Shown: positions 1-64,000 of the stretch, piece by piece
Numbering within the stretch: the stretch's first letter is position 1
Layout: each line of letters starts with the position of its first letter
From: Corallococcus carmarthensis
GTDB lineage: Bacteria > Myxococcota > Myxococcia > Myxococcales > Myxococcaceae
Direction of reading: 5' to 3'
NCBI RefSeq assembly: GCF_003611695.1
Contig: NZ_RAWE01000006.1
Coordinates: 1-64,000 of the forward strand
DNA length: 64,000 nucleotides
Position numbers and translations under genes: made by a program
Notes under the pieces: model-generated
What the model was told of the DNA's origin: nothing
Database searches by the model: none
What the model saw: the letters and a program-made list of their open reading frames with translations, nothing else

Positions 1-2
1 TT

Positions 3-161
3 GGCACCCAGAGCGAGGACGGCAGCCGCTTCGTCGAGCGCATCCTCACGGCCGTGATGAGCCTCAGGAAGCAGGAGCGCAACGTGCTCGACGCTCTCAC
101 TGCGTCCCTTGAAGCCCATCTCCACGGCACTCCCGCACCATCGCTGCTGCCCGGGACCTGA
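3..161 (+). CDS. IS66-family transposase, C-terminal fragment (5' end outside window)
   Basis: The last 52 codons of an open frame enter from the left edge. The product ends with RFVERILTAVMSLRKQERN, then VLDALTASLEA and a TPAPSLLP tail. This is the standard ending of IS66 TnpC transposases, where the region follows the DDE catalytic domain. The stop is the TGA at 159-161. The enzyme would catalyse transposition of the element. Only the tail is visible, so whether the copy is intact cannot be judged. Confidence 0.75.
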   Translation, partial: GTQSEDGSRFVERILTAVMSLRKQERNVLDALTASLEAHLHGTPAPSLLPGT

Positions 162-277
162 TTCACGCTCGCGGTCGCCAGACCCCGTGAACGCTTACCT
201 CCACGGCACTCCCGCACCATCGCTGCTGCCCGGGACCTGATTCACGCTCGCGGTCGCCAGACCCCGTGAACGCTTAC
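120..277 (+). repeat. 79-bp tandem duplication of the IS66 terminus
   Basis: Bases 120-198 and 199-277 are identical. The unit contains the last ~40 nt of the transposase gene, its stop codon, the short 3' non-coding part and the terminal inverted repeat. The element therefore carries two consecutive right ends. Confidence 0.9.
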
Positions 278-646
278 CTTCCAGTCATCCCAGTAGGCCA
301 GCTCCGTGGGCGACGGAATCCACCAGTACGCCTGCCCCACCACGACGTAGATCTCGGCGGTGCCCTTCTGGCGGATCAGCGTGCCGTCCATGGGAATCTG
401 CGTGTAGGAATTGATGGTGGCCTGGGGCAGCGCCACGGTGGTTGCGCCGGAGTACAGGGAGTGCTGCGCGGGAGGGATGTAGAACCTGGCGCCACCCGCC
501 ACCAGGTAGCGGTTCGAGGTTTCGATGCCGAGCAGGACGTACCCGTCTGGCACGGACGTGTATCCCGCGAAGGCCTGGGCGCCGACGAGGCTCAGGCACA
601 CGGTGAGCCAGCGAGGAAGGATTGCAAGGAACAAGGCAGCACGCAC
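242..646 (-). pseudogene. secreted protein of unknown function, 3' end removed by IS66 insertion
   Basis: The best start is GTG at 644-646, with GGAGA about 8 nt upstream. The product begins with a signal peptide (hydrophobic stretch LTVCLSLVGAQAFA) and then a mature part with GTLIRQKG and EIYVVVGQAYWWIPSPTEL. Short motifs of this kind, with a value, 'YVVVGGAKFWIPSP' and a Trp/Tyr cluster, recur in exported bacterial proteins of unknown role. After the residues AYWDDW the frame runs into the IS66 inverted repeat (base 277 and below) and ends at 242 with 12 foreign residues. The original 3' part is missing or lies beyond the left edge. Probably inactivated or C-terminally altered. Confidence 0.6.
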
Positions 647-926
647 GGGTTCGTCTCCGTTCAAGTGTGTGTTCGGAGAAGTACCGGGATTGGCGGACAC
701 GGGACATCGCCGTGCCGCCAGTGGCACCATGCGTGTGACGAAGCGGCCCAATGCGTCCGTGAGTTGGCCAGGGTGTGGACGTGCAAGCCAGTCGTCTCGG
801 ACACCGATGTCGAGACGCGGGCGAAGGTGCTCCGGCGTCCCCCTTCCTTGAAGCGCCGAGGCCCGCGAGGTAGAGAACGACGCCTCATCTCCGCAGGGGG
901 CGGGGATTCAGGGCAGGGACGCCTTC

Positions 927-2585
927 ATGAACCCACGTGGCGCCGAGAAGGAATACCTCCAAGAGGGCCTGCGCAGCGGCCTCAAGCTCGACGCGCGCTT
1001 CGACGCCCTGACGCCCCACCTCCACGTGGCGTGGATCTCCTGGGACAGCGGCTTCCGCGGTTCGGGACTGCGCGTGGGCGACCGGGTCATCGCCATCGAC
1101 GGTCAGCCCGTCGTCAAGCCACCCGACCTGGCCACCACGCAGCGCACCGTGCCCTTCATGCTCGGCCAGTACGCCGAGAACCAGACCTGGGACAAACAGG
1201 GGCGAAAGGAGGGTGACAAGGTCCAGGTGCGAATCGTTCGCCGGCGCGAGCCCGGCGAGGGCTGGGAGGAGCACGAGTTCAGCGGCGCCCTGCTCCATGA
1301 ACGCACCTGGAGCATCGCCGATACGACGCGGCAGATCATCGGACCGGGAGGACCCGAGCGCATGGGTCGCGACGGCTTCGACGAGGCCTGGATGTCATGG
1401 CTCGAGAAGCGCGTCTTCGACTGGGAGCGCCTGCTCGACAGCACCTTCGGCGCCTGGCGCACCTCGCGAGGGACGCGCGCGGAGCTCGCGAATCACCTCG
1501 GACACAAGGCCCGCGTCGACTTCCTCGTCGAGCATCATCCCGGCCCCTTCGCGACGGCGATGCGCGAGGACTGGGAGACGGTGCGTGCCTGTCTCGATGG
1601 AGACCTCGTCACGCTCCCGGCGGATGCCCTTGAGTTCCGCACCCGGGGCGAGGAGCAGGTGAAGGCCATCGGCCTCCAGGCCGCGGCGGCGTGGAAGGTC
1701 CTGCTGGAGGCGCGTGCAGGGGAGACGCTCGGCGCCTTCCCCGTCGTCGACCCCTTCCGGGGTGACCGCTCGGCGGTGACCGGCAAGCTGGTCTCACTGC
1801 CGACGCTGACGCAACGGGAGTGGCTGGTCGACATGGGCAAGGGCTACCTGGCCTGGAACCAGTCCGGCGCCTGGGTCTTCTGCCCCGCCAACACCCCGGC
1901 CATGAACAAGGTCTTCTCCGCCATGCAGCGCTACCAGAAGCGCGTTGCCCCGTCGGTGAGGCTCGACATCGCCGTGCTCGGCCGCATCCTTCCGGATCCC
2001 CGCCTGCTCGCGGGCTCGGGCCGCACCGCCGCCGGCCTGGAGGTGGAGCCCGTCGCCGCTCTGGTCGGCGGGGTGGTCTGCGTCGATGTCAGCGACCCGA
2101 GCGAGGGCGGACCGCGCTTCGCCGGAGAGGAGACGCTCAGCCAGGAGCGCTTCGGCGCTCCGGCCGACGACGCGAGCCCGCGCGAGGTCCTCACCGCGAT
2201 GATTTCGGCCGTGAAGCGCGGTGACCAGGAGACCTGGAACGGCCTCTTCGCGGGCTGGCGTGCCGTGCCAGACGCCGACCGGCCCATCTACTACCCGGTC
2301 TGGACCTGGAACGGCCGCGACAGCGAGTGGGTGCGCTCGCGGCAACTCCTGCTCAACAAGGTGCTCGACGCGCGGGTGCGCTGGATTGGCGAGGTGCGGG
2401 TCGTCATCCGGGGCGACGAGGCCCCGGGCCTGCCGCGCGTCGAGGAGGTCGAGTTGGAGCTGGACCACGTCGGCCTCTTCGAGGGCCAGACCCGCACCTT
2501 CAACTCAGTCGACGTGCGTCGGCGCTGGACGGTCCAACGCCGCAACGGTGGCCCCTGGCGCATCACCAGCGAGCAGAGCCTGTAA
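927..2585 (+). CDS. PDZ-like domain protein of unknown function (552 aa)
   Basis: Residues ~45-65 (SGLRVGDRVIAIDGQPVV) match the carboxylate-binding loop region of a PDZ domain. The rest is not recognised. No signal peptide or membrane segment is visible, so the protein is probably cytoplasmic, or exported by another route. The last ~130 residues (from about SPREVLTAMISAVKRGDQ) have the look of a small alpha+beta NTF2/SnoaL-like module, but this is weak. The ATG at 927 has only a poor Shine-Dalgarno (AGGGA). The stop at 2583-2585 overlaps the ribosome-binding site of the next gene, so the two are very probably co-transcribed and functionally linked. The upstream 280 bases show no gene. Confidence 0.7.
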   Translation: MNPRGAEKEYLQEGLRSGLKLDARFDALTPHLHVAWISWDSGFRGSGLRVGDRVIAIDGQPVVKPPDLATTQRTVPFMLGQYAENQTWDKQGRKEGDKVQVRIVRRREPGEGWEEHEFSGALLHERTWSIADTTRQIIGPGGPERMGRDGFDEAWMSWLEKRVFDWERLLDSTFGAWRTSRGTRAELANHLGHKARVDFLVEHHPGPFATAMREDWETVRACLDGDLVTLPADALEFRTRGEEQVKAIGLQAAAAWKVLLEARAGETLGAFPVVDPFRGDRSAVTGKLVSLPTLTQREWLVDMGKGYLAWNQSGAWVFCPANTPAMNKVFSAMQRYQKRVAPSVRLDIAVLGRILPDPRLLAGSGRTAAGLEVEPVAALVGGVVCVDVSDPSEGGPRFAGEETLSQERFGAPADDASPREVLTAMISAVKRGDQETWNGLFAGWRAVPDADRPIYYPVWTWNGRDSEWVRSRQLLLNKVLDARVRWIGEVRVVIRGDEAPGLPRVEEVELELDHVGLFEGQTRTFNSVDVRRRWTVQRRNGGPWRITSEQSL

Positions 2586-2595
2586 GGAGCACTCC

Positions 2596-4023
2596 ATGGG
2601 CTGGTATTCAAGCCGCGTCTCTGAACTCAACGAACGGTTGAACCGCGCCTCGGAGGGCGCCCCCGACACGGTGAAGCGCGCTTTGAGCGACGCCATCGTG
2701 AAGGTTGGAAACGCGGCCGATCAAGCCCTCTCGGCCATGCTCGACGCCAGCGAGCGCACCAGCGCCGGCAATCTGGGGACGCAGCGCAAGTGGCAGGAGC
2801 GCTGCGCCACGGCCACGGCCGACATCAGCCGCGCCTTTGGTGATGCCGCCAAGGACAACATGCTCTCGCCCGCCCTCCAGCTCTTCTGGTACCAGGCGCT
2901 GGAGCACGAGATGGCCTTCTTTGACTCCCTGGCCAAGGTGCAGACGCCCCAGCTCCACGACGACCTGCTCGTCCACCAGGACCTGCTCAACAAGATGCTG
3001 GGCGAGCTGTGGGACAAGTGGACCTTCCTGCTGTCCAAGGACGTCATCTTCGAGAACGACCAGCGTCAGGTGGTGCAGCAAGTCTCACGGATGGCGCAGT
3101 CCATCGTCGACGAGCTCGCCCCGGGCGTGCTCAAGCGCACCAGCGAGGGCGTCTCGCGCGCCACCGCGAAGTCGCTCGACGTGGCCCTCAAGATCGATGA
3201 CAAGCTCCTGGGCGGCAAGGGCGTGGACCTGGCCAAGCAGCTCGTCTCCTCGCTGTTCGATGTCGACATCCCCGACGAAATCGACCGCAACCTGCTGGAA
3301 GCCATACAGGGTGGCTCCGAAGTCTACCAGGTGCAGAAGGGCCACTACCGCAACCTGGTGTCGGCCTACCAAAGCCTGGTGCAGGCGGAGAAGGGCAGCG
3401 TCCTGCTGCTCTTCAACGCGACGCGGGCGGAGGTCGACACGTACCGTGACAAGAACGACCTGGGGAAGGCCAAGGTCCTGCTCGACCAGGCCAAGGGCTA
3501 CCTCTCCGACTGGGCCTCACGCGTGCCCAGCTCGGCCCAGCGAAGCGAGGCCTCCAGCTTCAAGGACAAGGTGTGCTCGGCCATCGACACCGACTGGAGG
3601 CTCACCGAGGAGCTCGACAACAAGTTCCGCGACAAGTTCAAGGGCATCTTCGTCCAGTCCCTGGGCAGCGAGACCCTCGAGCAGCTCGCGGAGTCCTACC
3701 TCTTCCGTCAGCACATCGAGGAAATCACTCGCAAGGACGCCGCCGGCAAGCTCAAGGCCCTGCCGGGCAACCTCCAGAGCGAGGTCGACAGCGCGCTCGA
3801 GCGGGGCCTGCGCCCTCTCGACGACCTGGTCAACCGCGTCCCGGAAGAGGTGCGCGAGCTGGCCCGCATGAAGAACCAGCGGTTCAAGGAGCACGTGCGC
3901 GCCAGGCTCAAGGACCGCATCCAGGCCCTGCTGCCGGCCATCGTCGAGCTGGCCGCCCTCTGGGACCCGAACAACCTCTCGAGGGACTTCAGCCGCGAGG
4001 AGCTGGAGAAGGCCCTCCGCTGA
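2596..4023 (+). CDS. helical protein of unknown function (475 aa), operon partner of the PDZ-like gene
   Basis: Starts at ATG 2596, with AAGGAG at 2584-2589 lying within and just after the stop codon of the previous gene. The sequence is almost entirely predicted amphipathic helix with many heptad-like Leu/Ala positions (for example LNERLNRASEGAPDTVKRAL and ELARMKNQRFKEHVRARLKD). There is no signal peptide, transmembrane segment or catalytic motif that I recognise. The long helical build suggests a structural or binding role rather than an enzyme (inference). It probably works with the PDZ-like protein encoded 10 bp upstream. Confidence 0.7.
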   Translation: MGWYSSRVSELNERLNRASEGAPDTVKRALSDAIVKVGNAADQALSAMLDASERTSAGNLGTQRKWQERCATATADISRAFGDAAKDNMLSPALQLFWYQALEHEMAFFDSLAKVQTPQLHDDLLVHQDLLNKMLGELWDKWTFLLSKDVIFENDQRQVVQQVSRMAQSIVDELAPGVLKRTSEGVSRATAKSLDVALKIDDKLLGGKGVDLAKQLVSSLFDVDIPDEIDRNLLEAIQGGSEVYQVQKGHYRNLVSAYQSLVQAEKGSVLLLFNATRAEVDTYRDKNDLGKAKVLLDQAKGYLSDWASRVPSSAQRSEASSFKDKVCSAIDTDWRLTEELDNKFRDKFKGIFVQSLGSETLEQLAESYLFRQHIEEITRKDAAGKLKALPGNLQSEVDSALERGLRPLDDLVNRVPEEVRELARMKNQRFKEHVRARLKDRIQALLPAIVELAALWDPNNLSRDFSREELEKALR

Positions 4024-4305
4024 GATTGGACGGCGCGACTCAGGGCCGCGCGTAACCTTGGAGCATGCCGCTGGTGCGGTTTCTCGAACGACGCATGGCC
4101 AGGCGCCGCTCTCGGCGATTCGCACTCCGCGCCGCCGCTATGGGACCTCGCCGGCCCCGTGTGTGCTGTGCTCACTAGAGGCAGCGACCGGATTTTGGGT
4201 AGGCACAGGGCACCTGCGCGCCCCCACCGGCGGCCCAGGCAGATCTGAGCCCATTGGGCAGGACCTGCTTGCTATCCCCCCCACCGTCAATGCCAATCTG
4301 GCCGG

Positions 4306-6633
4306 ATGAACCGCGTCCTCCTGCTGGCCGGACTGTTGAGCCTCATTGCGTGCAAGGGCATCATCGAGCCAAGCACCAACAACGGAGGCCCCAACAACCC
4401 CGGTGACCCCGGTGACCCCGGTGGGAACCTGGGCGCCGCGTGCGTGGTGCAGTCGGTGCTCGCCAACCGCTGCGCCAGCTGTCACGGCGCGCTGCCGACC
4501 CAGGGGGCGACGATGCCGCTGCGCACCCTGCACGACATGCGGGTGAGCTCGGCGATGGATGGGAGGCTCAGCAACGCCCAGCGCGCGCTCATCCGCATGC
4601 GCGACGACGCGTCTCCGATGCCGCCGGTCCCGCATGAGCGCGCGAGCGCAGCCGAGCTCACCGCGCTCGAGACCTGGATCGGGCAGGGGATGCCCCTCTG
4701 CAGTGGCACGGACGGCCCGCCCGTGACCGTCGTGTCCGAGCCCAACCTGCTCGATCAGTCCGCGCTCTTCACCTGCACCGGCGGCGTGCGCTCGGATGCG
4801 CCGACGCGCATCCGCCGCATCAACCGGCGCGAGTTCACCCGCAACGTCGGTGGCTCGGTCGAGCGCAGCTGGACCGGGTTCAGCTTCTACGACAACCCGC
4901 TCGATCCCAGCGCCATCGAGCAGTACAGCTCCTGGGCCACGGACGAGACGCTGGACGAGGCCACGGTGGAGCTCTTCCTGCCGGTGGTCGGCGCGGCCGC
5001 CGCGCCGTGGACGATGAACTACCCGGACGGCAACCGGATGGAGCGTGTCTACACCAACAACAGCTTCAGCTGCATGTTCAACGACGCGAACCCAAGCGAC
5101 ACCTGCAAGCGCTTCCACCTCGGACAGATGCTCGAGTTCGGCGTCTTCTTCCGCCCGCCCACCGAGGATGAGCTCACCCGCCTCACCACCTTCGCGACCG
5201 CGGTCATCGCGCAGGAGCCGAGCTACTCCCCGCAGAACCGCGCGGACTCCATCACGCGGATCTCCAACGCCGCGTGGATGATGACCGGCGCCATGTTCCG
5301 CCGAGAGATGGGCGGCGAGCCGGCCGACGGTCGCGTTGAACTGACCAGCCTCGAGCTGGGCTCGCAGCTGGCCTACGCGCTCGCGGGGCGCGCGCCCTCG
5401 GCCACGCCGAGCTTCGTGTGGCCGTACTACTCCGCGCCCCTCGAGGGGCATCTGGCGGACGTGGCCACTGCCGCGAAGGATGGCTCGCTCACGCAGGATG
5501 CGACGACCACCGCCCTGATCAAGAAGTACCTGGGCGGCGTCGACGCCAACCAGAACGGGACACCGCGCTTCGATCTGGTGCAGGACTACAACGAGGAGCA
5601 GCGCTCCAAGCGCGGGCAGTACTGGCTGGGTGACGGCGTCGCGGGCTTCTTCCGCGAGTGGCTCGGCTACGAGCACGTGTCCGCGGTGTTCAAGGAGTCT
5701 CCGGCGGCGACCTCGCGCTTCGAAATCGAGGGGCTCGGCTACATCAGCTCGGTCTCGTACGACAACCTGCTCACCAACTTCCATCCGCTGGAGCCGACCT
5801 TCATCCAGCAGTTCGACGATCTGATCGCGCGGGTGGTCGTCGAGGATCGGGACGTGCTGGCGAACCTGCTCACCACGCGCACCTTCTACGTGCCCTCCAT
5901 GCAGAACGCGGCGTACGACTCGCATAAGGGCCTCTCGCACCCCTACAACGTCAGCGAGATCCTCCCGGCGACCGTCGCGGGCCGCTGGAAGAAGCTGCCT
6001 GACGCCGAGCGCGCGGGCGTGCTGACCCACCCGGTGTGGCTGGCCGCGCACGGCGGCAACTTCGAGGACGATCCGTCCATCGTCCACCGCGGCAAGTGGG
6101 TGCGCGAGAACCTCCTGTGCGGCTTCGTCCCGCCGCTCAGCAGCGTGCAGGTGGCAGCCCAGGTCGGCGCTCACGCTGCCGACAAGAACGCGCGCCGCCG
6201 CCTGCAGGAGGCGACCGCCGGAGCGCAGTGTCAGGGCTGTCACCGCCTGATGGATCCGCTCGGCCTGCCCTTCGAGATCTACAACCACGCGGGCTTCCTG
6301 CGCGCGCGGGATCACTCGACCAGCGGAGGCTGGACCACGCCGGACGGAAGCTCGACGCTCACGTCGATGCCGGACCCCTCGCTGGACGGCGCGGTGCGCG
6401 ACGCGGTGGAACTGAGCGAGCGCCTGGCGACCTCGCGGCACGTGAAACGCTGCTTCGTGCGGCAGGCCTTCCGCTACTTCATGGGCCGCCCGGAGAACCG
6501 GAGCGACGCCTGCACGCTGACGCAGATGGAGCAGGCCTATGACCAGAACAACGGCTCGTTCTCCAAGATGCTGACCACGCTGATGACAAGCGACACCTGG
6601 AAGACGCGGCGTTTGCCGCAGGCTGGAGAGTGA
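4306..6633 (+). CDS. DUF1588/DUF1592-type c-haem lipoprotein (775 aa)
   Basis: The N-terminus has a lipoprotein signal (LLAGLLSLIAC, Cys16), so the protein is probably membrane-anchored outside the cytoplasm. Two CxxCH haem-binding motifs are visible: CASCH at residues 56-60 and CQGCH at 642-646. Between them lie blocks typical of the DUF1592/DUF1588/DUF1585 family of planctomycetes and myxobacteria (RIRRINRREFTRNV; VRENLLCGFVPP; RLMDPLGLPFEIYNHAGFLR; AFRYFMGRPE). Such proteins are thought to be extracytoplasmic cytochromes; their substrate is unknown. The stop codon overlaps a possible GTG start of the next gene, so it forms an operon with the DUF1552 gene, the usual family pairing. A truncated copy of its N-terminal domain lies at 15142. 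Confidence 0.88.
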   Translation: MNRVLLLAGLLSLIACKGIIEPSTNNGGPNNPGDPGDPGGNLGAACVVQSVLANRCASCHGALPTQGATMPLRTLHDMRVSSAMDGRLSNAQRALIRMRDDASPMPPVPHERASAAELTALETWIGQGMPLCSGTDGPPVTVVSEPNLLDQSALFTCTGGVRSDAPTRIRRINRREFTRNVGGSVERSWTGFSFYDNPLDPSAIEQYSSWATDETLDEATVELFLPVVGAAAAPWTMNYPDGNRMERVYTNNSFSCMFNDANPSDTCKRFHLGQMLEFGVFFRPPTEDELTRLTTFATAVIAQEPSYSPQNRADSITRISNAAWMMTGAMFRREMGGEPADGRVELTSLELGSQLAYALAGRAPSATPSFVWPYYSAPLEGHLADVATAAKDGSLTQDATTTALIKKYLGGVDANQNGTPRFDLVQDYNEEQRSKRGQYWLGDGVAGFFREWLGYEHVSAVFKESPAATSRFEIEGLGYISSVSYDNLLTNFHPLEPTFIQQFDDLIARVVVEDRDVLANLLTTRTFYVPSMQNAAYDSHKGLSHPYNVSEILPATVAGRWKKLPDAERAGVLTHPVWLAAHGGNFEDDPSIVHRGKWVRENLLCGFVPPLSSVQVAAQVGAHAADKNARRRLQEATAGAQCQGCHRLMDPLGLPFEIYNHAGFLRARDHSTSGGWTTPDGSSTLTSMPDPSLDGAVRDAVELSERLATSRHVKRCFVRQAFRYFMGRPENRSDACTLTQMEQAYDQNNGSFSKMLTTLMTSDTWKTRRLPQAGE

Positions 6634-6638
6634 CTGCC

Positions 6639-8036
6639 ATGTTCTCGCGACGAACCGTCCTGAAGGGCATGGCCGCCGGCCTCTTCGCGCCCTACTTCCA
6701 CGACGTCTATGCCCAGCCGTCAGCGTTGCCGGCGCGCCTGGTGCTGGTCCTCGAGTGCAATGGCGTCTACCCCCGCGCGCTCCTGAGCACGGGCACCCGC
6801 GCGGCGCTGGGGGGACGCGCCAACACCTCCGACCGCCTCTTCTGGGACGCGTACAAGGACACGCCGCTGGTTCGTGAGGGCGACAATCTCGCCAGTGCGA
6901 TCAGTCTCGGGCCGCTGGCGGCGTCTTCCGGAAACATCGACCTGGTGAACCGCTCCGCCGTGCTGCTGGGGCTCTCGAGCCTCATCGCGGGCGGCGGGCA
7001 CTCCAGCGGGACGGGCGCGCTGAGCTGCGCGGTGAACGGCGCGGGCGCGACCTTCGACGCGGTGATCGCACCTCGCCTGCGCCGTGGTGCACCGTTCGAC
7101 GTGCTGCGCCTGGGCACCAGCTCCGCGCGCGTGTCGATCGTGTACGAGACCTGCGCGCTCGGACCCCGCAAGCCCGCGGGCATCATCGTCAATCCGTCGC
7201 TCGCGTTCGACAGCACCTTCGGCTCGCTGCTGGGCGGCTCGACGAATGGGCGCGATCGCAAGATGCTCTTCGACTTCGCGCTGGCCGACTCGCGCAAGGC
7301 GCTGGCGGAGTTCCGCGGCAACTCCAACGAGCGGCTCAAACTGGAGCGCTACCTCTCCTCGCTCGAGTCGCTGCGCACGCGGGAGGATCAGCTCGCGGGC
7401 ATGGCGGACCGCGTGCGGCCCTACCTGCCGCTGGCGCCGAAGGACAACCCGCTCATCACCGGCGCGGGCTCACCGCCCGACTCGCTGAAGTGGTTCGAGG
7501 CGCAGTTCCAGATCGCCACGGCGTCCCTCCTGGGCGGGCTGACGAACACGGTGGTGCTGGCGACGGGCACCTCGGGCTTCGACGTGGCCTACGGCCCGGA
7601 CGTGACCGACATCCCGCGGCACAGCCTGCAGCACGGCCTGGATGAGGGGCAGAACTGGGATCGCGTCGCCGAGGTCACCCGCCGCCACGTGCAGCTGGTG
7701 GCGAAGCTGGCGAGGACGCTGGCCGCCACGCCCGAGGTCGGCGCGAGCGGCTCGATGCTGGATCACACCGCGATCGTCTTCATGTCCGACAACGGCGAGC
7801 AGCACCACTCAACCGCGCGCGAGTGGCCGAAGCTCGTGGTGGGCGGCAACGCGCTGGGCCTGAAGACCGACGGGCGCACGGTCGTGTACCCGAAGTACGA
7901 CGCGGCCCGGAACCGGCAGGTCTCCAATCTCTTCAACACGCTCGGCCACGCGTTCGGAGATGCGGACTTCAACACCTTCGGGCACGAGGGCAGCACGCGC
8001 ATCGCGCCGGGACCGCTGAGCGAGCTGTATGGCTGA
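6639..8036 (+). CDS. DUF1552 family protein with Tat signal (465 aa)
   Basis: Starts SRRTVLKGMAAGLFAPYF, a twin-arginine export signal (S-R-R-T-V-L-K), so the folded protein is probably exported. The body matches DUF1552 in layout: an early LVLVLECNGVYP, then GALSCAVNGAGATFDAVIAPRL, a helical DSRKALAEFRGNSNERLKLERY block, and a late FMSDNGEQHHSTAREWPKLVVGG resembling the metal-binding end of alkaline-phosphatase-like/DUF1501 proteins. A GTG at 6630 is in frame, but the ATG at 6639 has GGAGAG at proper spacing and is preferred. Coupled to the haem lipoprotein immediately upstream, which suggests both act in one extracytoplasmic process. Its reaction is not known. Confidence 0.85.
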   Translation: MFSRRTVLKGMAAGLFAPYFHDVYAQPSALPARLVLVLECNGVYPRALLSTGTRAALGGRANTSDRLFWDAYKDTPLVREGDNLASAISLGPLAASSGNIDLVNRSAVLLGLSSLIAGGGHSSGTGALSCAVNGAGATFDAVIAPRLRRGAPFDVLRLGTSSARVSIVYETCALGPRKPAGIIVNPSLAFDSTFGSLLGGSTNGRDRKMLFDFALADSRKALAEFRGNSNERLKLERYLSSLESLRTREDQLAGMADRVRPYLPLAPKDNPLITGAGSPPDSLKWFEAQFQIATASLLGGLTNTVVLATGTSGFDVAYGPDVTDIPRHSLQHGLDEGQNWDRVAEVTRRHVQLVAKLARTLAATPEVGASGSMLDHTAIVFMSDNGEQHHSTAREWPKLVVGGNALGLKTDGRTVVYPKYDAARNRQVSNLFNTLGHAFGDADFNTFGHEGSTRIAPGPLSELYG

Positions 8037-8090
8037 GCCGCGAGAGCGGGCTGGGCGGCTGTGACCTGGGCCAGGCTCAGCCACACGCGT

Positions 8091-9047
8091 TTAGAGGTCG
8101 ATGACGACCTTGCCCTTCACGTGCCGGCCGGCCTGGAGTTCGACCGCGGTGTGGATCTGCTCGAGCGTGAAGCTTGCGGCGATGGGCACCCGGAGTTGGC
8201 GGGTCGCAACCAGGTGAGCGATCTTTTCCAGAGCACCGGGGGCGGCGTTGGCGCCGTTGGCGGGTGTGATCCCATCGATCTGGGCGGCGATGGTGGTGAT
8301 GCGCGTGTCCGGGACGCCAAGCGCCTTGGCGGCGTGCACGGTCTCCGTTCCATGGAGGTCGAACGCGGCGGTGATGCCGCGGGGAGCGAGGGCACGGACC
8401 CGATCCGCCAGGCCGTCGCCGTAGGCGACCGGCTCGGCCCCAAGCGCGCGCAGGAAATCGGCCGATGTCGCCGATCCCGTGCCGAGCACGCGTGCCCCCA
8501 CGAGCCGGGCCAACTGGACGGCGAAGACCCCGACTCCACCCGCCGCGCCGCCGATCAGCACGGTGTCGTCCGGCCCCAGCTCGACGACGGCCAGGGCGGC
8601 GGACGCCGTGCGTCCGGCGATCGTGAGGGTGGCGGCGGTGCGGTCGTCGACGCCGTTGGGGGTGTGATGGGCCTCGTTCGCCGCAATGCCCCCGGTCGCG
8701 TCGACCACCACGAAGTCGGCGACCGCGCGGGACAGGGCGCCGCCAAACACCCGGTCGCCCGGTGCGAACCCGGTCACCCCGTCACCGACCTGGTCGACCC
8801 TTCCCGCGTAGTCGGTTCCGAACCCGGCCGGCAGGCTCAAGCCGAACCGGGCGGCGGTGTTCGCATCCGCGGTCATGATCCAGTCCATCGGGTTCAGCCC
8901 GGCTGCCGTGACCCGAACACGGACTTGTCCCGGTCCGGCCTGCGGGGCGGGAATCTCAAGGATTTTCAATGCTTCGGGGCCACCGAAGGCGTCGAGCCGG
9001 ACCGCCCGGCCCCTGACCGTCGACAGCTCATCGTTCCGTTTCTGCAT
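8091..9047 (-). CDS. NADP-dependent zinc-independent medium-chain oxidoreductase (quinone-reductase-like, 318 aa)
   Basis: The family pattern is clear: N-terminal GroES-like domain (GPGQVRVRVTAAGLNPMDW, GTDYAGRVDQVGDGVTGFAPGDRVFGG) followed by a Rossmann domain with nucleotide loop GGAAGGVGVFAVQLAR. The catalytic-zinc ligands of alcohol dehydrogenases are absent, which places it with the quinone oxidoreductase/enone reductase branch using NADPH. The length is normal for the family. The substrate is unknown. It is divergent from a TetR-type gene whose ATG lies 59 bp away, and two similar inverted repeats in the shared region suggest direct control by that regulator. Confidence 0.88.
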   Translation of the reverse strand: MQKRNDELSTVRGRAVRLDAFGGPEALKILEIPAPQAGPGQVRVRVTAAGLNPMDWIMTADANTAARFGLSLPAGFGTDYAGRVDQVGDGVTGFAPGDRVFGGALSRAVADFVVVDATGGIAANEAHHTPNGVDDRTAATLTIAGRTASAALAVVELGPDDTVLIGGAAGGVGVFAVQLARLVGARVLGTGSATSADFLRALGAEPVAYGDGLADRVRALAPRGITAAFDLHGTETVHAAKALGVPDTRITTIAAQIDGITPANGANAAPGALEKIAHLVATRQLRVPIAASFTLEQIHTAVELQAGRHVKGKVVIDL

Positions 9048-9086
9048 GCGCCCCTGTCTCTTCCGGCATGAAAGACCCCGCCGAAA

Positions 9087-9139
9087 CGGACTATGCTCCG
9101 CTTATATGGGCGACCGCAACACAAATGGAGCACGCTCCG
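9087..9139. promoter_or_regulatory. candidate TetR operator pair between oxidoreductase and regulator
   Basis: Two related 14-bp inverted repeats are seen: CGGACTATGCTCCG at 9087-9100 and TGGAGCACGCTCCG at 9126-9139, with starts 39 bp apart. The first lies in the 58-bp gap between the divergent genes and the second lies inside the first codons of the TetR gene. Placement and symmetry fit autoregulation plus control of the oxidoreductase. Inference from sequence only. Confidence 0.5.
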
Positions 9140-9720
9140 TTTCGACTGGGTCGGAGGACCGCGCGCCACGGTCGGATGCAGTCCGGAACCGCGAGCAGTT
9201 GCTCGCGGTGGCGACCCGCGTGTTCGCGTCGGCTGGCACCGAGCCGTCGATGCGAGAGATCGCCCGCGAGGCCGAGGTCGGCATCGCCACGCTCTACCGG
9301 CACTTTCCCACCAAGGAGTCGCTGGTCGACGCGGTCTACCGGAGCCAGGTCGTGCGGTTGACGACCGGCGCCCGCGAGCTGCTCGACCAACTGCCGCCGG
9401 CCGTGGCGATGCGGCGCTGGATGGATCTCTTCGGCGACTGGATCGCGACCAAGAACGGCATGCTCGACACCCTGCTGGCGATGATCAAGACCGGCGAACT
9501 CGCCCACGGCCAGACCCGGATCGAGCTGCTGGCGGCCATCACCACCATCCTCGACGCCGGCCGCGCGGTGGATGAGTTCCGCCGGGACGTCACCGCCGAG
9601 GACATCGCCGCGAGCCTCATCGGCATCTTCACGGTGGCGCCCCCTCGCCAGACAGAAGGCCTTGCCAATCGCCTGTTGAACCTCCTGCTGGATGGACTGC
9701 GGCCTCCCGCCCGCCGGTAA
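9106..9720 (+). CDS. TetR/AcrR family transcriptional regulator (204 aa)
   Basis: The N-terminal helix-turn-helix is clear: REQLLAVATRVFASAG, then PSMREIAREAEVGIATLYRH and FPTKESLVDAVY, the signature of TetR DNA-binding domains. The C-terminal two thirds form the variable helical ligand-binding domain. ATG at 9106 follows CTTAT and has no convincing Shine-Dalgarno, so the message may be leaderless or the start may differ slightly. Divergent from an NADP-dependent oxidoreductase, it probably represses that gene and itself, and responds to the enzyme's substrate or a related small molecule (inference). Confidence 0.85.
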   Translation: MGDRNTNGARSVSTGSEDRAPRSDAVRNREQLLAVATRVFASAGTEPSMREIAREAEVGIATLYRHFPTKESLVDAVYRSQVVRLTTGARELLDQLPPAVAMRRWMDLFGDWIATKNGMLDTLLAMIKTGELAHGQTRIELLAAITTILDAGRAVDEFRRDVTAEDIAASLIGIFTVAPPRQTEGLANRLLNLLLDGLRPPARR

Positions 9721-9799
9721 CGGCAACGCCGCTCATGGACGGGTCGCAGGGCACGCAGGCGACGTTCGGGAGCAGACCGTGCAACTCAAGCATCGAACT

Positions 9800-10234
9800 G
9801 GAGCTCGTGCTGGAGGCGCCATCGAGCGTGAGCCCTGCCTCGCGTTCCCACGTGAAGGGTTCCGTCCGACGTGGCGCTTTCGCGATGCCCGGGGGCACAT
9901 CCACGAGGTGCCACCCAGGACCCGCGTCGCCGCCGCCGGCGGCCTGCTGCTCAAGCGCCTCGCGCTCGATGGCGCCGGGCTGACGCTCCTGCCGCGCTGG
10001 ATGTGCGCGGAGGAGCTGGCCGCGGGGACACGGGTCGACCTCTTCCCCGCGTACGACGTCACGGCGACGGAGTTCGATGCCACCGTTTCCGTCGTGTACC
10101 CGTCCCGCAGCTTCCTGCCGGCCAAGGTGCGCGTCTTCGTGGACCATCTGGCGGAACTCTTCAAGAACGGTCCGCCCTGGGAGTCCGCACCGCGTCAGGG
10201 TGGGGGAGGCCGTCCAGGCATCACCCGGAAATGA
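9800..10234 (+). pseudogene. LysR-family regulator, C-terminal remnant
   Basis: From about base 9824 the frame ending at 10234 reads as the effector-binding domain of a LysR regulator: PCLAFPREGFRPTWRF, then RVAAAGGLLLKRLALDGAGL with TLLPRWMCAEELAAG, and VVYPSRSFLPAKVRVFVDHL close to the end. The N-terminal winged helix and the linker helix are absent. The upstream ~75 bases are unrelated, following the TetR stop. About 130 residues remain of a normal ~300. It cannot bind DNA as a LysR protein and is a relic. Confidence 0.7.
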
Positions 10235-10321
10235 CGCCTGGGTCGTCCAAGGCGGTGCCTCCGCGCGAAGGAAAGGTCTGGCGCTGGAAGTCCGCTTCGC
10301 GATGCGCTGACGCCTCGCCGT

Positions 10322-10930
10322 TCAGAGCGCGCCGTGGGCCTTCAGCAGCGGGAGGAAGATCGTATCGACGATCCCGGCGATCTCCTCGGCCGGCACCGGC
10401 GCGTAGGTCATGGCCAGCTGCTGCCGGAAAAGGTCCAGCGGGAGGCGCAGGATGCGATCGCTGATCACGCCGGGCTTCACTTCGCCGCGAGCCACCGCGC
10501 GCTCGATGATGGTCTCCATGTTCGACTCGCGGTCGCCATAGATAGAATTTCGCAGGGTGGCGATGCTCGTCCCCGTGGCGCGGTAGTAGTCGCCGAGGTG
10601 GGCGAGGAGCGTGATCGCCAGGCGGACGCGCCGTCCATTGGCTTGCGTCAGCAGGGCGATGACATCGCCGCGCAGGGAGCCCGTGTCCGGCGTGACCACT
10701 TCATCCTTCTGGATCTCCCGGGCGATCGCCGCGCGGACCAGCTTGGGCTTGCTCGACCATCGCCGGTAGAGCACCGCCCGGCTGGTGTTCGCGCGCTTCG
10801 CCACCGCGTCGAACGTGAAGTTCGTGTAGCCGGTCTTGGCGAGTTCCGCCCAAGCGGCGGCAAGCAGCGCGTCCTCGAGTGTCGCGCCCCGGCGCCGCGT
10901 CCGCACCCCGGTCTGTTCCATGCGCGCCAT
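10322..10930 (-). CDS. TetR/AcrR family transcriptional regulator (202 aa)
   Basis: Preferred start ATG 10928-10930 (MARMEQ), with GGAAG about 8 nt upstream; an in-frame upstream start at 10993 would run through the operator. The helix-turn-helix is clear: LLAAAWAELAKTGYTNFTFD, VAKRANTSRAVLYRRWSSKP. The C-terminal part resembles the TetR_C domains of regulators of flavin monooxygenases and efflux genes. Divergent from an FAD monooxygenase gene, with a 27-bp near-perfect palindrome in the shared 110-bp region. By family rule it represses that gene until a ligand, probably a substrate of the monooxygenase, binds (inference). Confidence 0.87.
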   Translation of the reverse strand: MARMEQTGVRTRRRGATLEDALLAAAWAELAKTGYTNFTFDAVAKRANTSRAVLYRRWSSKPKLVRAAIAREIQKDEVVTPDTGSLRGDVIALLTQANGRRVRLAITLLAHLGDYYRATGTSIATLRNSIYGDRESNMETIIERAVARGEVKPGVISDRILRLPLDLFRQQLAMTYAPVPAEEIAGIVDTIFLPLLKAHGAL

Positions 10931-10980
10931 GTTGGTTCTTCCGGGGCGGTTTTGCACGCGTTGCGGCACGTTCCGCCAGC

Positions 10981-11007
10981 CGTTAAGGTACACGGTGTAT
11001 CTTAACG
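10981..11007. promoter_or_regulatory. 27-bp palindromic operator between TetR gene and FAD monooxygenase
   Basis: The left arm CGTTAAGGTACAC mirrors the right arm GTGTATCTTAACG around one central base, with a single mismatched pair. It lies 34 bp upstream of the monooxygenase ATG. The position and symmetry are those of a TetR operator overlapping the promoter. Confidence 0.72.
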
Positions 11008-11040
11008 AGGTGGCCGGTTGTGAACCGGAGGAGGCATCCC

Positions 11041-12150
11041 ATGAAGGTCTTGGTCTCGGGCGCAGGCATGGCCGGTCTCAGCGCGGGGATCGCGCTCGGC
11101 CAGAGTGGGTTCTCCGTCACGTTGGTCGAGCGTGCGAAACACCTGCGCGTGAATGGCTCACCCATCGACATCCGCGGTGATGCCGTGCGCATGGCGCAGG
11201 AGCTGGGGGTGCTCGAGGCGATCCGCGCGCGCCGCGTGACGATGAGCGAGGAGGTCGTCTTCGTGGATCGCGAAGGCAAGACGATCGCCGCCATTCCCCA
11301 GCAGGAGATCAACGACTCCGAAGAGGACGTCGAGATTCCGCGCGAGGATCTGGGAGACGTGCTCTACCGCGCGCAGCCCGAGGGCAACACGGTCCGTTTC
11401 GGCGACTGGATCGAGGCCCTGCACGACGATGGTGCCGGAGTCGACGTGACGTTCAAGTCGGGATTGCGCGAGCGCTACGACCTCGTCGTGGGTGCGGACG
11501 GCGTGCATTCCGCGACGCGGCGCCTCATCTTCGGCCCGGAAAAGGACTACCTCAAACACCTGGGGTTCTACATCGCGCTGGCAGACCTGCCCGAGGAAGC
11601 CAGTGCCGGCCGGGTCAATCCCATGTTCAATTTCCCCGGACACATGGTTGGGATCGCCCGGTATCGGGACCGCGCGCTCGGCGTCTTCAACTTCCGCTCG
11701 CCGTGGATCGACTACGACTACCACGACCTCGCCGCGCAGAAGGCGATCCTGGCGAAGGCTTTCGCCGGCCACGACGAGTGGAAGGTGCCCGAGATCGTCG
11801 CCGCCGCGCTGCGCGATCCCGGGCTCTACTTCGATTCGGTGAGCCAGATTCACATGCCAACGTGGCATCGAGGCCGGGTCGTCCTCGTGGGCGACGCCGC
11901 GGCGTGCGCGACCGGGCTCTCCGGCCGCGGAACGTCCCTCGCCATCACCGGAACCTGCATCCTGGCCGAAGCGTTGCGCCGCCACGGAGGCGACTTCGAA
12001 GCGGCCTTCGCGGAATACGAACAGCGGCAACGTCCCCATGTCGATCGCGCGCAGGCCATGGCGCTTCCCGGCGGCGACTTGATCTGCCCCGCGACCTGGG
12101 AAGCAATCGAGGCGCGCAACGCCCGCCTCTCCGCGCCGCGCAGCGCGTGA
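11041..12150 (+). CDS. FAD-dependent monooxygenase (PHBH fold, 369 aa)
   Basis: Motifs of group A flavoprotein monooxygenases appear in order: GAGMAGLSAGIALGQSGFSV (GxGxxG FAD-binding fold, residues ~8-28), VVGADGVHSATRRLIF (DG motif, ~150) and GRVVLVGDAAACATGLSGRG (GD motif, ~280). They use NAD(P)H and O2 to hydroxylate small aromatic or antibiotic-like compounds; the substrate is not deducible. ATG 11041 has GGAGG 8 nt upstream and is preferred over a GTG at 11020. Controlled, very probably, by the divergent TetR gene through the palindrome at 10981. A transposon relic begins 13 bp after the stop codon. Confidence 0.9.
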   Translation: MKVLVSGAGMAGLSAGIALGQSGFSVTLVERAKHLRVNGSPIDIRGDAVRMAQELGVLEAIRARRVTMSEEVVFVDREGKTIAAIPQQEINDSEEDVEIPREDLGDVLYRAQPEGNTVRFGDWIEALHDDGAGVDVTFKSGLRERYDLVVGADGVHSATRRLIFGPEKDYLKHLGFYIALADLPEEASAGRVNPMFNFPGHMVGIARYRDRALGVFNFRSPWIDYDYHDLAAQKAILAKAFAGHDEWKVPEIVAAALRDPGLYFDSVSQIHMPTWHRGRVVLVGDAAACATGLSGRGTSLAITGTCILAEALRRHGGDFEAAFAEYEQRQRPHVDRAQAMALPGGDLICPATWEAIEARNARLSAPRSA

Positions 12151-12162
12151 TGGCCGCGGGGC

Positions 12163-12300
12163 TACCCCAGAACGCGAGGTGTTGAGCGCCAGGCGGCAGT
12201 GGCCCCATGCCCAAGCCCCTGCCGCGCCCCAGAGGGGAGCGCGGCCTGAGCGGGCGTGCGCCCCATGAGGGCTGCACGGCCTCTCCACCGGCCTGGCGCA
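12163..12300 (+). repeat. IS91-like 3'-flank relic (copy A)
   Basis: Shares a long, nearly identical stretch with copies B and D, from CCCCAGAACGC through CCCAAGCCCCTGCCGCGCCC to CACCGGCCTGGCGCA. It begins at the last codons of the transposase frame (…NA-R-C-stop) and breaks off before the common right terminus. Directly follows the FAD monooxygenase stop codon. Confidence 0.75.
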
Positions 12301-12375
12301 GTCGGCAGGCGGACGGCTCTCTTTCCTACCGAAAGAGGCTCTCAGGGATGCATCGAGCCGTCTCGGGACACGCGC

Positions 12376-14238
12376 TCAGAACATCTGCACGCAGCTGATC
12401 GCATCCTCGGTCCAGGCGGTGAAGGCACCCGGCGCACTCGACGACGGCGCCGCGCCCAACTGGATGCCTGGACCCCAATCCGCGCTGTTGCAGGGATCGC
12501 CACTGTTGACCCGGTAGAAGAGCTGTCCGCTCGTTTCATTCTGGTAGGCCATATAGAGCACCCCATCCAGCACAGCGAAGCTCATCGAGCACGACGCGTT
12601 CCCTCCGATGGCGACCGGGTTTCCGTTCGAAGTGCCGTCGCTGCTGAACTCAGTGATGTAGATATATCCGGAGTTGGCCAGGTACCCGACATACAGGGTG
12701 CCGTTGTACACCACGCCGCATGGGGCGGTTGTTCCTGCGTGATTGCTTCCTGTCTGGTTGGAGTACGTGACGCCGCTGGTGTTCATCTGAATGGAGTTAC
12801 TCCAGCCTCCATCGCTGCTCATCACGCTGTACCAGACGCCGTTGGCGTTTCCCTTGCCCTCATAGAAGACGTACATCTGGTCGTTCCACACCACCGGCCC
12901 GGGCCATCCCGACATGCCCGCACCCCGAACGACCTCCTGCTGCGCACTCCAGCCGCTGCTTGGGCTGTAGGTGTTGTAGAGCAAATTGCCCGCGTAGGCC
13001 CCACCTTGAGAGAAGACATACAGCACGTCGTTGTACACGACCGGCGCAGGAGACCCCGTCATCCCTGATTCTCCTACGATTTGGATGGCGGGCTGCCATC
13101 CATTTGAATCGCCGATGCAGCAGTACATTGCGCCGCTTTCTCCTGTGCCCTGGATGAACGCGAATACTTGATTGTTGTAGACCGCGACACCAGGAGACCA
13201 GGACAGGCCTCCATTGGTGATCCGGGCCATGAAGCTGTTGGTTTCGCCAGGGGTGATGAGGCAATTCCACAGCTGAGAATCGTCCCCCGGACCCTGCATG
13301 AAACAAAACAGCTGTGAGTTATAGACAATCAAGTAGGGCGCAGCCGATATTCCGGTCATGGCGAGCTGGACCGGCGCAGTCCAATTCACCGCATCGGTGG
13401 AGCTGATGTACCACATCGTTCCGCCGCCCGAGCCCTCGTAGAACACATAGAGGACGTCGTTGTAGACCAGGGGACTCGGCTTGCCAGTCATGCTCACGGC
13501 GGAGATATTGCCTTCGGTTCCCCAGGCGCCCGCGGTGTTCATCCCCCTGTAATACATCGAGTTGTTGGTGTTGGAGCTCGGGTAGAAGATGTAGGCTTGG
13601 TTGTTGAAAACCACCGCTCCTGGTGAACCCGACGACGCGACCCCGATATTTGGGACTTGGGTCGAAGCCGCCCAGTTACCGCTGCTGATGTCGGAGGTGT
13701 GGGTGAACCAGACCTGCTCATCATTCCCCGGCCCCTGGTAGAAAACATAGACTTCGCCGTTGAACGCGACAGCCGAGGGAATGTTGGACATGATCACTTG
13801 TTCGCCCAGCACGCCCCAGTAAGAGCCTGACGGCAGTTGCTTGGCGAACATCTGACCGCTGTTCTTCATGTTCAGGGTTGTGCCCTGATAGAATGCATAC
13901 GGCGTACCGTTGTACGTGACGGCACTCATGCCGCAGTTCGTCAATACCTCGGTGAGTACGGTGGGGCCGCTCCAGGTCGTGCCCGTGCAGGTGTAGCAGA
14001 ACGCAGAGGACGTATCCTGGGCGGTGCTGGGGTAGACCACGTAGACCGTACCGTTGCAGATCGTCCCGCTCGGAGGATTGTTCATCACCTCGTTGACCAC
14101 GAACGCCTGCCACAGTGGCGCGAAGACGAGTTGATTGAGAGCAGCTGCGGTGCCTTCTTCGGCGACAGCAATCAAAAGACTCTTTTTATCTGAGGGTGGA
14201 CTGAATACGGCCATGATGCCATCCATTGCAACGGACAT
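12376..14238 (-). CDS. beta-propeller repeat protein, about eleven ~48-residue repeats (620 aa)
   Basis: ATG 14236-14238 has GAAGGAG just upstream. After a ~60-residue N-terminal part without a clear signal peptide, the protein consists of about eleven repeats of 45-55 residues. Each opens with a hydrophobic AVxYNGxxYVFYxGxG strand pair and holds a later W (for example PLVYNDVLYVFYEGSGG; GVVYNGTLYVGYLANSG). This is the periodicity of beta-propellers such as sialidase-like or PLL/fucose-binding lectins, so a carbohydrate-binding or surface role is possible (inference). Lower GC and more A/T-ending codons than its neighbours are visible by eye, which suggests horizontal acquisition. Flanked by transposon relics on the right and left. 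Confidence 0.75.
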   Translation of the reverse strand: MSVAMDGIMAVFSPPSDKKSLLIAVAEEGTAAALNQLVFAPLWQAFVVNEVMNNPPSGTICNGTVYVVYPSTAQDTSSAFCYTCTGTTWSGPTVLTEVLTNCGMSAVTYNGTPYAFYQGTTLNMKNSGQMFAKQLPSGSYWGVLGEQVIMSNIPSAVAFNGEVYVFYQGPGNDEQVWFTHTSDISSGNWAASTQVPNIGVASSGSPGAVVFNNQAYIFYPSSNTNNSMYYRGMNTAGAWGTEGNISAVSMTGKPSPLVYNDVLYVFYEGSGGGTMWYISSTDAVNWTAPVQLAMTGISAAPYLIVYNSQLFCFMQGPGDDSQLWNCLITPGETNSFMARITNGGLSWSPGVAVYNNQVFAFIQGTGESGAMYCCIGDSNGWQPAIQIVGESGMTGSPAPVVYNDVLYVFSQGGAYAGNLLYNTYSPSSGWSAQQEVVRGAGMSGWPGPVVWNDQMYVFYEGKGNANGVWYSVMSSDGGWSNSIQMNTSGVTYSNQTGSNHAGTTAPCGVVYNGTLYVGYLANSGYIYITEFSSDGTSNGNPVAIGGNASCSMSFAVLDGVLYMAYQNETSGQLFYRVNSGDPCNSADWGPGIQLGAAPSSSAPGAFTAWTEDAISCVQMF

Positions 14239-15141
14239 GAGGGTCTCCTTCGGGGCGCGGATGTGAGGAAGATCAGGCGAAGTCAACTTCATCTGATCAC
14301 TGGCAAGCCGCTACTGCGCCCGGTGTGCGCGCCGCCAATGTCTGTGTAGGTTTATATTGAGGTCGGATTTTCTGGGGCCGCTGAGTCGCCCCAGATTTCA
14401 GCAGGTGCCTGGTTGTATTTAAATGACGACGAATGGCTCTCTCTAAACAGACGTTATCGACTTGGAGCCTTCAGGCCATTGATTGCGAGAGAAGTACTGA
14501 AGATGCGCTCTCCTCGCGAATTCCAGCCTGCGATTTCACCCCTGTTGGCCTTTTCTGATTTGACGAGGGCGACTCCGGAAAAGGCGTGAGCCGCTGGAGC
14601 GGAACAAGGCTCCGCAACGGATTATTTGCGGTTGGATGGTGGCGAGTTCGTGGGTTTGAGTGGGATTGCTTCTCCCCAAGTCTGGGCAGGCCCGTCTCCA
14701 TGCGGCAGGGGACCTTCAGGGCATGCCTGTTTGGGACCGGGGGGTAGGGGTGGGCCTGTCCTGCTCGCCTCCGTCACGAAGCGCTGGCGCAGGAGTCCCG
14801 TCTTAGCACGAGGCGCGGGTCCGGCCCTCTTCCTCGCCCTGCAACATCGCCTGCACGTCCCGCGCGAACATCGCCAACCTGCTGCTCGTGCGCACCAGGA
14901 GGGGCCGGTGGAGGATCGCCGCCGTGGCCTGGAGCACCCTCCAAATGGTCCCTTGAGATGAACCACTCCGCGCCCATTACGAAGGTCGCCGCATGGGTGG
15001 AGGCAGTGGGCTCCGCGAGTTCGCCCCTGAAGGTGGAGCTGCCGGGCCGCGCTCTTTGAAGTCGTCCTGACCGGACCAGGGCGCGCCTTCAGTCGTCCTG
15101 GACTTGCGGCCCCTTCGCGGGGGGGGCCGATAGTCGCGGTC
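14239..15141. other. 903-bp intergenic region, AT-richer on its left half
   Basis: Bases ~14290-14640 are much less GC-rich than the rest of the window (runs such as GTATTTAAATGACG) and hold no convincing gene. They probably contain the promoter of the leftward propeller gene and foreign DNA. The right half returns to high GC and holds one short C-terminal gene relic on the minus strand (14803-14976). Confidence 0.5.
14803..14976 (-). pseudogene. short C-terminal gene relic, unidentified
   Basis: A minus-strand frame reads TIWRVLQATAAILHRPLLVR, then LAMFARDVQAMLQGEEEG and a stop at 14803-14805. The amphipathic helices and strong third-position GC look like a genuine protein C-terminus, but there is no start codon or upstream domain because an in-frame stop lies at 14977. 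Family not recognised. Confidence 0.3.
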
Positions 15142-15567
15142 ATGAGGAATCAGGTGCTGCTGCTGGTCGGCTGCAAGGGAACGATTGGCGGAAGCGCGTC
15201 GCCCGACGCCTCCGTCCCCGACGCGGGGGGCCCGCCTCCAGAGCCGTCCGCCTCAGCCTGCGAGGTCGAAGCCATGGCCGTCACCCGCTGTGGCGGCTGC
15301 CACGGCGCGGTGCCCACCGGGGGCGCCCCCATGCCTCTCAACTCGCTCGACGCGATGCGCGCGCCGTCGATGACGGACCCGGCGGTGTCGAACGCGCAGC
15401 GATCCCTCATCCGCATGGCGGACACCACGGCGCCCATGCCCCCCGCGCCCGGAAGCCCCGCCACCCAACTGGAGGTGGCCGTGCTCGCCGGAGGGATGTC
15501 GGAAGGCATGCCGTCCTGCACGTCGTCCCCGGACGGGGGAACGCCCACGGTCGTGGGCCGCCTTTAG
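15142..15567 (+). pseudogene. truncated paralogue of the DUF1592-type haem lipoprotein (N-terminal domain only)
   Basis: The product (141 aa) aligns with residues ~45-135 of the protein encoded at 4306: TRCGGCHGAVPTGGAPMPL against NRCASCHGALPTQGATMPL, and SNAQRSLIRMADTTAPMPP against SNAQRALIRMRDDASPMPP. The lipobox is shortened (LLLVGC) and one CxxCH haem motif (CGGCH) is present. Homology ends near MPSCTSSPDGG. The stop at 15565-15567 directly abuts transposon relic B at 15568, so the 3' ~600 codons were lost, probably with that event. It could still be expressed as a small haem lipoprotein, but is most simply a relic. Confidence 0.75.
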
Positions 15568-16008
15568 CAGCGGCGAGGCAGGAGCGGACCCAGGAGCGCA
15601 CGCCGCGGCTGGATGGGTCCGGGTTGCTCAAGCAGGAGTATCGCGCTGGACGTGTTCGCCTGCGCAGGTGTGGAGGCAGGGCCGGGTGCTGGCGTCTCTG
15701 AGGGCTCCCAGTGGGGTGCGTGCCAACCTGGAGCCCCTGGGACTGCCCGCGCTGCCTGGGAGACGAGCCCCAGCACGGGGGCCACCCCAGAACGCGGGGT
15801 GTTGAGCGCCAGGCGGCAGTGGCCCCCATGCCCAAGCCCCTGCCGCGCCCCAGAGGGGAGTGCGGCCTGAGCGGGCGTGTGTCCAATGAGGGCTGCACGG
15901 CTTCTGCACCGGCCTGGCGCACAGCTCGGCGGGCACCCGTCAGCGTCACGCCTCGGCACCTCTGCACCCGCCCTCACCCTCAACAGGCCTTCTCTTCGCC
16001 CTATGCGT
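15568..16008 (+). mobile_element. IS91-like element relic: degraded transposase C-terminus plus 3' terminus (copy B, longest)
   Basis: With frameshifts corrected, the left part encodes the end of a Y2 (IS91/IS801-type) transposase: ALDVFAC followed by a degraded RCGGRLRVLA zinc-ribbon segment and APSGVRA, then GLPAL and ARGPPQNAGC-stop. In copy F the same segment reads FALDVFACGRCGGRLE and, in another frame, LRVLVSLTAPSGVRAILEPP, which makes the family clear. About 210 bp of non-coding 3' flank follow and end at CTTCTCTTCGCCCTATGCGT, the boundary shared with copies C, D and E. No intact transposase is present. Confidence 0.72.
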
Positions 16009-16018
16009 TATCCGCCCG

Positions 16019-16144
16019 ATGCGTCACATTGAACGCGTGCTGGCGCGCGAGGGCGGCCACGTGGAGCGCGCGGCGACGAAGCTGGGCATCTCCCGCAGCT
16101 CGCTCTACGCGAAGCTCAAGGGCTGGCAGCACCGGGGGGACTGA
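16019..16144 (+). pseudogene. Fis-type helix-turn-helix, orphan C-terminus of an NtrC-family activator
   Basis: The 41-codon frame reads MRHIERVLAREGGHVERAAT then KLGISRSSLYAKLKGW and stops. This is the DNA-binding tail of sigma-54-dependent NtrC-type activators, which myxobacteria carry in large numbers. The receiver and AAA+ domains are absent; the sequence just upstream is the terminus of relic B. It starts directly after the transposon boundary, so the parent gene was probably cut by that element. A tiny stand-alone DNA-binding protein is conceivable but unlikely. Confidence 0.65.
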
Positions 16145-16168
16145 CGGCGGTCACGGCGGGAGCAGTTC

Positions 16169-16192
16169 CATTGACTCTCATGAGAGTCAATG
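16169..16192. repeat. 24-bp perfect palindrome at the edge of an IS66 mini-element
   Basis: CATTGACTCTCA is followed directly by its exact reverse complement. The right half overlaps the 8-bp target copy GTCAATGA of the adjacent IS66-derived element. It may be the former target site (a regulatory palindrome) of that insertion. Confidence 0.7.
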
Positions 16193-16193
16193 A

Positions 16194-16545
16194 ATAAGCG
16201 TTCACGGGGTGGTGCGCGCCTGCGGGGTCCGTGAGGCAGCGAACGGTGGGCCTCACCACGCTCGACGTGGGCTGGGGCGGATTGGAAATACTGGGACGTG
16301 GCCACGCCCGACCCGAGAGATGCGCGTATCGCGGAGCTGGAGGCGCGGCTGCGTTGCTCATGGGGGGGCTACCCCGGTGCGGGCCTCGAGGCGCACCAGG
16401 GCTAGGAGCCGCATTGCGGCTGCATCGTTTTTCACCACGCCGGCTCATTCAAAACGAGCGGGCTTGCCCGGCCTCGCGAAGACACGCCGGACACCCAATC
16501 AAGCTGCACCAGGAAGCCATGCACCTGCTTCCCGTGAACGCGTAC
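16194..16545 (+). mobile_element. 352-bp non-autonomous IS66 derivative with 8-bp target duplication
   Basis: The left end ATAAGCGTTCACGGGG and the right end, read inward as GTACGCGTTCACGGG, match the IS66 terminus at 277 (GTAAGCGTTCACGGGG). The flanks are GTCAATGA (16186-16193) and GTCAATGG (16546-16553), an 8-bp duplication with one mismatch, the length typical of IS66. Inside, a short frame reads ATPDPRDARIAELEARLR, the N-terminal coiled region of IS66 TnpC. The element is an internally deleted, MITE-like copy that would depend on another element's transposase. Confidence 0.7.
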
Positions 16546-16583
16546 GTCAATGGAACCGCCGTTCCACTCGCTGAAAGGCCCGC

Positions 16584-18467
16584 ATGCTTCGAAGCTTCCT
16601 GCAAGTCCTCGCATTCTTTTGCACTCTCTTCCTCGGCATCACCGCGAACGCGGCGGACAACGCCACCTACGTCTCGCAGAGCGTTCCGACGGTGCTCACC
16701 TCGGGTGAGGTGCGCGCTGTCTCCGTGACGATGCGCAACACCGGCACCACCGTCTGGACCCCCGCTGGCGAGTACAAGCTCGGCTCCCAGGCGCCCCAGG
16801 ACACCTTCACCTGGGGCGACAACCGCGTGTACATGGCCCCCGGGGAGGCCATCCCGGTCAACGGCCAGAAGACCTTCACCTTCAACATCACTGCCCCCTC
16901 CGCCCCCGGCACCTACACCTTCCAGTGGCGGATGGTGCATGACGGCATCGCCTGGTTCGGCGCGCAGTCGCCCGCCGTCTCCATCACCGTCCAGCCACGC
17001 CCCGCCCTCGACTCACAGTTCGTGTCGCAGTCCGTGCCGACGTCGCTGCCCCCGGGCCAGACGGCCTCTGTCTCCGTGACGATGCGCAACACCGGCACCA
17101 ATGTCTGGACCGCCGCTGGCCAGTACAGGCTTGGCTCCCAGGCGCCCCAGGACACCTTCACCTGGGGCGACAGCCGCGTGTACATGGTCTCTGGGGAAGC
17201 CATCGCTCCCAACGCCCAGAAGACCTTCACCTTCACCATCACCGCCCCTGCGACCGCGGGCGTCTACACCTTCCAGTGGAAGATGCTCCAGGAGTACGTC
17301 GCCTGGTTCGGCGCGCAGTCGCCCGCCGTCTCCATCACCGTCTCCCAGCCCGCCGTCACCCTGTGCCCGGGTGAATCGGGCATCCTGGATGGCACCTCCA
17401 ACGTCGGGCCCGCGCTCCAGAGATGCATCAACGCCACGCCGCCGGGTGGCACGCTGGAGCTTCCCGCCGGCACCTACGGCATCGGGACCCTGGTGTCGAT
17501 CAACAAGCCGTTCACCTTGCGCACCCAGGGCCTGGCTGGCTCCACCACCAACTGCGAGGGCCTGGGCAACGCCTGCGCCGTGCTCAAGGCCCTGCCCACC
17601 TTCAGCGCCTCCACCGGCGGGTTCATCGCCGCCGAGGCCACGAGCAACGTGACGTTCGACCACCTCGTGCTCGACGGCAACCGCGTGGCGCGGCTGGGCA
17701 CCGCGGCGGCGTCCAACTGCGCGAGCGGCGTCCCCGGCGCCAACATCTGGGGCTTCAACGCCCGCATGAGCGACTGCGCCTCCTGCCGCTTCACGAACAG
17801 CGTCAGCAAGAACACGCTCTGCGGCACTGCGCTGGAGTTCCGCGGCAATGACGGCACGCTCGTCAACAACGTCTTCCGCTCCAACGGCCAGAACTCCCAG
17901 CCCGGCATGTGGGCCGACGGCCTGACCATCCACGCCTCGGACCGGGCCCTGGTGGACCGAAACGCTTTCATCGACAACAGCGACGTGGCCCTCATCCTGG
18001 GCAGCGGACGCCAGGCCGTCGTCACCAACAACTCCATCACCCAGCCAGGCCAGGTCACCTTCGCGGGCCTGATGCTCGACAACTTCAACAACAGCTTCCC
18101 GGGTGACTTCACCGGCGCCATCGTCACGGGAAACACCATCAACTGCTCGTCGGCGCGCAACTGCCATTTCGGCATCAACCTGGGGCCGCACCCCTGGTAC
18201 TCCGGCAACAACATCCTGGGCGGCAGCGTGTATGGCAACACCGTCGTCTCCGCGCGCCAGGGCATCAACGTGGACGGCGCCGGCACCGCCGCGGCGCCCC
18301 TGCTCCTCTACGGCAACACCGTGACCAGCCCGTCCCCGGGCTCCGCGAGCTTCCTCTGCGGCACCCACGCCACGTCCGCGCTCAACATCAACACCGCGGA
18401 CTCCGTGGTGAACCGCAATGGAGACACTGCTCCCATGACCAGCTTCGAGTGGCACGACTGCCCTTGA
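16584..18467 (+). CDS. secreted protein: two NBR1-type Ig domains plus right-handed beta-helix (627 aa)
   Basis: A signal peptide is evident (FLQVLAFFCTLFLGITANA). Residues ~28-135 and ~143-250 are two near-identical copies of the Ig-like domain first seen in NBR1 (YVSQSVPT…SVTMRNTGTTVWTPAGEYKL…FTWGDNRVYM…GTYTFQWRMVHDGIAWFG). Residues ~270-627 form a parallel beta-helix of the pectate-lyase/periplasmic-copper type (GTLELPAGTYGIGTL; NVTFDHLVLDGN; LVDRNAFIDNSDVALILGSG). Such enzymes or adhesins act on polysaccharides, but no catalytic residues can be assigned. ATG 16584 lies 38 bp after the IS66 mini-element, so that element may now supply part of its leader. Confidence 0.82.
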   Translation: MLRSFLQVLAFFCTLFLGITANAADNATYVSQSVPTVLTSGEVRAVSVTMRNTGTTVWTPAGEYKLGSQAPQDTFTWGDNRVYMAPGEAIPVNGQKTFTFNITAPSAPGTYTFQWRMVHDGIAWFGAQSPAVSITVQPRPALDSQFVSQSVPTSLPPGQTASVSVTMRNTGTNVWTAAGQYRLGSQAPQDTFTWGDSRVYMVSGEAIAPNAQKTFTFTITAPATAGVYTFQWKMLQEYVAWFGAQSPAVSITVSQPAVTLCPGESGILDGTSNVGPALQRCINATPPGGTLELPAGTYGIGTLVSINKPFTLRTQGLAGSTTNCEGLGNACAVLKALPTFSASTGGFIAAEATSNVTFDHLVLDGNRVARLGTAAASNCASGVPGANIWGFNARMSDCASCRFTNSVSKNTLCGTALEFRGNDGTLVNNVFRSNGQNSQPGMWADGLTIHASDRALVDRNAFIDNSDVALILGSGRQAVVTNNSITQPGQVTFAGLMLDNFNNSFPGDFTGAIVTGNTINCSSARNCHFGINLGPHPWYSGNNILGGSVYGNTVVSARQGINVDGAGTAAAPLLLYGNTVTSPSPGSASFLCGTHATSALNINTADSVVNRNGDTAPMTSFEWHDCP

Positions 18468-18533
18468 GGCGCCGTGCCCACCCGTGGGCCCAGGCCATCC
18501 TGGGGTAGCGCTCTGCCTGCCGGATGAAGGCAG

Positions 18534-18650
18534 TCAGAGGCCCGCCTCGAGCTCCCAGGGGAGCTTGAGGGGGGAGGGCAGGTTGCGGTTGGCGACCATC
18601 ACGACAACGGCCGCGAGCAGGGTGATGGAAGGTGGGCAGGTCGAGAGCAT
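18534..18650 (-). CDS. very short membrane ORF or gene relic (38 aa)
   Basis: MLSTCPPSITLLAAVVVMVA is followed by a short polar tail and a stop at 18534. One hydrophobic segment could span the membrane. There is no good ribosome-binding site and no recognised family. It may be a fragment of a larger membrane protein. It is the only coding-like signal in the 248-bp gap 18468-18715. Confidence 0.22.
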   Translation of the reverse strand: MLSTCPPSITLLAAVVVMVANRNLPSPLKLPWELEAGL

Positions 18651-18715
18651 GGCGGCGCCTGGGGCCCGCAGCCTGGCGCGACCCAGGCCCGCTCACGCGA
18701 ACTCAACGCTCGCCG

Positions 18716-19600
18716 CTACGGAGTCGTGAAGACATCGATGAAGTAGTAGTCCGCTGCGTAGGGCACCCGCTCGCGCTTGCCCACGTCCGAGGTGCCGTCG
18801 CAACCCGTCGGTGGCGCGATTCCTCCCGCGGTGTCGAGCCGGAGCACATAGCCCGTCTGGGTTCCGTCGGACGTGGTCCTCGAGAACACCTCGGACGGGA
18901 GCCCCCGGTCGATGCGCGCGACGTTGGCGAGTCGCAGCAAGGGGACGTTGCCAGGCCCGTTGGCGACCGTGGCCTCGACGCTGCCAATGAAGAGGGTCTG
19001 GCCGGCGGTGGACGCGCCTTCGTCGAGCACCGGAGCCGACACGCGCCAGGCGGGGCCCACGGGGGGCGTGCCGGTGGGTGGCCCGAAGTCGATGCCAGCC
19101 GGGTAGCGGAAGTGGTCGAGGACGAGTTTCTCCAGCGCCGGGATGGGTTCGGCGGTGATGGGCTGGAGGCCCGCTTCCGGTTGGAGGAAGGCCCAGGCAA
19201 AGCCGCTCGCGTTCTGGCGGCACTCGTAGACCTGGGCCGCTGGCGCCTCCCGCGTGTAGTCCGGAAGAACGGCCACGTCGCTGGTCCCGAAGGGCGGCGG
19301 GTCCGCGGGCGTGGAGCCCGTCTGGTAGGCAGCCACGATGTGTGCGGAGGGCCGCGATTCGGAGGGGCGGCTGAGCAGCTCGCGCAGGTTGTACTCCACG
19401 CCTCCCAACATCACCCGCAGCACCTCATCCGGCACATTGGCCGGCAGGCTGGTGGGTGCGCCCTGGGAGATCTGCTTCACCGCCTCCGTGGCCGCCGCCT
19501 TCTCATCGTCGTCCTCATCATCGTCGCATCCCCCCAAGGCCACGACGGAGAGCGCGAGTGTGGCGATGACAAGGACGGGTCTCGTTCGAGCAGGCTTCAA
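18716..19600 (-). CDS. DUF3455 family lipoprotein (294 aa)
   Basis: The end of the protein (APPTGCDGTSDVGKRERVPY then AADYYF) is the signature of DUF3455, a family of exported proteins of unknown function found in bacteria and fungi. An early NVPDEVLRVMLGGVEYNL and a QVYECRQNASGFAWAFLQPE also fit. The lipobox is LSVVALGGC, followed by an Asp-rich linker. The start is a TTG at 19598-19600 with GGAGG 6 nt before it; upstream in-frame starts would precede this ribosome site. An identical GGAGGTCCGTCTTGAAG start region serves the GST gene at 29765. Confidence 0.8.
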   Translation of the reverse strand: MKPARTRPVLVIATLALSVVALGGCDDDEDDDEKAAATEAVKQISQGAPTSLPANVPDEVLRVMLGGVEYNLRELLSRPSESRPSAHIVAAYQTGSTPADPPPFGTSDVAVLPDYTREAPAAQVYECRQNASGFAWAFLQPEAGLQPITAEPIPALEKLVLDHFRYPAGIDFGPPTGTPPVGPAWRVSAPVLDEGASTAGQTLFIGSVEATVANGPGNVPLLRLANVARIDRGLPSEVFSRTTSDGTQTGYVLRLDTAGGIAPPTGCDGTSDVGKRERVPYAADYYFIDVFTTP

Positions 19601-19694
19601 GACGGACCTCCCTCGGAAACGGGCAACGGTGATACCGGCCTTGCGTGCCAGCAAGCCGTTCCCAGGGAGGAACGCGTGTCATCCCCACGACCCT

Positions 19695-20906
19695 CTACGG
19701 CACGAACTGCCAGCGGTCTCCGGCCACGGAGCCCACCGCCTGATCCGCGAGCACCTGTCCGGTGCGCGGGTCCTCCACCCGGATGCGGCAGAAGCTGCCG
19801 TAACCGAAGGTGAGCTGCTGGGCCTGGTCGAAGTAGCGGCCCGTCGTGTACGCGTGCCAGGTGCTCGGGCAGGACAGCACGCTCACGCGGTACTGCGTGT
19901 ACGCGAAGCCGATGTCGTGCCCCGTCAGGCTGTCGCTGTTCGTCATCCCGAAGCCCACGCCCTTCACCGTCCCCTCCACGTTGTCGTAGACGAGCCCGGG
20001 GTTGCTCACGTACTTGCGGCCGAAGGCGGGCGACGCGGCGGACAGGAACGTGCCCACCTCGGTGAAGGCGTGGCCGTCGGTGCTCTCCAGCTTGTGGAGC
20101 GTGGCGAAGCCGCGCTGCACCACCGCCACGTAGCGGCCATTCACCCGCTCCACGTCCGGCTCCATGAAGCCAGGGAAGCCATTCACGTCCGGGTAGCTCT
20201 GCACGAGGACGAAGTTGCGCGGGAGGTCCTCGCTGGATTCGGCGAGGTACGAGTGGAGGGGGCCGTTGTCCGTGCGCGCGTCGAACCACAGCTTCCACCC
20301 GCTGCCCGTCCACAGCAGCGACGGTCGCGCGATGTCGCTGAAGCTCGCGTTGGTGATGCGCACCTCCGTGGTGGAGGTGGCCACCGAGGGCGTCCACGCC
20401 GCGCCGTCCGTGCTGGTGGAGATGGCAATCCAGTCCCGGTAGTCCGAGCCCACCTGGTGCGCCACCGTGTAGGCCATCACCCAGCGCCCATCCGGCCGCT
20501 TCTGCACGGAGGGATCGTTCACGTGGAGGTAGCCGCCATTGCTGATGATGACGGACTGGCCGGACCACGGGCCCTCGAAGAGCAGGTCATCCGAGACGGC
20601 GAAGTAGATGCGGTCGTTGACGTCCGTGCTGTTCTTCCAGCCGCCGTAGTACAGGTTCCACACGCCGCCGTTTCGCACGAGGTCCGGCGCGTAGAGGTTG
20701 TGGCCCTGGACGAGGGGGTTCTCCGCCGAGGGATGGGCCTCGATGCCGTTGGGCTGCGAGACGCCGATCAGGGTGACGCCCGGGCCGCCCGCGTTGCCCG
20801 CATAGGCAAGACCCCCGGCCAGGGCCGGTGCACCGAGCAGCACGCCCGCGGCCAACAGCGCGGACGGCGAAGGAAGACGCGACAGGAGGAGGGTGGACAG
20901 GTTCAT
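19695..20906 (-). CDS. secreted glycoside-hydrolase-43/117-like beta-propeller protein (403 aa)
   Basis: Signal peptide LLAAGVLLGAPALAGGLAYA. The mature part has the repeated blades of five-bladed GH43/GH117-type propellers: HNLYAPDLVRNGGVWNLYYG, RIYFAVSDDLLFEGPW, HVNDPSVQKRPDGRWVMAYT, DIARPSLLWTGSGWKLWFDA, FMEPDVERVNGRYVAVVQRG. The acidic residues expected at blade tips (APDL, NDPS, EPDV) are present, but a catalytic role is not proven. Probably acts on extracellular polysaccharide. The second ATG (20904-20906) has GGAGGG before it and is preferred over the one nine bases upstream. Confidence 0.75.
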   Translation of the reverse strand: MNLSTLLLSRLPSPSALLAAGVLLGAPALAGGLAYAGNAGGPGVTLIGVSQPNGIEAHPSAENPLVQGHNLYAPDLVRNGGVWNLYYGGWKNSTDVNDRIYFAVSDDLLFEGPWSGQSVIISNGGYLHVNDPSVQKRPDGRWVMAYTVAHQVGSDYRDWIAISTSTDGAAWTPSVATSTTEVRITNASFSDIARPSLLWTGSGWKLWFDARTDNGPLHSYLAESSEDLPRNFVLVQSYPDVNGFPGFMEPDVERVNGRYVAVVQRGFATLHKLESTDGHAFTEVGTFLSAASPAFGRKYVSNPGLVYDNVEGTVKGVGFGMTNSDSLTGHDIGFAYTQYRVSVLSCPSTWHAYTTGRYFDQAQQLTFGYGSFCRIRVEDPRTGQVLADQAVGSVAGDRWQFVP

Positions 20907-21003
20907 GCCCTCCATCCTGGCTGTGATGAATTAAAACAGGAAGAGCTGATTTCCGTTAATAATCTTGAATCCCATTTCGGTCCCACGGGATGCTCTGGCG
21001 TGC

Positions 21004-21176
21004 GCGGCGAGGCAGGAGCCGACCCTGGATCGCACGCCGCGGCTGGATGGGGTCGTGTCCAATGAGGGTTGCAAGGCCTCTCCACCGGCCTGGCGCACAG
21101 CTCGCGGCCCCCGTCAGCGTCCCGCCTCGGCACCTCTGCACCCGCCCTCAACAGGCCTTCTCTTCGCCCGATGCGT
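21004..21176 (+). repeat. IS91-like relic, internally deleted (copy C)
   Basis: The left part matches the block GCGGCGAGGCAGGAGCCGACC seen in copies B, F and G. It then joins directly to GTGTCCAATGAGGG, which in copy B lies ~270 bp further on, so the transposase end has been deleted. The right boundary CTTCTCTTCGCCCGATGCGT is the same as in copies B, D and E. Confidence 0.75.
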
Positions 21177-21432
21177 GGCAACGGCAAGCAGACGACTGAA
21201 GCGCATGACGGCTCCGACGAAAGGGTGGGCCGGCAGTCTGGTTCTGGCCATACACACTAAATATGAGGGGTTGCCACGATTGACTCTTGCAGGGATGGAT
21301 TTTGGGGTGATGTAAGCGTCAGGTCGGAAACAGTTCTGACGTAGAGTGTCTGTCATTGTCTTCCGGTACGCGCTTCTGCTGCGAGGCGTGCCTGTCCTTC
21401 GTGCAGGCACATTCCCACACCCAGGAGTGCCG

Positions 21433-21723
21433 ATGAACGCGCTGAAGAAGTCGCTTCTCGCCGTCGCCGCTGTCCTCGCCGTGGCCCCCGCGTCCGCCTT
21501 TGCTCTTCCGTTGCAGTGCTGGGATACCTGCGAGGGTATTTGCGACGACCCCTGTTTCCTGGGGACCCGCCTCACCACCTGTGGCGCGGCGGGCTACTGC
21601 TTCCAGCCTGCGCAGCCTTCGCAGGAGAACGCTTCGGTCTCCTCCGAGCAGAGCCAGCGCTCCGACGACACCGCGCCGGTCTGCGACGCCAACCATCCGG
21701 GCACGGAGCAGGCTGAGAGCTGA
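21433..21723 (+). CDS. small secreted cysteine-rich protein (96 aa), paralogue of the one at 57687
   Basis: Signal peptide LLAVAAVLAVAPASAFA, then a ~70-residue mature part with eight cysteines (CWDTCEGICDDPCFLG, LTTCGAAGYC, APVC). Pattern and tail match the protein encoded at 57687-57983: a LxTCG block, then PSxQxASVSxE, then a DxAPVC near the end. The cysteines probably form disulphides after export. No function is known; the family appears confined to myxobacterial-type genomes as far as I can tell (inference). AGGAG precedes the ATG by 5 nt. Confidence 0.75.
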   Translation: MNALKKSLLAVAAVLAVAPASAFALPLQCWDTCEGICDDPCFLGTRLTTCGAAGYCFQPAQPSQENASVSSEQSQRSDDTAPVCDANHPGTEQAES

Positions 21724-21804
21724 GCGGTCTTGAACGTCCCCGAGGCCCGGCATCGCGTCCGAGCCTCGTGGTTTCAAGGCCGGAGTGCCTCTGCCAACGC
21801 GCAG

Positions 21805-21944
21805 TCAGTCCAGACGGCCCCGGAGCGATGGCTCGAGCTGTTGCACGAGCCCCTCCAGGTGCGCCGAGGTCGCCTTGCGGCCGGGCTGGTTTCGCCGCAT
21901 CGAACGCCCAACATAGAGCAGCCGGAAATGTGCGTCGAGCGAGT
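21805..21944 (-). pseudogene. C-terminal gene relic cut by transposon relic D
   Basis: A minus-strand frame reads DAHFRLLYVGRSMRRNQPGR then KATSAHLEGLVQQLEPSLRG and stops at 21805. It is in natural-looking codon use up to base ~21944, where the IS91-like copy D starts. The upstream part of the gene is missing. Family not recognised. Confidence 0.45.
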
Positions 21945-22197
21945 GCCTGGGAGACTGGCCCCAGCACGGGGGCCACCCCAGAACGCAGGGTGTTGAGCGC
22001 CAGGCGGCAGTACCCCCATGCCCAAGCCCCTGCCGCGCCCCAGAGGGGAGCGAGGCCTGAGCGGGCGTGCGCCCCATGAGGACTGCACGGCCTCTCCACC
22101 GGCCTGGCGCACCGCTCGGCGGCACCCGTCAGCGTCCCTCCTCGGCACCTCTGCTCCAGCCCCCACCCTCAACAGGCCTTCTCTTCGCCCGATGCGT
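21945..22197 (+). repeat. IS91-like 3' end relic (copy D)
   Basis: Covers the last transposase codons (RLAPARGPPQNAGC-stop) and the whole 3' flank to the common boundary GATGCGT. Lies between two truncated minus-strand genes, which suggests that it replaced or deleted what was between them. Confidence 0.78.
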
Positions 22198-22523
22198 AGT
22201 CGGGCCCGAGCCTTCGGGGACTCGTAGGACGGAGGACACGAACGCTCCGACAACGTCTCCTCCGGCTCCGCGCGCGACGCGGACACACTCACGCCCGCGA
22301 CCGGGCCCCGGACATCGCGCACGAGCCCCACGATGCGCAGGCTCGCGCCGGGCACGGGGGTGAAGCGCGGCCCGGTGACGAAGCTGCCCGAAGACGCCTC
22401 GGCGGTGGCGCTACGGGCCCCCCGGTTCGAGGCGGCTCCGTGTCCGCGCAGGACGTACGTCACGAGCAGCAGCCCGACGATGCCCGCGATGAGGAGTGCC
22501 TGGCGGCGATTCCCCTGGCGCAT
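22198..22523 (-). pseudogene. truncated paralogue of the large multidomain exported protein
   Basis: Starts MRQGNRRQALLIAGIVGLLL and continues TPVPGASLRIVGLVRD and VAGVSVSASRAEPEETLSER. It aligns with the first ~110 residues of the protein encoded at 22590-25871 (MRQGNRRWALIIAGIVGLLL; TPVPGASLRITGVVKE). It loses homology at the edge of relic D and then reads into that relic. So a tandem duplicate of the large gene was reduced to its membrane anchor and part of the first repeat. Confidence 0.75.
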
Positions 22524-22589
22524 GCGGTGGCCAGGAGCGCCGCCACCCGTGAACGCCGTCATTCGGCGGTCACGGGAGGGACGCCCACG

Positions 22590-25500
22590 TCAGGGGGCGA
22601 GTGGTCTCCACACCGGGCGCACCTCGAGGGACACCGCGCCTTCGGCGGGCAGCTCCAGCTCTTCCCGGTGGATCCGATCCCTCGCGCGGTGGATGGCGAA
22701 GAGCGTGTAGTGGCCCGCGGGGACGCGGTCGAAGCGCAGCGTCACGGGCAACTGCGCCAGCCGCTCCTGGGGATGCCCTCGTGCCTCCAGCCGCCGGGAC
22801 GCCATGTCGTCCTCGGGCCAGGGCTCCGAGCCGGGGATGAGGAAGGCCTCGAGGATGTCGTCCTCCAGTCGCAACGTCAGGGTGGCGCCGCGCTCCAGCG
22901 CTTCGAGTGTGAGGGCGACCTGCCCGCTGGCGGGGACCCGCAGTGACTTCGGTTGGAAGCGGTCGCTGGAGTGCGGCTTGCCGTCCTCCAGCGGGCTGGC
23001 GGTGAAGGAATAGAGGCCCGGGGAAAGGCCGCTCATGACCACGGTGCCCGTGGAGGCCATGCGCTGCTGCGTGTCGCCGTCCGGCATCGTCATGACGAGC
23101 ATCGCCCGCATGGGGCGCTCCTGGGCATCCCGGATGTTCACCTCCACCCGGGCTCCGCGCTCCAGCAGGGCCGTGAACTCCCGCGCTCCGGCGTCCAGCG
23201 TCTGGCGCAGCGGCAGATAGCCGGGGACTTCCAACTCGAGGGTGAGGGGCGTGGAGGGCAGGTGTTCCAGGAGACAGGTGCCGTCTGGCGTCAGCGCGGC
23301 CCGGAGCCTGCGGTATGCCAGCACCGGGTCTCCGGGGCCTTCGCTCCGCAGCCGGTAGAAGACGGTGCCCGTGTGTTGGACCCAGCTCCCCGAATCTTCG
23401 CGCACCTCGCCGCTCAAGGGGAGGCCCGTCTGGGCGTCGCGCAGGACGCCGCGCACCGTCCGGCCTTCCGACAGCGTGAGCGTGCCCAGGTCCACGTCCG
23501 CCCCGCCCTCCAGCGTGAACGTCCGCTCCAGCGGCGCCATGCCCTTGGCTCGGAAGACCAGGGCGTGGCGGTCGGTGGCTCCGGACAGGTCCACGTCGAA
23601 GTTTCCGCTCGGGGAGCGCTGTTGGTCGAAGCCGACGCTGAAGGACGTCACGGGCGCGCCCCCCGGACCCACCACCCGGCCCCGGGCGTGGGGTCTGCGG
23701 TGGAGCACCAGTCGAACCTCGCGGACGTCGCTCCCCACAATCAAGGTGCGGTCCTTGCCGGGGAGGCCTCCCTGGGAGCGGGCGGGCTCCAGGTCGTAGT
23801 CCGCCCGGTTCGCGGACAGCACGTACCGGGAGGCGTCCAGGTGCTTGAGGAAGAAGCGGCCCTTGTCGTCCGAGCGCAGGCCCTCCACGTTCATCCAGGA
23901 CATGCCACTGCTCTGCCGGTGGCGCGGGAGATCTCCTTCGGGAACCCCCATCCGGATGATCACCCCCGGCACGGGCCGGCCTGCTCCGTCCACGGTGAGG
24001 CCCGCCAGCGTCCGGTTCCCCTCCATCCTCAGGGACACCGTCGCGGTCTCTCCGTCCGCCACCTCCACCGGCTGCGAGGCGCTGCGCGTGTAGGCCGGGG
24101 TCTGGAGGGAGGCCTCCACCACGTAGCGGCCGGGACTCACACCCTGGAGGGTGAAGCGTCCCTGCTCGTCCGTGGCTCCCGAGCGCTCGGCGTCGTCCTG
24201 CCCTTCGCGCTTCCAGAGGGTGAGCTCGATGCCGGGCAGGGGCGCCCCCGCCATGCTCACGACGGTGCCGGAGACGGTGGCGCCCCGGCGCAACACCCGC
24301 CGGATGCCCCGCGAGGGAATCCGCACGGCGAAACGTTCCCGGATGAAGCGGTCCGCATCGATTTCAAGCCACCCGGGCCCCACGGCCTGGGAGTCCAGCA
24401 CGAAGCGCCCGGTCTCATCCGAAACGGCGACGTCTTCATCCGCGTCCGTTCCGGTGCGCCGAAGCTCGCCGGTGTGCAGCTTCACCTCCAGGCCCGCGAG
24501 CGGCTGGCCCGCCTCGTCGACCAGCTGCCCTTCCACCGAGCTTGCACGCGCCAGCGTGAAGTCGAGGGGCTCCGTGTGTTCGTCGACCTCGTGGTCCACG
24601 GGCCCTTCATCGAGGTGGTGCTCGGCCTTGACGCGGATCAGGTACTCCGAGATGGCCAGCGGGCCCAGCCGGTAGCTCCCATCCGCGCGGGTCACGGCCT
24701 GCCCGCGCTCGCCGAGGGCGACGGGCTGGAAGGGTCGTGCCGTGACCTTCGCTCCAGCGACTGACTTCCCGGTGTCGTCCCGCACGGTGCCCTGGAGGAA
24801 GACGCCGGGTCGCAGTTGGAGCAACAATCCTTCCGCGGGCGGGGACTCGATGGAGGCGAACGCGTCCTGCGCGGAGCTCCGTGTGAAGAGCTCATGCTCG
24901 GACGGCAGCGCCGAGGTGAACGCGAAGCGTCCCTGGGGGTCCGTGGTGGTGACCTGGGGGTCTGGCTCCGAGGTGGGGGGAGACAGCCAGACCTGGACCC
25001 CCGCCGCGGGCGCACCCTGTTCGGACACCACCTGTCCCGAGAAGCGCGAGGGACGGTGGAGTGTCAGGTCTTCCAGGTCAGCGGCCTCCACGTCCTGGAG
25101 GAGGAGCACGCCTTCACCCGCGAGGGCGAAGAGGGCGGCGTAGCGTGTGCGGGGAAGGGGCCCCAGGCGGAAGTGTCCCCGGGCATCGGCGCGCACGTCG
25201 AAGAAGCGCGTGTGGTGATGGGAGAACAGCGTGAGCGTCACCTCCGTGAGGGGCTCCGGCGAGCCCTCCACCTTGACGTTGCCCTCGAACACGAGGCCTT
25301 CATCGAGCGACAACACCACGTCCCGGGTCCCGGCCAGGATGTCGTGTTGCTTCACCGCGCCCGCTTCCCCCAGGGCCCAGAGCGTGACGGCACCCTCCGG
25401 AAGTCCATCGAGCACGAAGGTGCCATCCGCTGTGGTCGTCGTCTCCGCGAGGACGGGCGCTTCGCCTTCGCGGGCGCTCACCTGTTCCAGCAGTCGGGCC

Positions 25501-25871
25501 TGGGCCTGGGGCCAGCAGTCCATCAGCCGGATGCGGGGCGCGAACCCGGCGGCTCCGGCGTCGGCCGTGACGAGGTCGGGCGCGGGGCAGGGGCGCTCGG
25601 AGAGCGTCTCCGCCGGGTCGACGCGCGAGGCGGACACCCGCACGCCCGCGACGGGCAGCGCACCCTCTTTCACGACGCCGGTGATGCGCAGGCTCGCGCC
25701 GGGCACGGGCGTGACGCGCGGCCCGGTGCCGGAGGGGCCCGCCGCCTTCGCGACCGTGGAGGAACGACGGGATGACGGGGACGCAGCCTGCCGACGCAGG
25801 AGGAACGTCACGAGCAGCAGCCCGACGATGCCCGCGATGATGAGTGCCCACCGACGATTCCCCTGGCGCAT
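22590..25871 (-). CDS. large membrane-anchored protein with repeated carboxypeptidase-regulatory-like Ig domains (1,093 aa)
   Basis: A single N-terminal membrane segment (ALIIAGIVGLLLVTFLL) anchors the protein, with the rest outside. About ten repeats of ~85-95 residues follow, each with the CarboxypepD_reg signature: a short G-x-V strand, 'P(V/L)AGV.V', then 'T.ADG.F.L..LP.G.Y.L' (for example TADGTFVLDGLPEGAVTLWA; TDPQGRFAFTSALPSEHELF; TDEQGRFTLQGVSPGRYVVE). Such proteins act as surface scaffolds or adhesins in myxobacteria; no enzyme domain is visible. A truncated tandem copy lies just downstream (22198-22523). The ATG at 25869-25871 lacks a clear ribosome site. Confidence 0.82.
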   Translation of the reverse strand: MRQGNRRWALIIAGIVGLLLVTFLLRRQAASPSSRRSSTVAKAAGPSGTGPRVTPVPGASLRITGVVKEGALPVAGVRVSASRVDPAETLSERPCPAPDLVTADAGAAGFAPRIRLMDCWPQAQARLLEQVSAREGEAPVLAETTTTADGTFVLDGLPEGAVTLWALGEAGAVKQHDILAGTRDVVLSLDEGLVFEGNVKVEGSPEPLTEVTLTLFSHHHTRFFDVRADARGHFRLGPLPRTRYAALFALAGEGVLLLQDVEAADLEDLTLHRPSRFSGQVVSEQGAPAAGVQVWLSPPTSEPDPQVTTTDPQGRFAFTSALPSEHELFTRSSAQDAFASIESPPAEGLLLQLRPGVFLQGTVRDDTGKSVAGAKVTARPFQPVALGERGQAVTRADGSYRLGPLAISEYLIRVKAEHHLDEGPVDHEVDEHTEPLDFTLARASSVEGQLVDEAGQPLAGLEVKLHTGELRRTGTDADEDVAVSDETGRFVLDSQAVGPGWLEIDADRFIRERFAVRIPSRGIRRVLRRGATVSGTVVSMAGAPLPGIELTLWKREGQDDAERSGATDEQGRFTLQGVSPGRYVVEASLQTPAYTRSASQPVEVADGETATVSLRMEGNRTLAGLTVDGAGRPVPGVIIRMGVPEGDLPRHRQSSGMSWMNVEGLRSDDKGRFFLKHLDASRYVLSANRADYDLEPARSQGGLPGKDRTLIVGSDVREVRLVLHRRPHARGRVVGPGGAPVTSFSVGFDQQRSPSGNFDVDLSGATDRHALVFRAKGMAPLERTFTLEGGADVDLGTLTLSEGRTVRGVLRDAQTGLPLSGEVREDSGSWVQHTGTVFYRLRSEGPGDPVLAYRRLRAALTPDGTCLLEHLPSTPLTLELEVPGYLPLRQTLDAGAREFTALLERGARVEVNIRDAQERPMRAMLVMTMPDGDTQQRMASTGTVVMSGLSPGLYSFTASPLEDGKPHSSDRFQPKSLRVPASGQVALTLEALERGATLTLRLEDDILEAFLIPGSEPWPEDDMASRRLEARGHPQERLAQLPVTLRFDRVPAGHYTLFAIHRARDRIHREELELPAEGAVSLEVRPVWRPLAP

Positions 25872-26015
25872 GCGTGGGCCAGGATAGCAGCGCGGTCGAC
25901 AGGCGTTCCTCAGGGGGGCGCGAAACCCATGGCGCGCGCCTCCATGCCCGAGGGCGACGGCTGCTCACGGAAGGCCACCCAGCCCTCGCGCTGCGAATGG
26001 CGGGGCACGTACGCC

Positions 26016-26103
26016 CACAGCTCGGCGGTACCCGTCAGCGTCCCGCTTCGGCACCGCTGCATCCGCCCTCACCCTCAACAGGCCTTCTCTTCGCCCGATG
26101 CGT
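26016..26103 (+). repeat. IS91-like 3' terminus relic (copy E)
   Basis: Only the last ~90 bp of the flank, from CACAGCTCGGCGG to the shared boundary GATGCGT. It lies in the 431-bp gap 25872-26302, which otherwise holds no gene and ends with the leader hairpin at 26247. Confidence 0.75.
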
Positions 26104-26246
26104 ATGCGTTGGGGTTGTAGCGCCGGATGTCACGGAGAGTGAATGTTTGTTGCGGCGGACGCAACAACGGCACCGGCGTAGCAACACAGATTCGAGGGAA
26201 GCCAGAGATGGCCTGCTTCCTGCTTTTACGGGGAGTGCCGTAACCA

Positions 26247-26273
26247 TCGCACCCGGCCTTGAGCCGGGTGCGA
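26247..26273 (+). promoter_or_regulatory. strong leader hairpin before the Cys-tailed lipoprotein gene
   Basis: TCGCACCCGGC and GCCGGGTGCGA form a perfect 11-bp stem around CTTGA. It ends 29 nt before the ATG and has no T-tract, so it is probably an RNA stability or translation-control element rather than a terminator (inference). Confidence 0.5.
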
Positions 26274-26302
26274 GATCCCCGCAGCAAGAGGAGTGCCCCC
26301 AC

Positions 26303-27037
26303 ATGCTTCATCCGGCTGAGTCACACCGTGGTTCTTCCAACGGCCTGCGCGCGGTAACGCTCGCGATGCTCGCGGTCTTCACCATTCAGATCGGTTGCAG
26401 CCGTGCTCCCGAGGCCAACCCGATGACCAAGGCGCGCGAGGCCTTGGCCGAGAACATCGTCTTCAGCGACGTGGAGCCCGCGCGAGTCGTCGACGGGAGC
26501 CTGGAGCGGTTTGGCCGGCTGGGCATTGCGATGCATGACGAGGTGCCCCGTTTCATGAACTTCGTCCTGCGGCAGACGCTCGTCCGCGGCACGGATGACG
26601 CCGTCCTCGAGGTGTATGACGAGAAGACCGGGGAGCGCACCCTCTACACGGTGAACAACGAGACGGGCGACGCCTGGGTCCACCATGAAGGCGGCAAGCT
26701 GCACATGGTCTTCAACGCGGACAAGACCATCATGGTGGGTGACAAGCTGGCCGCCAACGAGGATGAAGCGGCCAAGATCCTCCTCGAGACCGGGGAACTG
26801 GACAGCGTCTCCGAGTACTCCCTGTTCACGATGATTGAAGTCATCAGCAAGTACCTTCCCGAGGACAAGACGGGGAAGGGCGGCGCCGCGGCGGTTGTCA
26901 CCCTCATCGCGGTGGGCGTCTGGTACGTGGGTTCCACCGTCGGCTGCTCCCAGCAGTACAGGCGGAACGGCTGCAGGCTCACCGGGCTGAGCAACTACTG
27001 CCGCTCGTGGTGCGCCTCGTATTGGTGCCACTGCTAG
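26303..27037 (+). CDS. lipoprotein with a regularly spaced cysteine tail (244 aa), function unknown
   Basis: The lipobox is TIQIGC. The middle region contains a YDEKTGERTLYTVNNETG / GKLHMVFNADKTIMVGDKLA beta-rich stretch. Near the C-terminus is a hydrophobic segment (AAAVVTLIAVGVWYVGSTVG) and then a tail with cysteines at residues 215, 224, 233, 237, 242 and 244; the first three are exactly nine residues apart. Such a hydrophobic helix followed by a Cys-rich tail is unusual in a lipoprotein and could be a processing or modification signal. The next two genes encode a His/Cys peptidase-like lipoprotein and an Lnt-like acyltransferase, so this protein may be their substrate (inference). Confidence 0.7.
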   Translation: MLHPAESHRGSSNGLRAVTLAMLAVFTIQIGCSRAPEANPMTKAREALAENIVFSDVEPARVVDGSLERFGRLGIAMHDEVPRFMNFVLRQTLVRGTDDAVLEVYDEKTGERTLYTVNNETGDAWVHHEGGKLHMVFNADKTIMVGDKLAANEDEAAKILLETGELDSVSEYSLFTMIEVISKYLPEDKTGKGGAAAVVTLIAVGVWYVGSTVGCSQQYRRNGCRLTGLSNYCRSWCASYWCHC

Positions 27038-27077
27038 CAGGCCTACCGGTGTTTCGAGCCAGGAACTGGAACCGTCC

Positions 27078-27752
27078 ATGACTGTGTTGGCAAGGCATTG
27101 GCTCCTGGCCCTGCTTCTGGGGGCCTGCGCGTGTCAGCAGGCCCCCGGTGTGCAGGAGCGTGTCGTGGCGATCTACTCGCGAGCGGATGTCGCCGAGTTG
27201 CAGCAGTCGCCTTGCTCCGATGGCCGCTGCCCGCATGTGGACCTCGAGGACTTCTCCTGTCCCTCTGGAGTGAGGGCCGAGGTGCTCGTGCTCAGCGGAC
27301 ACAGCCTGCCGCCGAGCTATCTCAACGCGTCCCCGGAGGACCTCGCGCGGGTGGTCCGGTGCTACCGCCCGGACCTCATCGTCCTGGATACCTGCTACGG
27401 CTTCTCAACGCCGCTGCTCACGGCGCTCGCGGAAGAGGCGCCGGGGGCCTGGGTGCTGGGCTCCACGTACAAGCTGCCCCTTGATGGGTTGCTCTATGAC
27501 GAGGGCTTCTTCCAGGCCGGGAGCCCCGAGCAGCGCGCTCGCTTCGTCCGTACGCGCTCTGGCAAGGCGCTCGAGTTGTGGCGGTTGGATGCGAAGGCCA
27601 TGGACACGGCCCTCGAAGAGGTGTCGCGCTGGGAGCCCGCGGTGCTGGAGGCCCGGTTGGCGCGCAAGCACCCCAACCTCGTGAAGGTAACGCTCCCGGG
27701 GGAGGCCACGGCGCTGGTCCCCGTTCCGCCCGAGAGGTTCCGGAAGCGATGA
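27078..27752 (+). CDS. lipoprotein with a possible clan CD (caspase/gingipain-like) His-Cys pair (224 aa)
   Basis: A signal with lipobox-like LLALLLGACAC is visible. The mature part has a hydrophobic strand ending in His75 (AEVLVLSGHSLPP) and, 30 residues later, another ending in Cys106 (PDLIVLDTCYGFSTPLL). Strand-GH followed by strand-D-x-C is the layout of clan CD cysteine peptidases (caspases, gingipains, clostripain). The overall fold is not otherwise recognised and the protein is small, so activity is uncertain. The stop codon overlaps the start of the Lnt-like gene (ATGA), implying translational coupling. Located 40 bp after the Cys-tailed lipoprotein gene. Confidence 0.65.
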   Translation: MTVLARHWLLALLLGACACQQAPGVQERVVAIYSRADVAELQQSPCSDGRCPHVDLEDFSCPSGVRAEVLVLSGHSLPPSYLNASPEDLARVVRCYRPDLIVLDTCYGFSTPLLTALAEEAPGAWVLGSTYKLPLDGLLYDEGFFQAGSPEQRARFVRTRSGKALELWRLDAKAMDTALEEVSRWEPAVLEARLARKHPNLVKVTLPGEATALVPVPPERFRKR

Positions 27753-29062
27753 GCCTGCTCCTGGCCCTGGGCTCGGGTATCGCGCTGGGCGTCGCCTTCC
27801 TGTGGACGTGGGCGCAGCCTTTGGCCTGGGTGGGCATCGCGCTGCTGGGGTGGGCGCTCCACCGCGCCAACGGCTGGCGCCAGGCCGCCGCGGCGCTGCT
27901 GCTGGCTGCGCTGGTGCGCCAGGGCGTGGCCCTGCACTGGTGGGTGGGGACGGCGGGGTTCTACACGGCCCCCTGGCTTCCTCCTCCGTTCATCGTGGCG
28001 TTTCTGGGCTGGACGGCCACGGGGGCGCTGTCCCAGGTGCCACTGCTGGCGCTGGCGGCGCTGCCCGTGAAGCGGGTGCCTCCCAGGTACTGGTTGCCGG
28101 TGGGATGGGTGCTGGGCGAGGCGGGGCTGGAGGCGTGGAGCGGCTTCTCCATGACGCACGTGCTGCATTCCCAGTGGATGCAGCCGCCAATCCTGAGGGC
28201 CGTGGGCTTCGTGGGGTGGGTGCCCACGCTGGTGCTCTGCCTGCTCGCCGCCGTGTGCGTTGGAGAGGCCGTGGCCCTGCGCTCGCGCCGCCTGTTGCTG
28301 CCGGCCGTGGGCGTCATGGTGGCCCTGGCCGCGCTGCCCCCGCTGCCCGTGGCGGACGATGCGCTCCAGGGGACGGGCGTGGTCCACATGGCATCTTCCG
28401 TGCGGGTGCCGGAGTCGGTGCCCGAGGCCACGGAGCGGCTCATCTGGCCAGAGTCCACGGTACGGGGGCTCCAGCGGGGGACCGAGGGGCGTGTGTCACG
28501 GCCGGAGGTCATCGAGGCCTTCGATGCGCGCCTGCCGGTCCCCGCCATCGCGGGGCTGACGCTCCGAACGCCCGAGGGTTTCTTCAATGCCGCCGCCGCC
28601 TTTGATGGGGACGGGCGTCTGCAGGAGACCCGAGGGAAGTCCATCCTGGTCCCCATCGGCGAGCGCTCCATCTTCGGGCTTCAGGGAAGAGGGGAGCCGC
28701 TGGTCGCAAGCCAGGCGCGACCGCTGCTGTCCCTCGCGGGGCGGAAGGTGATTCCGCTCATCTGCTACGAGGCCTTCAGCCGCGCCACCGCCTTGCGTGG
28801 ACGGGAAGCGGGAGGAGAGCTGCTCGCGGTCCTGGCCAGTGATCTGCCCCTGGCTGGAAGTCGCTTCGCCATGGACCAGGCCATCGGTGGTGTGGTGATG
28901 CGGGCGGTGGAGCTGCGCATGCCCGCGGTGCGAGCCTCGCTGGGAGGCGTCGCGGCGGTGGTGTCTTCCGACGGCCGCGTGCTGGCGCGGAGCGCACCGG
29001 GGGCGAGCAGCATCCTCACGGTGTCCCCGCCGCCGCGGAGGGTGGAGGCGACGCAGGAGTAG
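27749..29062 (+). CDS. Lnt-like membrane protein: N-terminal membrane helices plus nitrilase-fold domain (437 aa)
   Basis: About six hydrophobic segments (residues 1-200) precede a carbon-nitrogen hydrolase domain. The Glu-Lys-Cys triad is visible: Glu235 in LIWPESTVRG, Lys297 in ETRGKSILVPIGE and Cys339 in PLICYEAF. This matches apolipoprotein N-acyltransferase (Lnt), which acylates the N-terminal Cys of lipoproteins. At 437 aa it is shorter than typical Lnt (~510-540), and the loops near the triad differ, so a specialised acyltransferase or amidase is plausible. It overlaps the clan-CD-like gene by 4 bp. It probably modifies the exported lipoproteins made by this cluster (inference). It may alternatively be a divergent housekeeping lnt. 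Confidence 0.78.
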   Translation: MSLLLALGSGIALGVAFLWTWAQPLAWVGIALLGWALHRANGWRQAAAALLLAALVRQGVALHWWVGTAGFYTAPWLPPPFIVAFLGWTATGALSQVPLLALAALPVKRVPPRYWLPVGWVLGEAGLEAWSGFSMTHVLHSQWMQPPILRAVGFVGWVPTLVLCLLAAVCVGEAVALRSRRLLLPAVGVMVALAALPPLPVADDALQGTGVVHMASSVRVPESVPEATERLIWPESTVRGLQRGTEGRVSRPEVIEAFDARLPVPAIAGLTLRTPEGFFNAAAAFDGDGRLQETRGKSILVPIGERSIFGLQGRGEPLVASQARPLLSLAGRKVIPLICYEAFSRATALRGREAGGELLAVLASDLPLAGSRFAMDQAIGGVVMRAVELRMPAVRASLGGVAAVVSSDGRVLARSAPGASSILTVSPPPRRVEATQE

Positions 29063-29123
29063 GCCCGGTCCTCTTGGGCATGCGCCAGTGCTCGGGATGT
29101 CGGTGTTCACGGGGGCAGGCTGC

Positions 29124-29765
29124 TCAGCTCCGGGCGGCCGGCGGCGGCATGGGGGGCGCGGTGCGCTGCCACGCCTCCAGCTCCTGCACGCGCCCCAGCC
29201 AGGCCCGGAGGTTCGCGTAGCCTTCGAGGGGCAGGCGCGCCGGGCCCGCGAGGGCGAACGACGCGGCGAGCGAGAGGTCCGCGAGCGTCAGGCGCTCCTG
29301 CGTGACCCACGTCCTGCCCGCCAGGTGCGAGTCCAGCACGGGCGCGGTCTGCGCGAAGAGGGCCTCGCCGCGCGCGACCTCGGCGGGGTCCGGCGGCCCG
29401 CGGCCGGTGCGCTGCTTCACGAAGTTCTCCTGGACGAGCACGGTGTTCGCCGGGGCCATGTGGGACGAGCACCAGAACAGCCAGCGGTTCACATCGGCGC
29501 GGCCCTGCGCGTCCGTCGGGAGCAGGGTCTGCCCCGGGGTCTTCTCGGCGAGGTACACCATGATGGCGCGCGACTCCCAGAGCACGAAGCCGCCGTCGTC
29601 CAGGACGGGGACGCGCCCGTTGGGGTTGATGCCCAGGTACGACGCCTCGCGCTGCTTGCCCGTGGTGAGGTCCACCACGATGCGCTCGAGGGGAATGTCG
29701 AGGTGGGCGGCCACGAGCAGCACGCGGCGCGAGTTTCCGGACAGGGGGTGGAAGTAGAGCTTCAA
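29124..29765 (-). CDS. glutathione S-transferase family protein (213 aa)
   Basis: The N-terminal thioredoxin-like domain is clear: LKLYFHPLSGNSRRVLLVAA, then NPNGRVPVLDDGGFVLWESR with the conserved cis-Pro (RVPVL) and the ES pair that contacts glutathione. The C-terminal helical domain follows (WVTQERLTLADLSLAASFAL, matching the D-in-helix motif of GST-C). It probably conjugates glutathione or acts as a peroxidase on small electrophiles; substrate unknown. The start is TTG 29763-29765, preceded by GGAGG; the leader matches that of the DUF3455 gene. It stands alone, convergent with the Lnt-like gene. Confidence 0.88.
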   Translation of the reverse strand: MKLYFHPLSGNSRRVLLVAAHLDIPLERIVVDLTTGKQREASYLGINPNGRVPVLDDGGFVLWESRAIMVYLAEKTPGQTLLPTDAQGRADVNRWLFWCSSHMAPANTVLVQENFVKQRTGRGPPDPAEVARGEALFAQTAPVLDSHLAGRTWVTQERLTLADLSLAASFALAGPARLPLEGYANLRAWLGRVQELEAWQRTAPPMPPPAARS

Positions 29766-29830
29766 GACGGACCTCCAGGACGGCACGGGTGAAGGAGGAG
29801 GACCTATCCACCCGGCGTGACAAGGGACTG

Positions 29831-30013
29831 TCAGGTATCGTCGGGGCACGGCTTCAGGACGTACCCGTCCCCCAGCGCATCCCAGTGGGGCAGGCGCAGT
29901 GCATCCCCGGGCGCGGAGAGCCCCGCGACCTCGCCCAGGGCCGCGCCGGTCTCCAGGTCGAAGAAGCGCGTCACCGGGTGTGCCGCATGCGGCGGGGTGA
30001 TGCGTTCAATCCC
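29831..30013 (-). pseudogene. C-terminal gene relic
   Basis: A minus-strand frame of ~60 codons reads PVTRFFDLETGAALGEVAGL and PHWDALGDGYVLKPCPDDT before its stop at 29831. It looks like the end of a repeat (FDLxTG resembles a WD/propeller strand) but has no beginning; upstream lies the hairpin at 30023. Not a functional gene as it stands. Confidence 0.35.
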
Positions 30014-30022
30014 GCTCCTGCC

Positions 30023-30050
30023 GCCGCCCCGGAGGTCCCCCCGGGGCGGC
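30023..30050 (-). terminator. hairpin downstream of the esterase operon
   Basis: GCCGCCCCGG and CCGGGGCGGC form a perfect 10-bp stem with an 8-nt loop, beginning 10 nt after the stop codon of the leftward PHB-depolymerase-type gene. There is no T-tract, as is common in very GC-rich genomes. Confidence 0.6.
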
Positions 30051-30059
30051 GTGCGGGGA

Positions 30060-31943
30060 CTACGGGGTGTAGACGACGGTGAGCGTGGCGTTCGCACCGT
30101 CCTTCACGAAGAGGTAGGCCGTCGCCGCGGGATTCTGGGCGAAGCGCAGGCGCAGCTGCGTCCGGCCCCGCGTGTTGACGGCGGACGTCCCCGCCCCCGC
30201 GAAGTCCGTGGAGCGGACGGTGCCCGCGGTGAACTTCGCGACGCCCGCCACGGCGCTCGCGGTCGCGGGGGCGGCCCAGTCGCCCGTCTCCGTCGCGGCC
30301 GCGTTGAAGGTGCCCGTGGCCACGTCGATGACGAGCGTGTTGCCCGCGGGGCTGGCCCAGGGGTCTCCGGAGCCGGATGAGTAGGAGAGGGTCAGGAACG
30401 CCTGGGTGATGCTGGCGGTGTCCGGCAGGCTGGACGTGTCGAACGACAGCAGGGAGCGGTTGTGCTTGCCGTCCACCCCTCGTCCGAGCGCCAGGCCCGT
30501 GAGCGTCCCGAGCTCCGCCGCGCTCCCGTCCGCGTTCGCCTTCACGTAGCCATCCTCCGCCGCGATGCTGGTGAAGCTGACCGTCGTCGGCGTCGTCCCG
30601 CTGTTGCTCACCGTGACGGACGTGTCCGCGTCCAGCGCGGAGTTCCCCGCCGCATCGAACGCCCGGGCCCCCAGCACATGCGAGCCATTGGCGGCCGTCG
30701 TGGTGTTCCAGCTGAACGCATGGGGCGCCGTGCTGGCCGTGCCCACGAGGTTCCCATCCACGTAGAAGTCCACCCGCGTGACGCCGACATTGTCGGAAGC
30801 GCTCGCGGTCACCGTCGCCGTGCCACTCACCGTGGCGCCGGAGACGGGCGCCGTCACGTTCACCGTGGGCGCAGTGGTGTCATCCGGAGGAGTGCTGGCT
30901 TCCGTGAGCCCGAAGAAGAGCGCCTGGTGATACACACCACAGAGGTTCACGTCGGACTGGTATGCGCCCGTCGCGCCACAGGCGGTGCTGCTCCCAGGAA
31001 AGCTGTACTGCGGATCCACCGGGATAGCGTGACCCATGCCGGTGATTTCATAGGTCTCCACCAGCGCCGTGCCCGCGCTGTCCCGGTACACCTTGTGCGG
31101 GAAGCCCCCCACGGTGTCCGTCGTGTCCGGCGTCTGGTCGATGCCGTGCACCTGGGTCCACTGCTTCATGGACTCGGTGAGGTTGGAGGGCCTCACCGTG
31201 AAGTCACTCGTGCCATGCCAGATGGAGACGCGCGGCCGGGCACCCGTGTAGCCCGGGTATGCGTTGCGCACGAGGTCCGCCCACGCCTCGGGCGTCTTGC
31301 TGACGCCGGGGCTCATGCATGTGAAGCCCTCGTTCATGGAGTTGGCGCACCGGTATGGACCGCCCGAGTTGATGGCGCCCGCCGCGAAGACGTCCGGGTA
31401 GGTGGCCAGCATGGCGGGAACCATGAAGCCTCCCGCGGAGAAACCCGTGACGAACACCCGCGCCGGGTCGATGGAATAGGCGGCCTTCATGGCGTCCACC
31501 ATCTGCTTGATGGACAGCGCCTCACCCGCGCCGCGCGCGATGTCCCCCGGCTCGAACCAGTTGAAGCAGCTGGTGGGGTTGTTGCTGCTCGGCTGCTGCG
31601 CGTAGACGACGTAGAACTTGTAGACGTTCGACGCCGCGGTCCACCCAGCGGGCTCGATGCCCGCGGCACTCTGCGTGCACCCGTGCAACACCACCACCAG
31701 CGGTGCATTGGCCGGCATGCCCGCGGGCACCTGCCGGAACATCTGGAGGTTGCCAGGGTTGGACCCGAAGCCCGTCACCTGCGTCAGCCCCTGCTCCACC
31801 TGCTCGACCTGGGGGACGCCGGTGTCCGGCGCTTCGGCTCCCAGCGGACCGCAGCCTGCAGTCGCCGCGATGGCCAACGCCGCGACGCGAAACCAGGGGA
31901 CGTGCGTGAACCACCCAAGACGACGAATGCCTCGACCGTGCAT
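30060..31943 (-). CDS. secreted PHB-depolymerase-type esterase with Ig and C-terminal carbohydrate-binding-like domains (627 aa)
   Basis: N-terminal signal with lipobox-like AATAGC. Residues ~55-350 form an esterase of the LpqC/PHB depolymerase family: oxyanion loop VVVLHGCTQSAAG, lipase box VTGFSAGG (nucleophile Ser), Asp in WHGTSDFTV and His in GMGHAIPVDP. An Ig-like domain follows (PTVNVTAPVSGATVSG to DNVGVTRVDFYVDGNLVGT), then a C-terminal module (LALGRGVDGKHNRSLLSFDT) resembling CBM96/DNRLRE surface-binding domains. It should hydrolyse extracellular polyesters or acetylated/feruloylated polysaccharide. It is the last gene of the four-gene leftward operon starting at 35369. Confidence 0.86.
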   Translation of the reverse strand: MHGRGIRRLGWFTHVPWFRVAALAIAATAGCGPLGAEAPDTGVPQVEQVEQGLTQVTGFGSNPGNLQMFRQVPAGMPANAPLVVVLHGCTQSAAGIEPAGWTAASNVYKFYVVYAQQPSSNNPTSCFNWFEPGDIARGAGEALSIKQMVDAMKAAYSIDPARVFVTGFSAGGFMVPAMLATYPDVFAAGAINSGGPYRCANSMNEGFTCMSPGVSKTPEAWADLVRNAYPGYTGARPRVSIWHGTSDFTVRPSNLTESMKQWTQVHGIDQTPDTTDTVGGFPHKVYRDSAGTALVETYEITGMGHAIPVDPQYSFPGSSTACGATGAYQSDVNLCGVYHQALFFGLTEASTPPDDTTAPTVNVTAPVSGATVSGTATVTASASDNVGVTRVDFYVDGNLVGTASTAPHAFSWNTTTAANGSHVLGARAFDAAGNSALDADTSVTVSNSGTTPTTVSFTSIAAEDGYVKANADGSAAELGTLTGLALGRGVDGKHNRSLLSFDTSSLPDTASITQAFLTLSYSSGSGDPWASPAGNTLVIDVATGTFNAAATETGDWAAPATASAVAGVAKFTAGTVRSTDFAGAGTSAVNTRGRTQLRLRFAQNPAATAYLFVKDGANATLTVVYTP

Positions 31944-31992
31944 GGTGCCTCCCTGGCCGCCACGGGGGAGGAGGGTGGGCGGCCGAGTTCAT

Positions 31993-33045
31993 TCAGGGTT
32001 CGGGTGCCCCGGCCACCGGCAAGCTCTTGAGGAACGCCTCCAGCGCCGCGTTGAACGGCACCGGGCAGTCGAGCTGCACCGTGTGGCCACACCCTTCCAG
32101 TCCCACCAGCTTCGAGCCCGGGATGCGCGCGTGGCCGTATTCGAAGATGTCCCGCGGGAAGCCACCGTGCAGGAACGGGTTGGGAATCAGGCGGTCCGCT
32201 TCCCCGAAGATGATGATGCTGGGGGCGGTGATGCGGTGGAGGTTGTCGCGCACGAAGTCGTCGTTGGCGAGCCCCCGCACCGAGCGCACGTTGGCATAGG
32301 CATACGCGTCGAACTCGGGCGACTTCGCCAGCCGCACGCGCTCCTCGATGAGCCACTCCAGCTCCGGCCGCCAGTGCTGGAAGTTGGCCTGCCGCACGCT
32401 GCCCCGGATGCCGTATTCGGGTGCGGACTTGATGAACTCCGTGCTCATCACCCGCGCGAACCAGTCCTTCTCCTTCTGGGAGAACTTCTCGAAGCCCGCG
32501 GGCGACACCAGCACCACCCCCGAGGGCTCGTCCGGGTAGCGGATGGCGTACGACAGCGCCGTCTGCCCTCCCATGGAGTGGCCCACCAGGATGGGATGCT
32601 CGACGCCCAGGCTCCGCGTCAGCTCACGCACCGCGTCCGCCATGGCCTCCATGGTGTACGGAAAGGAGCCGGGCTTGTCGGACTTGCCATACCCGGGCAG
32701 GTCCACCGCGACGACGTGGTAGCCCGCACGCTGGAGCGCGTCGAACTGCGCGCTCCAGAACTTCAGGTAGCTGCCCAGGCCATGGATGAGCACCACGGTG
32801 CGCGCGCCGGGCGCGGCGGGCAGCTCCACGTAGGCCATCTCCGGTACGCGCGCCATGCCGTAGGTGGCCGCCGTCTCGGGGAGGGCCAGCCGCTTCAGCG
32901 GCCAGGGCTCCTTCGCCCCGGGCGACGCGTAGTCCAGGTCCTGGAACGCCAGCGGCGGCGCGCTGGCGTACGAGCGCACGCAGCCGGTGGAGGAACCCAG
33001 CCCCGCCACGAGCAGCAGGGCCTTGAGGGCGCGGAAGGGGCTCAT
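31993..33045 (-). CDS. alpha/beta-hydrolase lipoprotein (350 aa)
   Basis: Lipobox GLGSSTGC, then an alpha/beta hydrolase: VVLIHGLGSYLKFW (oxyanion region), VVAVDLPGYGKSDKP, LVGHSMGGQTAL (nucleophile elbow GHSMGG), late Asp in IIFGEADRLIPN and His in LEGCGHTVQLD, giving a complete Ser-Asp-His triad. Probably a periplasmic or outer-membrane lipase/esterase acting on the products released by the secreted esterase encoded next (inference). ATG at 33043-33045 lies 2 bp after the stop of the porin-like gene, so translation is coupled. Confidence 0.87.
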   Translation of the reverse strand: MSPFRALKALLLVAGLGSSTGCVRSYASAPPLAFQDLDYASPGAKEPWPLKRLALPETAATYGMARVPEMAYVELPAAPGARTVVLIHGLGSYLKFWSAQFDALQRAGYHVVAVDLPGYGKSDKPGSFPYTMEAMADAVRELTRSLGVEHPILVGHSMGGQTALSYAIRYPDEPSGVVLVSPAGFEKFSQKEKDWFARVMSTEFIKSAPEYGIRGSVRQANFQHWRPELEWLIEERVRLAKSPEFDAYAYANVRSVRGLANDDFVRDNLHRITAPSIIIFGEADRLIPNPFLHGGFPRDIFEYGHARIPGSKLVGLEGCGHTVQLDCPVPFNAALEAFLKSLPVAGAPEP

Positions 33046-33047
33046 GG

Positions 33048-34688
33048 TCAGAACGCGTACCAGGTGAAGGTGGTGAAGGCGGCGAAGGGGTTGTTCTTCA
33101 CCGTCGTGGAGCCGTCATAGAAGGCGCCGCGGAACAGGTAGCCGGCGTGCAGGCCCACCGTCATGAGGTAGCGGATGGTGTAACGCACCTCCGCGTTCAC
33201 CTCGGCGCCAATGAACCGCCCCCGCCGCACGGCCGGTTCCCAGCGCGGCGGGCTCGCCCCCGAGTTGGCCAGACCCGTGGCCAGCTTGAGGTTGAGCGTG
33301 TTGGGGATGACGTCCCACGCCGCGCTCGCGATGCCGGTGCGCAGGCCGTAGCCCTGGTTGGAGATGTCCGTCACCGCGCCCGTGTAGTTGTTCACGGTGC
33401 TGGTGAAGGGGAACAGCAGCAGCATCTTGTGGTTGAACCACACCGAGCCGGGCAGGCCGTACTGGTTGAGCGTGAAGGCGCCCGTGTAGCGGTCGTCATC
33501 CAGGTTGCTGTCGCCGGTGGTGAACATGCCCTCCAGCGTGACCAGGTCCGCCGGGCCGCGGCCCCACTGGTAGAGCACCTCCAGGTTCGCGGACAGGCCG
33601 GAGATGTCCACCTTCTTGTTGAACGTGGTGTCCGCGCGGTCGCTCGTGTAGCTGCCACCGTTGTACATGACGAATCCGGAAGCGGCGAGGCGCCCCGCGC
33701 GGAAGTCGATGTTGTGGTGGAAGTTGGCGCCCAGCCAGAAGACGTTGCCCGTGGGCCGCTCGATGTTGAAGCGCGGGGTGCCGACGAACGGGGAGAGGCC
33801 CGTGGACGAAGGCCCGCTCTTCACGATGCCTTCGAAGGCATACGCGTCCCCCTTCGTGTCATCGCGCAGGTACCAGGCGGACAGGCCGATGTTCGTCCCG
33901 GGCTGCACGGGGTAGGCGTAGTCCGCGGTGAGCAGGTAGACGAACTTCAGGCGCGGGTCGTCCCGCGTCGCCTTGTCCGCCTGGGCGCTGCCCAGAGGCA
34001 GGAGGCTCAGTTTGGAAAGCCCCTTGTAGTTGCTGTAGAGCGACAGGCCCGTGGCGTCGCTGCCAATGAACGCCAGCTTGTAACCCGTGCGGACGATGTC
34101 GTTGAGCGGCGAGCGCGTCGGGTCGAAGATGGAGTCGTAGACCGGCTGCGTGCCGATGAGCAGCGTGAGCCGGGCCGGGTTGCGCGTGGGATAGACCGCG
34201 ACGTTGACGTTCTTCGTCTGGATGTTGACCTGGTCCGCGTTGAAGCCGCCGCCCTCGTTCTGCTGCGAGGCATTGGCGGCGCGGCCCCAGAGGTAGTCCA
34301 CCTCGAACTGGGCGCGGAAGGACGCCAGCCCGTCCGCGAAGGACGGGCTGTACTCCAGCACGGGGATCCAGCGCTGCTCCACGTAGAACGCCGAGCGCCC
34401 CGGTTCCACGCGGACGGAGCTGCCGGACAGCGAGCCGATGGGCCCCAGCGACACGCCCTTGAGGCCCGCGGGGTCGCCCACGCTGTTGGTCACCGACAGC
34501 CGGGTGAAGAAGTAGTTGATGAGGACGAACTCGCGAGGCTTCGCGTCCTCCTCGCGGTTTTTCTCATCCAACCAATCGCCGTAATAGAGGCCCGGCACCG
34601 TGGTGCCTTGCCCCGCCGCCGGCAGCGCCAGCCCCAGCACGAGCGCCACCGCGCCCAAGCGCGCCGCGCCCAACCACCCTCCCGACAT
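33048..34688 (-). CDS. outer-membrane beta-barrel (porin/alginate-export-like) protein (546 aa)
   Basis: Signal peptide ALVLGLALPAAGQG. The mature protein has repeated amphipathic strands of 9-11 residues (RFNIERPTGNVFWLGANFHH; GRLAASGFVMYNGGSYTSDR; LNLKLATGLANSG) and ends with …TFTWYAF, the aromatic last residue typical of outer-membrane proteins. No TonB box or plug is seen, so passive uptake or a structural role is likely. The start chosen is ATG 34686-34688 with GAGGT close upstream; a GTG two codons earlier is possible. Sits between a small lipoprotein and two esterases, so it may import the hydrolysis products (inference). Confidence 0.72.
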   Translation of the reverse strand: MSGGWLGAARLGAVALVLGLALPAAGQGTTVPGLYYGDWLDEKNREEDAKPREFVLINYFFTRLSVTNSVGDPAGLKGVSLGPIGSLSGSSVRVEPGRSAFYVEQRWIPVLEYSPSFADGLASFRAQFEVDYLWGRAANASQQNEGGGFNADQVNIQTKNVNVAVYPTRNPARLTLLIGTQPVYDSIFDPTRSPLNDIVRTGYKLAFIGSDATGLSLYSNYKGLSKLSLLPLGSAQADKATRDDPRLKFVYLLTADYAYPVQPGTNIGLSAWYLRDDTKGDAYAFEGIVKSGPSSTGLSPFVGTPRFNIERPTGNVFWLGANFHHNIDFRAGRLAASGFVMYNGGSYTSDRADTTFNKKVDISGLSANLEVLYQWGRGPADLVTLEGMFTTGDSNLDDDRYTGAFTLNQYGLPGSVWFNHKMLLLFPFTSTVNNYTGAVTDISNQGYGLRTGIASAAWDVIPNTLNLKLATGLANSGASPPRWEPAVRRGRFIGAEVNAEVRYTIRYLMTVGLHAGYLFRGAFYDGSTTVKNNPFAAFTTFTWYAF

Positions 34689-34748
34689 AGACACCTCACC
34701 CTGATGGATTGCCGTGAGGGCGGTTCGCGCCCACCGTCCGCCGTGCGA

Positions 34749-35369
34749 CTAGCCGCTGATGTCGTAGACCTGCACCGCGTTGCCGGTGAAGGCCTGACCG
34801 GAGACGCTGACCGTCTTGGCGCCCACCGCGCCGTCGGCGCAGCGCCAGCCCGTGGCCTTCGCCTCGAAGTAGAGCTCCATGGAGATCTTCTTCGTGTCCG
34901 AGGAGATGCTCACGCGGCCCTCCTGCTTGAAGCTGCCGTAGTCCACCAGGACCTCGAAGCAGCTGCCGCCCGCGGTGATGTTGGAGAGCGTGACCGCCTT
35001 GGAGTCGAACACCAGCGCGTTCTGCGCGGCGGCGTGATCACACGTGCTGCCGGGCTGGCCGACGCCGGCGGAGTTGCGGATGGTGCCGGGGATGCTGGTG
35101 ACGTGGAAGTTGTTGCCGCCCACGCCAATGGTGACCTTCTGGAAGCACTGGCTGGCCGAACCCCAGTTGATGTCCTCGTCCAGCGACAGCGGGTGGCTGG
35201 GGATGTTGTCCCCCTCCATCACCAGCGTCTTGCCCTCCAGGAAGGCCAGGATGTTCGACTGGCTGTCCAGCTTGGGCGCGTTGTCCACGGGAGTCGGCGT
35301 CGTCTCCTCCCCACAACCCGTGAGGCCCAACGCGCACAGCAGCATCGCGGACGAAAGCGTCTTCTTCAT
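34749..35369 (-). CDS. lipoprotein of unknown function (206 aa), first gene of the esterase operon
   Basis: Lipobox LLCALGLTGC followed by an acidic start (GEETTPTPVDN). The mature part is beta-rich (NILAFLEGKTLVMEGDNIPS; QCFQKVTIGVGGNNFHVTSI) with four cysteines in the mature region. It resembles other myxobacterial lipoproteins of the lipocalin/beta-sandwich type, but no family can be named. It starts the leftward operon with the porin-like gene 60 bp downstream. It may be the periplasmic or surface partner of the barrel (inference). Confidence 0.7.
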   Translation of the reverse strand: MKKTLSSAMLLCALGLTGCGEETTPTPVDNAPKLDSQSNILAFLEGKTLVMEGDNIPSHPLSLDEDINWGSASQCFQKVTIGVGGNNFHVTSIPGTIRNSAGVGQPGSTCDHAAAQNALVFDSKAVTLSNITAGGSCFEVLVDYGSFKQEGRVSISSDTKKISMELYFEAKATGWRCADGAVGAKTVSVSGQAFTGNAVQVYDISG

Positions 35370-35481
35370 GGGGGTGACTCCTCGTTCGGGCGCACGGGGG
35401 AGATGAAGCCCGATTCATGTTTCAGCTACGGGTAGCACTCGCAAGACAGCCTTGTCAAAAGACAGACGATGGCTTGGTGCG

Positions 35482-36049
35482 TCAGGACGCTTGCCACATC
35501 GACGCCGGAGAGGCCTGTACCGAGGTGAAGCCCTGGTTCGTGAAGAAGTACTCGTAGGTCGAGGGGTATGACGCCTTCCAGCCGTAGCCGGGGTGGTTGG
35601 GTTCGCTCCATTCCGATTTCGGAATGCCCATCGCCTGGAGCGCCGTGCCGAGCCACTGGTTGTAGAGGAGGCCCGACCACAGGAAGTTGCCCTCGCTGCC
35701 CGTGATCGAGTCGCCGCTCCGCGACCGCGTCGATGTGCGGGTCCAGCCGCATCCTGTCCTCGGCCGAGAGCCGACCGGTGCCGTTGCGCAGCCGCCGGTG
35801 GCTTCCGAGGACCTTGTCCACCACGGGGACCCGGGTGGTGCCGGGGCTGCTGGTTCCGGCCAGCAAGGTGTCAAAGAGGGCGAGTGAGCTCTCGGTGCCG
35901 CTGATGAAGCTCGACGCGACCCCGGATGAGCGAACCCCGAGGGTGCTGTACCCCCAGCTGCCGCTCGAGGTGCCCGAGGCGGCGGTGGCGACGCTTCGCT
36001 TCCGGACGGAGGCGACGCTTGGGTAGAAGGCCGATGAGTAGGCCATCAC
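35482..36049 (-). pseudogene. DUF1552-like gene, 5'-truncated and frameshifted
   Basis: Two minus-strand frames carry consecutive parts of one protein. The first (36049 down to ~35710) reads TVVDKVLGSHRRLRNG-like sequence with RLSAEDRMRLDPHIDAVAER, the helical block of DUF1552 proteins. The second (from ~35710 to the stop at 35482) continues ITGSEGNFLWSGLLYNQWLG, TALQAMGIPKSEWSEPNHPG. The join needs a frameshift near 35710. No Tat signal or N-terminal half is present, and an IS91-like relic lies ~150 bp upstream. Together with 15142, this makes two decayed relatives of the 4306/6639 pair. Confidence 0.55.
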
Positions 36050-36197
36050 CTGGTCGACATGTCATGTGGAGCAATCTGCCTGCCGCCGCGGCGTGGCCTG
36101 GGATGGCGGCCGTGAAAAACGCCTCCGAGACTGCCTCGCTCGCGCAGGTGCGCCGCCTGGCGCAGCTGCTCCCTCACGTGGGGGCAGAGCCGAAGCA

Positions 36198-36397
36198 GGA
36201 AGAGGCAAGTGAGCCGCCTGAGGCAGCGGCGAGGTAGGAGCCGACCCAGGAGCGCGCGCCGCGGCTGGAGGGGGCCGGGCTGCTCAAGCAGGAACTTCGC
36301 GCTGGACGTGTTCGCCTGTGGCAGGTGTGGAGGCAGGCTTGAGGGTGCTGGTGTCTCTGACGGCTCCCAGTGGGGTGCGCGCCATCCTGGAGCCTCC
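36198..36397 (+). mobile_element. IS91-like transposase C-terminal relic (copy F)
   Basis: This copy keeps the coding part best. One frame reads RRGRSRPRSARRGWRGPG and FALDVFACGRCGGRLE; after a frameshift the next frame reads LRVLVSLTAPSGVRAILEPP. CxRCGGRLRVL…APxxVRAIL is the zinc-ribbon end of IS91/IS801 Y2 transposases. It stops before the 3' flank, at ~36397, next to the 592-aa gene. Confidence 0.72.
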
Positions 36398-36422
36398 ATC
36401 GCAGGTCGCGGGCCAATGGCAG

Positions 36423-38201
36423 CTAACGGGAGGGCTCCATGCGGCTCCCGACGAACAGTCGTCGGTCGTCGATTCTCGCGAGGCACCGGGCTCCTCTGGC
36501 GGAGAACGCGACGGGGGCAAGGCCCGAGGCGTCACTGAAGGCGTGAAGTTCCCGTGTCTTCAAGTCCAAGACGGAAATCGCGCGCTCCCGCACCGGGGAT
36601 GCTTCCTCGGCCACGATGACTGCATCGGGGCCCGCCCGGAGGATCGGGGTTTCGTAGGTCGAATAGAGCCCGTCCACCTGAAAGGGGAGGGGAGTGGAGG
36701 CGCGGAGCCATTGCCGGAAATCTCCCGGGTGCTCCGAAACGACATCGCCGTCCAGTGTCACGACGACTGGAACGCCATCGCGCTCCGCGCGAACGCCAAG
36801 CACGCCGCCCGCGAAGCCGAGCATGGAGAAGCCGAACATCAGATGTTCGTCGCTGCGAAGCACCTCATGTTCGTCGCCAGTGTCGATATCGATGACCCTG
36901 AGTGTCACGGGATCCTCGTGCCCGTAGCCCTGGGAATACCCGTTGACGTGCCTGGGTGTAACGAGTGTGAGGGCGACCTTGTTTCCCGCTGCGGCGATGG
37001 CCGTGCAGAGCCCGGGCAGCTCAAGGACGGGTTGGCCTTCGATGACAATGGCGGACTTCCCCAGTCGCCACCACGCGGTGATGAGGCGCTCCCCCGCGAA
37101 TGTGCCCAGGGCATGCGTGGTCGGCTCCTCGACCACGCGCTGGAAGTCACGATACAGGGCATTGGCGCTCGCACGAGCGCCCGTGAGCCCATGGATCAGT
37201 TGGGAGATGAGGTGTCGCCGTTGGTGGGGACTGCGCTCCTCGATGTCCGCGGTGCCCTGCTGTTTCTGGATCCGGAGGATGAACTCACTACCCCCGTTGT
37301 CTCCGAAGGAATACAGCTCTGTCTCTACCCCTGGACGCGGATCGGTTTCCTCGGGCGTCGAACGGATGCTGAAGAGGGACCGTGGAACGCTCGGTTCGAG
37401 CGAGACAGGCACGTCAAGCCAGTGCGCGACCTTCTGGACGAACGCGGCCCCGGTCTTCGCATCAGAGGCATCGATGCTGCCTCCGGTGAGCCAGACGCCT
37501 TCATCGAGGACGTAGCGTGTTCCCAGTGGATGCTTCTCCAGCGCGAACTTCACCCGGAGCGGTGGCTTCTTTTCGAGTTCGGGGCGAGCGAACGACAACA
37601 CGCGTGCCGTTGGGAGTGCCTGACCTTCGATAAGCCGCAATGACACATCAAGCCAGTCTGCCCCTGCGAGCTGTTCGACCAGTGAATCGAACCCATCCGA
37701 CAAGGACTCTTCGAGCGCTTCTTGGATGGACGGAGGGACGCTGTTGCCTTCAATCCTGGGCATGGCGCGCTCCTCGGTCATCTCCATGCCGTGGAAGACA
37801 AGTCCGTCCATGGTGTACCCCGACAGCACGACCTCACCCGTGGGGGATGCCTGGGCAATCGCCATCGCGGTGCCGTCATAAAGAGAGACATGGAGGGCTT
37901 CGCATCCGAGCGCACGGGCAATCTTCCCCAGTCGGCTTTCGCCCGTGTGTCCAGGCTCGGCAAGCAGCTCCAACGGAGCCGTCTTGGCGATGGACCAGCC
38001 GTGCATTCCGGATCCAAGCGCGCACGCCCATCGGTCGGAGGTCGCTCCGGTCCCGTACTGCATCCGGTCCCAGGTCTCGCGCTTGCGCGGCGAGTAGGGA
38101 ACCGCCACGAGTCCCTCCGTGACGCAGAGGTCCGAGATGACGCGTTCGAGCACGTCGAGTTCACGTGTCTTGAAGAGTGTGATCTGTCCCCATTCGCCCA
38201 T
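36423..38201 (-). CDS. protein of unknown function (592 aa) divergent from the Zorya operon
   Basis: No signal peptide, membrane segment or known catalytic motif. The N-terminal ~150 residues (ITLFKTRELDVLERVISDLC … WACALGSGMHGWS) look globular. The C-terminal half contains several beta-rich segments (LRVIDIDTGDEHEVLRSDEH; RAISVLDLKTRELHAFSDAS) that resemble WD/propeller blades. It may be a stand-alone cytoplasmic protein, or belong to the defence locus because it shares a 183-bp divergent promoter region with zorD. No related copy is seen in the window. Its 3' end lies 25 bp from relic F. Confidence 0.6.
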   Translation of the reverse strand: MGEWGQITLFKTRELDVLERVISDLCVTEGLVAVPYSPRKRETWDRMQYGTGATSDRWACALGSGMHGWSIAKTAPLELLAEPGHTGESRLGKIARALGCEALHVSLYDGTAMAIAQASPTGEVVLSGYTMDGLVFHGMEMTEERAMPRIEGNSVPPSIQEALEESLSDGFDSLVEQLAGADWLDVSLRLIEGQALPTARVLSFARPELEKKPPLRVKFALEKHPLGTRYVLDEGVWLTGGSIDASDAKTGAAFVQKVAHWLDVPVSLEPSVPRSLFSIRSTPEETDPRPGVETELYSFGDNGGSEFILRIQKQQGTADIEERSPHQRRHLISQLIHGLTGARASANALYRDFQRVVEEPTTHALGTFAGERLITAWWRLGKSAIVIEGQPVLELPGLCTAIAAAGNKVALTLVTPRHVNGYSQGYGHEDPVTLRVIDIDTGDEHEVLRSDEHLMFGFSMLGFAGGVLGVRAERDGVPVVVTLDGDVVSEHPGDFRQWLRASTPLPFQVDGLYSTYETPILRAGPDAVIVAEEASPVRERAISVLDLKTRELHAFSDASGLAPVAFSARGARCLARIDDRRLFVGSRMEPSR

Positions 38202-38384
38202 GGTGGAGCGTATATCGCGAACTCCACGGCGGCGGACTCGCGAGTGCTTCTGGGGGAGAACTCGGGAGGCGGATGCTAGCGGCGGGATGCCCGGGAACTC
38301 AATACCCCAACAGGGTGATGTTCCTGCACGTCATGAACGCGATACGTCACCGGGGGACGGACGGACAGCTCTCCTGGCAGGCCC

Positions 38385-41219
38385 GTGAACCCAGATACCC
38401 GTGCCCCCCTTCCGCGCTGGTTCATTGATGCGGACCGGCTGTGCATTGCTTTGCCCCCCCTGCCTCCGGAGTTGGCCGCGAGGGTCCAGTTGCGGAGGGA
38501 TGATTGGAACGCCAAGGGATGGAGTGACGGCCAACGGTTGTGCTTCAGCCGGGAGCAATGGCTTGCACTCGGCCGTCCGGGCGAGGGGGGCTTCGATGCG
38601 GAGGAGCACGAGTATTCACGGGAGGAGTGGGCGTCGACGCAGCACCTGCTGATGGACCTGCTGGGCCTCCAGCAGCAATCCCTCCGCTGGGAGGTCGTAG
38701 GCATCCCAGGCGGCGCCGGTGCCCGCTACAAGGTTCGCGTGGACGGTGAGCCCATTCTCGCCACGGGAGCGCCCTTTCCCTGGACGGTCAGCTCTCCGGA
38801 AGGAGCCACATTCCCCCTGACGCCCACGGCGGCCTGGGCCTGCGCCGAGGCTCACCGCGCGACCCATGCCTCGACGCAGGAGCAACTGGCCGTGGTCGTC
38901 CGGCTGCGAGGCGTGCTGGAAGATGTATCGGGGCTGCTGGGAGACCGCATCCCGTTCGCGCCCACCGGATTCCTCAAGACCTTCGAACCTCGCGCGGTGA
39001 GTCGCCTGGGATTGCGTTGGGAGCATGACGCCGACCTCACGGAGGTGGTCTCCCTTCGCCCCTACGCCGTCTTCGCGGATGGGACGCGCGCGGACTTCTC
39101 CCTGTCTTCGGTACGGCCGGGCGGCATCGCGGGAGAAGACGCCCGGCGCCCCCTGCTGCTTCCCGAACACACCGACGAGGTGCTGGCCAGAACCCGTCCC
39201 CTCCAGCGACGCCTCGTGGCCGACGTCACGCGCGAAATGGCGGACCCGTCGCACCTCATCCCGGAGGGACGAGACCTCGACGCGAGCCTGGAACTCTCGC
39301 AGTACTCGCCCCGGGTGGCGGGCTTCGAACTCCTCCGGGGACGCCAGCCGGGGGAAGGCCGCGAAGCCACCGGGTTGGAATGGGTCGAACCGTCCTCGCC
39401 CTCCGAATCTTTCGCCCTGACCCTCCACGTCAACGAGACGGGCATGCGCCTCCAGTTGAAGTCGCGTGAGGAGGCGCTGGAGGTCCTGAACCGGAACGAT
39501 GCGGCGCTGGCCAGCGCCACCCCCATGCCCCTGAACGTGGGCGGACAGCAGGTGTTCCCAAGTGAGGCACTGGGGCGTCAGCTTCGGATCGCGCTCGGTC
39601 TGTCCGCGCCTGCCGGGGAGGTGGAGGTGGTACCCGACGACGCCCCCCGAGCCGGGGGCCGTCTTGGAGCCATCGTCCGCGAAGCGGAAGCACCATCGTC
39701 CGCGGAACCACGGGTGGACGACGCATCGCCCGTGCCGTGGGAAAAGCTGGAGCAGGCCTTCCGTCCAGGCGTGTCTCTCAAGCCACATCAGAAGGAGGGA
39801 CTCGCCTGGCTGTGGCGCCATGCCGTTTCTGGAAGTCCCGGCGTCCTGCTCGCGGACGACATGGGCCTGGGCAAGACATTGCAGGTCGCGTGCTTTCTGA
39901 CCTTGAGACTGCTCATGGCTGAAAGGGACGCGCGGCCCCATTTGGTGGTCTGCCCCACCATCCTGTTGGACAACTGGAAGCAGGAACTGAACCGCTTCTT
40001 CCGGGAAGAGCTCTGGCAAGCCGCCTTCATCCTGCATGGGCAGGACCTCCGGGCCGTGAATCGCGGGGACGGACTCGACACCGACTTGCTCGCGCAGCGG
40101 ACGTTGATCATCACCAACTACGAAACGCTGGGAGCCTATCAGCGCTCGCTGTTGAAGGTGGATTTCGGCGTCGTCGTCTTCGACGAGGCCCACCTGCTCA
40201 AGAATCCGGACACGCTGCGCTCCCGCGCGGCCCGGGCCCTCAAGCGGAGCTTCGCCGTCGCGCTGACGGGCACACCGGTGGAGAACGAGCTGTTCGATGT
40301 CTGGGCCGTCTACGACGCGATCCAGAGTCGTGCGCCCCGGGTCTTCGGCCCTCGTGCCTCCTTCCGGGAGGAACATGGCGGTGCGCAGGGCGCATCCACC
40401 CTGCGGACGCGGCTGAAGTATCCGTCCAGGGACAGCACGCTGATGCGCCGGGAGAAGGCGGAGGCGCTCAAGGACCTGCCGGAGAAGCGATATCACAGCC
40501 ATCCGGTGGAGATGACGGCGCTTCAGGAGGAACAGGAGCGGCTCATTGCCCGGCAGGCGCCGAAGCGCGGCGCGCTATGGGCCCTCTCCGCGCTCCAGAA
40601 GCTGTATCAGCATCCCGCGCTCCTGGCGGACTCGCGCGGGCTCTCCGCCGCCACCGCGCTCCAGGAGAGCCCCAAGACCCGCCTCTGCCTGGAGTTGCTC
40701 GCGCGGGTGGAGTCCACGGCCAGCGGAGCGGATGCGCAGAAGGCCCTGGTGTTCGTCCTCTCCCGGGCGATGCAGGAGCTGCTATCGGGCCTCATCCAGG
40801 AGCGCTTCCGCCTGCCGGAAGTCCGCATCATCAACGGAGAGCCGGAGAGCCGCCGTGTAGCCCTGGACGCCATCGACGAATTCTCCAAGGCACGGGGCTT
40901 CCAGGTCCTCCTGCTGAGTCCATTGGCCGCGGGCGCGGGGCTCAACATCGTCGCCGCCAACCACGTCATCCATTACGGGCGCTGGTGGAATCCCGCCAAG
41001 GAGGACCAGGCCACGGACCGGGCCCACCGCATCGGTCAGGTCCGGCCCGTCCACGTCCACTATCCGTTGCTGCACCGGCAGGGACGCCCCGATTCAGGCT
41101 TCGACATGCGGCTCCACGAACTCGTCGAACGCAAGCGTTCGCTGGCACGTGACTTCCTGGCTCCCGTTCCGGATGAGGCGCGGCAGTACTCGGGTGTGTT
41201 TCAAGAGGGGGACGGCTGA
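38385..41219 (+). CDS. zorD: SNF2-family helicase, ZorD-type component of a Zorya system (944 aa)
   Basis: The first ~450 residues are an unrecognised accessory region. The SNF2 helicase core follows: SLKPHQKEGLAWLW (Q-like motif), DDMGLGKTLQ (Walker A, ~residue 495), VVFDEAHLLKN (Walker B, ~599), ALTGTPVENELFD (motif III), and in the second lobe LLLSPLAAGAGLNIVAANHV and QATDRAHRIGQ (motif VI, ~874). It lies 3 bp before zorA. In type I Zorya the ZorD helicase (~1,080 aa in E. coli) acts against phage DNA. This copy is shorter and comes first in the operon rather than last. The start used is GTG 38385; no strong ribosome site is visible, so the start is uncertain. Confidence 0.82.
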   Translation: MNPDTRAPLPRWFIDADRLCIALPPLPPELAARVQLRRDDWNAKGWSDGQRLCFSREQWLALGRPGEGGFDAEEHEYSREEWASTQHLLMDLLGLQQQSLRWEVVGIPGGAGARYKVRVDGEPILATGAPFPWTVSSPEGATFPLTPTAAWACAEAHRATHASTQEQLAVVVRLRGVLEDVSGLLGDRIPFAPTGFLKTFEPRAVSRLGLRWEHDADLTEVVSLRPYAVFADGTRADFSLSSVRPGGIAGEDARRPLLLPEHTDEVLARTRPLQRRLVADVTREMADPSHLIPEGRDLDASLELSQYSPRVAGFELLRGRQPGEGREATGLEWVEPSSPSESFALTLHVNETGMRLQLKSREEALEVLNRNDAALASATPMPLNVGGQQVFPSEALGRQLRIALGLSAPAGEVEVVPDDAPRAGGRLGAIVREAEAPSSAEPRVDDASPVPWEKLEQAFRPGVSLKPHQKEGLAWLWRHAVSGSPGVLLADDMGLGKTLQVACFLTLRLLMAERDARPHLVVCPTILLDNWKQELNRFFREELWQAAFILHGQDLRAVNRGDGLDTDLLAQRTLIITNYETLGAYQRSLLKVDFGVVVFDEAHLLKNPDTLRSRAARALKRSFAVALTGTPVENELFDVWAVYDAIQSRAPRVFGPRASFREEHGGAQGASTLRTRLKYPSRDSTLMRREKAEALKDLPEKRYHSHPVEMTALQEEQERLIARQAPKRGALWALSALQKLYQHPALLADSRGLSAATALQESPKTRLCLELLARVESTASGADAQKALVFVLSRAMQELLSGLIQERFRLPEVRIINGEPESRRVALDAIDEFSKARGFQVLLLSPLAAGAGLNIVAANHVIHYGRWWNPAKEDQATDRAHRIGQVRPVHVHYPLLHRQGRPDSGFDMRLHELVERKRSLARDFLAPVPDEARQYSGVFQEGDG

Positions 41220-41222
41220 ACC

Positions 41223-43247
41223 ATGTTCATCATCATCATGCAGGCCTTGCGGGACGAATCCCTGCGCATTCCGCTGCTCATCATCGCACTGTTGGCGTTG
41301 CTGTCCCTGGGCGCGGTGGTCGAGCGCTGGAGGCGTTTGCGCAACGCCATCCAGACGCTGGAGCAGAAGCTGGAGCAGTTGCTGACGGGCCGTCTCCAGG
41401 AGCCCGGCGACCGCGACGAAAGCCGCGCCTTGTGGCGGGCCGTGCGCGAGCAGCTCGTCTTCCCTCCCGGAAGGCAGGAGGTCCCGGGGCCTGTCCTCAT
41501 GCGTTCGTCGCCGTCGCGGGAGCTGCGTGAGACCTGCCGTGCGTTGTTTCGCCACTCCCTGGGGCATGGAATCGGACGGAACCTGACGGGCATCGCGCTG
41601 GTGATGACTTTCGGCCTGCTGGGCGTCGTGCTGGTGGGGCCCGTCCAGGAGGCACTCACGAGCACGGGGGGCAGCGGCCATTCGCAGTCGGACCTGCTCT
41701 CCCAGGCCATCGGGAAGATGGGCGCCAAGTTCTTCATCTCCGCGACGGGGCTGGTGGGCACGCTGTTCTTCCAGATGATTGCATTCTTCTGCGAGCGCAA
41801 GCTCCTGGGGCGGTTGGATGCGATGCGCCTGGGCTTCGAAAAGTACACGCGGACCCTCGATGCGCATGAAATCGCCCTGGCCTCGGCGCGGGGGGATTCC
41901 CTGGGATCGCTGAAGACAGAACTCGTCCAGACCCGGAGGGAACTCGCCGAACAGCTCTCACAGCTCGAAAGCGTGAATGTTTCGATCCAGGGCATCGGCA
42001 CGGAGGTCCAGGCCCACTTCGGGAAGATGATGAAGGAGGAGGTCGGGGACGTCATCACGCGGCAGTTGAGCGCGGTGGAAAAGGCGGTGCGCGACATCGC
42101 CACGGATCTCCAGCGTTCCATCTCCACGAACTTCACTGCGTCGCTGCAATTGGAGATGGCGAGCATCAAGGCCCACCTGGATGGCATCCAGCAGGCGCTG
42201 GTGGGGCAGCAGGAGCACGACCTGGGTCGGATCCTCGAACAGCTCCGCGACACGGTGTCCGGCGGGTTCCATTCCCAGTCCCAGGACATGGCCCGGCAAA
42301 TGGCAGGCTTGGTGGAGGTGCTTCCCCAGTTGGAGAAGCAGCTTGGGGCAATGACCCAGATGCTGGGCAACCAGGCACGGCAGTGGGGCAGCGAGAACCA
42401 GCGTGCCGTGGAGGCACTGGGCGAGAAGGTGTCCGAACTGGTGGGCAGCTTCGACGGTGTTCGGGACAACATGGAGAAGGCGGTCGCGCAGGTGCTGAGG
42501 AGCGCCACCACGGCCTCCGTTGATCTGGGGCGTCAGAACCAGCAGGTCGTCGACCAGCTGGCGGGCAGCGTCTCCAACATCGTGGGCAGTTTCCAGGGCG
42601 TGCTCACGCGGATGCAGGAGAGCTCCGACCAGATGGTTCGCGCGACCGCGCACGTGTCCCGAGATATGCACGCGAGCGCCGTGCAGCAGTCCGGCATCCT
42701 GAATGATCAACTGGCGGAACTCCGGGCCCGGTCCGAGGCCGACGTCGGTCATTTCCAGGCTCGCGCCGATGCCTTCGCCAAGGCGATGGAGCAATCGCAG
42801 GACGGCCTGCGCTCCGTGACGAAGCAGCTCAACGACACCGTGGACAAGCTGGCTGCCGCGTCACGGAGCGCGGGCGAGACTCATCACAAGGCGGGGGTGG
42901 TCTCCGGGAAGATGGATGAGGTCGCGCAGCGGCTCATCGACACGGCCCGGTCCTTCCAACAGCTGTCCCAGGAACGTTCGGGGGTGGTAAAGCAGGAGGA
43001 GATGCTCCTCAACGCCCAGCGTGAGGCCCTGGAGCGCGTGACGCCGGTGCTCAACGGCCTGACGCGGACCTATGAGGAATCCATCAGCAAGCAGGTCCAG
43101 TTGCTGAGCAGCCAGTGGACGCAGGTCGTGAGCAAGGTCGACTCCGCTCTGGGTCGCTCTTCGAATGAATTCTTCCAGGGCGTGGAGGAGCTGGCGGACG
43201 TGGTGAACCAGCTCAAGGATTCATTGAAGCAGCAGGTGCGGCGATGA
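41223..43247 (+). CDS. zorA: Zorya protein ZorA, MotA-like inner-membrane channel with long coiled-coil tail (674 aa)
   Basis: Three membrane segments are visible (LLIIALLALLSLGAVVERW; GIALVMTFGLLGVVLVG; FFISATGLVGTLFFQMIAFF), as in the ZorA/MotA/ExbB proton-channel family. About 480 residues of almost continuous alpha-helix follow (SVNVSIQGIGTEVQAHFGKM; AVAQVLRSATTASVDLGRQN; QQSGILNDQLAELRARSEAD), forming the long intracellular tail that is diagnostic of ZorA. In the known system ZorA5-ZorB2 forms a peptidoglycan-anchored proton-driven motor that senses phage entry. Translation is coupled to zorB by the ATGA overlap at 43244-43247. Confidence 0.88.
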   Translation: MFIIIMQALRDESLRIPLLIIALLALLSLGAVVERWRRLRNAIQTLEQKLEQLLTGRLQEPGDRDESRALWRAVREQLVFPPGRQEVPGPVLMRSSPSRELRETCRALFRHSLGHGIGRNLTGIALVMTFGLLGVVLVGPVQEALTSTGGSGHSQSDLLSQAIGKMGAKFFISATGLVGTLFFQMIAFFCERKLLGRLDAMRLGFEKYTRTLDAHEIALASARGDSLGSLKTELVQTRRELAEQLSQLESVNVSIQGIGTEVQAHFGKMMKEEVGDVITRQLSAVEKAVRDIATDLQRSISTNFTASLQLEMASIKAHLDGIQQALVGQQEHDLGRILEQLRDTVSGGFHSQSQDMARQMAGLVEVLPQLEKQLGAMTQMLGNQARQWGSENQRAVEALGEKVSELVGSFDGVRDNMEKAVAQVLRSATTASVDLGRQNQQVVDQLAGSVSNIVGSFQGVLTRMQESSDQMVRATAHVSRDMHASAVQQSGILNDQLAELRARSEADVGHFQARADAFAKAMEQSQDGLRSVTKQLNDTVDKLAAASRSAGETHHKAGVVSGKMDEVAQRLIDTARSFQQLSQERSGVVKQEEMLLNAQREALERVTPVLNGLTRTYEESISKQVQLLSSQWTQVVSKVDSALGRSSNEFFQGVEELADVVNQLKDSLKQQVRR

Positions 43248-43978
43248 GCTCTGGGGGAGAGAGCAGTGACCGATCACTCGCGGACCTGATGGCGGGCGTG
43301 GCGGTGGTCTTCCTGCTGCTCGCGGTCATCTTCATCCTGGATGCTCGCCAGCAGCGCGAGGAGGCCATCCGCGAGAAGGAAGTGGCCATTGGCAAGGTGG
43401 ATTCACAGAAGGATGGCGTGCAGGCATCGCTGGTGGCGCTCCGGGCGGAGTTGGTGACCCTGGACTCCGACCTGGATGGTGGCTTCATCGAGATGAGCGG
43501 GTTGGACGGCGGGGTGAACGCGCTGGAGATTGAATTCAAGAACCTTCAGTTCGGACTGGGGGAGTGCCGCACGCCTCCGGAGTACGTGGCGCAGTTCCGT
43601 CAGGGGGCGGTGCCGCTCATCGAACGCGTCTGCGCGGCCGTGGACGCGATGCGTGACGCGGGCGCCGAGCCGTCCATCATCTTGGAAGGACATACGGACG
43701 ACCGTCCCTTCCTGGGCACGAGCGGCGAGTGTGGCGTCCGCAATGGCGTGGCGAGGTTCAGCTTCGAGAACAACGTCCGCGCCAGCGCCTCCCGTGCGCA
43801 GGAGGTGTTCTTCACGGTGCGTGATCAGCTCCCGGCCGCCGGCTACGCGCGCACATGCCTGGACGCGAACTTCGTGGTGTCGGGACGAGGTCAGACCGCG
43901 CCCCGGACCGGGACGGAGGGCGACGATCCCGCCAACCGCCGGCTTGTGCTTCGTGTTCGCGGCGACCTGCGTCTGTAG
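43244..43978 (+). CDS. zorB: Zorya protein ZorB, OmpA-domain stator partner (244 aa)
   Basis: One N-terminal membrane segment (DLMAGVAVVFLLLAVIFIL) carries the Asp in LADLMAG, the equivalent of the MotB proton-binding aspartate. After a coiled-coil linker comes an OmpA/MotB peptidoglycan-binding domain (ILEGHTDDRPFLGTSGECGV, FSFENNVRASASRAQEVFFT, GRGQTAPRTG). This composition is that of ZorB. It would pair with ZorA in the inner membrane and grip the cell wall. The start overlaps the zorA stop by 4 bp, and zorC begins 11 bp after its stop. Confidence 0.88.
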   Translation: MSSGGESSDRSLADLMAGVAVVFLLLAVIFILDARQQREEAIREKEVAIGKVDSQKDGVQASLVALRAELVTLDSDLDGGFIEMSGLDGGVNALEIEFKNLQFGLGECRTPPEYVAQFRQGAVPLIERVCAAVDAMRDAGAEPSIILEGHTDDRPFLGTSGECGVRNGVARFSFENNVRASASRAQEVFFTVRDQLPAAGYARTCLDANFVVSGRGQTAPRTGTEGDDPANRRLVLRVRGDLRL

Positions 43979-43989
43979 TGGGGGACACC

Positions 43990-45396
43990 ATGGGGCTGGA
44001 TGACTTGCTGGACGAAGTGGGGGAGCGGCAGAAGGTCGTCCTGGCTGCGTTCGGGACGTTCCAGCAGCAGGTGGAGGATGGGATGCATCAGCTCGTCCTC
44101 CGGGCGGAGGCCGTCCAGCAGCGTGCGGACGAACTCGAACCGGAACGTCTGGCCCGGCTGCAACAGGCGCTCGACGTCGGGGCCGTGCTATCGAAGGTGA
44201 AGGCTCAGGACTTCGATGGGCTGAGCCGCAGGGAGCGGCGCGCGGTGACGGGACTGTGGCGGGACGTGGGCCTGGACGGCATGACCTGGTTCCTTACGCG
44301 CAGCCCTGACAGCGTGCCGAGGCTGGTACGGCAGCGGCTCCGGGACTGGAGCGCATCCGAGGACGCCGCCACGCAGCGGAGCTGGGCCCAGTTGGTAGGG
44401 CGTCGCGTCGAGGACAAGCGCGTGTTGAGATGGGCATTGCCGATGTCCGTCGAAGCGGCGTTGGGAGGCGAGGGTCCCAGCACGCTGGCTCGTCACTGGC
44501 GGGACCACGGCCTCGCGGAAATGGTGGGGATGCTCCGGAACTCCGGCATCAAGGAGACCAGTCCCTACGCTGGCCATGTCATCGCGGAGTACCTGGAGGG
44601 ACGCCTCCAGACGCGTCAGGACCTGTCCCAGGCGATGGCCTTCCTCGTGGACGACCCCGGGGGACTCTCCTGGATGCCGCACAGGAACGTGGACGGCGTC
44701 GCGGTGTCGGCGCCGATAGAGGCCCGCATCGCGGTCATCTCCAAGGTCCTGGAGTGTCGACTGGCCGGACGAATGGCTCCGGCCGTCCTCACCCGGCTGG
44801 AGGAGCGGTTGATTGCAAGGGACGGTGTTTTCGATGATCCCCGGCACACGACGCTGACCCAGGGGTGGCAGTCGGTCCGTGCTCGCGCTCCGGATGCCTT
44901 CGACGCATTCCTGTCCGCGCTCATCCAGCAGGATCTGGAGTTCTTCTTCGAACGCGCCATGAACGAGCAGGATCGGCGGCGGTTCTGGTTGAACTACTTG
45001 GGCTCCATCAGGAGGACGACCTGCTGGCTTGCTTCCGAGGCGTATGACGCATTGAGGGCACGGCTCGCGAACCTGCCAGTGGAGCAGCAGGCCGCTTTCC
45101 GGCGGGCCCGGCGCCTTCCAAGAGGCAGGACGAGCGCGTTCGTCCTCACCTTCGAGCGGTACGTGGCCGTGGAGTTCTCCGACACCGGGAATGCCACGTA
45201 TGTTTATGAGCATAGGAGTCTGGATCAAAAGCTCAACGGCCAGCCTGTGGAGCATCACAATGATCTCAAGGACACACCCCAGGAGTATTGTGAGAGGCGA
45301 TTGACGCACCTTCCCGGATGGGAAATCCGCTTTGAGCAGGAACTCCTGGAGCTGGGAATCGCCCGGGACCGTCAGGTGAAACGCGTGGCACGGTGA
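43990..45396 (+). CDS. zorC: Zorya protein ZorC-like (EH_Signature domain, 468 aa)
   Basis: Cytoplasmic, no membrane segment. The central and C-terminal parts carry the layout of EH_Signature proteins, with a conserved Glu block (DLEFFFERAMNEQDRRRFWL) and later His-containing segment (QPVEHHNDLKDTPQEYCERR with LTHLPGWE). ZorC is the partner defining type I Zorya together with the helicase ZorD. It binds DNA in the published model. Here it is the last gene of the operon, start ATG 43990 close behind zorB, and is followed 54 bp later by a 30-bp perfect palindrome that may end transcription. Confidence 0.82.
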   Translation: MGLDDLLDEVGERQKVVLAAFGTFQQQVEDGMHQLVLRAEAVQQRADELEPERLARLQQALDVGAVLSKVKAQDFDGLSRRERRAVTGLWRDVGLDGMTWFLTRSPDSVPRLVRQRLRDWSASEDAATQRSWAQLVGRRVEDKRVLRWALPMSVEAALGGEGPSTLARHWRDHGLAEMVGMLRNSGIKETSPYAGHVIAEYLEGRLQTRQDLSQAMAFLVDDPGGLSWMPHRNVDGVAVSAPIEARIAVISKVLECRLAGRMAPAVLTRLEERLIARDGVFDDPRHTTLTQGWQSVRARAPDAFDAFLSALIQQDLEFFFERAMNEQDRRRFWLNYLGSIRRTTCWLASEAYDALRARLANLPVEQQAAFRRARRLPRGRTSAFVLTFERYVAVEFSDTGNATYVYEHRSLDQKLNGQPVEHHNDLKDTPQEYCERRLTHLPGWEIRFEQELLELGIARDRQVKRVAR

Positions 45397-45450
45397 ATGC
45401 TGCCGCGCGTCGGCATTCCCCGCAGCGCGGCCCTGGACGCGAGAACCGGT

Positions 45451-45480
45451 GCCTTGGTCCTACAGCTGTAGGACCAAGGC
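45451..45480 (+). terminator. 30-bp perfect palindrome closing the Zorya operon
   Basis: GCCTTGGTCCTACAG is followed immediately by its exact reverse complement, 54 bp after the zorC stop. As RNA it gives a 13-bp stem with an AGCT loop. No T-tract follows. It is likely the operon's terminator, or the mark of a former insertion or boundary site. Confidence 0.6.
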
Positions 45481-45493
45481 TCCTGTCCCTCCC

Positions 45494-45649
45494 ATGCTCC
45501 GGGCCTGGGGCGTGGGAGGCTTCTTCGCGGGCTTCATGCTGGGCCCCATCGTCATTCCGCTCGCGCTCGCGGCTCTGTCCATTCCGGGGCCCCCAGGACG
45601 CGTAGCGACTCAGCGGGGCATCGTCAGCCAGTCCTCGGATTCACGGTAG
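45494..45649 (+). CDS. short hydrophobic ORF, doubtful (51 aa)
   Basis: The frame encodes WGVGGFFAGFMLGPIVIPLA and a polar tail, so it could be a single-span membrane peptide. There is no clear ribosome site, and its last 40 bases overlap the 3' end of the convergent lipoprotein gene. It could be chance or a relic. Confidence 0.2.
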   Translation: MLRAWGVGGFFAGFMLGPIVIPLALAALSIPGPPGRVATQRGIVSQSSDSR

Positions 45650-46170
45650 ATGGCGCGGTAGCAGGTGCCGCAGCCGGGCCCGTTGGGTTCCACCTTGTCG
45701 TATCGGGCCGGGCGCTTGAGGTCGAGCAGCCTCCGGCCGTCCGCGCTGGTGAGGGTGACGGTGAAGACGTCGTCCTCGCGCCAGGCCGTGTCGGAGCCCG
45801 AATCGTAATAGACGAGCAGCCCGGTCCGGCCGTCCGGGAGGGACCGCATCTGGAACTCCGCCGAGGGGCTGAACGGCCCGGTCGGCGGCGCGGGCCACGC
45901 CAGGCGGGTGTCCTTGCCGGGGGGAAGCTCCGCGAGCGAGTGGGTGAGGCAGGTGCTGTTGCGGCAGACCCTGATACGGCTCACGCGAAGCAGCTCGGGC
46001 GATTCCGGGACGATGGTCATCAGGGTCATGCCCGTGACGCAGCCGATCAGCGTGCAGACCTTGGGCGCTTCCTGGTGATGTTCTTCCCGCGGGGCCGTGG
46101 CGGAGCGGTCCAGGGGCGCCGAGGCGCAGCCCAAGGCGAGGAGGAGGGCGAGGTGAGGGCGTGGTCTCAT
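45610..46170 (-). CDS. lipoprotein of unknown function (186 aa)
   Basis: Start ATG 46168-46170, with lipobox LLLALGC. The mature part holds cysteines in pairs (VCTLIGC; RVCRNSTC; GCGTC), which probably form disulphides, and a beta-rich C-terminal half (RTGLLVYYDSGSDTAWREDD; VFTVTLTSADGRRLLDL). The repeated 'CTLIGC' and 'CRNSTC' segments resemble other myxobacterial exported proteins, but no family can be named. Transcribed away from zorC, convergent with it. Confidence 0.68.
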   Translation of the reverse strand: MRPRPHLALLLALGCASAPLDRSATAPREEHHQEAPKVCTLIGCVTGMTLMTIVPESPELLRVSRIRVCRNSTCLTHSLAELPPGKDTRLAWPAPPTGPFSPSAEFQMRSLPDGRTGLLVYYDSGSDTAWREDDVFTVTLTSADGRRLLDLKRPARYDKVEPNGPGCGTCYRAIYRESEDWLTMPR

Positions 46171-46269
46171 GGGGCTATTCCGCGACGCGCCCCGAATGGC
46201 GCGCGCCGCGAAGTTCACGTGTCAGCGCGGAGCGACTTCGAGTGGGGTGCAGTGATTCGCCAGAGAGTG

Positions 46270-46509
46270 TCAGCGTACGGTCCCGCTCTCGCAACGGTCC
46301 ACGCAGAAGTTGAACTTCTTGTCGCAGAAGGCCTTCGCGTCCGGCGTGGTCGCGGCCTGCAGGCAGCCCTGGTGGGTCGCGACGCACTGGTTCCAACACT
46401 GTGTGAAGTTCTGGCCCGTGACCTCCGCGTCCTGGGGCTCCTCTTCCATTCCGCCACAGCCCGCGAAGAAGCCCACCGACAGCAATGCCGCGATGACAGA
46501 CAGACGCAT
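46270..46509 (-). CDS. small cysteine-rich lipoprotein (79 aa)
   Basis: Start ATG 46507-46509 with AAGGA upstream; an earlier in-frame start would lack a signal at its N-terminus. Lipobox VGFFAGC. The mature ~60 residues contain CWNQCVATHQGC and FCDKKFNFCVDRC, a C-x3-C … C-x3-C helical hairpin pattern like the twin CX3C-type proteins. Likely a small disulphide-bonded helical protein at the cell envelope; function unknown. Confidence 0.68.
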   Translation of the reverse strand: MRLSVIAALLSVGFFAGCGGMEEEPQDAEVTGQNFTQCWNQCVATHQGCLQAATTPDAKAFCDKKFNFCVDRCESGTVR

Positions 46510-46915
46510 GGTTTGTCCTTGAGGGTTGTCCTGCCGTTGGATGCTGCCTTTCAATGATAGGAGTAGCCTTGCTCCCAAGGGCAGGCGGAGTGGGGTGGAG
46601 ATGGGAGGAATTGAACGTCTGGACCTACCGCCGGGTGAGCCCGGCCGTGCATACCGGCTCCTCGCTCAGGGGATGTTCCGTCCAGCGTGTCCCGGCATGT
46701 GAGCGTCCGGGGGCCTGGGGTGTCCTGCCGGAGGGGGCCGCACTCCCGTCTCAGTGAGGGCCGGGGCTCCGCGCCCCCATCCGTCGGCGACATGTCGCCG
46801 ACAAGTCGCCGCGCTTCGCGCCGGGCCCCCGGCGCGGTGTCTCCCCTCTGAGGCGGGCCCTGGCAGGCCCCATGCACAGGGCTTCAGCGGTCGTCCTACG
46901 CGCTGGAGAAACTCC
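46510..46915. other. 406-bp intergenic region with a 20-bp perfect palindrome
   Basis: No gene is seen. It contains the palindrome GTCGGCGACA/TGTCGCCGAC at 46783-46802, followed by a partial third half-site (AGTCGCC). It lies 114 bp upstream of the RCC1 lipoprotein ATG, so it may be a regulator's operator for that gene. Confidence 0.5.
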
Positions 46916-49285
46916 ATGAGAAGAGAGAGTCGAAGCGGGCTGGCGTTGCTGGCCCTGGGCCTGGTGCTGGCGTTGACCGGATGCGGTGGCGCCCAAGCGC
47001 CCGAGGATCAGGAGGGCAGCGCGCAGGCGGTGGTGACAATGCCCCAGGCGTTGAGCGCCAGCGACGTGTCCCGGGTGGAGCTCACCCTGTCCGGCGCGGG
47101 GATGACGACGCGCACGGAGGCGCTGGTGAAGTCAGGTGGGCAGTGGCGTTCGGTGCTGGGCCAGTTGCCCGCCGGCACCGGGCGCACCTTCAGCGCGAAG
47201 GCCTTCGACTCCTCCAACACCGAGCGCTACGCCGGCCAGGCGACGCCCGTCACCATCCTGGCCAACCAGACGACGGCCGTGACCCTGCTGCTCCAGGAGG
47301 TGAACGCGCCGCCGCCCTTCGAGAACGTGGCGCCGCGCATCCTCTCCCTGGTGACGAACCCCGGCACGGTCGCCCCGGGCGGTCAGGTGTCCCTCCAGGC
47401 CACCGCGGATGATCCGAACGCGGGCGACACGCTCACCTACGCCTGGACCGCGTCGTCCGGCACGCTCGGCGCTCCCTCCAGCCTCACCACCGCGTGGACC
47501 GCCCCCGCCACCGCGGGCCAGGCGACGCTCACGCTGACGGTGACGGACTCCAAGGGCGCCAGCACCTCCCTCAGTGTCACCGTCACGGTGAGCACCGGCA
47601 ACGGCGGCGCGGGTGTCAGCGTCTCCTTCAATACCTGGCCGCAGGTGGCGGGCATCACCGCCATGCCATCCTCCGTCGCCGTCGGGCAGGCCACCACGGT
47701 GATGGCCTCGGCCAGCGACGCGGACGGCGACAGCCTCACCTACCAGTGGACGGCCAACTGCGCCGGCACCTGGACGAACGCGGACTCCGCCAGCGCCAGC
47801 TTCACGCCCACCGCGCTGCCTTCGGGCGGGACCTGCACCCTCAACGTCAAGGCGCAGGACGGCCGCGAAGGCCAGGGCACGGGAAGCTTCACCATCCACG
47901 TGACGGCGACGCCCACCACCGGCCGCTTCCCGCCGGAGGTGTTCGAGTCCTCCCAGTCCACCGGCTCGGTGCCCGCGAGCGGCGACACCGTCCTCTTCCG
48001 CGTGCGCGCCAGGGACGCGCAGTCCAGTGCGCTCACTTTCGCGTGGACCGCCAGCACCGGCGCGCTGGGCACGGCCACCAGCACCGCCACCACCAGCGAC
48101 GTCGTCTGGACGGCGCCCGCGTGCGTGGCCTCGGGCACCCCGCCCACGGTGACGGCCACCGTCACCAACGCCCTGGGCCTCTCCGCCTCCTATGTCTTCT
48201 CCCTCCAGGGCGGCACCGCGTGCAGCGCGGCCACGGGCCCGAGGATGGCGGGGGGCGACAGCCACTCGGTCATCGTGAAGTCGGATGGCACCGTCTGGTC
48301 CCTGGGGACCAACGGCAATGGCCAGTTGGGAGACGGGACGCAGACGGAGCGCCGCACGCCGGTGCGGGCGCAGGGGCTCACCGGCGTGATCAGCGTCGCC
48401 ACGGGTGACTTCTACACGGTGGCCGTGAAGTCGGACGGCACGGTCTGGGTCTGGGGCTCCAACAACTTCGGTCAGCTGGGGGACGGGACGACGACGGACC
48501 GCCTCACGCCGGTGCAGGTGCCGGGCCTCACCGGAGTCATCGCCATCGCGGCGGGCGACGCCTACACCGTGGCGCTGAAGTCGGACGGTACGGTCTGGAC
48601 GTGGGGCTACAACGGCTATGGCCAGCTGGGCAATGGGACGACGGCGGGGCGCCTGAGTCCGGGCCAGGTGCCGGGCCTCACCGGCGTGGTGTCCATCGCG
48701 GCGGGCGGCACGGGCCACACGCTCGCCGCGAAGTCGGACGGCACCGTCTGGGCCTGGGGCCGCAACGGTCCTGGCCAGGTGGGTGACGGAACATCGACGT
48801 CGCGCAGCTCGCCGGTGCAGGTGCTGGGAGTCTCCGGCGTGGTGACCGTCGCCGCGGGCGACTTCCACTCCCTGGGGTTGAAGTCGGACGGCACCGTCTG
48901 GGGCTGGGGCTACAACGGCCCGGGTCAGTTGGGTGACGGGACGGGAGGAGACCACCCCACGGCGGTGCGGATGCCGGGCATGACCGGCGTGGCCGCCATC
49001 GCGGCGGGGGACGCCCATACCGTGCTGCTGAAGTCGGACGGCACCGTCTGGACCTGCGGCTACAACGCCAACGGTCAGGTGGGCGACGGGACGACCACGA
49101 ACCGCTCCACGCCGGCGCAGGTGCCGGGGCTCACCGGGGTGGTGGCCATCGGCGGTGGGGATCTCCACAGCATGGCGCTGAAGTCGGACGCCACGCTCTG
49201 GAGCTGGGGCGGCAATGCTGGTGGCCAGTTGGGCGACGGCACGTCGACGGGTCGTGGCACACCGGTGCGGGCGCAGGGCTTCTAG
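46916..49285 (+). CDS. lipoprotein with Ig-like domains and seven RCC1 repeats (789 aa)
   Basis: ATG 46916 has GGAGA nearby; lipobox LVLALTGC. Residues ~40-140 are beta-sandwich, ~140-430 contain two or three Ig/PKD-like domains (PGGQVSLQATADDPNAGDTL; ATTVMASASDADGDSLTYQW). Residues ~440-789 are seven RCC1 repeats of ~50 residues with the motif G-D-x-H-T-V-x-L-K-S-D-G-T-V-W-x-W-G-x-N-x-x-G-Q-L-G-D-G-T. A complete RCC1-type propeller has seven blades, so this one is probably whole. Such proteins are cell-surface binding modules; target unknown. Followed by a very strong hairpin at 49302. Confidence 0.88.
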   Translation: MRRESRSGLALLALGLVLALTGCGGAQAPEDQEGSAQAVVTMPQALSASDVSRVELTLSGAGMTTRTEALVKSGGQWRSVLGQLPAGTGRTFSAKAFDSSNTERYAGQATPVTILANQTTAVTLLLQEVNAPPPFENVAPRILSLVTNPGTVAPGGQVSLQATADDPNAGDTLTYAWTASSGTLGAPSSLTTAWTAPATAGQATLTLTVTDSKGASTSLSVTVTVSTGNGGAGVSVSFNTWPQVAGITAMPSSVAVGQATTVMASASDADGDSLTYQWTANCAGTWTNADSASASFTPTALPSGGTCTLNVKAQDGREGQGTGSFTIHVTATPTTGRFPPEVFESSQSTGSVPASGDTVLFRVRARDAQSSALTFAWTASTGALGTATSTATTSDVVWTAPACVASGTPPTVTATVTNALGLSASYVFSLQGGTACSAATGPRMAGGDSHSVIVKSDGTVWSLGTNGNGQLGDGTQTERRTPVRAQGLTGVISVATGDFYTVAVKSDGTVWVWGSNNFGQLGDGTTTDRLTPVQVPGLTGVIAIAAGDAYTVALKSDGTVWTWGYNGYGQLGNGTTAGRLSPGQVPGLTGVVSIAAGGTGHTLAAKSDGTVWAWGRNGPGQVGDGTSTSRSSPVQVLGVSGVVTVAAGDFHSLGLKSDGTVWGWGYNGPGQLGDGTGGDHPTAVRMPGMTGVAAIAAGDAHTVLLKSDGTVWTCGYNANGQVGDGTTTNRSTPAQVPGLTGVVAIGGGDLHSMALKSDATLWSWGGNAGGQLGDGTSTGRGTPVRAQGF

Positions 49286-49301
49286 TTTCGACCCTGCAGC
49301 C

Positions 49302-49337
49302 TCCGGCTTCGGCGCGGACCTCCGCGCCGAAGCCGGA
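49302..49337 (+). terminator. 17-bp perfect-stem hairpin after the RCC1 lipoprotein gene
   Basis: TCCGGCTTCGGCGCGGA and its exact complement are separated by CC, starting 17 nt after the stop codon. The stem is long and very GC-rich, with no T-tract. Confidence 0.72.
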
Positions 49338-49403
49338 CGTCGTTCAGCGCCCGGAGCGCAGGGCCCGCGCGCCTTCTGATCCGAGCCGTCCTGTCTGGGA
49401 TTG

Positions 49404-49436
49404 ACGGGAGGGCCGCCCCTTCAGCGGCCCTCCCGT
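49404..49436 (+). terminator. second strong hairpin (13-bp stem)
   Basis: ACGGGAGGGCCGC and GCGGCCCTCCCGT pair perfectly around CCCTTCA. It lies between the RCC1 gene and the next gene and is probably a back-up terminator for the same transcript. Confidence 0.55.
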
Positions 49437-49522
49437 GGGGACTCGCATCGAGGCGTCCCCGTGAAGGGGGCGGGACCCGGTGGTTGATTCGATCTCCTCC
49501 CACCCGCCATCATGCGGGCACC

Positions 49523-49948
49523 ATGAGCTTCGAGGATCTGCTCGGCCTCCTGGCGGGCTTCGTGGGACTCCCCGCCATCATCCTGTCCCTCCTCGTCCGC
49601 TCCCGCCGCGTGACCGTGCGGCTGGAGCAGCAGGGGCTGCTCATCCAGGGGAAGGTGACCTTCGTCAGGAGGCGGTCAGCCACCGAGAACTGGATCTCCT
49701 ATGCCTTCCGGCTCGCGGAGGGGCCGGAGCGCCACGGCGTCTTCACCGAGCCATCCTCGCCAGCCATGGATCGGCGCCCAGGCACTTCCGTTGACGTCCT
49801 CTACCTGGCGGACGCGCCCCAGCACCACATGGCCGCGGCGGTGGGCGGGGGCCTCACCCATGAGCGCTTCCTGCTCGTGGCGGCATTGCTCGTGGGCTTC
49901 TCGCTCCTTGGCCTCTTCGTCGCGCTGCACTCCTACTTCACGTCGTAG
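49523..49948 (+). CDS. DUF3592-type membrane protein (141 aa)
   Basis: Two membrane segments, near the N-terminus (LLGLLAGFVGLPAIILSLLV) and C-terminus (FLLVAALLVGFSLLGLFVAL), enclose a beta-rich part (VTFVRRRSATENWISYAFRL; VDVLYLADAP). This TM-beta-TM arrangement with a short reading domain of the 'VxYxPxxP' kind is typical of DUF3592. Role unknown. The start is ATG 49523, preferred over one 39 bases upstream because the membrane segment then begins at once. Its 3' end overlaps, by 16 bp, a relic on the other strand. Confidence 0.68.
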   Translation: MSFEDLLGLLAGFVGLPAIILSLLVRSRRVTVRLEQQGLLIQGKVTFVRRRSATENWISYAFRLAEGPERHGVFTEPSSPAMDRRPGTSVDVLYLADAPQHHMAAAVGGGLTHERFLLVAALLVGFSLLGLFVALHSYFTS

Positions 49949-50065
49949 CAGAGGAAGTCGTAACCCATCGCGTAGACGGCGAGGACGGCCTCCTGCTCCG
50001 TGTCGATCGTCTCCAGCACCTCCCTGACGGCGTCCGGCGTGGAATGGAGCCGCACCTCAGCCGGA
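49933..50065 (-). pseudogene. C-terminal gene relic cut by IS91-like copy G
   Basis: The minus-strand frame reads EVRLHSTPDAVREVLETIDT then EQEAVLAVYAMGYDFLCYDV and stops at 49933. The start side ends where relic G begins (~50063). It is the tail of an unidentified protein, and shows again that the IS91-like repeats sit in broken genes. Confidence 0.5.
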
Positions 50066-50143
50066 AGAGGCAAGTGAGCCGCCTGAGGCAGCGGCGAGGC
50101 AGGAGCTGACCCAGGAGCGCACGCCTCGGCTGGATGGGGCCGG
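50063..50143 (+). repeat. IS91-like relic (copy G)
   Basis: Shares GGAAGAGGCAAGTGAGCCGC and the following GCAGCGGCGAGG…GGCTGGATGGGGCCGG with copy F. Only ~80 bp remain; it corresponds to the region upstream of the zinc-ribbon end of the transposase. Confidence 0.7.
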
Positions 50144-50158
50144 CGCGCGTCATTCAGC

Positions 50159-50719
50159 TCAACTCGTTCCCCAGTTGCCCAAAAAGTCGCCCATGGTGAG
50201 TTGCACGCCTTGGTTGCGCAAGATGCCGTAGGCGGTGGTCACGTGATAGAAGAAGTGGGGGATTGCGAATGCGATCAGAAACTGGCTGCCTTTGGAGCGC
50301 ATCGAGCCCCGGCGGTGCTCGATCACGATCTCTCGATCGAGGCCGGCTTCGAGGTCGCCTGGCGCGATATCTCGGAGATACGCGATCGTCGCATCGAGGC
50401 GCTGGTGTAGATCCGCAAAGCTCCTTGCATCGTTCGCGGCCGGCACCGATGGCGCCCCCAGCAACTGCGCGATCGTCAACCTGGCTCCCTCCGCGGCCCA
50501 GTGGATTTGAGCGGCGAGCGTGTACATGTGCAGGTCAGACTGCGCGTCACCCGCGGCGCCACGCACGCGCTCTTCCACGGCGAGTTGCGCGGCCAGCAAC
50601 GCCTCTTCACCTCTGCCACTGGCAGCGGCAGGGTCTTCGGCCTTCTTCAACTGCGTTTTCAAGTTTGTCAATCCGCGGATGAACAGGCCAGCAGATAGAT
50701 CGTAGGCATTCAAAGACAT
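50159..50719 (-). CDS. DUF1993 family protein (186 aa)
   Basis: MSLNAYDLSAGLFIRGLTNL at the start, then DLHMYTLAAQIHWAAEGARL and at the end HFFYHVTTAYGILRNQGVQL and MGDFLG are the hallmarks of DUF1993, a helical DinB-like family. The conserved His-rich end (HFFYHVTTAY) is present. Probably a cytoplasmic protein, possibly metal-binding like DinB relatives; function unknown. Start ATG 50717-50719 has AAGGG 9 nt upstream. Divergent from the GHKL ATPase gene. Confidence 0.85.
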   Translation of the reverse strand: MSLNAYDLSAGLFIRGLTNLKTQLKKAEDPAAASGRGEEALLAAQLAVEERVRGAAGDAQSDLHMYTLAAQIHWAAEGARLTIAQLLGAPSVPAANDARSFADLHQRLDATIAYLRDIAPGDLEAGLDREIVIEHRRGSMRSKGSQFLIAFAIPHFFYHVTTAYGILRNQGVQLTMGDFLGNWGTS

Positions 50720-50901
50720 GGCACACCCTTCACGTGCTTCATGCACCGGTGCGAACCGGTCCCGGCCGGTGCCTATTGATGAAACGCGATACTTGCCCAC
50801 GTTGTCCCTCGCAGCCAGCGGATAGTTGCTGTTCCCAACTGGGGGCAATCCCTCTTCTGGGGGAGAGGCACGCGCCGAACGGCACGCTACAAGACGCGGG
50901 C

Positions 50902-52827
50902 ATGTCCACCCGGAAGTCATCTACCCGAATCCATGCGATGCAGTCCGCGGGCACGCAGCACTTCGTCGAACGCACCTACCGCGAAGGGGGCGTGTTCCAG
51001 TGGGCGCGCGAGACATTGATGAACGCCCTGGAGGCCGGGGCGCGGCACGTCGAATACGGCATCGAATGGCAGGCCGTGGAACGCAAGGGCGTGTACCGGC
51101 GGGTGATCGCGGACGATGGGAAGGGCATGGGCCCGGAGGAACTCGAGGAGTTCTTCAACACGTTCGGTGGAGGCAGCAAGCCCATTGGGGAAGCCGCGGA
51201 GAACTTCGGTGTGGGCTCCAAGACGTCCCTTCTGCCGTGGAACCGCTACGGCCTGGTGGTGGTGTCCTGGGTGGAGGGCCAGGAACCGTCGATGGTCTGG
51301 CTCCAGCAAGACCCGGAGACCGGTGAGTACGGTTTGAAGATCTGGTCCGTGGAGCTCGATGACGGCACTCAGTCGAACGAAACCACGATCCGGCCCTACC
51401 TGGACGAAGCGCATGGTTGTGATTGGGCGGCCGTGCGGCCTGACTGGATGGGAGCGCATGGCACCGTCATCGTCCTCCTGGGAAACGAGCCCACCGATGA
51501 CACGGTGCTGGGCGACCCGACCCGGGACGAGAAGGGCGTGCACGGCGTGGCGAAGTACCTCAACCACCGCATCTGGGAGGTTCCCAAGGACGTCGACGTC
51601 AAGGTGGACGTCCTTCAGAGTGACCTCAAGGAGAACTGGCCCCGGAGCGCACTGGAGGCTCGGCCCAAGGAGCCTCGGGCCACGATCCGGCGCACCGTCC
51701 GGGGCGCTCGGCACTGGATCGAATACACCCGGAATCATGAGGGAGGGCGCCTGGCGGACAGCGGGACCGTCCCCCTGGACGACGGCACCCGGGCGCACTG
51801 GTTCCTCTGGTCTGGCGAACGGCCCAACATCCACGGCTACGCTCCGCAGCACGGCTTCATCGCGGCGCTCTACAAGAACGAGCTGTACAACCACCAGACG
51901 CACCATTCGCCCTACCGGGCCCTGGGCGTCAGCGCCACGCCCGTCCGGCAGCGGCTGTGGGTGGTGTTCGAGCCACGGGCCTTCGACAAGGAAACCAAGA
52001 CAGGCGTCTTCCCGACCACGGACCGCAATGCCCTGAAGCTCCGGGGAGGTTCGGGCACGAGCGACGAGCTGCCCATGAGCGAGTGGGCCAACGCCTTCGC
52101 CGACAAGATGCCGGAGTCCGTGCGCAAGGCGCTGGCGGACACGCGTCTGGGGGACGCCCGGGGCATCGAGGACGAGGCCTGGCGCAACCGGCTGCTGGAG
52201 CGCTTTGGTTCGCGCTGGAAGATGACGAAGCTGTCGGCGCGCAAGGAGGGGCCGGAGTCCGTGCAGCCCATCCAGAAGGGGGGCCGTCAGCTCACGCTCC
52301 CAGGCACCCCGGCGGCCACCCGCAGCCCGAGGGTCGCGACCTCCGCCCCGACGAAGAACCCTCGCGGGCCGGAGAACCTGGGCGCCTCACCGGGGCCCAG
52401 CTCCGCGCGGAGCACCCGGGTGGGCGGGGGCCTGCCGCACTGCCGCACCGTCAAGGCGAGCGACATGGACAATCCGGGCTACCTCGCGGCCTGGCAGCCA
52501 CGAGACCCCCAGTGTCCCAACGGCGTGGTGCTCCTCAACATCGAGCATCCCGTCCTGGCGCAGCAGATCGCCTATCACCAGTCCCAGTATCCTGATCACT
52601 TCGCCGAACAGGTCCAGCAGGAGGTCGTGAACGTGTACCAGGAGATGGCGATCTCCAAGATCGCCCACTCCGAAGGGATGCGGTCGTTTCTCCCCTCGCG
52701 CGAGGTGGAGCAGGGCCTGAGGACGCCCCAGGCCCTGACGCTGGCCCTGCTGGGGCTGGTGGGTGAGGACATCCTCATCCAGAACCGACTGCGAGGAACG
52801 CTCGGCAAGGCCCGCTCGAATGGCTGA
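50902..52827 (+). CDS. stand-alone GHKL (Hsp90/MORC-like) ATPase (641 aa)
   Basis: The ATP-binding Bergerat fold is clear: N-box QWARETLMNALEAGARH (Glu37, Asn41), G1 box ADDGKGMGPEEL, and G2-like box GGGSKPIGEAAENFGVGSKT. No kinase phospho-acceptor or receiver domain is present. The following ~250 residues look like a transducer-type fold, then a Pro/Ser-rich linker (~450-515) and a C-terminal domain (VLLNIEHPVLAQQIAYHQSQ). Such MORC/Hsp90-like ATPases occur in some defence loci, and the Zorya operon lies 5.5 kb away, but a link is not shown. Start taken at ATG 50902; ATG 50779 is an in-frame alternative that would add a Cys-rich extension. Confidence 0.75.
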   Translation: MSTRKSSTRIHAMQSAGTQHFVERTYREGGVFQWARETLMNALEAGARHVEYGIEWQAVERKGVYRRVIADDGKGMGPEELEEFFNTFGGGSKPIGEAAENFGVGSKTSLLPWNRYGLVVVSWVEGQEPSMVWLQQDPETGEYGLKIWSVELDDGTQSNETTIRPYLDEAHGCDWAAVRPDWMGAHGTVIVLLGNEPTDDTVLGDPTRDEKGVHGVAKYLNHRIWEVPKDVDVKVDVLQSDLKENWPRSALEARPKEPRATIRRTVRGARHWIEYTRNHEGGRLADSGTVPLDDGTRAHWFLWSGERPNIHGYAPQHGFIAALYKNELYNHQTHHSPYRALGVSATPVRQRLWVVFEPRAFDKETKTGVFPTTDRNALKLRGGSGTSDELPMSEWANAFADKMPESVRKALADTRLGDARGIEDEAWRNRLLERFGSRWKMTKLSARKEGPESVQPIQKGGRQLTLPGTPAATRSPRVATSAPTKNPRGPENLGASPGPSSARSTRVGGGLPHCRTVKASDMDNPGYLAAWQPRDPQCPNGVVLLNIEHPVLAQQIAYHQSQYPDHFAEQVQQEVVNVYQEMAISKIAHSEGMRSFLPSREVEQGLRTPQALTLALLGLVGEDILIQNRLRGTLGKARSNG

Positions 52828-52847
52828 GGGCCGTCCAGGGTCCTGGG

Positions 52848-53942
52848 TCAGACAGGCATGTTGAGGCGAGCCGCCTGGTAGAGCAGGTCCAAGCGGTCAT
52901 CGACGCCCAGCTTGGCGAAGATATGTTTCACATGGCTCTTCACCGTGTGACGGGAAATTCCCATCTCATCGGCGATTTGCTGGTCGTTCCATTTGCTGAG
53001 CATGCCCATGGCGACGACGACCTCGGTGGAGGTGAGCTCACACTTCATCTGCTCAGGGAGCGGGATGGAGTGGGGGAGCTCGTTCATCAGGAGGGCCCAC
53101 TTCCGGGGACCCTCGGGAGCACGCAGTTGGATGAACCGGACCACGCGGGAGCAATTCCCGTGGCTGCGGACCCAGGAGTCCTTGCCGAGCCGGGCATCTG
53201 GGGGCATGCGCACCAGGGACTCCAACTGCTCCTGGAGGGGGATGGGAATGCCAGACGAGTGGAGGTCGGAAGGGGCGAACCATCGCTCCAAAAGGACGGC
53301 GGCGTTCGGGGAGCGCAGCACCTCGCGGTGGGGTGGCTCCACGACGAGGATGGCGGCATTGGGGCGGCGGTAGAGCTCTTCGAGGATGTTGGCGTAGGTG
53401 GCGAGGCCCTGGGTGACACCGCATTTGCGGATGACTTGGGTCAAGTGCTCGGTGACGCTCGCGACAACGTCGGCGTTCTGGTCGGAGAAAGGGCGTGGCC
53501 GGTGTCTGTAGAGCGCGAGGGCTGCGTCGAAGCCGGGGCGGAGGATGAGCCGGACGGCCATGATGTGCTCCAAGGGCGGCCCCAGCTCGATGCTGAGTTG
53601 GTGGATGAGGCTCCCCTTGAACTCCTCGTGGGACATGAGCTGCGAATCGCGGACGACCCAGTTGGGCCGGTCGAAGATGGGTTTCCGGAACATGTCATGT
53701 TCGATCACCTCGTTGTACCGCTCGAGGATGAGGAGGCGCTGGCCCGGAACGAGCCATTCATTTCCTGGCGAACGCGTTTTCTCCATGAGGCACAGCCCCA
53801 TGGCGTCTGCCTGCGCGAGCTGGAGGAAGCGGGGTCGGAATGCCTCGAGGGCTTCAGCAAGGGTCAGTGGAGCATGGAGGGCGAGGAGTGCCTCTTCCCT
53901 GAGCGAGTACTCGGCGGCAGTGAGATTCGGTAGACGGACCAT
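52848..53942 (-). CDS. LuxR-family transcriptional regulator (364 aa)
   Basis: The last ~65 residues are a LuxR/FixJ helix-turn-helix: LTSTEVVVAMGMLSKWNDQQ, IADEMGISRHTVKSHVKHIF and AKLGVDDRLDLL. The N-terminal ~280 residues form an unrecognised sensor region, possibly GAF-like (ILVVEPPHREVLRSPNAAVL). There is no receiver domain. It should bind DNA as a dimer and respond to an internal ligand or partner. Convergent with the GHKL ATPase gene (stop 20 bp away). Confidence 0.82.
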   Translation of the reverse strand: MVRLPNLTAAEYSLREEALLALHAPLTLAEALEAFRPRFLQLAQADAMGLCLMEKTRSPGNEWLVPGQRLLILERYNEVIEHDMFRKPIFDRPNWVVRDSQLMSHEEFKGSLIHQLSIELGPPLEHIMAVRLILRPGFDAALALYRHRPRPFSDQNADVVASVTEHLTQVIRKCGVTQGLATYANILEELYRRPNAAILVVEPPHREVLRSPNAAVLLERWFAPSDLHSSGIPIPLQEQLESLVRMPPDARLGKDSWVRSHGNCSRVVRFIQLRAPEGPRKWALLMNELPHSIPLPEQMKCELTSTEVVVAMGMLSKWNDQQIADEMGISRHTVKSHVKHIFAKLGVDDRLDLLYQAARLNMPV

Positions 53943-54044
53943 TCACCCTCCTGGAGTAGGCCACCCCGCGAGTTGTATGGGGTGCCCTCTCATCCATAGC
54001 CACCGACTGAATACCTGTCCCTCACCCTCCAGAGGGATTGACGG

Positions 54045-54218
54045 ATGTTCATGAATCCGTCGCGCAGGCTGCCCACGAACTGCTCGCGTCCGCACCTGCA
54101 TGTGCGCACGTTGTTGACCGTCATGCTGGCGCTGGCCCTGGGTTGCGCCACGCGGGAGGAGCCCACGCCGGCTCCCACCGCCCCCCGGTGTCCGCAGGGG
54201 CCGAGGCCAGGCCGTTGA
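54045..54218 (+). pseudogene. small lipoprotein, frameshifted at a C6 run
   Basis: The frame starting at ATG 54045 encodes a lipoprotein signal (TLLTVMLALALGC) and ATREEPTPAPT, then stops at 54218. Just before the stop, at a CCCCCC run (54181-54186), the next frame opens with VSAGAEARPLKEEVSQLNSR, LRRGEKAGLTPHEKAP, a sensible continuation. One base difference in the C-run would restore a ~90-residue lipoprotein. It could be a sequencing error, a natural pseudogene, or phase variation. Confidence 0.5.
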
Positions 54219-54287
54219 AGGAGGAGGTGTCGCAGCTCAACTCCCGGCTGCGACGGGGCGAGAAGGCGGGACTGACGCCGCATGAAA

Positions 54288-54321
54288 AAGCCCCTTTCCG
54301 GTCCGTGCCGGAAAGGGGCTT
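54288..54321 (-). terminator. rho-independent terminator of the Pro/Ser repeat gene
   Basis: AAGCCCCTTTCCGG and CCGGAAAGGGGCTT pair perfectly with a 6-nt loop. Read on the minus strand the stem is followed by a run of five T, the classical form. It lies 32 bp after the stop of the leftward gene at 54353. Confidence 0.88.
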
Positions 54322-54352
54322 CCTGTTTCATCGGGCGCGAGGCGCCGTCGGG

Positions 54353-55114
54353 TTACTCGAGGGTCGGGGCCTGGCTCATGCCGGCCGTCGGATCCGCGCT
54401 GCCCTGGCCGAGCGAGCCGCCCAACAGCGAGCTGCCCGCGGAGCCAACGGCGCCGACCACGCCCGTCACGCCCTGGGCCACGCCCTGCACGCCCTGGCTG
54501 ACGGCCTGCACGCCCTGGGTGGCGGCCTGCACCAGCTCGGTGATGCTGCTGATCACCGAGGCGACGCCCTCCAGCAGCTTGCCGATGCTCTCGGTCTTGC
54601 TGGCGCCGGCCGGAGAAAAGCCGTCCGTCTGGAGCGACTGCATCAGGGGCGAAGCGAGCTTGGAGTCAGGCCGCTGGGCGCCGTTGGGCAGCGAGGGCGC
54701 GGAGAGCATGGCGGCGTCTGGCGCCTGGACGCCGTTGGGCAGCGAGGGCGCGGAGAGCATGGCGGCGTCAGGCAACTGGGCGCCGTTGGGCAGGAAGGGC
54801 GAGGCGAGGTCAGGCAACTGGGTGGCGGCGTCGAGCAGCGAGGACTTGGAGAACTTGGAGTCCGGCTTCTGGGGGGCGTTCGGAGCGTTGGGCGAGGAGG
54901 GCTTGGCGTCCGGCTTCTGGAGCGCGTTCGGAGCGTTGGGCGAGGAGGGCTTGGCGTCCGGCTTCTGGATCGCGTTCGGAGCGTTGGGCGAGGAGGGCTT
55001 GGCGTCCGGCTTCTGGGTGGCGTTGGGGGAGCTCGGCTTGGAAGACGGGATGTCCTGCGCGGGGGGACGGCGGATGGCGTTGGTGGAGGGACCGCGAGCG
55101 GAGGAGATCTTCAT
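54353..55114 (-). CDS. Pro/Ser/Asn-rich repeat protein (253 aa), function unknown
   Basis: The N-terminal third is low complexity and contains three perfect-to-near-perfect 16-residue repeats (SSPNAPNAxQKPDAKP, residues 41-88) plus a partial one before them. Next come two PNGxQxPDAAMLSAPSL repeats, and finally a Gly/Val/Gln-rich hydrophobic end (VQAVSQGVQGVAQGVTGVVG) that could insert in a membrane. There is no signal peptide, so if exported it uses another route. It has a strong terminator at 54288. The disordered repeats with a sticky tail recall secreted effectors or surface proteins, but no family can be named. Confidence 0.6.
   Translation of the reverse strand: MKISSARGPSTNAIRRPPAQDIPSSKPSSPNATQKPDAKPSSPNAPNAIQKPDAKPSSPNAPNALQKPDAKPSSPNAPNAPQKPDSKFSKSSLLDAATQLPDLASPFLPNGAQLPDAAMLSAPSLPNGVQAPDAAMLSAPSLPNGAQRPDSKLASPLMQSLQTDGFSPAGASKTESIGKLLEGVASVISSITELVQAATQGVQAVSQGVQGVAQGVTGVVGAVGSAGSSLLGGSLGQGSADPTAGMSQAPTLE
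54851..54994 (-). repeat. three 48-bp tandem repeats inside the Pro/Ser repeat gene
   Basis: Three copies of a 48-bp unit encode SSPNAPNAxQKPDAKP; DNA identity between copies is very high, which implies recent expansion or homogenisation. Confidence 0.85.
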
Positions 55115-55309
55115 GGGGGAGCTCGTTTCGGAAGAAGAGGGTGGGGACCGCGTTCAGCGTTGAGTCCACCCATAGCAGCGGGCGTGCCAGGCCCTCCGAA
55201 GCCCCATTGCGCGCCCAACCCGTTGATCTCCTTGGGGCCGCGTGTGGCGCGGCCTCCGTTCCCCAGGCAAGGCCTGGTGACTGCCGTTACGGGCTGATGT
55301 GTCCAGTCA

Positions 55310-56341
55310 TCAGGGGGTGCGGAGGCGGATGGGGATCCGGAGCTCCACCTCGTACTCCAGGACATTTCCCTCGAAGCCGCCCTTCGCGATGGCGCTGACC
55401 TTCGTGGGCCGCAACTCCTCCGGATCCGTCCCCTGCTTCACCTGGTAGAGGTGGCAGTGCGCCTTCTTCGCGTCGACGTGCGCGAACAGGCCGCCGTTGC
55501 GCGCGTGGATGAGCTTGGGGAAGAACTCCTCCATGGAGTTCGAGAGCAGGACGTGGATGTCGCAGGGAGAACCCGAGACGGCCATGAGCGTTCCGTATTG
55601 GTGCTCGGCGCAGATCTCGAAGCCCACCTTGACGCCATCGACCACGGCCCAGTTCCGCTTGTTGTCGCCCCCTGCATTCATGACCATGGCGGCGTCCTTG
55701 GTCTGGAACCAGTGGTATTCGAAGTCCGTGCCGTCCAGGTAGGGGATCTGCTTGTCGTACTCGATGACCTGCTTTCCCGCGCGGAAGGCCTTCAGGACGT
55801 TCCGGTACGAATAGGTGCTGCCCGCCTCCGACGCCTGCTCCTGCTGTGTGTCCCAGTCCTCGTTCAGGTAGGCGCGTTTGACTCCGTCGGGCAGGTGGTC
55901 GTCACCCATGCACTGGACCTTGGCGAGCGACTCGAAATGGCGTTCCAGCGAGCGCTCCGCGCCGAACTCGATGGCATCCGCGACAGGCAAGGTCCCAGGA
56001 ACGACCAGGACGTCACCCAGCTGTGTCGAGAGCCCCTTGATCTGTTCGCTGAACTCGAGCGCCGCCTTCGAGGACAGGGCCCCCTCGGGCGCTCCCAGGG
56101 CGTGCCAGAAGAAGAACTCCGGTGCGAGGAGCAGGTGGAAGACGTCCTTGCGCGCGACCCCGGCGCAGAGGTCCTTGAGGACATCCAGCCGCTTGAGGTT
56201 GTTCACGATTCCCTGTCGGGTCCCATCGCATTGCAGCATCGTGATGGCGACCTTCTGGGACTTGATTCCCCGGGCACAATCGTGCCGAGGCAGGCCCAGT
56301 TTCTCCGGGAAGAAGGCATTGCATTCCGGGCAGATTGGCAT
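55310..56341 (-). CDS. carbon-nitrogen hydrolase-fold protein with N-terminal zinc finger (343 aa)
   Basis: The first 25 residues hold CPEC … HDC (Cys4, Cys7, His20, Cys22), a zinc-finger-like set. The nitrilase-superfamily triad can be placed: Glu75 in LLAPEFFFW, Lys197 in VIEYDKQIPYLDG and Cys244 in VGFEICAEHQYG. Family members cleave nitriles or amides, or transfer acyl groups; the substrate here is unknown. The zinc finger is an unusual addition. Distance to the Pro/Ser repeat gene is 195 bp, so co-transcription is uncertain. Confidence 0.72.
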   Translation of the reverse strand: MPICPECNAFFPEKLGLPRHDCARGIKSQKVAITMLQCDGTRQGIVNNLKRLDVLKDLCAGVARKDVFHLLLAPEFFFWHALGAPEGALSSKAALEFSEQIKGLSTQLGDVLVVPGTLPVADAIEFGAERSLERHFESLAKVQCMGDDHLPDGVKRAYLNEDWDTQQEQASEAGSTYSYRNVLKAFRAGKQVIEYDKQIPYLDGTDFEYHWFQTKDAAMVMNAGGDNKRNWAVVDGVKVGFEICAEHQYGTLMAVSGSPCDIHVLLSNSMEEFFPKLIHARNGGLFAHVDAKKAHCHLYQVKQGTDPEELRPTKVSAIAKGGFEGNVLEYEVELRIPIRLRTP

Positions 56342-56912
56342 GGCGGGATCCCCGTTGAGAGAGTGTGGGAGGGCGGGTCAGGGGTAGGGCGGCTTCTGGA
56401 AGGAGGTCTTCAGCTCCAGGAACTCATCAAGCCCGGGTTGGGGCAGTCGACGGAGATGGCTATGCTGCCCCCAAAGCGCTGAAGCGGGGTGGTGTGTGGG
56501 ATTCACGGCAGGGTAGAGGAACGCTCGCGACGACCGAACGACCCACCAGGCCCTGTGCCCTGCCCGCGCCGGGATCTCCCGGGAGGCTCCGGGGCGGGGG
56601 CGTCTTCCCTCGCGAAGGGCGCGTCCGGCGCGAGAATCCACTGCCGTGCAGGTCTCTTCGCGCGGTGGAATTTCCGAAAGGATGGATGTACTGCGGCGGG
56701 GATGGGGCTCCGACCGCGACAAGACGGGGCCTCACGAAGGGTGCAGTGGTCGCGGGGCTGTGTCTGCTGGTGGAATACGAGCGGATGGCCGAGACCAAGA
56801 GGCTGGCAGCATGGTCAAACGGTCCACCGACCCGGAGCACGCCCATCTCGCTCACGCGGGCCGGGGGCTCATCGCTGTGACTTACTCGAGGCCGAACAAG
56901 AAAGGGCCGACC
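56342..56912. other. 571-bp intergenic region, no gene seen
   Basis: Short frames exist on both strands but none has a start, codon pattern or homology that supports a gene. The region presumably holds the promoters of the two flanking, divergently transcribed genes. Confidence 0.5.
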
Positions 56913-57221
56913 ATGAAGAAGCTGCTCGTAGGACTGATGCTGGCTGTGATTCCGCTCGTGGGCTGTGGCACGGAGACAGACGGTCTGGCGGAGCAGGGCC
57001 AGATTGTCACCACCGAGGATGGCGCCGAAATGGTCATTGAGCACCGCTCGGAGCCGGGTGAGGCCCGGTCCGGGGACGTGTCCGCCATGGGTGCGTCCTG
57101 TTGGGTCGTGCTGGAGTACTGCAAGGACCCCCAGACGGGCCGGCCGAACTGCGCGCAGACCCACTGCACCATGGACCAAGCCGTCGCGGCCTGTAAGGCC
57201 CTCATCAAGAAGCATTGCTGA
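56913..57221 (+). CDS. small cysteine-rich lipoprotein (102 aa)
   Basis: Lipobox LMLAVIPLVGC, then an acidic linker and a C-terminal cysteine module: CWVVLEYC, PNCAQTHC, AACKALIKKHC, six cysteines in ~40 residues. They probably form three disulphides after export. An AAAGGG lies 7 nt before the ATG. Function unknown; it belongs to the same general class of small exported Cys-rich proteins as those at 21433, 46270 and 57687, though it is not clearly homologous to them. Confidence 0.72.
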   Translation: MKKLLVGLMLAVIPLVGCGTETDGLAEQGQIVTTEDGAEMVIEHRSEPGEARSGDVSAMGASCWVVLEYCKDPQTGRPNCAQTHCTMDQAVAACKALIKKHC

Positions 57222-57386
57222 GCCGCGCTCCGGGCCTCCGGTTCGTGGTCAGGCTTCAACGGGTGTACCTGGGACGCCATGTGTACATTCTGTGATCTAG
57301 GGATCTGCCGTGCATCTGCGCGGCGTTCGAGGAGCAGGGGCGGGAGGTGGGCGCGGGCCTGCCCTCCGCGCTGGCGCGCCTTCGAG

Positions 57387-57635
57387 ATGATGGTGGGCAA
57401 GCTGAAGGACCTGCTGCACCGCATCACCACGCCGACGTTGATTCTGGTGGGGGAGGAGGACGCGGTGACGCTGCCGGAGATGGCGGACCGGCTGCACGAG
57501 CGCATCGCCAGCTCCCGGCTCCTCCAACTGCCTCACGGCGGCCACATGAGCAACCTGGAGCAGCCCGAGGCGGTGAACGCCGCCATCTCTACGTTCCTGG
57601 ACGAGATGAGGGGAGCCCCGCTCCAGGCGGAGTGA
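57387..57635 (+). pseudogene. alpha/beta-hydrolase, C-terminal remnant
   Basis: The frame reads LLHRITTPTLILVGEEDAVT, then MADRLHERIASSRLLQLPHG and GHMSNLEQPEAVNAAISTFL, the last third of an alpha/beta hydrolase including the acidic residue (EEDAVT) and catalytic His (GGHMSN). The nucleophile elbow and the N-terminal half are missing. In the frame just upstream, VGAGLPSALARLR may be its continuation after a frameshift. Not functional. Confidence 0.7.
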
Positions 57636-57686
57636 GGGATTGCGCAATCCCTCACGGCCATGTCTGGGGTTGAATCTCGGGCGCGC

Positions 57687-57983
57687 TCAGCTCTCGGCGG
57701 AGGGCGCGGACTCGGACGCCTGCGGCTCCTCGCAGACGGGCGCCGCGTCACCGGACGCCTCCATCTCATCGCTCACGGAGGCCTGCTGCGCGCTGGGGGC
57801 GCGGCAGTAGTCGATGCAGAGCTGCTCGTCGCCGCAGGTGACGACGGAGGCGCCGACGGTACAACGGACGTCGCAGGCCGTGGTGCAGCTACAGACGCCG
57901 TGGCACGGCAGCGCGGCGGCCGGCAGCGGCGCGAGGGCCAGGAGCGAGGCGGAGGCGAACAGCGACTTGAGCACGGTACGCAT
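57687..57983 (-). CDS. small secreted cysteine-rich protein (98 aa), paralogue of the one at 21433
   Basis: ATG 57981-57983 has GGGAG 8 nt upstream. Signal peptide LFASASLLALAPLPAAA; the mature part carries CHGVCSCTTACDVRC, VVTCGDEQLCIDYC and APVC. The order of elements (Cys block, TCG, PSxQxASVSxE, DxAPVC, acidic Ser-rich end) matches the protein at 21433. Both lie close to IS91-like relics (21004/21945 and 58070). The function of the family is unknown; disulphide-stabilised extracellular peptides are likely. Confidence 0.75.
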   Translation of the reverse strand: MRTVLKSLFASASLLALAPLPAAALPCHGVCSCTTACDVRCTVGASVVTCGDEQLCIDYCRAPSAQQASVSDEMEASGDAAPVCEEPQASESAPSAES

Positions 57984-58069
57984 GGACATCTCCCTTGGGT
58001 GGACTGCCGCGTCAGCCTCAGGGGATTGTGATTCGGAGTAAATACGTGCTTCCGCGTAACGCGCACGCT

Positions 58070-58111
58070 GCCTGGGAGACTGGCCCCAGCACGGGGGCCA
58101 CCCCAGAACGC
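58070..58111 (+). repeat. IS91-like relic (copy H, shortest)
   Basis: About 42 bp, GCCTGGGAGACTGGCCCCAG through CCCCAGAACGC, identical to the corresponding part of copy D and close to that of copy B. Represents the last transposase codons only. Confidence 0.65.
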
Positions 58112-58155
58112 ATCGAACCCGCTGCCCAGCTTGGAGGCGTCCCGCCAACTGGCGG

Positions 58156-60162
58156 TTACTCCTCCACGGCCTCCTGGGGCTCCTGGAAGTCCACGTCGAA
58201 GTTGACGCGCTGGCCGGGCTCGATGGTGAAGGTCTTCTGCCAGTGCGATGGACCCACGGTGACGTTGAGGCGGTGGTAGCCCTCGTAGACGTCCAGCTCC
58301 TCCACCGGGACGACGCCCACGGGCTTGCCGTCGACGGAGACGTTGGCGCCAGCGGGGCCGCGAACGTTGATGAAGGCCTTGTTGAGGAAGAACTGGTAGG
58401 CGGAGCGGCCGGTGGGGGCCACCGTCACGGTGCGCGACACGGAGATGCCGAGCGCGCCGTTGGTGAAGGTGAGCAGGTGCTTGCCCGGCGGCAGCGACGC
58501 GGACAGCGGCGTGCGGCCCAGCAGCGCGTTGTTGAGCGTGACCTCCACGCGGGGATCCACGGTGAGGTCCAGGATGCCCATCGTCGGGCCCGCGTCCACA
58601 CCGGCGTCCACGCCCGCGTCCTCGATGCCCGCGTCGAAGGGGGCCGCCACGACGGCGGGCAGGCCCGCGTCGAACGTCTCCACCGTCATCGTGCCCTGGA
58701 GCTGGCGCTGGATGACCACCGCGCCCGCGCCGAGCGTCAACACGAAGCCGCCCACCACGTACGGCACCCAGGAACGCGAAGGCTTCTGCGCGACAGCGAC
58801 CTGCGCCACGGGGCTCGCCGCGCCACCGAAGATGGGGCCCGTGGGCCGTGTCTCCTTGGAGGTCGCCGGAGCAGGGGAGGGCGCGGCAGTGCCACCCTGT
58901 GCCGTGGCACCAGCGGGCACCGTCACGGCGCTCGGGATGCTCGGAGCCGCAGGCTGCGCTGACGCCGTGGCCGGAGCGGTCGGAGTGCTCTGCGCGGCCG
59001 TTGAAGCCTGCGCGCTCTGCGTGACAGCGGGCGTCGATTGCTGCGCGGCCTGCACGGGCGCGGAGGCCTGCGCGGAGACAGGGGCCTGCGGCGCGGCAAC
59101 CACGGGCTGCGCGGGAGCAGCCGTACTGCTCTCCGCCGAAGAGAGCTCCGGCACCTTGTTCTTCACGGGCTCCGCGAGCCCCACGCCCTGCGCGATGAGC
59201 TCCGCGATCTGCGGCGCGGGCATGCCCGCCTTCGCCAGCACCTCCGCGATGCCCTTCTCGATGGTCGCCCGCCGCGCCGCGCGCGCATCACTCTCCGGCG
59301 GGAACAGCTTCGCCAGATGCTCCGCGAAGGCCTCGTGCTCCGGCAGCTTCCCGATGGCCTCCACCAACGCCTCGCGGAACGCGAGCGCCGACGGGTAGCG
59401 CTCCAGCGCGCGCTTCGTCGTCGCGCGGCGCACGACGGCATCCAGCTTGAGCGGTACGTCCGCCGGCATCGGGGGCAGGGCGCGGTTGAGCACCGCCTTG
59501 TCCGGATCCGCCGACTCCTTGAACGGCATCTTCCCGGTGAGGCACTCGTGCAGCGTGAGCCCCAGCAGGAACACGTCCGACTGCACGTTGACCGCTTCGC
59601 GCCCGCCCAGCAGCTGCTCGGGGGACGTGTACGCGCGCCGGTTCTTCACGCGCTTGCCACCGCGCTCACGCGGCGCCACGGAGAGCGCGCCGTAGCCCGT
59701 CACCTTCGTGAAGCCGCTGAAGGACACCATCAGCGTCTCGGGCCGGATGTCTCCGTGCACCAGCGGCGAACCGTCGTCGTTGCCCGCCACGTGCGCGTAG
59801 TGCAGGCCCATCGCCGCGTCCGCCACCACCAGCGCCGCGAACGCGGGCGACATGCGCGGGTTGGCTTCCAGCACGCGCCGCAGCGGTTCGCCGTCCGCGA
59901 ACTCCGTGACGCGCGCCAGGCCTCCGTCCAGCTTCTCCAGGCCGTGCACGCGCAGGATGTTCGGATGGTCGAAGACGATGGCGCGGTTCGTCTCGCGCTC
60001 CAGGCGCGCCACCAGCTCCGGGTTCTGGGCAATCTCAGGCGGTGCCCAGATGAGCACCACGGGGCGGGGCGTGGCACCTTCCTCCAGCGACAGGCCGAGG
60101 AAGGCACGCGAGCCCTCTCCAGCGAGGAGGGGGCCGAGTGAATGGTAGCGAGGCGAACTCAT
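58156..60162 (-). CDS. serine/threonine protein kinase-like pseudokinase with PEGA domain (668 aa)
   Basis: Residues ~8-270 have the kinase fold, but key residues are changed: the VAIK lysine strand reads PVVLIWAPPE, the HRDxKxxN loop reads HGDIRPETL (Asp kept, Asn replaced), and the DFG is VTGYG. APE-like SPEQLLG and the distal LGLTLHECLTGKMPF are kept. So it is probably catalytically weak or dead. A Pro/Ala/Thr/Gln-rich linker (~340-450), one membrane segment (WVPYVVGGFVLTLGAGAVVI) and a C-terminal PEGA domain follow (TVDPRVEVTLNNALLGRTPL; KPVGVVPVEELDVYEGYHRL). It may be a signalling scaffold. It lies 53 bp downstream of the HtrA gene. Confidence 0.82.
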   Translation of the reverse strand: MSSPRYHSLGPLLAGEGSRAFLGLSLEEGATPRPVVLIWAPPEIAQNPELVARLERETNRAIVFDHPNILRVHGLEKLDGGLARVTEFADGEPLRRVLEANPRMSPAFAALVVADAAMGLHYAHVAGNDDGSPLVHGDIRPETLMVSFSGFTKVTGYGALSVAPRERGGKRVKNRRAYTSPEQLLGGREAVNVQSDVFLLGLTLHECLTGKMPFKESADPDKAVLNRALPPMPADVPLKLDAVVRRATTKRALERYPSALAFREALVEAIGKLPEHEAFAEHLAKLFPPESDARAARRATIEKGIAEVLAKAGMPAPQIAELIAQGVGLAEPVKNKVPELSSAESSTAAPAQPVVAAPQAPVSAQASAPVQAAQQSTPAVTQSAQASTAAQSTPTAPATASAQPAAPSIPSAVTVPAGATAQGGTAAPSPAPATSKETRPTGPIFGGAASPVAQVAVAQKPSRSWVPYVVGGFVLTLGAGAVVIQRQLQGTMTVETFDAGLPAVVAAPFDAGIEDAGVDAGVDAGPTMGILDLTVDPRVEVTLNNALLGRTPLSASLPPGKHLLTFTNGALGISVSRTVTVAPTGRSAYQFFLNKAFINVRGPAGANVSVDGKPVGVVPVEELDVYEGYHRLNVTVGPSHWQKTFTIEPGQRVNFDVDFQEPQEAVEE

Positions 60163-60215
60163 GGGAACGGCATGCTAGTGCCCTTCCCGTCGATCCTGGA
60201 ATCCCCGGGTCGCGC

Positions 60216-61556
60216 CTAGAGCCGCTGCCCTTCGAAAGGCAGCGTCAGGTGGTAGCCGTAGCGCCCGCGCCGCACGAGCAACAGCACGCTACGTCCCCGT
60301 CGCGCCGTCAGCAGGGCTTCACGGAAAGTATCACCCGATGGGACAGGCTGATTGTTCATTCGCAACAGCACGTCCCCCGGCTCCAGCCCAATCTCCGAGG
60401 CAGCCGAGCCCGGCCGCACCGCGGAGATCGCCATCCCGCCTTTATTTTCCTTCACGCGCAGTCCCAGCTTCTCCCACGCCAGGGTTTCGAGCAGGCGAGC
60501 TGGAAATTCAACCGGCGTGACCTGCACCGTGCGGTTGCCGCCTGCTCGGAAGAGCACCAAGGGGAAGACCGAGCGGGCCGGATAACCGCGCACGCGCGAG
60601 TCGAAATCCTCCGCGTCCTGGATGCGTGAGCCGCCCAGTTCCGCGACCACGTCACCGCGCTGCACGCCGGCCTGCGAGGCCGGGCTGTCCGGATCCACGT
60701 TCGTCACGATGACGCCGAACGTGCGGTCCCACCCGAGCCGCGCGGCCACCTGCGCGGGCAGGTCCGCCGTGTCCATGCCCACCCACGCGGGGCGCACCTT
60801 CCCGAAGCGCGTGAGCTCCTCCACGATGCGCCGCACCTTGTCCGCCGGGATGGCGAAGCCGATGCCCTGGCCGTTCGCGTAGATGGCGGTGTTGATGCCG
60901 ATGATCTCCCCGTCCACGTTGAGCAGCGGCCCGCCGGAGTTGCCCGGGTTGATGGCCGCGTCCGTCTGGAGGAAGTCGTTGTAGACGCGGTCGTCCGCGC
61001 GGAAGGTGCGGCCCGTCGCGGACACCACGCCCGCCGTCACCGTCTTGCTCAGGCCGAACGGGCTGCCAATGGCCACCACCGTCTCGCCAATCATCAAGTC
61101 ACTGCTGGTGCCCAGCTTCGCGGTGGGCAACGGGTCCTTCGCGTTGACCTTGAGGACGGCCAGGTCGTTGTTCGCGTCGCTGCCCACCACCTCCGCGTCG
61201 AACGTGCGCCCGTCCGCGAGCACCACGTGGATGGCGGACGCGCCGCGGATGACGTGGTCGTTGGTGACGATGATGCCGGACGGGTCGATGATGGCGCCGC
61301 TGCCCAGGCCCTGGATGCGCTGGCGCGTCTCCGGCTGATCCATCCCCTGGCCGAAGAACTCCTCCAGCGGCGAGCGCTGCCTGCCCCGGAAGCGCGACTC
61401 CACCTCCTGTTCGGTGCCGATGTAGACGACCGCCGGGGAGACCTTCTGGACCACCTCCACGACGTCGCTGCGGCGCCGGGACAGGTCCGCGTGCGCTGGA
61501 AGCGCCAGCACGAGCCCCGTCAGCAAGAGCCCCCACCGGATGTGTGCTGCCCTCAT
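60216..61556 (-). CDS. HtrA/DegP-type periplasmic serine protease with two PDZ domains (446 aa)
   Basis: Signal peptide LLLTGLVLALPAHA. The trypsin-like domain carries the full triad: His101 (VTNDHVIRG), Asp131 (NNDLAVLK) and Ser207 (NPGNSGGPLL). Two PDZ domains follow (GVIVTNVDPDSPASQAGVQR; GMAISAVRPGSAASEIGLEP with GDVLLRMNNQPV). It degrades or refolds damaged envelope proteins, as in DegP/DegQ. The gene starts at 61556 and probably forms an operon with the PEGA pseudokinase downstream. Confidence 0.93.
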   Translation of the reverse strand: MRAAHIRWGLLLTGLVLALPAHADLSRRRSDVVEVVQKVSPAVVYIGTEQEVESRFRGRQRSPLEEFFGQGMDQPETRQRIQGLGSGAIIDPSGIIVTNDHVIRGASAIHVVLADGRTFDAEVVGSDANNDLAVLKVNAKDPLPTAKLGTSSDLMIGETVVAIGSPFGLSKTVTAGVVSATGRTFRADDRVYNDFLQTDAAINPGNSGGPLLNVDGEIIGINTAIYANGQGIGFAIPADKVRRIVEELTRFGKVRPAWVGMDTADLPAQVAARLGWDRTFGVIVTNVDPDSPASQAGVQRGDVVAELGGSRIQDAEDFDSRVRGYPARSVFPLVLFRAGGNRTVQVTPVEFPARLLETLAWEKLGLRVKENKGGMAISAVRPGSAASEIGLEPGDVLLRMNNQPVPSGDTFREALLTARRGRSVLLLVRRGRYGYHLTLPFEGQRL

Positions 61557-61814
61557 GCCCTTCCTCCCTACGCCGCCGGAAATTGTCTCCCGGAAGACAG
61601 TCTGAATGTCGGGAAGGCCTCAGCCATTCCCTGGGTGTCTGGAAGCGGCGTCCGGCTCTTCATAGACCAGATGGCGCGGCCGTGATCGAACGCACTTTCA
61701 GGCAGAACGTTCTTGCCCTGGGCCGATTGCGGCGTTGGGGGCGCAAGGGCGGGCCTGGGAGTCCCGGCGCGGCGTGGTGCGTGATGCCCGCGGGGGCCGA
61801 GGGAGTGGTCGCAC

Positions 61815-62825
61815 ATGAGTCTCGTCCTGGTCGCGGATGACGAACCCGCGGTGCTGGAAGTCCTGAGCCAGGTGGTGGAGGACCTGGGGCACGAGGTGGT
61901 GCGCGCGCGGGATGGCGAGGAGGCGCTGGCGCTCGCCCGCGTCCACCGCCCACGGCTGGTGATCACGGACCACATGATGCCGCGCATGAGCGGCATGGAG
62001 CTGTGCAGCCGGTTGAAGCAGGAGCCGGGCCTGCGCGAGGTGCCCATCATCCTCCTGAGCGCCGTGCTCCAGCAGGGCTCGCCGGATGCCGCCGCGTTCC
62101 TCAACAAGCCCTTCGAAATCACCGACTTCGAGACGCTGGTCCACGACGTGCTGGAGAAGGCCCCCGCCGTCCCCTCAGAGCCCGCGACGCCCGTGGAGGC
62201 GCTGAGCCGGTGGGTGGCGCAGTCGCTCCAGGGACCGCTGGAGGCCGCTCGCGACCAGCTGCGCACGCTTCGCGACCTGCCTCCGCCCGGCAGGGGCGCG
62301 GTGGAGGCGCTGGGCGCGCAGCTGCAGTCGCTGGAGAGGATGGGGCGCTATCTCCAGGACGCCGTCCGCCTGAGCGCGGGCAGCGTGACGCTGCGGCCGG
62401 TGGAGGGCGACCTGCGCCGGCACCTGGAGGCGTCCATCGCGCGGTGCCGCACGACGGGCGGCCCGGACGTGCCGGTGGAGGTGACGGTGCCCGAGGAGGC
62501 GGTAGGCCTGCGCTTCGATCCGGAGCGCCTGGGGCAGGTGTTCGACGTGCTGTTGTCGAACGCGGCCCGGCAGGGCGGAGTGCGCGTGGAGCTGACGGCG
62601 TCCCCGGAGCAGGTGCTGGTGCACGTGAGCGACCCGGGGCCGGGCATCCCCGAAGCGGAGCTGCCCCGGTTGTTCCAGCCCTTCCCGGAGGGCCCCGCGA
62701 GAGGTGAAGCGCTGGGGCTCTACGTGGCCTCGGAGCTGGCGAAGCTGCACGGCGGCGCGCTCTCCGCCGAGTCGCGCCCCGGGCAGGGCGCGACGTTCAG
62801 CGTGTCACTGCCGCGCGTGGCCTGA
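61815..62825 (+). CDS. response-regulator receiver fused to a histidine-kinase-like ATPase (336 aa)
   Basis: Residues 1-115 are a receiver: acidic pocket DDE (8-10), phospho-acceptor Asp52 (LVITDHMMP), Ser82 and Lys98 (FLNKPF). Residues ~130-190 are a dimerisation-like helix in which the usual H-E-x-x-T/N-P box reads VAQSLQGPLEAARDQ, with no His. The C-terminal ATPase domain has an N-box-like FDVLLSNAARQG, G1 DPGPGIPEAEL and a short G2 (ALGLYVASELAKLHGG). Such hybrids usually bind or control another kinase. Divergent from HtrA, 259 bp apart. Confidence 0.85.
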   Translation: MSLVLVADDEPAVLEVLSQVVEDLGHEVVRARDGEEALALARVHRPRLVITDHMMPRMSGMELCSRLKQEPGLREVPIILLSAVLQQGSPDAAAFLNKPFEITDFETLVHDVLEKAPAVPSEPATPVEALSRWVAQSLQGPLEAARDQLRTLRDLPPPGRGAVEALGAQLQSLERMGRYLQDAVRLSAGSVTLRPVEGDLRRHLEASIARCRTTGGPDVPVEVTVPEEAVGLRFDPERLGQVFDVLLSNAARQGGVRVELTASPEQVLVHVSDPGPGIPEAELPRLFQPFPEGPARGEALGLYVASELAKLHGGALSAESRPGQGATFSVSLPRVA

Positions 62826-62829
62826 AGCG

Positions 62830-63867
62830 TCAGGCCTTCTGCGACTTCAGCATCCAGCCGATCATCTTGTAGAGCAGGCGGGCGCCCACGTTGGCGTCCC
62901 ACTCGCTGCCCTCGGGGTCGGGGGCCACTTCGGTCAGGTCGAAGCCGACGATGGTGCGGCCCGAGCGCACGACGCCCGCGACGAGCGCGGTGGCCTCCGG
63001 GAAGGACAGACCGCCGGGGACGGGGGTGCCGGTGTGCGGGCACAGCACGGGGTCCAGGCCGTCGATGTCGAAGGACAGGTAGACCTGCTGCGGCAGCTTG
63101 TCGACGATCTGCTTCACCTGCTGGTTCCAGGGCAGGCCGTCGAAGCGGTTCTGCTGGAGGACCGCGTCGAAGAAGGCCTGGATGCGGCCGCCGGAGTCCT
63201 CGATGTAGCGGTGCTCGTTCTCGCTCATGTCGCGCAGGCCCACCTGGACCAGCGTCTTCATGCCCGGGATGCGCTCGGCGACGTTGTAGAAGATGGACGC
63301 GTGCGACCAGGTGAAGCCTTCGTACGCGACGCGCAGGTCGGCGTGCGCGTCCAGGTGGAGCACGCCCATGCCGGGGTACTTCTCCGCGTGGGCCTGGATG
63401 ATGCCGTAGGAGATGGCGTGGTCGCCTCCCACCGCGGCCACGAGCTTGCCCTGCTCCAGCCAGTGCTTCGCGGTGCGGTAGACGTGGTCGTTGAGCTTCT
63501 CGCTGAAGGCGTTCACGTCCTGCGCGGCGGAGAGCAGCTCGGCGTCGCCGGACTCGATGCCGCCCGCTTCGATGACGAGCAGGGCGCGCTCCTTGGCGCG
63601 CTCGTTCCACATGTGCAGCTCCGCGGGGGCCTCCAGCATGGCGATGCCGCGCTCGTAGGGACGGCCGGTCTCCACGTCGAACAGGTCCACCTGCTTGCTG
63701 GCCTCCAGCAGGGCGGCGGGGCCGTTGGAGGTGCCGCCCCCGTAGCTGGTGGTGGCCTCGAAGGGCACGGGGATGACGACGACGTGGGCCTCGTCGGGAG
63801 AGTGGGGGAGGCCGAAGATGCCGGAGCCCGGCTGCGCGGCGGCGGCGGGGTCGAAGTGGGTAGCCAT
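62830..63867 (-). CDS. speB: ureohydrolase of the agmatinase/arginase family (345 aa)
   Basis: The manganese-binding motifs are complete: GGDHA (147-151), DAHAD (173-177) and SFDIDGLDP (Asp267, Asp269). GTSNGPAALLEAS and TEVAPDPEGSEWDANVGARL are also typical of agmatinases. It hydrolyses agmatine or a related guanidino compound to putrescine/amine and urea; exact substrate is inferred from family. Start ATG 63865-63867 (MATHF) is preferred; an upstream in-frame extension is proline/arginine-rich and unconserved-looking. Convergent with the hybrid kinase gene (4 bp apart). Confidence 0.88.
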   Translation of the reverse strand: MATHFDPAAAAQPGSGIFGLPHSPDEAHVVVIPVPFEATTSYGGGTSNGPAALLEASKQVDLFDVETGRPYERGIAMLEAPAELHMWNERAKERALLVIEAGGIESGDAELLSAAQDVNAFSEKLNDHVYRTAKHWLEQGKLVAAVGGDHAISYGIIQAHAEKYPGMGVLHLDAHADLRVAYEGFTWSHASIFYNVAERIPGMKTLVQVGLRDMSENEHRYIEDSGGRIQAFFDAVLQQNRFDGLPWNQQVKQIVDKLPQQVYLSFDIDGLDPVLCPHTGTPVPGGLSFPEATALVAGVVRSGRTIVGFDLTEVAPDPEGSEWDANVGARLLYKMIGWMLKSQKA

Positions 63868-63955
63868 GGCGGCGCAGGATACGGTTCCGCTCCCCGGGCG
63901 CAATGACTTCGATGAGGGCCGGCGGCCGGGCGGCAAGCGGGCAGGGAGGACTCGG

Positions 63956-64000
63956 ATGGCGGCACGGAAGAAGACGGTGGCGAAGCGCAAGGGACGGCTC
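63956..64000 (+). CDS. N-terminus of a basic protein (continues beyond window)
   Basis: ATG 63956 has GGAGG 6 nt upstream. The first 15 residues MAARKKTVAKRKGRL are Lys/Arg-rich. Too short to identify; the good ribosome site and divergent arrangement from the agmatinase gene support a real start. Confidence 0.5.
   Translation, partial: MAARKKTVAKRKGRL

What the first reader, a model, noticed from the sequence alone, without database searches (positions are those of the whole stretch)
38385..45480. Zorya anti-phage operon with the helicase gene first (zorD-zorA-zorB-zorC)
Seen: an SNF2 helicase 3 bp before a MotA-like protein with a ~480-residue coiled-coil tail, which overlaps by 4 bp an OmpA-type MotB-like protein, followed 11 bp later by an EH_Signature-like protein. 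Known: type I Zorya consists of ZorA, ZorB, ZorC and ZorD, classically in that order. Here the helicase leads, is ~140 residues shorter, and has a long unrecognised N-terminal region. This may be a rearranged myxobacterial subtype.
Basis: partly seen in the sequence, partly recalled or inferred. Interest (0 to 1): 0.85.

Follow-up and report, generated by a model that had tools for sequence, protein, structure and literature searches.

The report
Helicase-first Zorya operon in myxobacteria
This is a complete four-gene Zorya-type anti-phage operon in which the DNA helicase gene comes first instead of last, and it belongs to a separate, deep branch of Zorya carried by many myxobacteria, so it is a new variant of a known defence system and not a new kind of system.

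Summary
The four genes are present as described, intact, in one tight operon (38385-45396). Profiles place all four in the Zorya families: ZorD 6e-138, ZorA 2e-10, ZorB 9e-13, ZorC 2e-18, plus Pfam EH_Signature 7e-40. The motor residues are conserved (ZorB D14, ZorA T129/S173), as are the helicase motifs. The D-A-B-C order is not a one-off. 16 of 19 intact Zorya loci with EH_Signature in Myxococcota have it, in two families; three have A-B-C-D. In trees of ZorD, ZorB and ZorC the D-A-B-C loci form one deep, supported group, apart from A-B-C-D loci of the same phylum, and their ZorB carries four invariant cysteines. The ~7.1 kb cassette is 88-89% identical to two Corallococcus copies with different flanks, so it moves as a unit. 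NCBIfam's ZorA-D cut-offs are not met, so automatic annotation would likely miss it. No description of helicase-first Zorya was found in the held literature. Defence activity itself is inferred. Verdict: new variant of type I Zorya.

The parts
38252..38384 (+). upstream leader that travels with the operon in close Corallococcus relatives; probably holds the promoter
   Evidence: identity to L031 and L033 begins at 38252/38253, and flanks beyond do not match; promoter not tested
38385..41219 (+). zorD-like gene: SNF2-family DNA translocase/helicase, Walker A DDMGLGKT (residues 491-498), DEAH (600-603), diverged ZorD-type N-terminal region (about 1-450)
   Evidence: PADLOC ZorD1 6.4e-138; E. coli ZorD 8qy7 2.1e-70; Pfam SNF2-rel_dom and Helicase_C; N-terminus by hhalign
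41223..43247 (+). zorA-like gene: MotA/ExbB-type motor subunit with predicted TM helices near 16-34, 121-139 and 170-188, polar residues T129 and S173, ~486-residue helical tail
   Evidence: PADLOC ZorA1 2e-10; alignment columns of T147/S184 in the E. coli plasmid ZorA L045
43244..43978 (+). zorB-like gene: one TM helix with motor Asp D14, OmpA-type peptidoglycan-binding domain, four invariant Cys (108, 130, 163, 205)
   Evidence: PADLOC ZorB1 9.4e-13; Asp conserved in all aligned ZorBs, cysteines in 16/16 D-A-B-C loci
43990..45396 (+). zorC-like gene: EH_Signature protein, 468 aa
   Evidence: Pfam PF15611 6.6e-40, above cut-off; PADLOC ZorC1 1.6e-18; E. coli-type ZorC 8r68 7.4e-7
45451..45480 (.). 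perfect inverted repeat (15-nt arms) just after the operon, possible terminator; lies outside the conserved cassette
   Evidence: sequence as read; function not tested

Best explanation
The locus is a complete, probably functional type I-like Zorya anti-phage operon of a distinct lineage in which zorD leads. By analogy with E. coli/Shewanella Zorya I, ZorA and ZorB form a 5:2 inner-membrane rotary motor anchored to peptidoglycan. Ion flow through D14 of ZorB, past T129/S173 of ZorA, turns or twists the long cytoplasmic ZorA tail when a phage disturbs the envelope. The tail then recruits ZorC and ZorD, and the ATP-driven helicase ZorD processes or degrades incoming DNA near the entry site. Shown here: gene content, intact frames, family assignment, conservation of motor and helicase residues, monophyly, operon integrity, cassette mobility. 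Inferred: that it defends against phage, the 5:2 assembly, activation and nuclease action. The order D-A-B-C probably reflects one ancestral relocation of zorD (a cyclic permutation of A-B-C-D), with no proven functional consequence.
For: All four PADLOC Zorya families. EH_Signature above cut-off. Matches to the solved ZorD and ZorC. ZorB Asp and ZorA Thr/Ser in the columns of known motors, a site that PMC11890865 shows to be needed for defence (ZorB D24 of type I). D-A-B-C order with nearly constant junctions in 16 loci. One supported group in the ZorD tree (100/100) and in the ZorB and ZorC trees (98, 98 SH-aLRT). Patchy presence: own genome plus 5 of 15 other genomes of the genus. Cassette 38252-45396 is 88-89% identical to L031/L033 with unrelated flanks, as expected of a transferred defence module.
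Against: NCBIfam equivalog cut-offs for ZorA, B, C and D are not met, and ZorA and ZorB similarity to E. coli-type proteins is weak, so function may have drifted. No nuclease domain was found by Pfam, though E. coli-type ZorD shows none by Pfam either. No other defence gene beside it was found among the flanking ORFs tested, apart from a generic Ser/Thr kinase. Structure prediction failed for lack of a deep alignment.
Confidence: 0.87

Rival explanations
1. The lineage is ordinary type I Zorya in every functional respect. The gene order is a neutral accident fixed by common descent, and no subtype name is warranted. (This is a reading within the best explanation, not an alternative to its being Zorya.)
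For: All components and key residues are the classic ones, and the N-terminus of ZorD is homologous to that of classic ZorD.
Against: Very long stem branches in all trees (1.69 in ZorD, 3.47 in ZorB), four lineage-specific ZorB cysteines, and equivalog cut-offs not met suggest more than a swap of order.
Confidence: 0.5
2. The operon is a cellular motor system (for example for motility or envelope transport) that has recruited a helicase, and is not a defence system.
For: Myxobacteria use MotAB-like motors for gliding (Nan et al. 2013, cited in PMC12505986); ZorA and ZorB are strongly diverged.
Against: Patchy distribution (20 of 195 Myxococcota with EH_Signature), transfer as a cassette with unrelated flanks, and ZorC plus ZorD, which belong to Zorya.
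Confidence: 0.05
3. The order is an assembly artefact or the system is decayed.
For: The draft assembly has 530 contigs.
Against: The order recurs in independently assembled genomes, including single-contig ones (L026, L033, L040), and all frames are open here.
Confidence: 0.01

Closest known systems
Zorya type I (ZorA-ZorB-ZorC-ZorD; E. coli, Shewanella ANA-3, Serratia)
   Same: All four components, motor Asp and Thr/Ser, long ZorA tail, peptidoglycan-binding type ZorB, EH_Signature ZorC, SNF2 ZorD with a homologous N-terminal region
   Different: zorD first instead of last; ZorD ~35% identical over the helicase only, ZorC ~27% over its C-terminal third; four invariant ZorB cysteines at other positions; below NCBIfam equivalog cut-offs
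A-B-C-D Zorya loci of other Myxococcota (L027, L029, L032) and alphaproteobacteria (L047, L049)
   Same: Same four components, in the same phylum for three of them, with ZorD of similar length (914-921 aa)
   Different: Classic order; a separate clade in ZorD, ZorB and ZorC trees
Zorya types II and III
   Same: ZorA/ZorB motor
   Different: Type II has ZorE and type III has ZorF/ZorG in place of ZorC/ZorD (PMC11890865, PMC8565338); the operon here has ZorC and ZorD

Membership tests
Zorya type I (by component content) | ZorA: MotA/ExbB-like subunit with long cytoplasmic tail | tested here: met
   PADLOC ZorA1 2e-10, aligned T129/S173, ~486-residue tail; no Pfam MotA_ExbB hit
Zorya type I (by component content) | ZorB: MotB-like with membrane Asp and OmpA-type domain | tested here: met
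   PADLOC ZorB1 9.4e-13, D14 and the EGHTD...N..(A/L)S..RA motif aligned; no Pfam OmpA hit
Zorya type I (by component content) | ZorC: EH_Signature protein | tested here: met
   PF15611 138 bits against a cut-off of 27.5; PADLOC ZorC1 1.6e-18
Zorya type I (by component content) | ZorD: SNF2 helicase of the ZorD family, with ZorD-type N-terminal region | tested here: met
   PADLOC ZorD1 6.4e-138, better than DpdE 1.4e-65 and DrmD 1.1e-22; N-terminal hhalign
Zorya type I (by component content) | phage defence that needs all four genes | not testable with these tools
   needs an experiment
E. coli-type Zorya I equivalogs (NCBIfam NF041790, NF041789, NF033914 and ZorB) | score above the curated equivalog or subfamily cut-off | tested here: not met
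   ZorD 270 against 1500, ZorC 41 against 490, ZorA 22.6 against 190; no type I ZorB model was hit, and the ZorB2 model scored 16.5 against 400
Classic gene order A-B-C-D | zorD last | tested here: not met
   zorD first here and in 15 further loci
Long ZorD with Mrr nuclease | C-terminal Mrr_cat domain (PF04471) | tested here: not met
   absent here and in E. coli-type L045; present in L046 and L077

The most novel reading that the evidence does not exclude
D-A-B-C Zorya is a functionally distinct subtype. Leading with zorD changes effector stoichiometry, and a disulfide-bearing ZorB (four invariant periplasmic cysteines) gives a different trigger suited to myxobacterial envelopes and phages.
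Probability: 0.2. Interest if true: 0.55.

Novelty: new variant of a known kind. Interest (0 to 1): 0.42.

Why it matters
It shows that Zorya I is deeper and more varied than the E. coli-like group on which structures and profiles rest. A whole lineage with its own order and its own ZorB chemistry falls below NCBIfam's current cut-offs and would likely go unnamed. It gives a natural comparison for asking which parts of the motor-to-helicase signal are essential, and a defence cassette to test in a genetically tractable predator, Myxococcus xanthus.

Tried and rejected
AlphaFold models of ZorD (pLDDT 44) and ZorC (pLDDT 59) from six-sequence alignments were too poor to use; Foldseek on the ZorC model gave no match at E <= 0.001, and the VIA-align rows were only generic helical-repeat arrangements. 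ZorC relatives in viral contigs and phage records: none found. Viral contigs gave many SNF2 helicases, but only one full Zorya locus (L140, A-B-C-D). Reaching Pseudomonadota chromosomes by genome handles failed: handles G250, G228 and G704 led to phyla with 1 to 7 genomes. Gene order outside Myxococcota therefore rests on plasmids, one viral contig, cyanobacteria and one further genome (L204): no D-A-B-C was seen there. Rejected: that the N-terminal ~450 residues are an unrelated new domain; that short length sets this ZorD apart. A defence island around the operon was not found among the ORFs tested.

Full report
Observation. The ZorD start is a GTG; relatives start at the equivalent position, and the region upstream of it diverges between loci.

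Identity of the proteins. PADLOC profiles give ZorD1 6.4e-138 for the helicase (far ahead of DpdE 1.4e-65 and DrmD 1.1e-22), ZorA1 2e-10, ZorB1 9.4e-13 and ZorC1 1.6e-18. Pfam gives SNF2-rel_dom and Helicase_C for D and EH_Signature, well above its cut-off, for C. Among solved structures the best match of D is E. coli ZorD 8qy7 (2.1e-70; residues 459-930 on 574-1067) and the only match of C is ZorC 8r68 (7.4e-7). NCBIfam's ZorA, ZorC and ZorD models are hit, but far below their curated cut-offs, so the proteins are diverged relatives and not equivalogs by that standard.

Working parts. In an alignment of 21 loci, ZorB D14 falls in the column of the motor aspartate and is invariant. ZorA T129 and S173 fall in the columns of T147 and S184 of the ZorA on an E. 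coli plasmid (L045), and the OmpA-type motifs of ZorB are kept. PMC11890865 reports that the type I ZorB aspartate packs against a ring of Ser/Thr of ZorA and that the aspartate, the tail and the peptidoglycan-binding domain are needed for defence. ZorD keeps DDMGLGKT (491-498) and DEAH (600-603).

The N-terminal region of ZorD. Profile-profile comparison of 16 D-A-B-C N-termini with those of A-B-C-D ZorDs gives E 1.3e-6 (256 columns) and 3.8e-8 (205 columns), with 0.34 for a column-scrambled control; against the E. coli-like subset alone it is weaker (5.6e-4, 74 columns). It includes a shared motif, LSQYSPRVAGFELL / LDIAKYGDRVIGIGEF. It is thus a diverged version of the usual ZorD N-terminus. 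Classic ZorDs also show no Pfam family before the SNF2 domain, and an Mrr nuclease domain is seen only in the long ZorDs L046 and L077. ZorD length ranges from 914 to 1290 aa in A-B-C-D loci, so 944 aa is ordinary.

Gene order and descent. EH_Signature was found in 20 of 195 Myxococcota genomes. Of 19 intact loci, 16 are D-A-B-C (15 in the window's own family, one in another family, L043) and three are A-B-C-D (L027, L029, L032); the twentieth is a fragment. Junctions are nearly constant. In the ZorD tree the 16 D-A-B-C loci form one group (ultrafast bootstrap 100, SH-aLRT 100, stem 1.69), apart from all A-B-C-D loci, including those of the same family and order. Quick ZorB and ZorC trees agree (SH-aLRT 98 each). 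Long branches and an unknown root mean that the ancestral order is not settled. Plasmid-borne loci (E. coli/Klebsiella, Nitrosospira, Polaromonas, Zymomonas, Polymorphobacter, Azospirillum), one viral contig (L140) and L204 are all A-B-C-D. Pseudomonadota chromosomes could not be sampled directly, so rare D-A-B-C loci elsewhere are not excluded.

A lineage mark. All 16 D-A-B-C ZorBs have four cysteines in the periplasmic part, at the same distances from the motor aspartate in 15 of them (C108, C130, C163, C205 here). A-B-C-D ZorBs have two or four at other positions and cyanobacterial ones almost none. Two disulfides are a likely but untested reading.

Mobility. The window's cassette matches L031 and L033 at 88-89% identity from 38252/38253 to 45396/45407 and then stops, apart from an 88-bp upstream remnant in L033. 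In L026 the upstream gene (36423-38201, -) is shared too. Only the window genome and 5 of 15 others of the genus carry EH_Signature. This is the pattern of a transferred defence module. Among the flanking ORFs tested no other defence system appears, apart from a generic Ser/Thr kinase.

Mechanism. The best reading is the Zorya I mechanism: a peptidoglycan-anchored ZorA5B2 rotary motor senses envelope disturbance, its tail recruits ZorC and ZorD, and ZorD acts on the incoming DNA. Only anatomy and descent are shown here; the mechanism is carried over from studied relatives. My knowledge of the E. coli work (Hu et al., Nature 2025) is from memory, because that paper is not held.

Novelty. No paper in the held library describes helicase-first Zorya or a myxobacterial Zorya lineage. 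Subscription papers and supplementary tables were not searchable. I rate it a new variant of a known kind.

Noticed in passing
L078-L093, L096, L097 (cyanobacteria): ZorA-ZorB-ZorC without any recognisable ZorD within about 8 kb in 18 loci where A, B and C were found, forming their own clade; either a three-gene relative of Zorya or one with an unlinked or different effector.
   Followed up: partly
L035:6571-8595: zorA of this D-A-B-C locus is split by an in-frame stop into 410 + 263 residues while the other three genes are intact; decay or a sequencing error.
   Followed up: no
window 36423-38201 (-): A 592-aa protein without known domains lies divergently upstream of zorD here and in L026, with an 88-bp remnant at the same place in L033; homologues occur elsewhere in Zorya-less genomes (G078, G080).
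   Followed up: partly
L118:8494-10521 and L048:7524-9461: Short ZorD-like SNF2 helicases (about 645-675 aa), without recognised ZorA, B or C nearby, on a viral contig and on a Bradyrhizobium plasmid beside an integrase.
   Followed up: no
L046:8975-12826 and L077:10593-14372: Betaproteobacterial plasmid ZorDs of about 1260-1283 aa carry a C-terminal Mrr_cat nuclease domain that E. coli-type and myxobacterial ZorDs lack.
   Followed up: partly
window 58156-60162 (-): Ser/Thr kinase with PEGA domain that scores on PADLOC PD-T4-6 profiles (6.5e-37); probably an ordinary myxobacterial kinase.
   Followed up: no
window 45451-45480: Perfect inverted repeat with 15-nt arms just after zorC, outside the conserved cassette; possible terminator or integration scar.
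   Followed up: no
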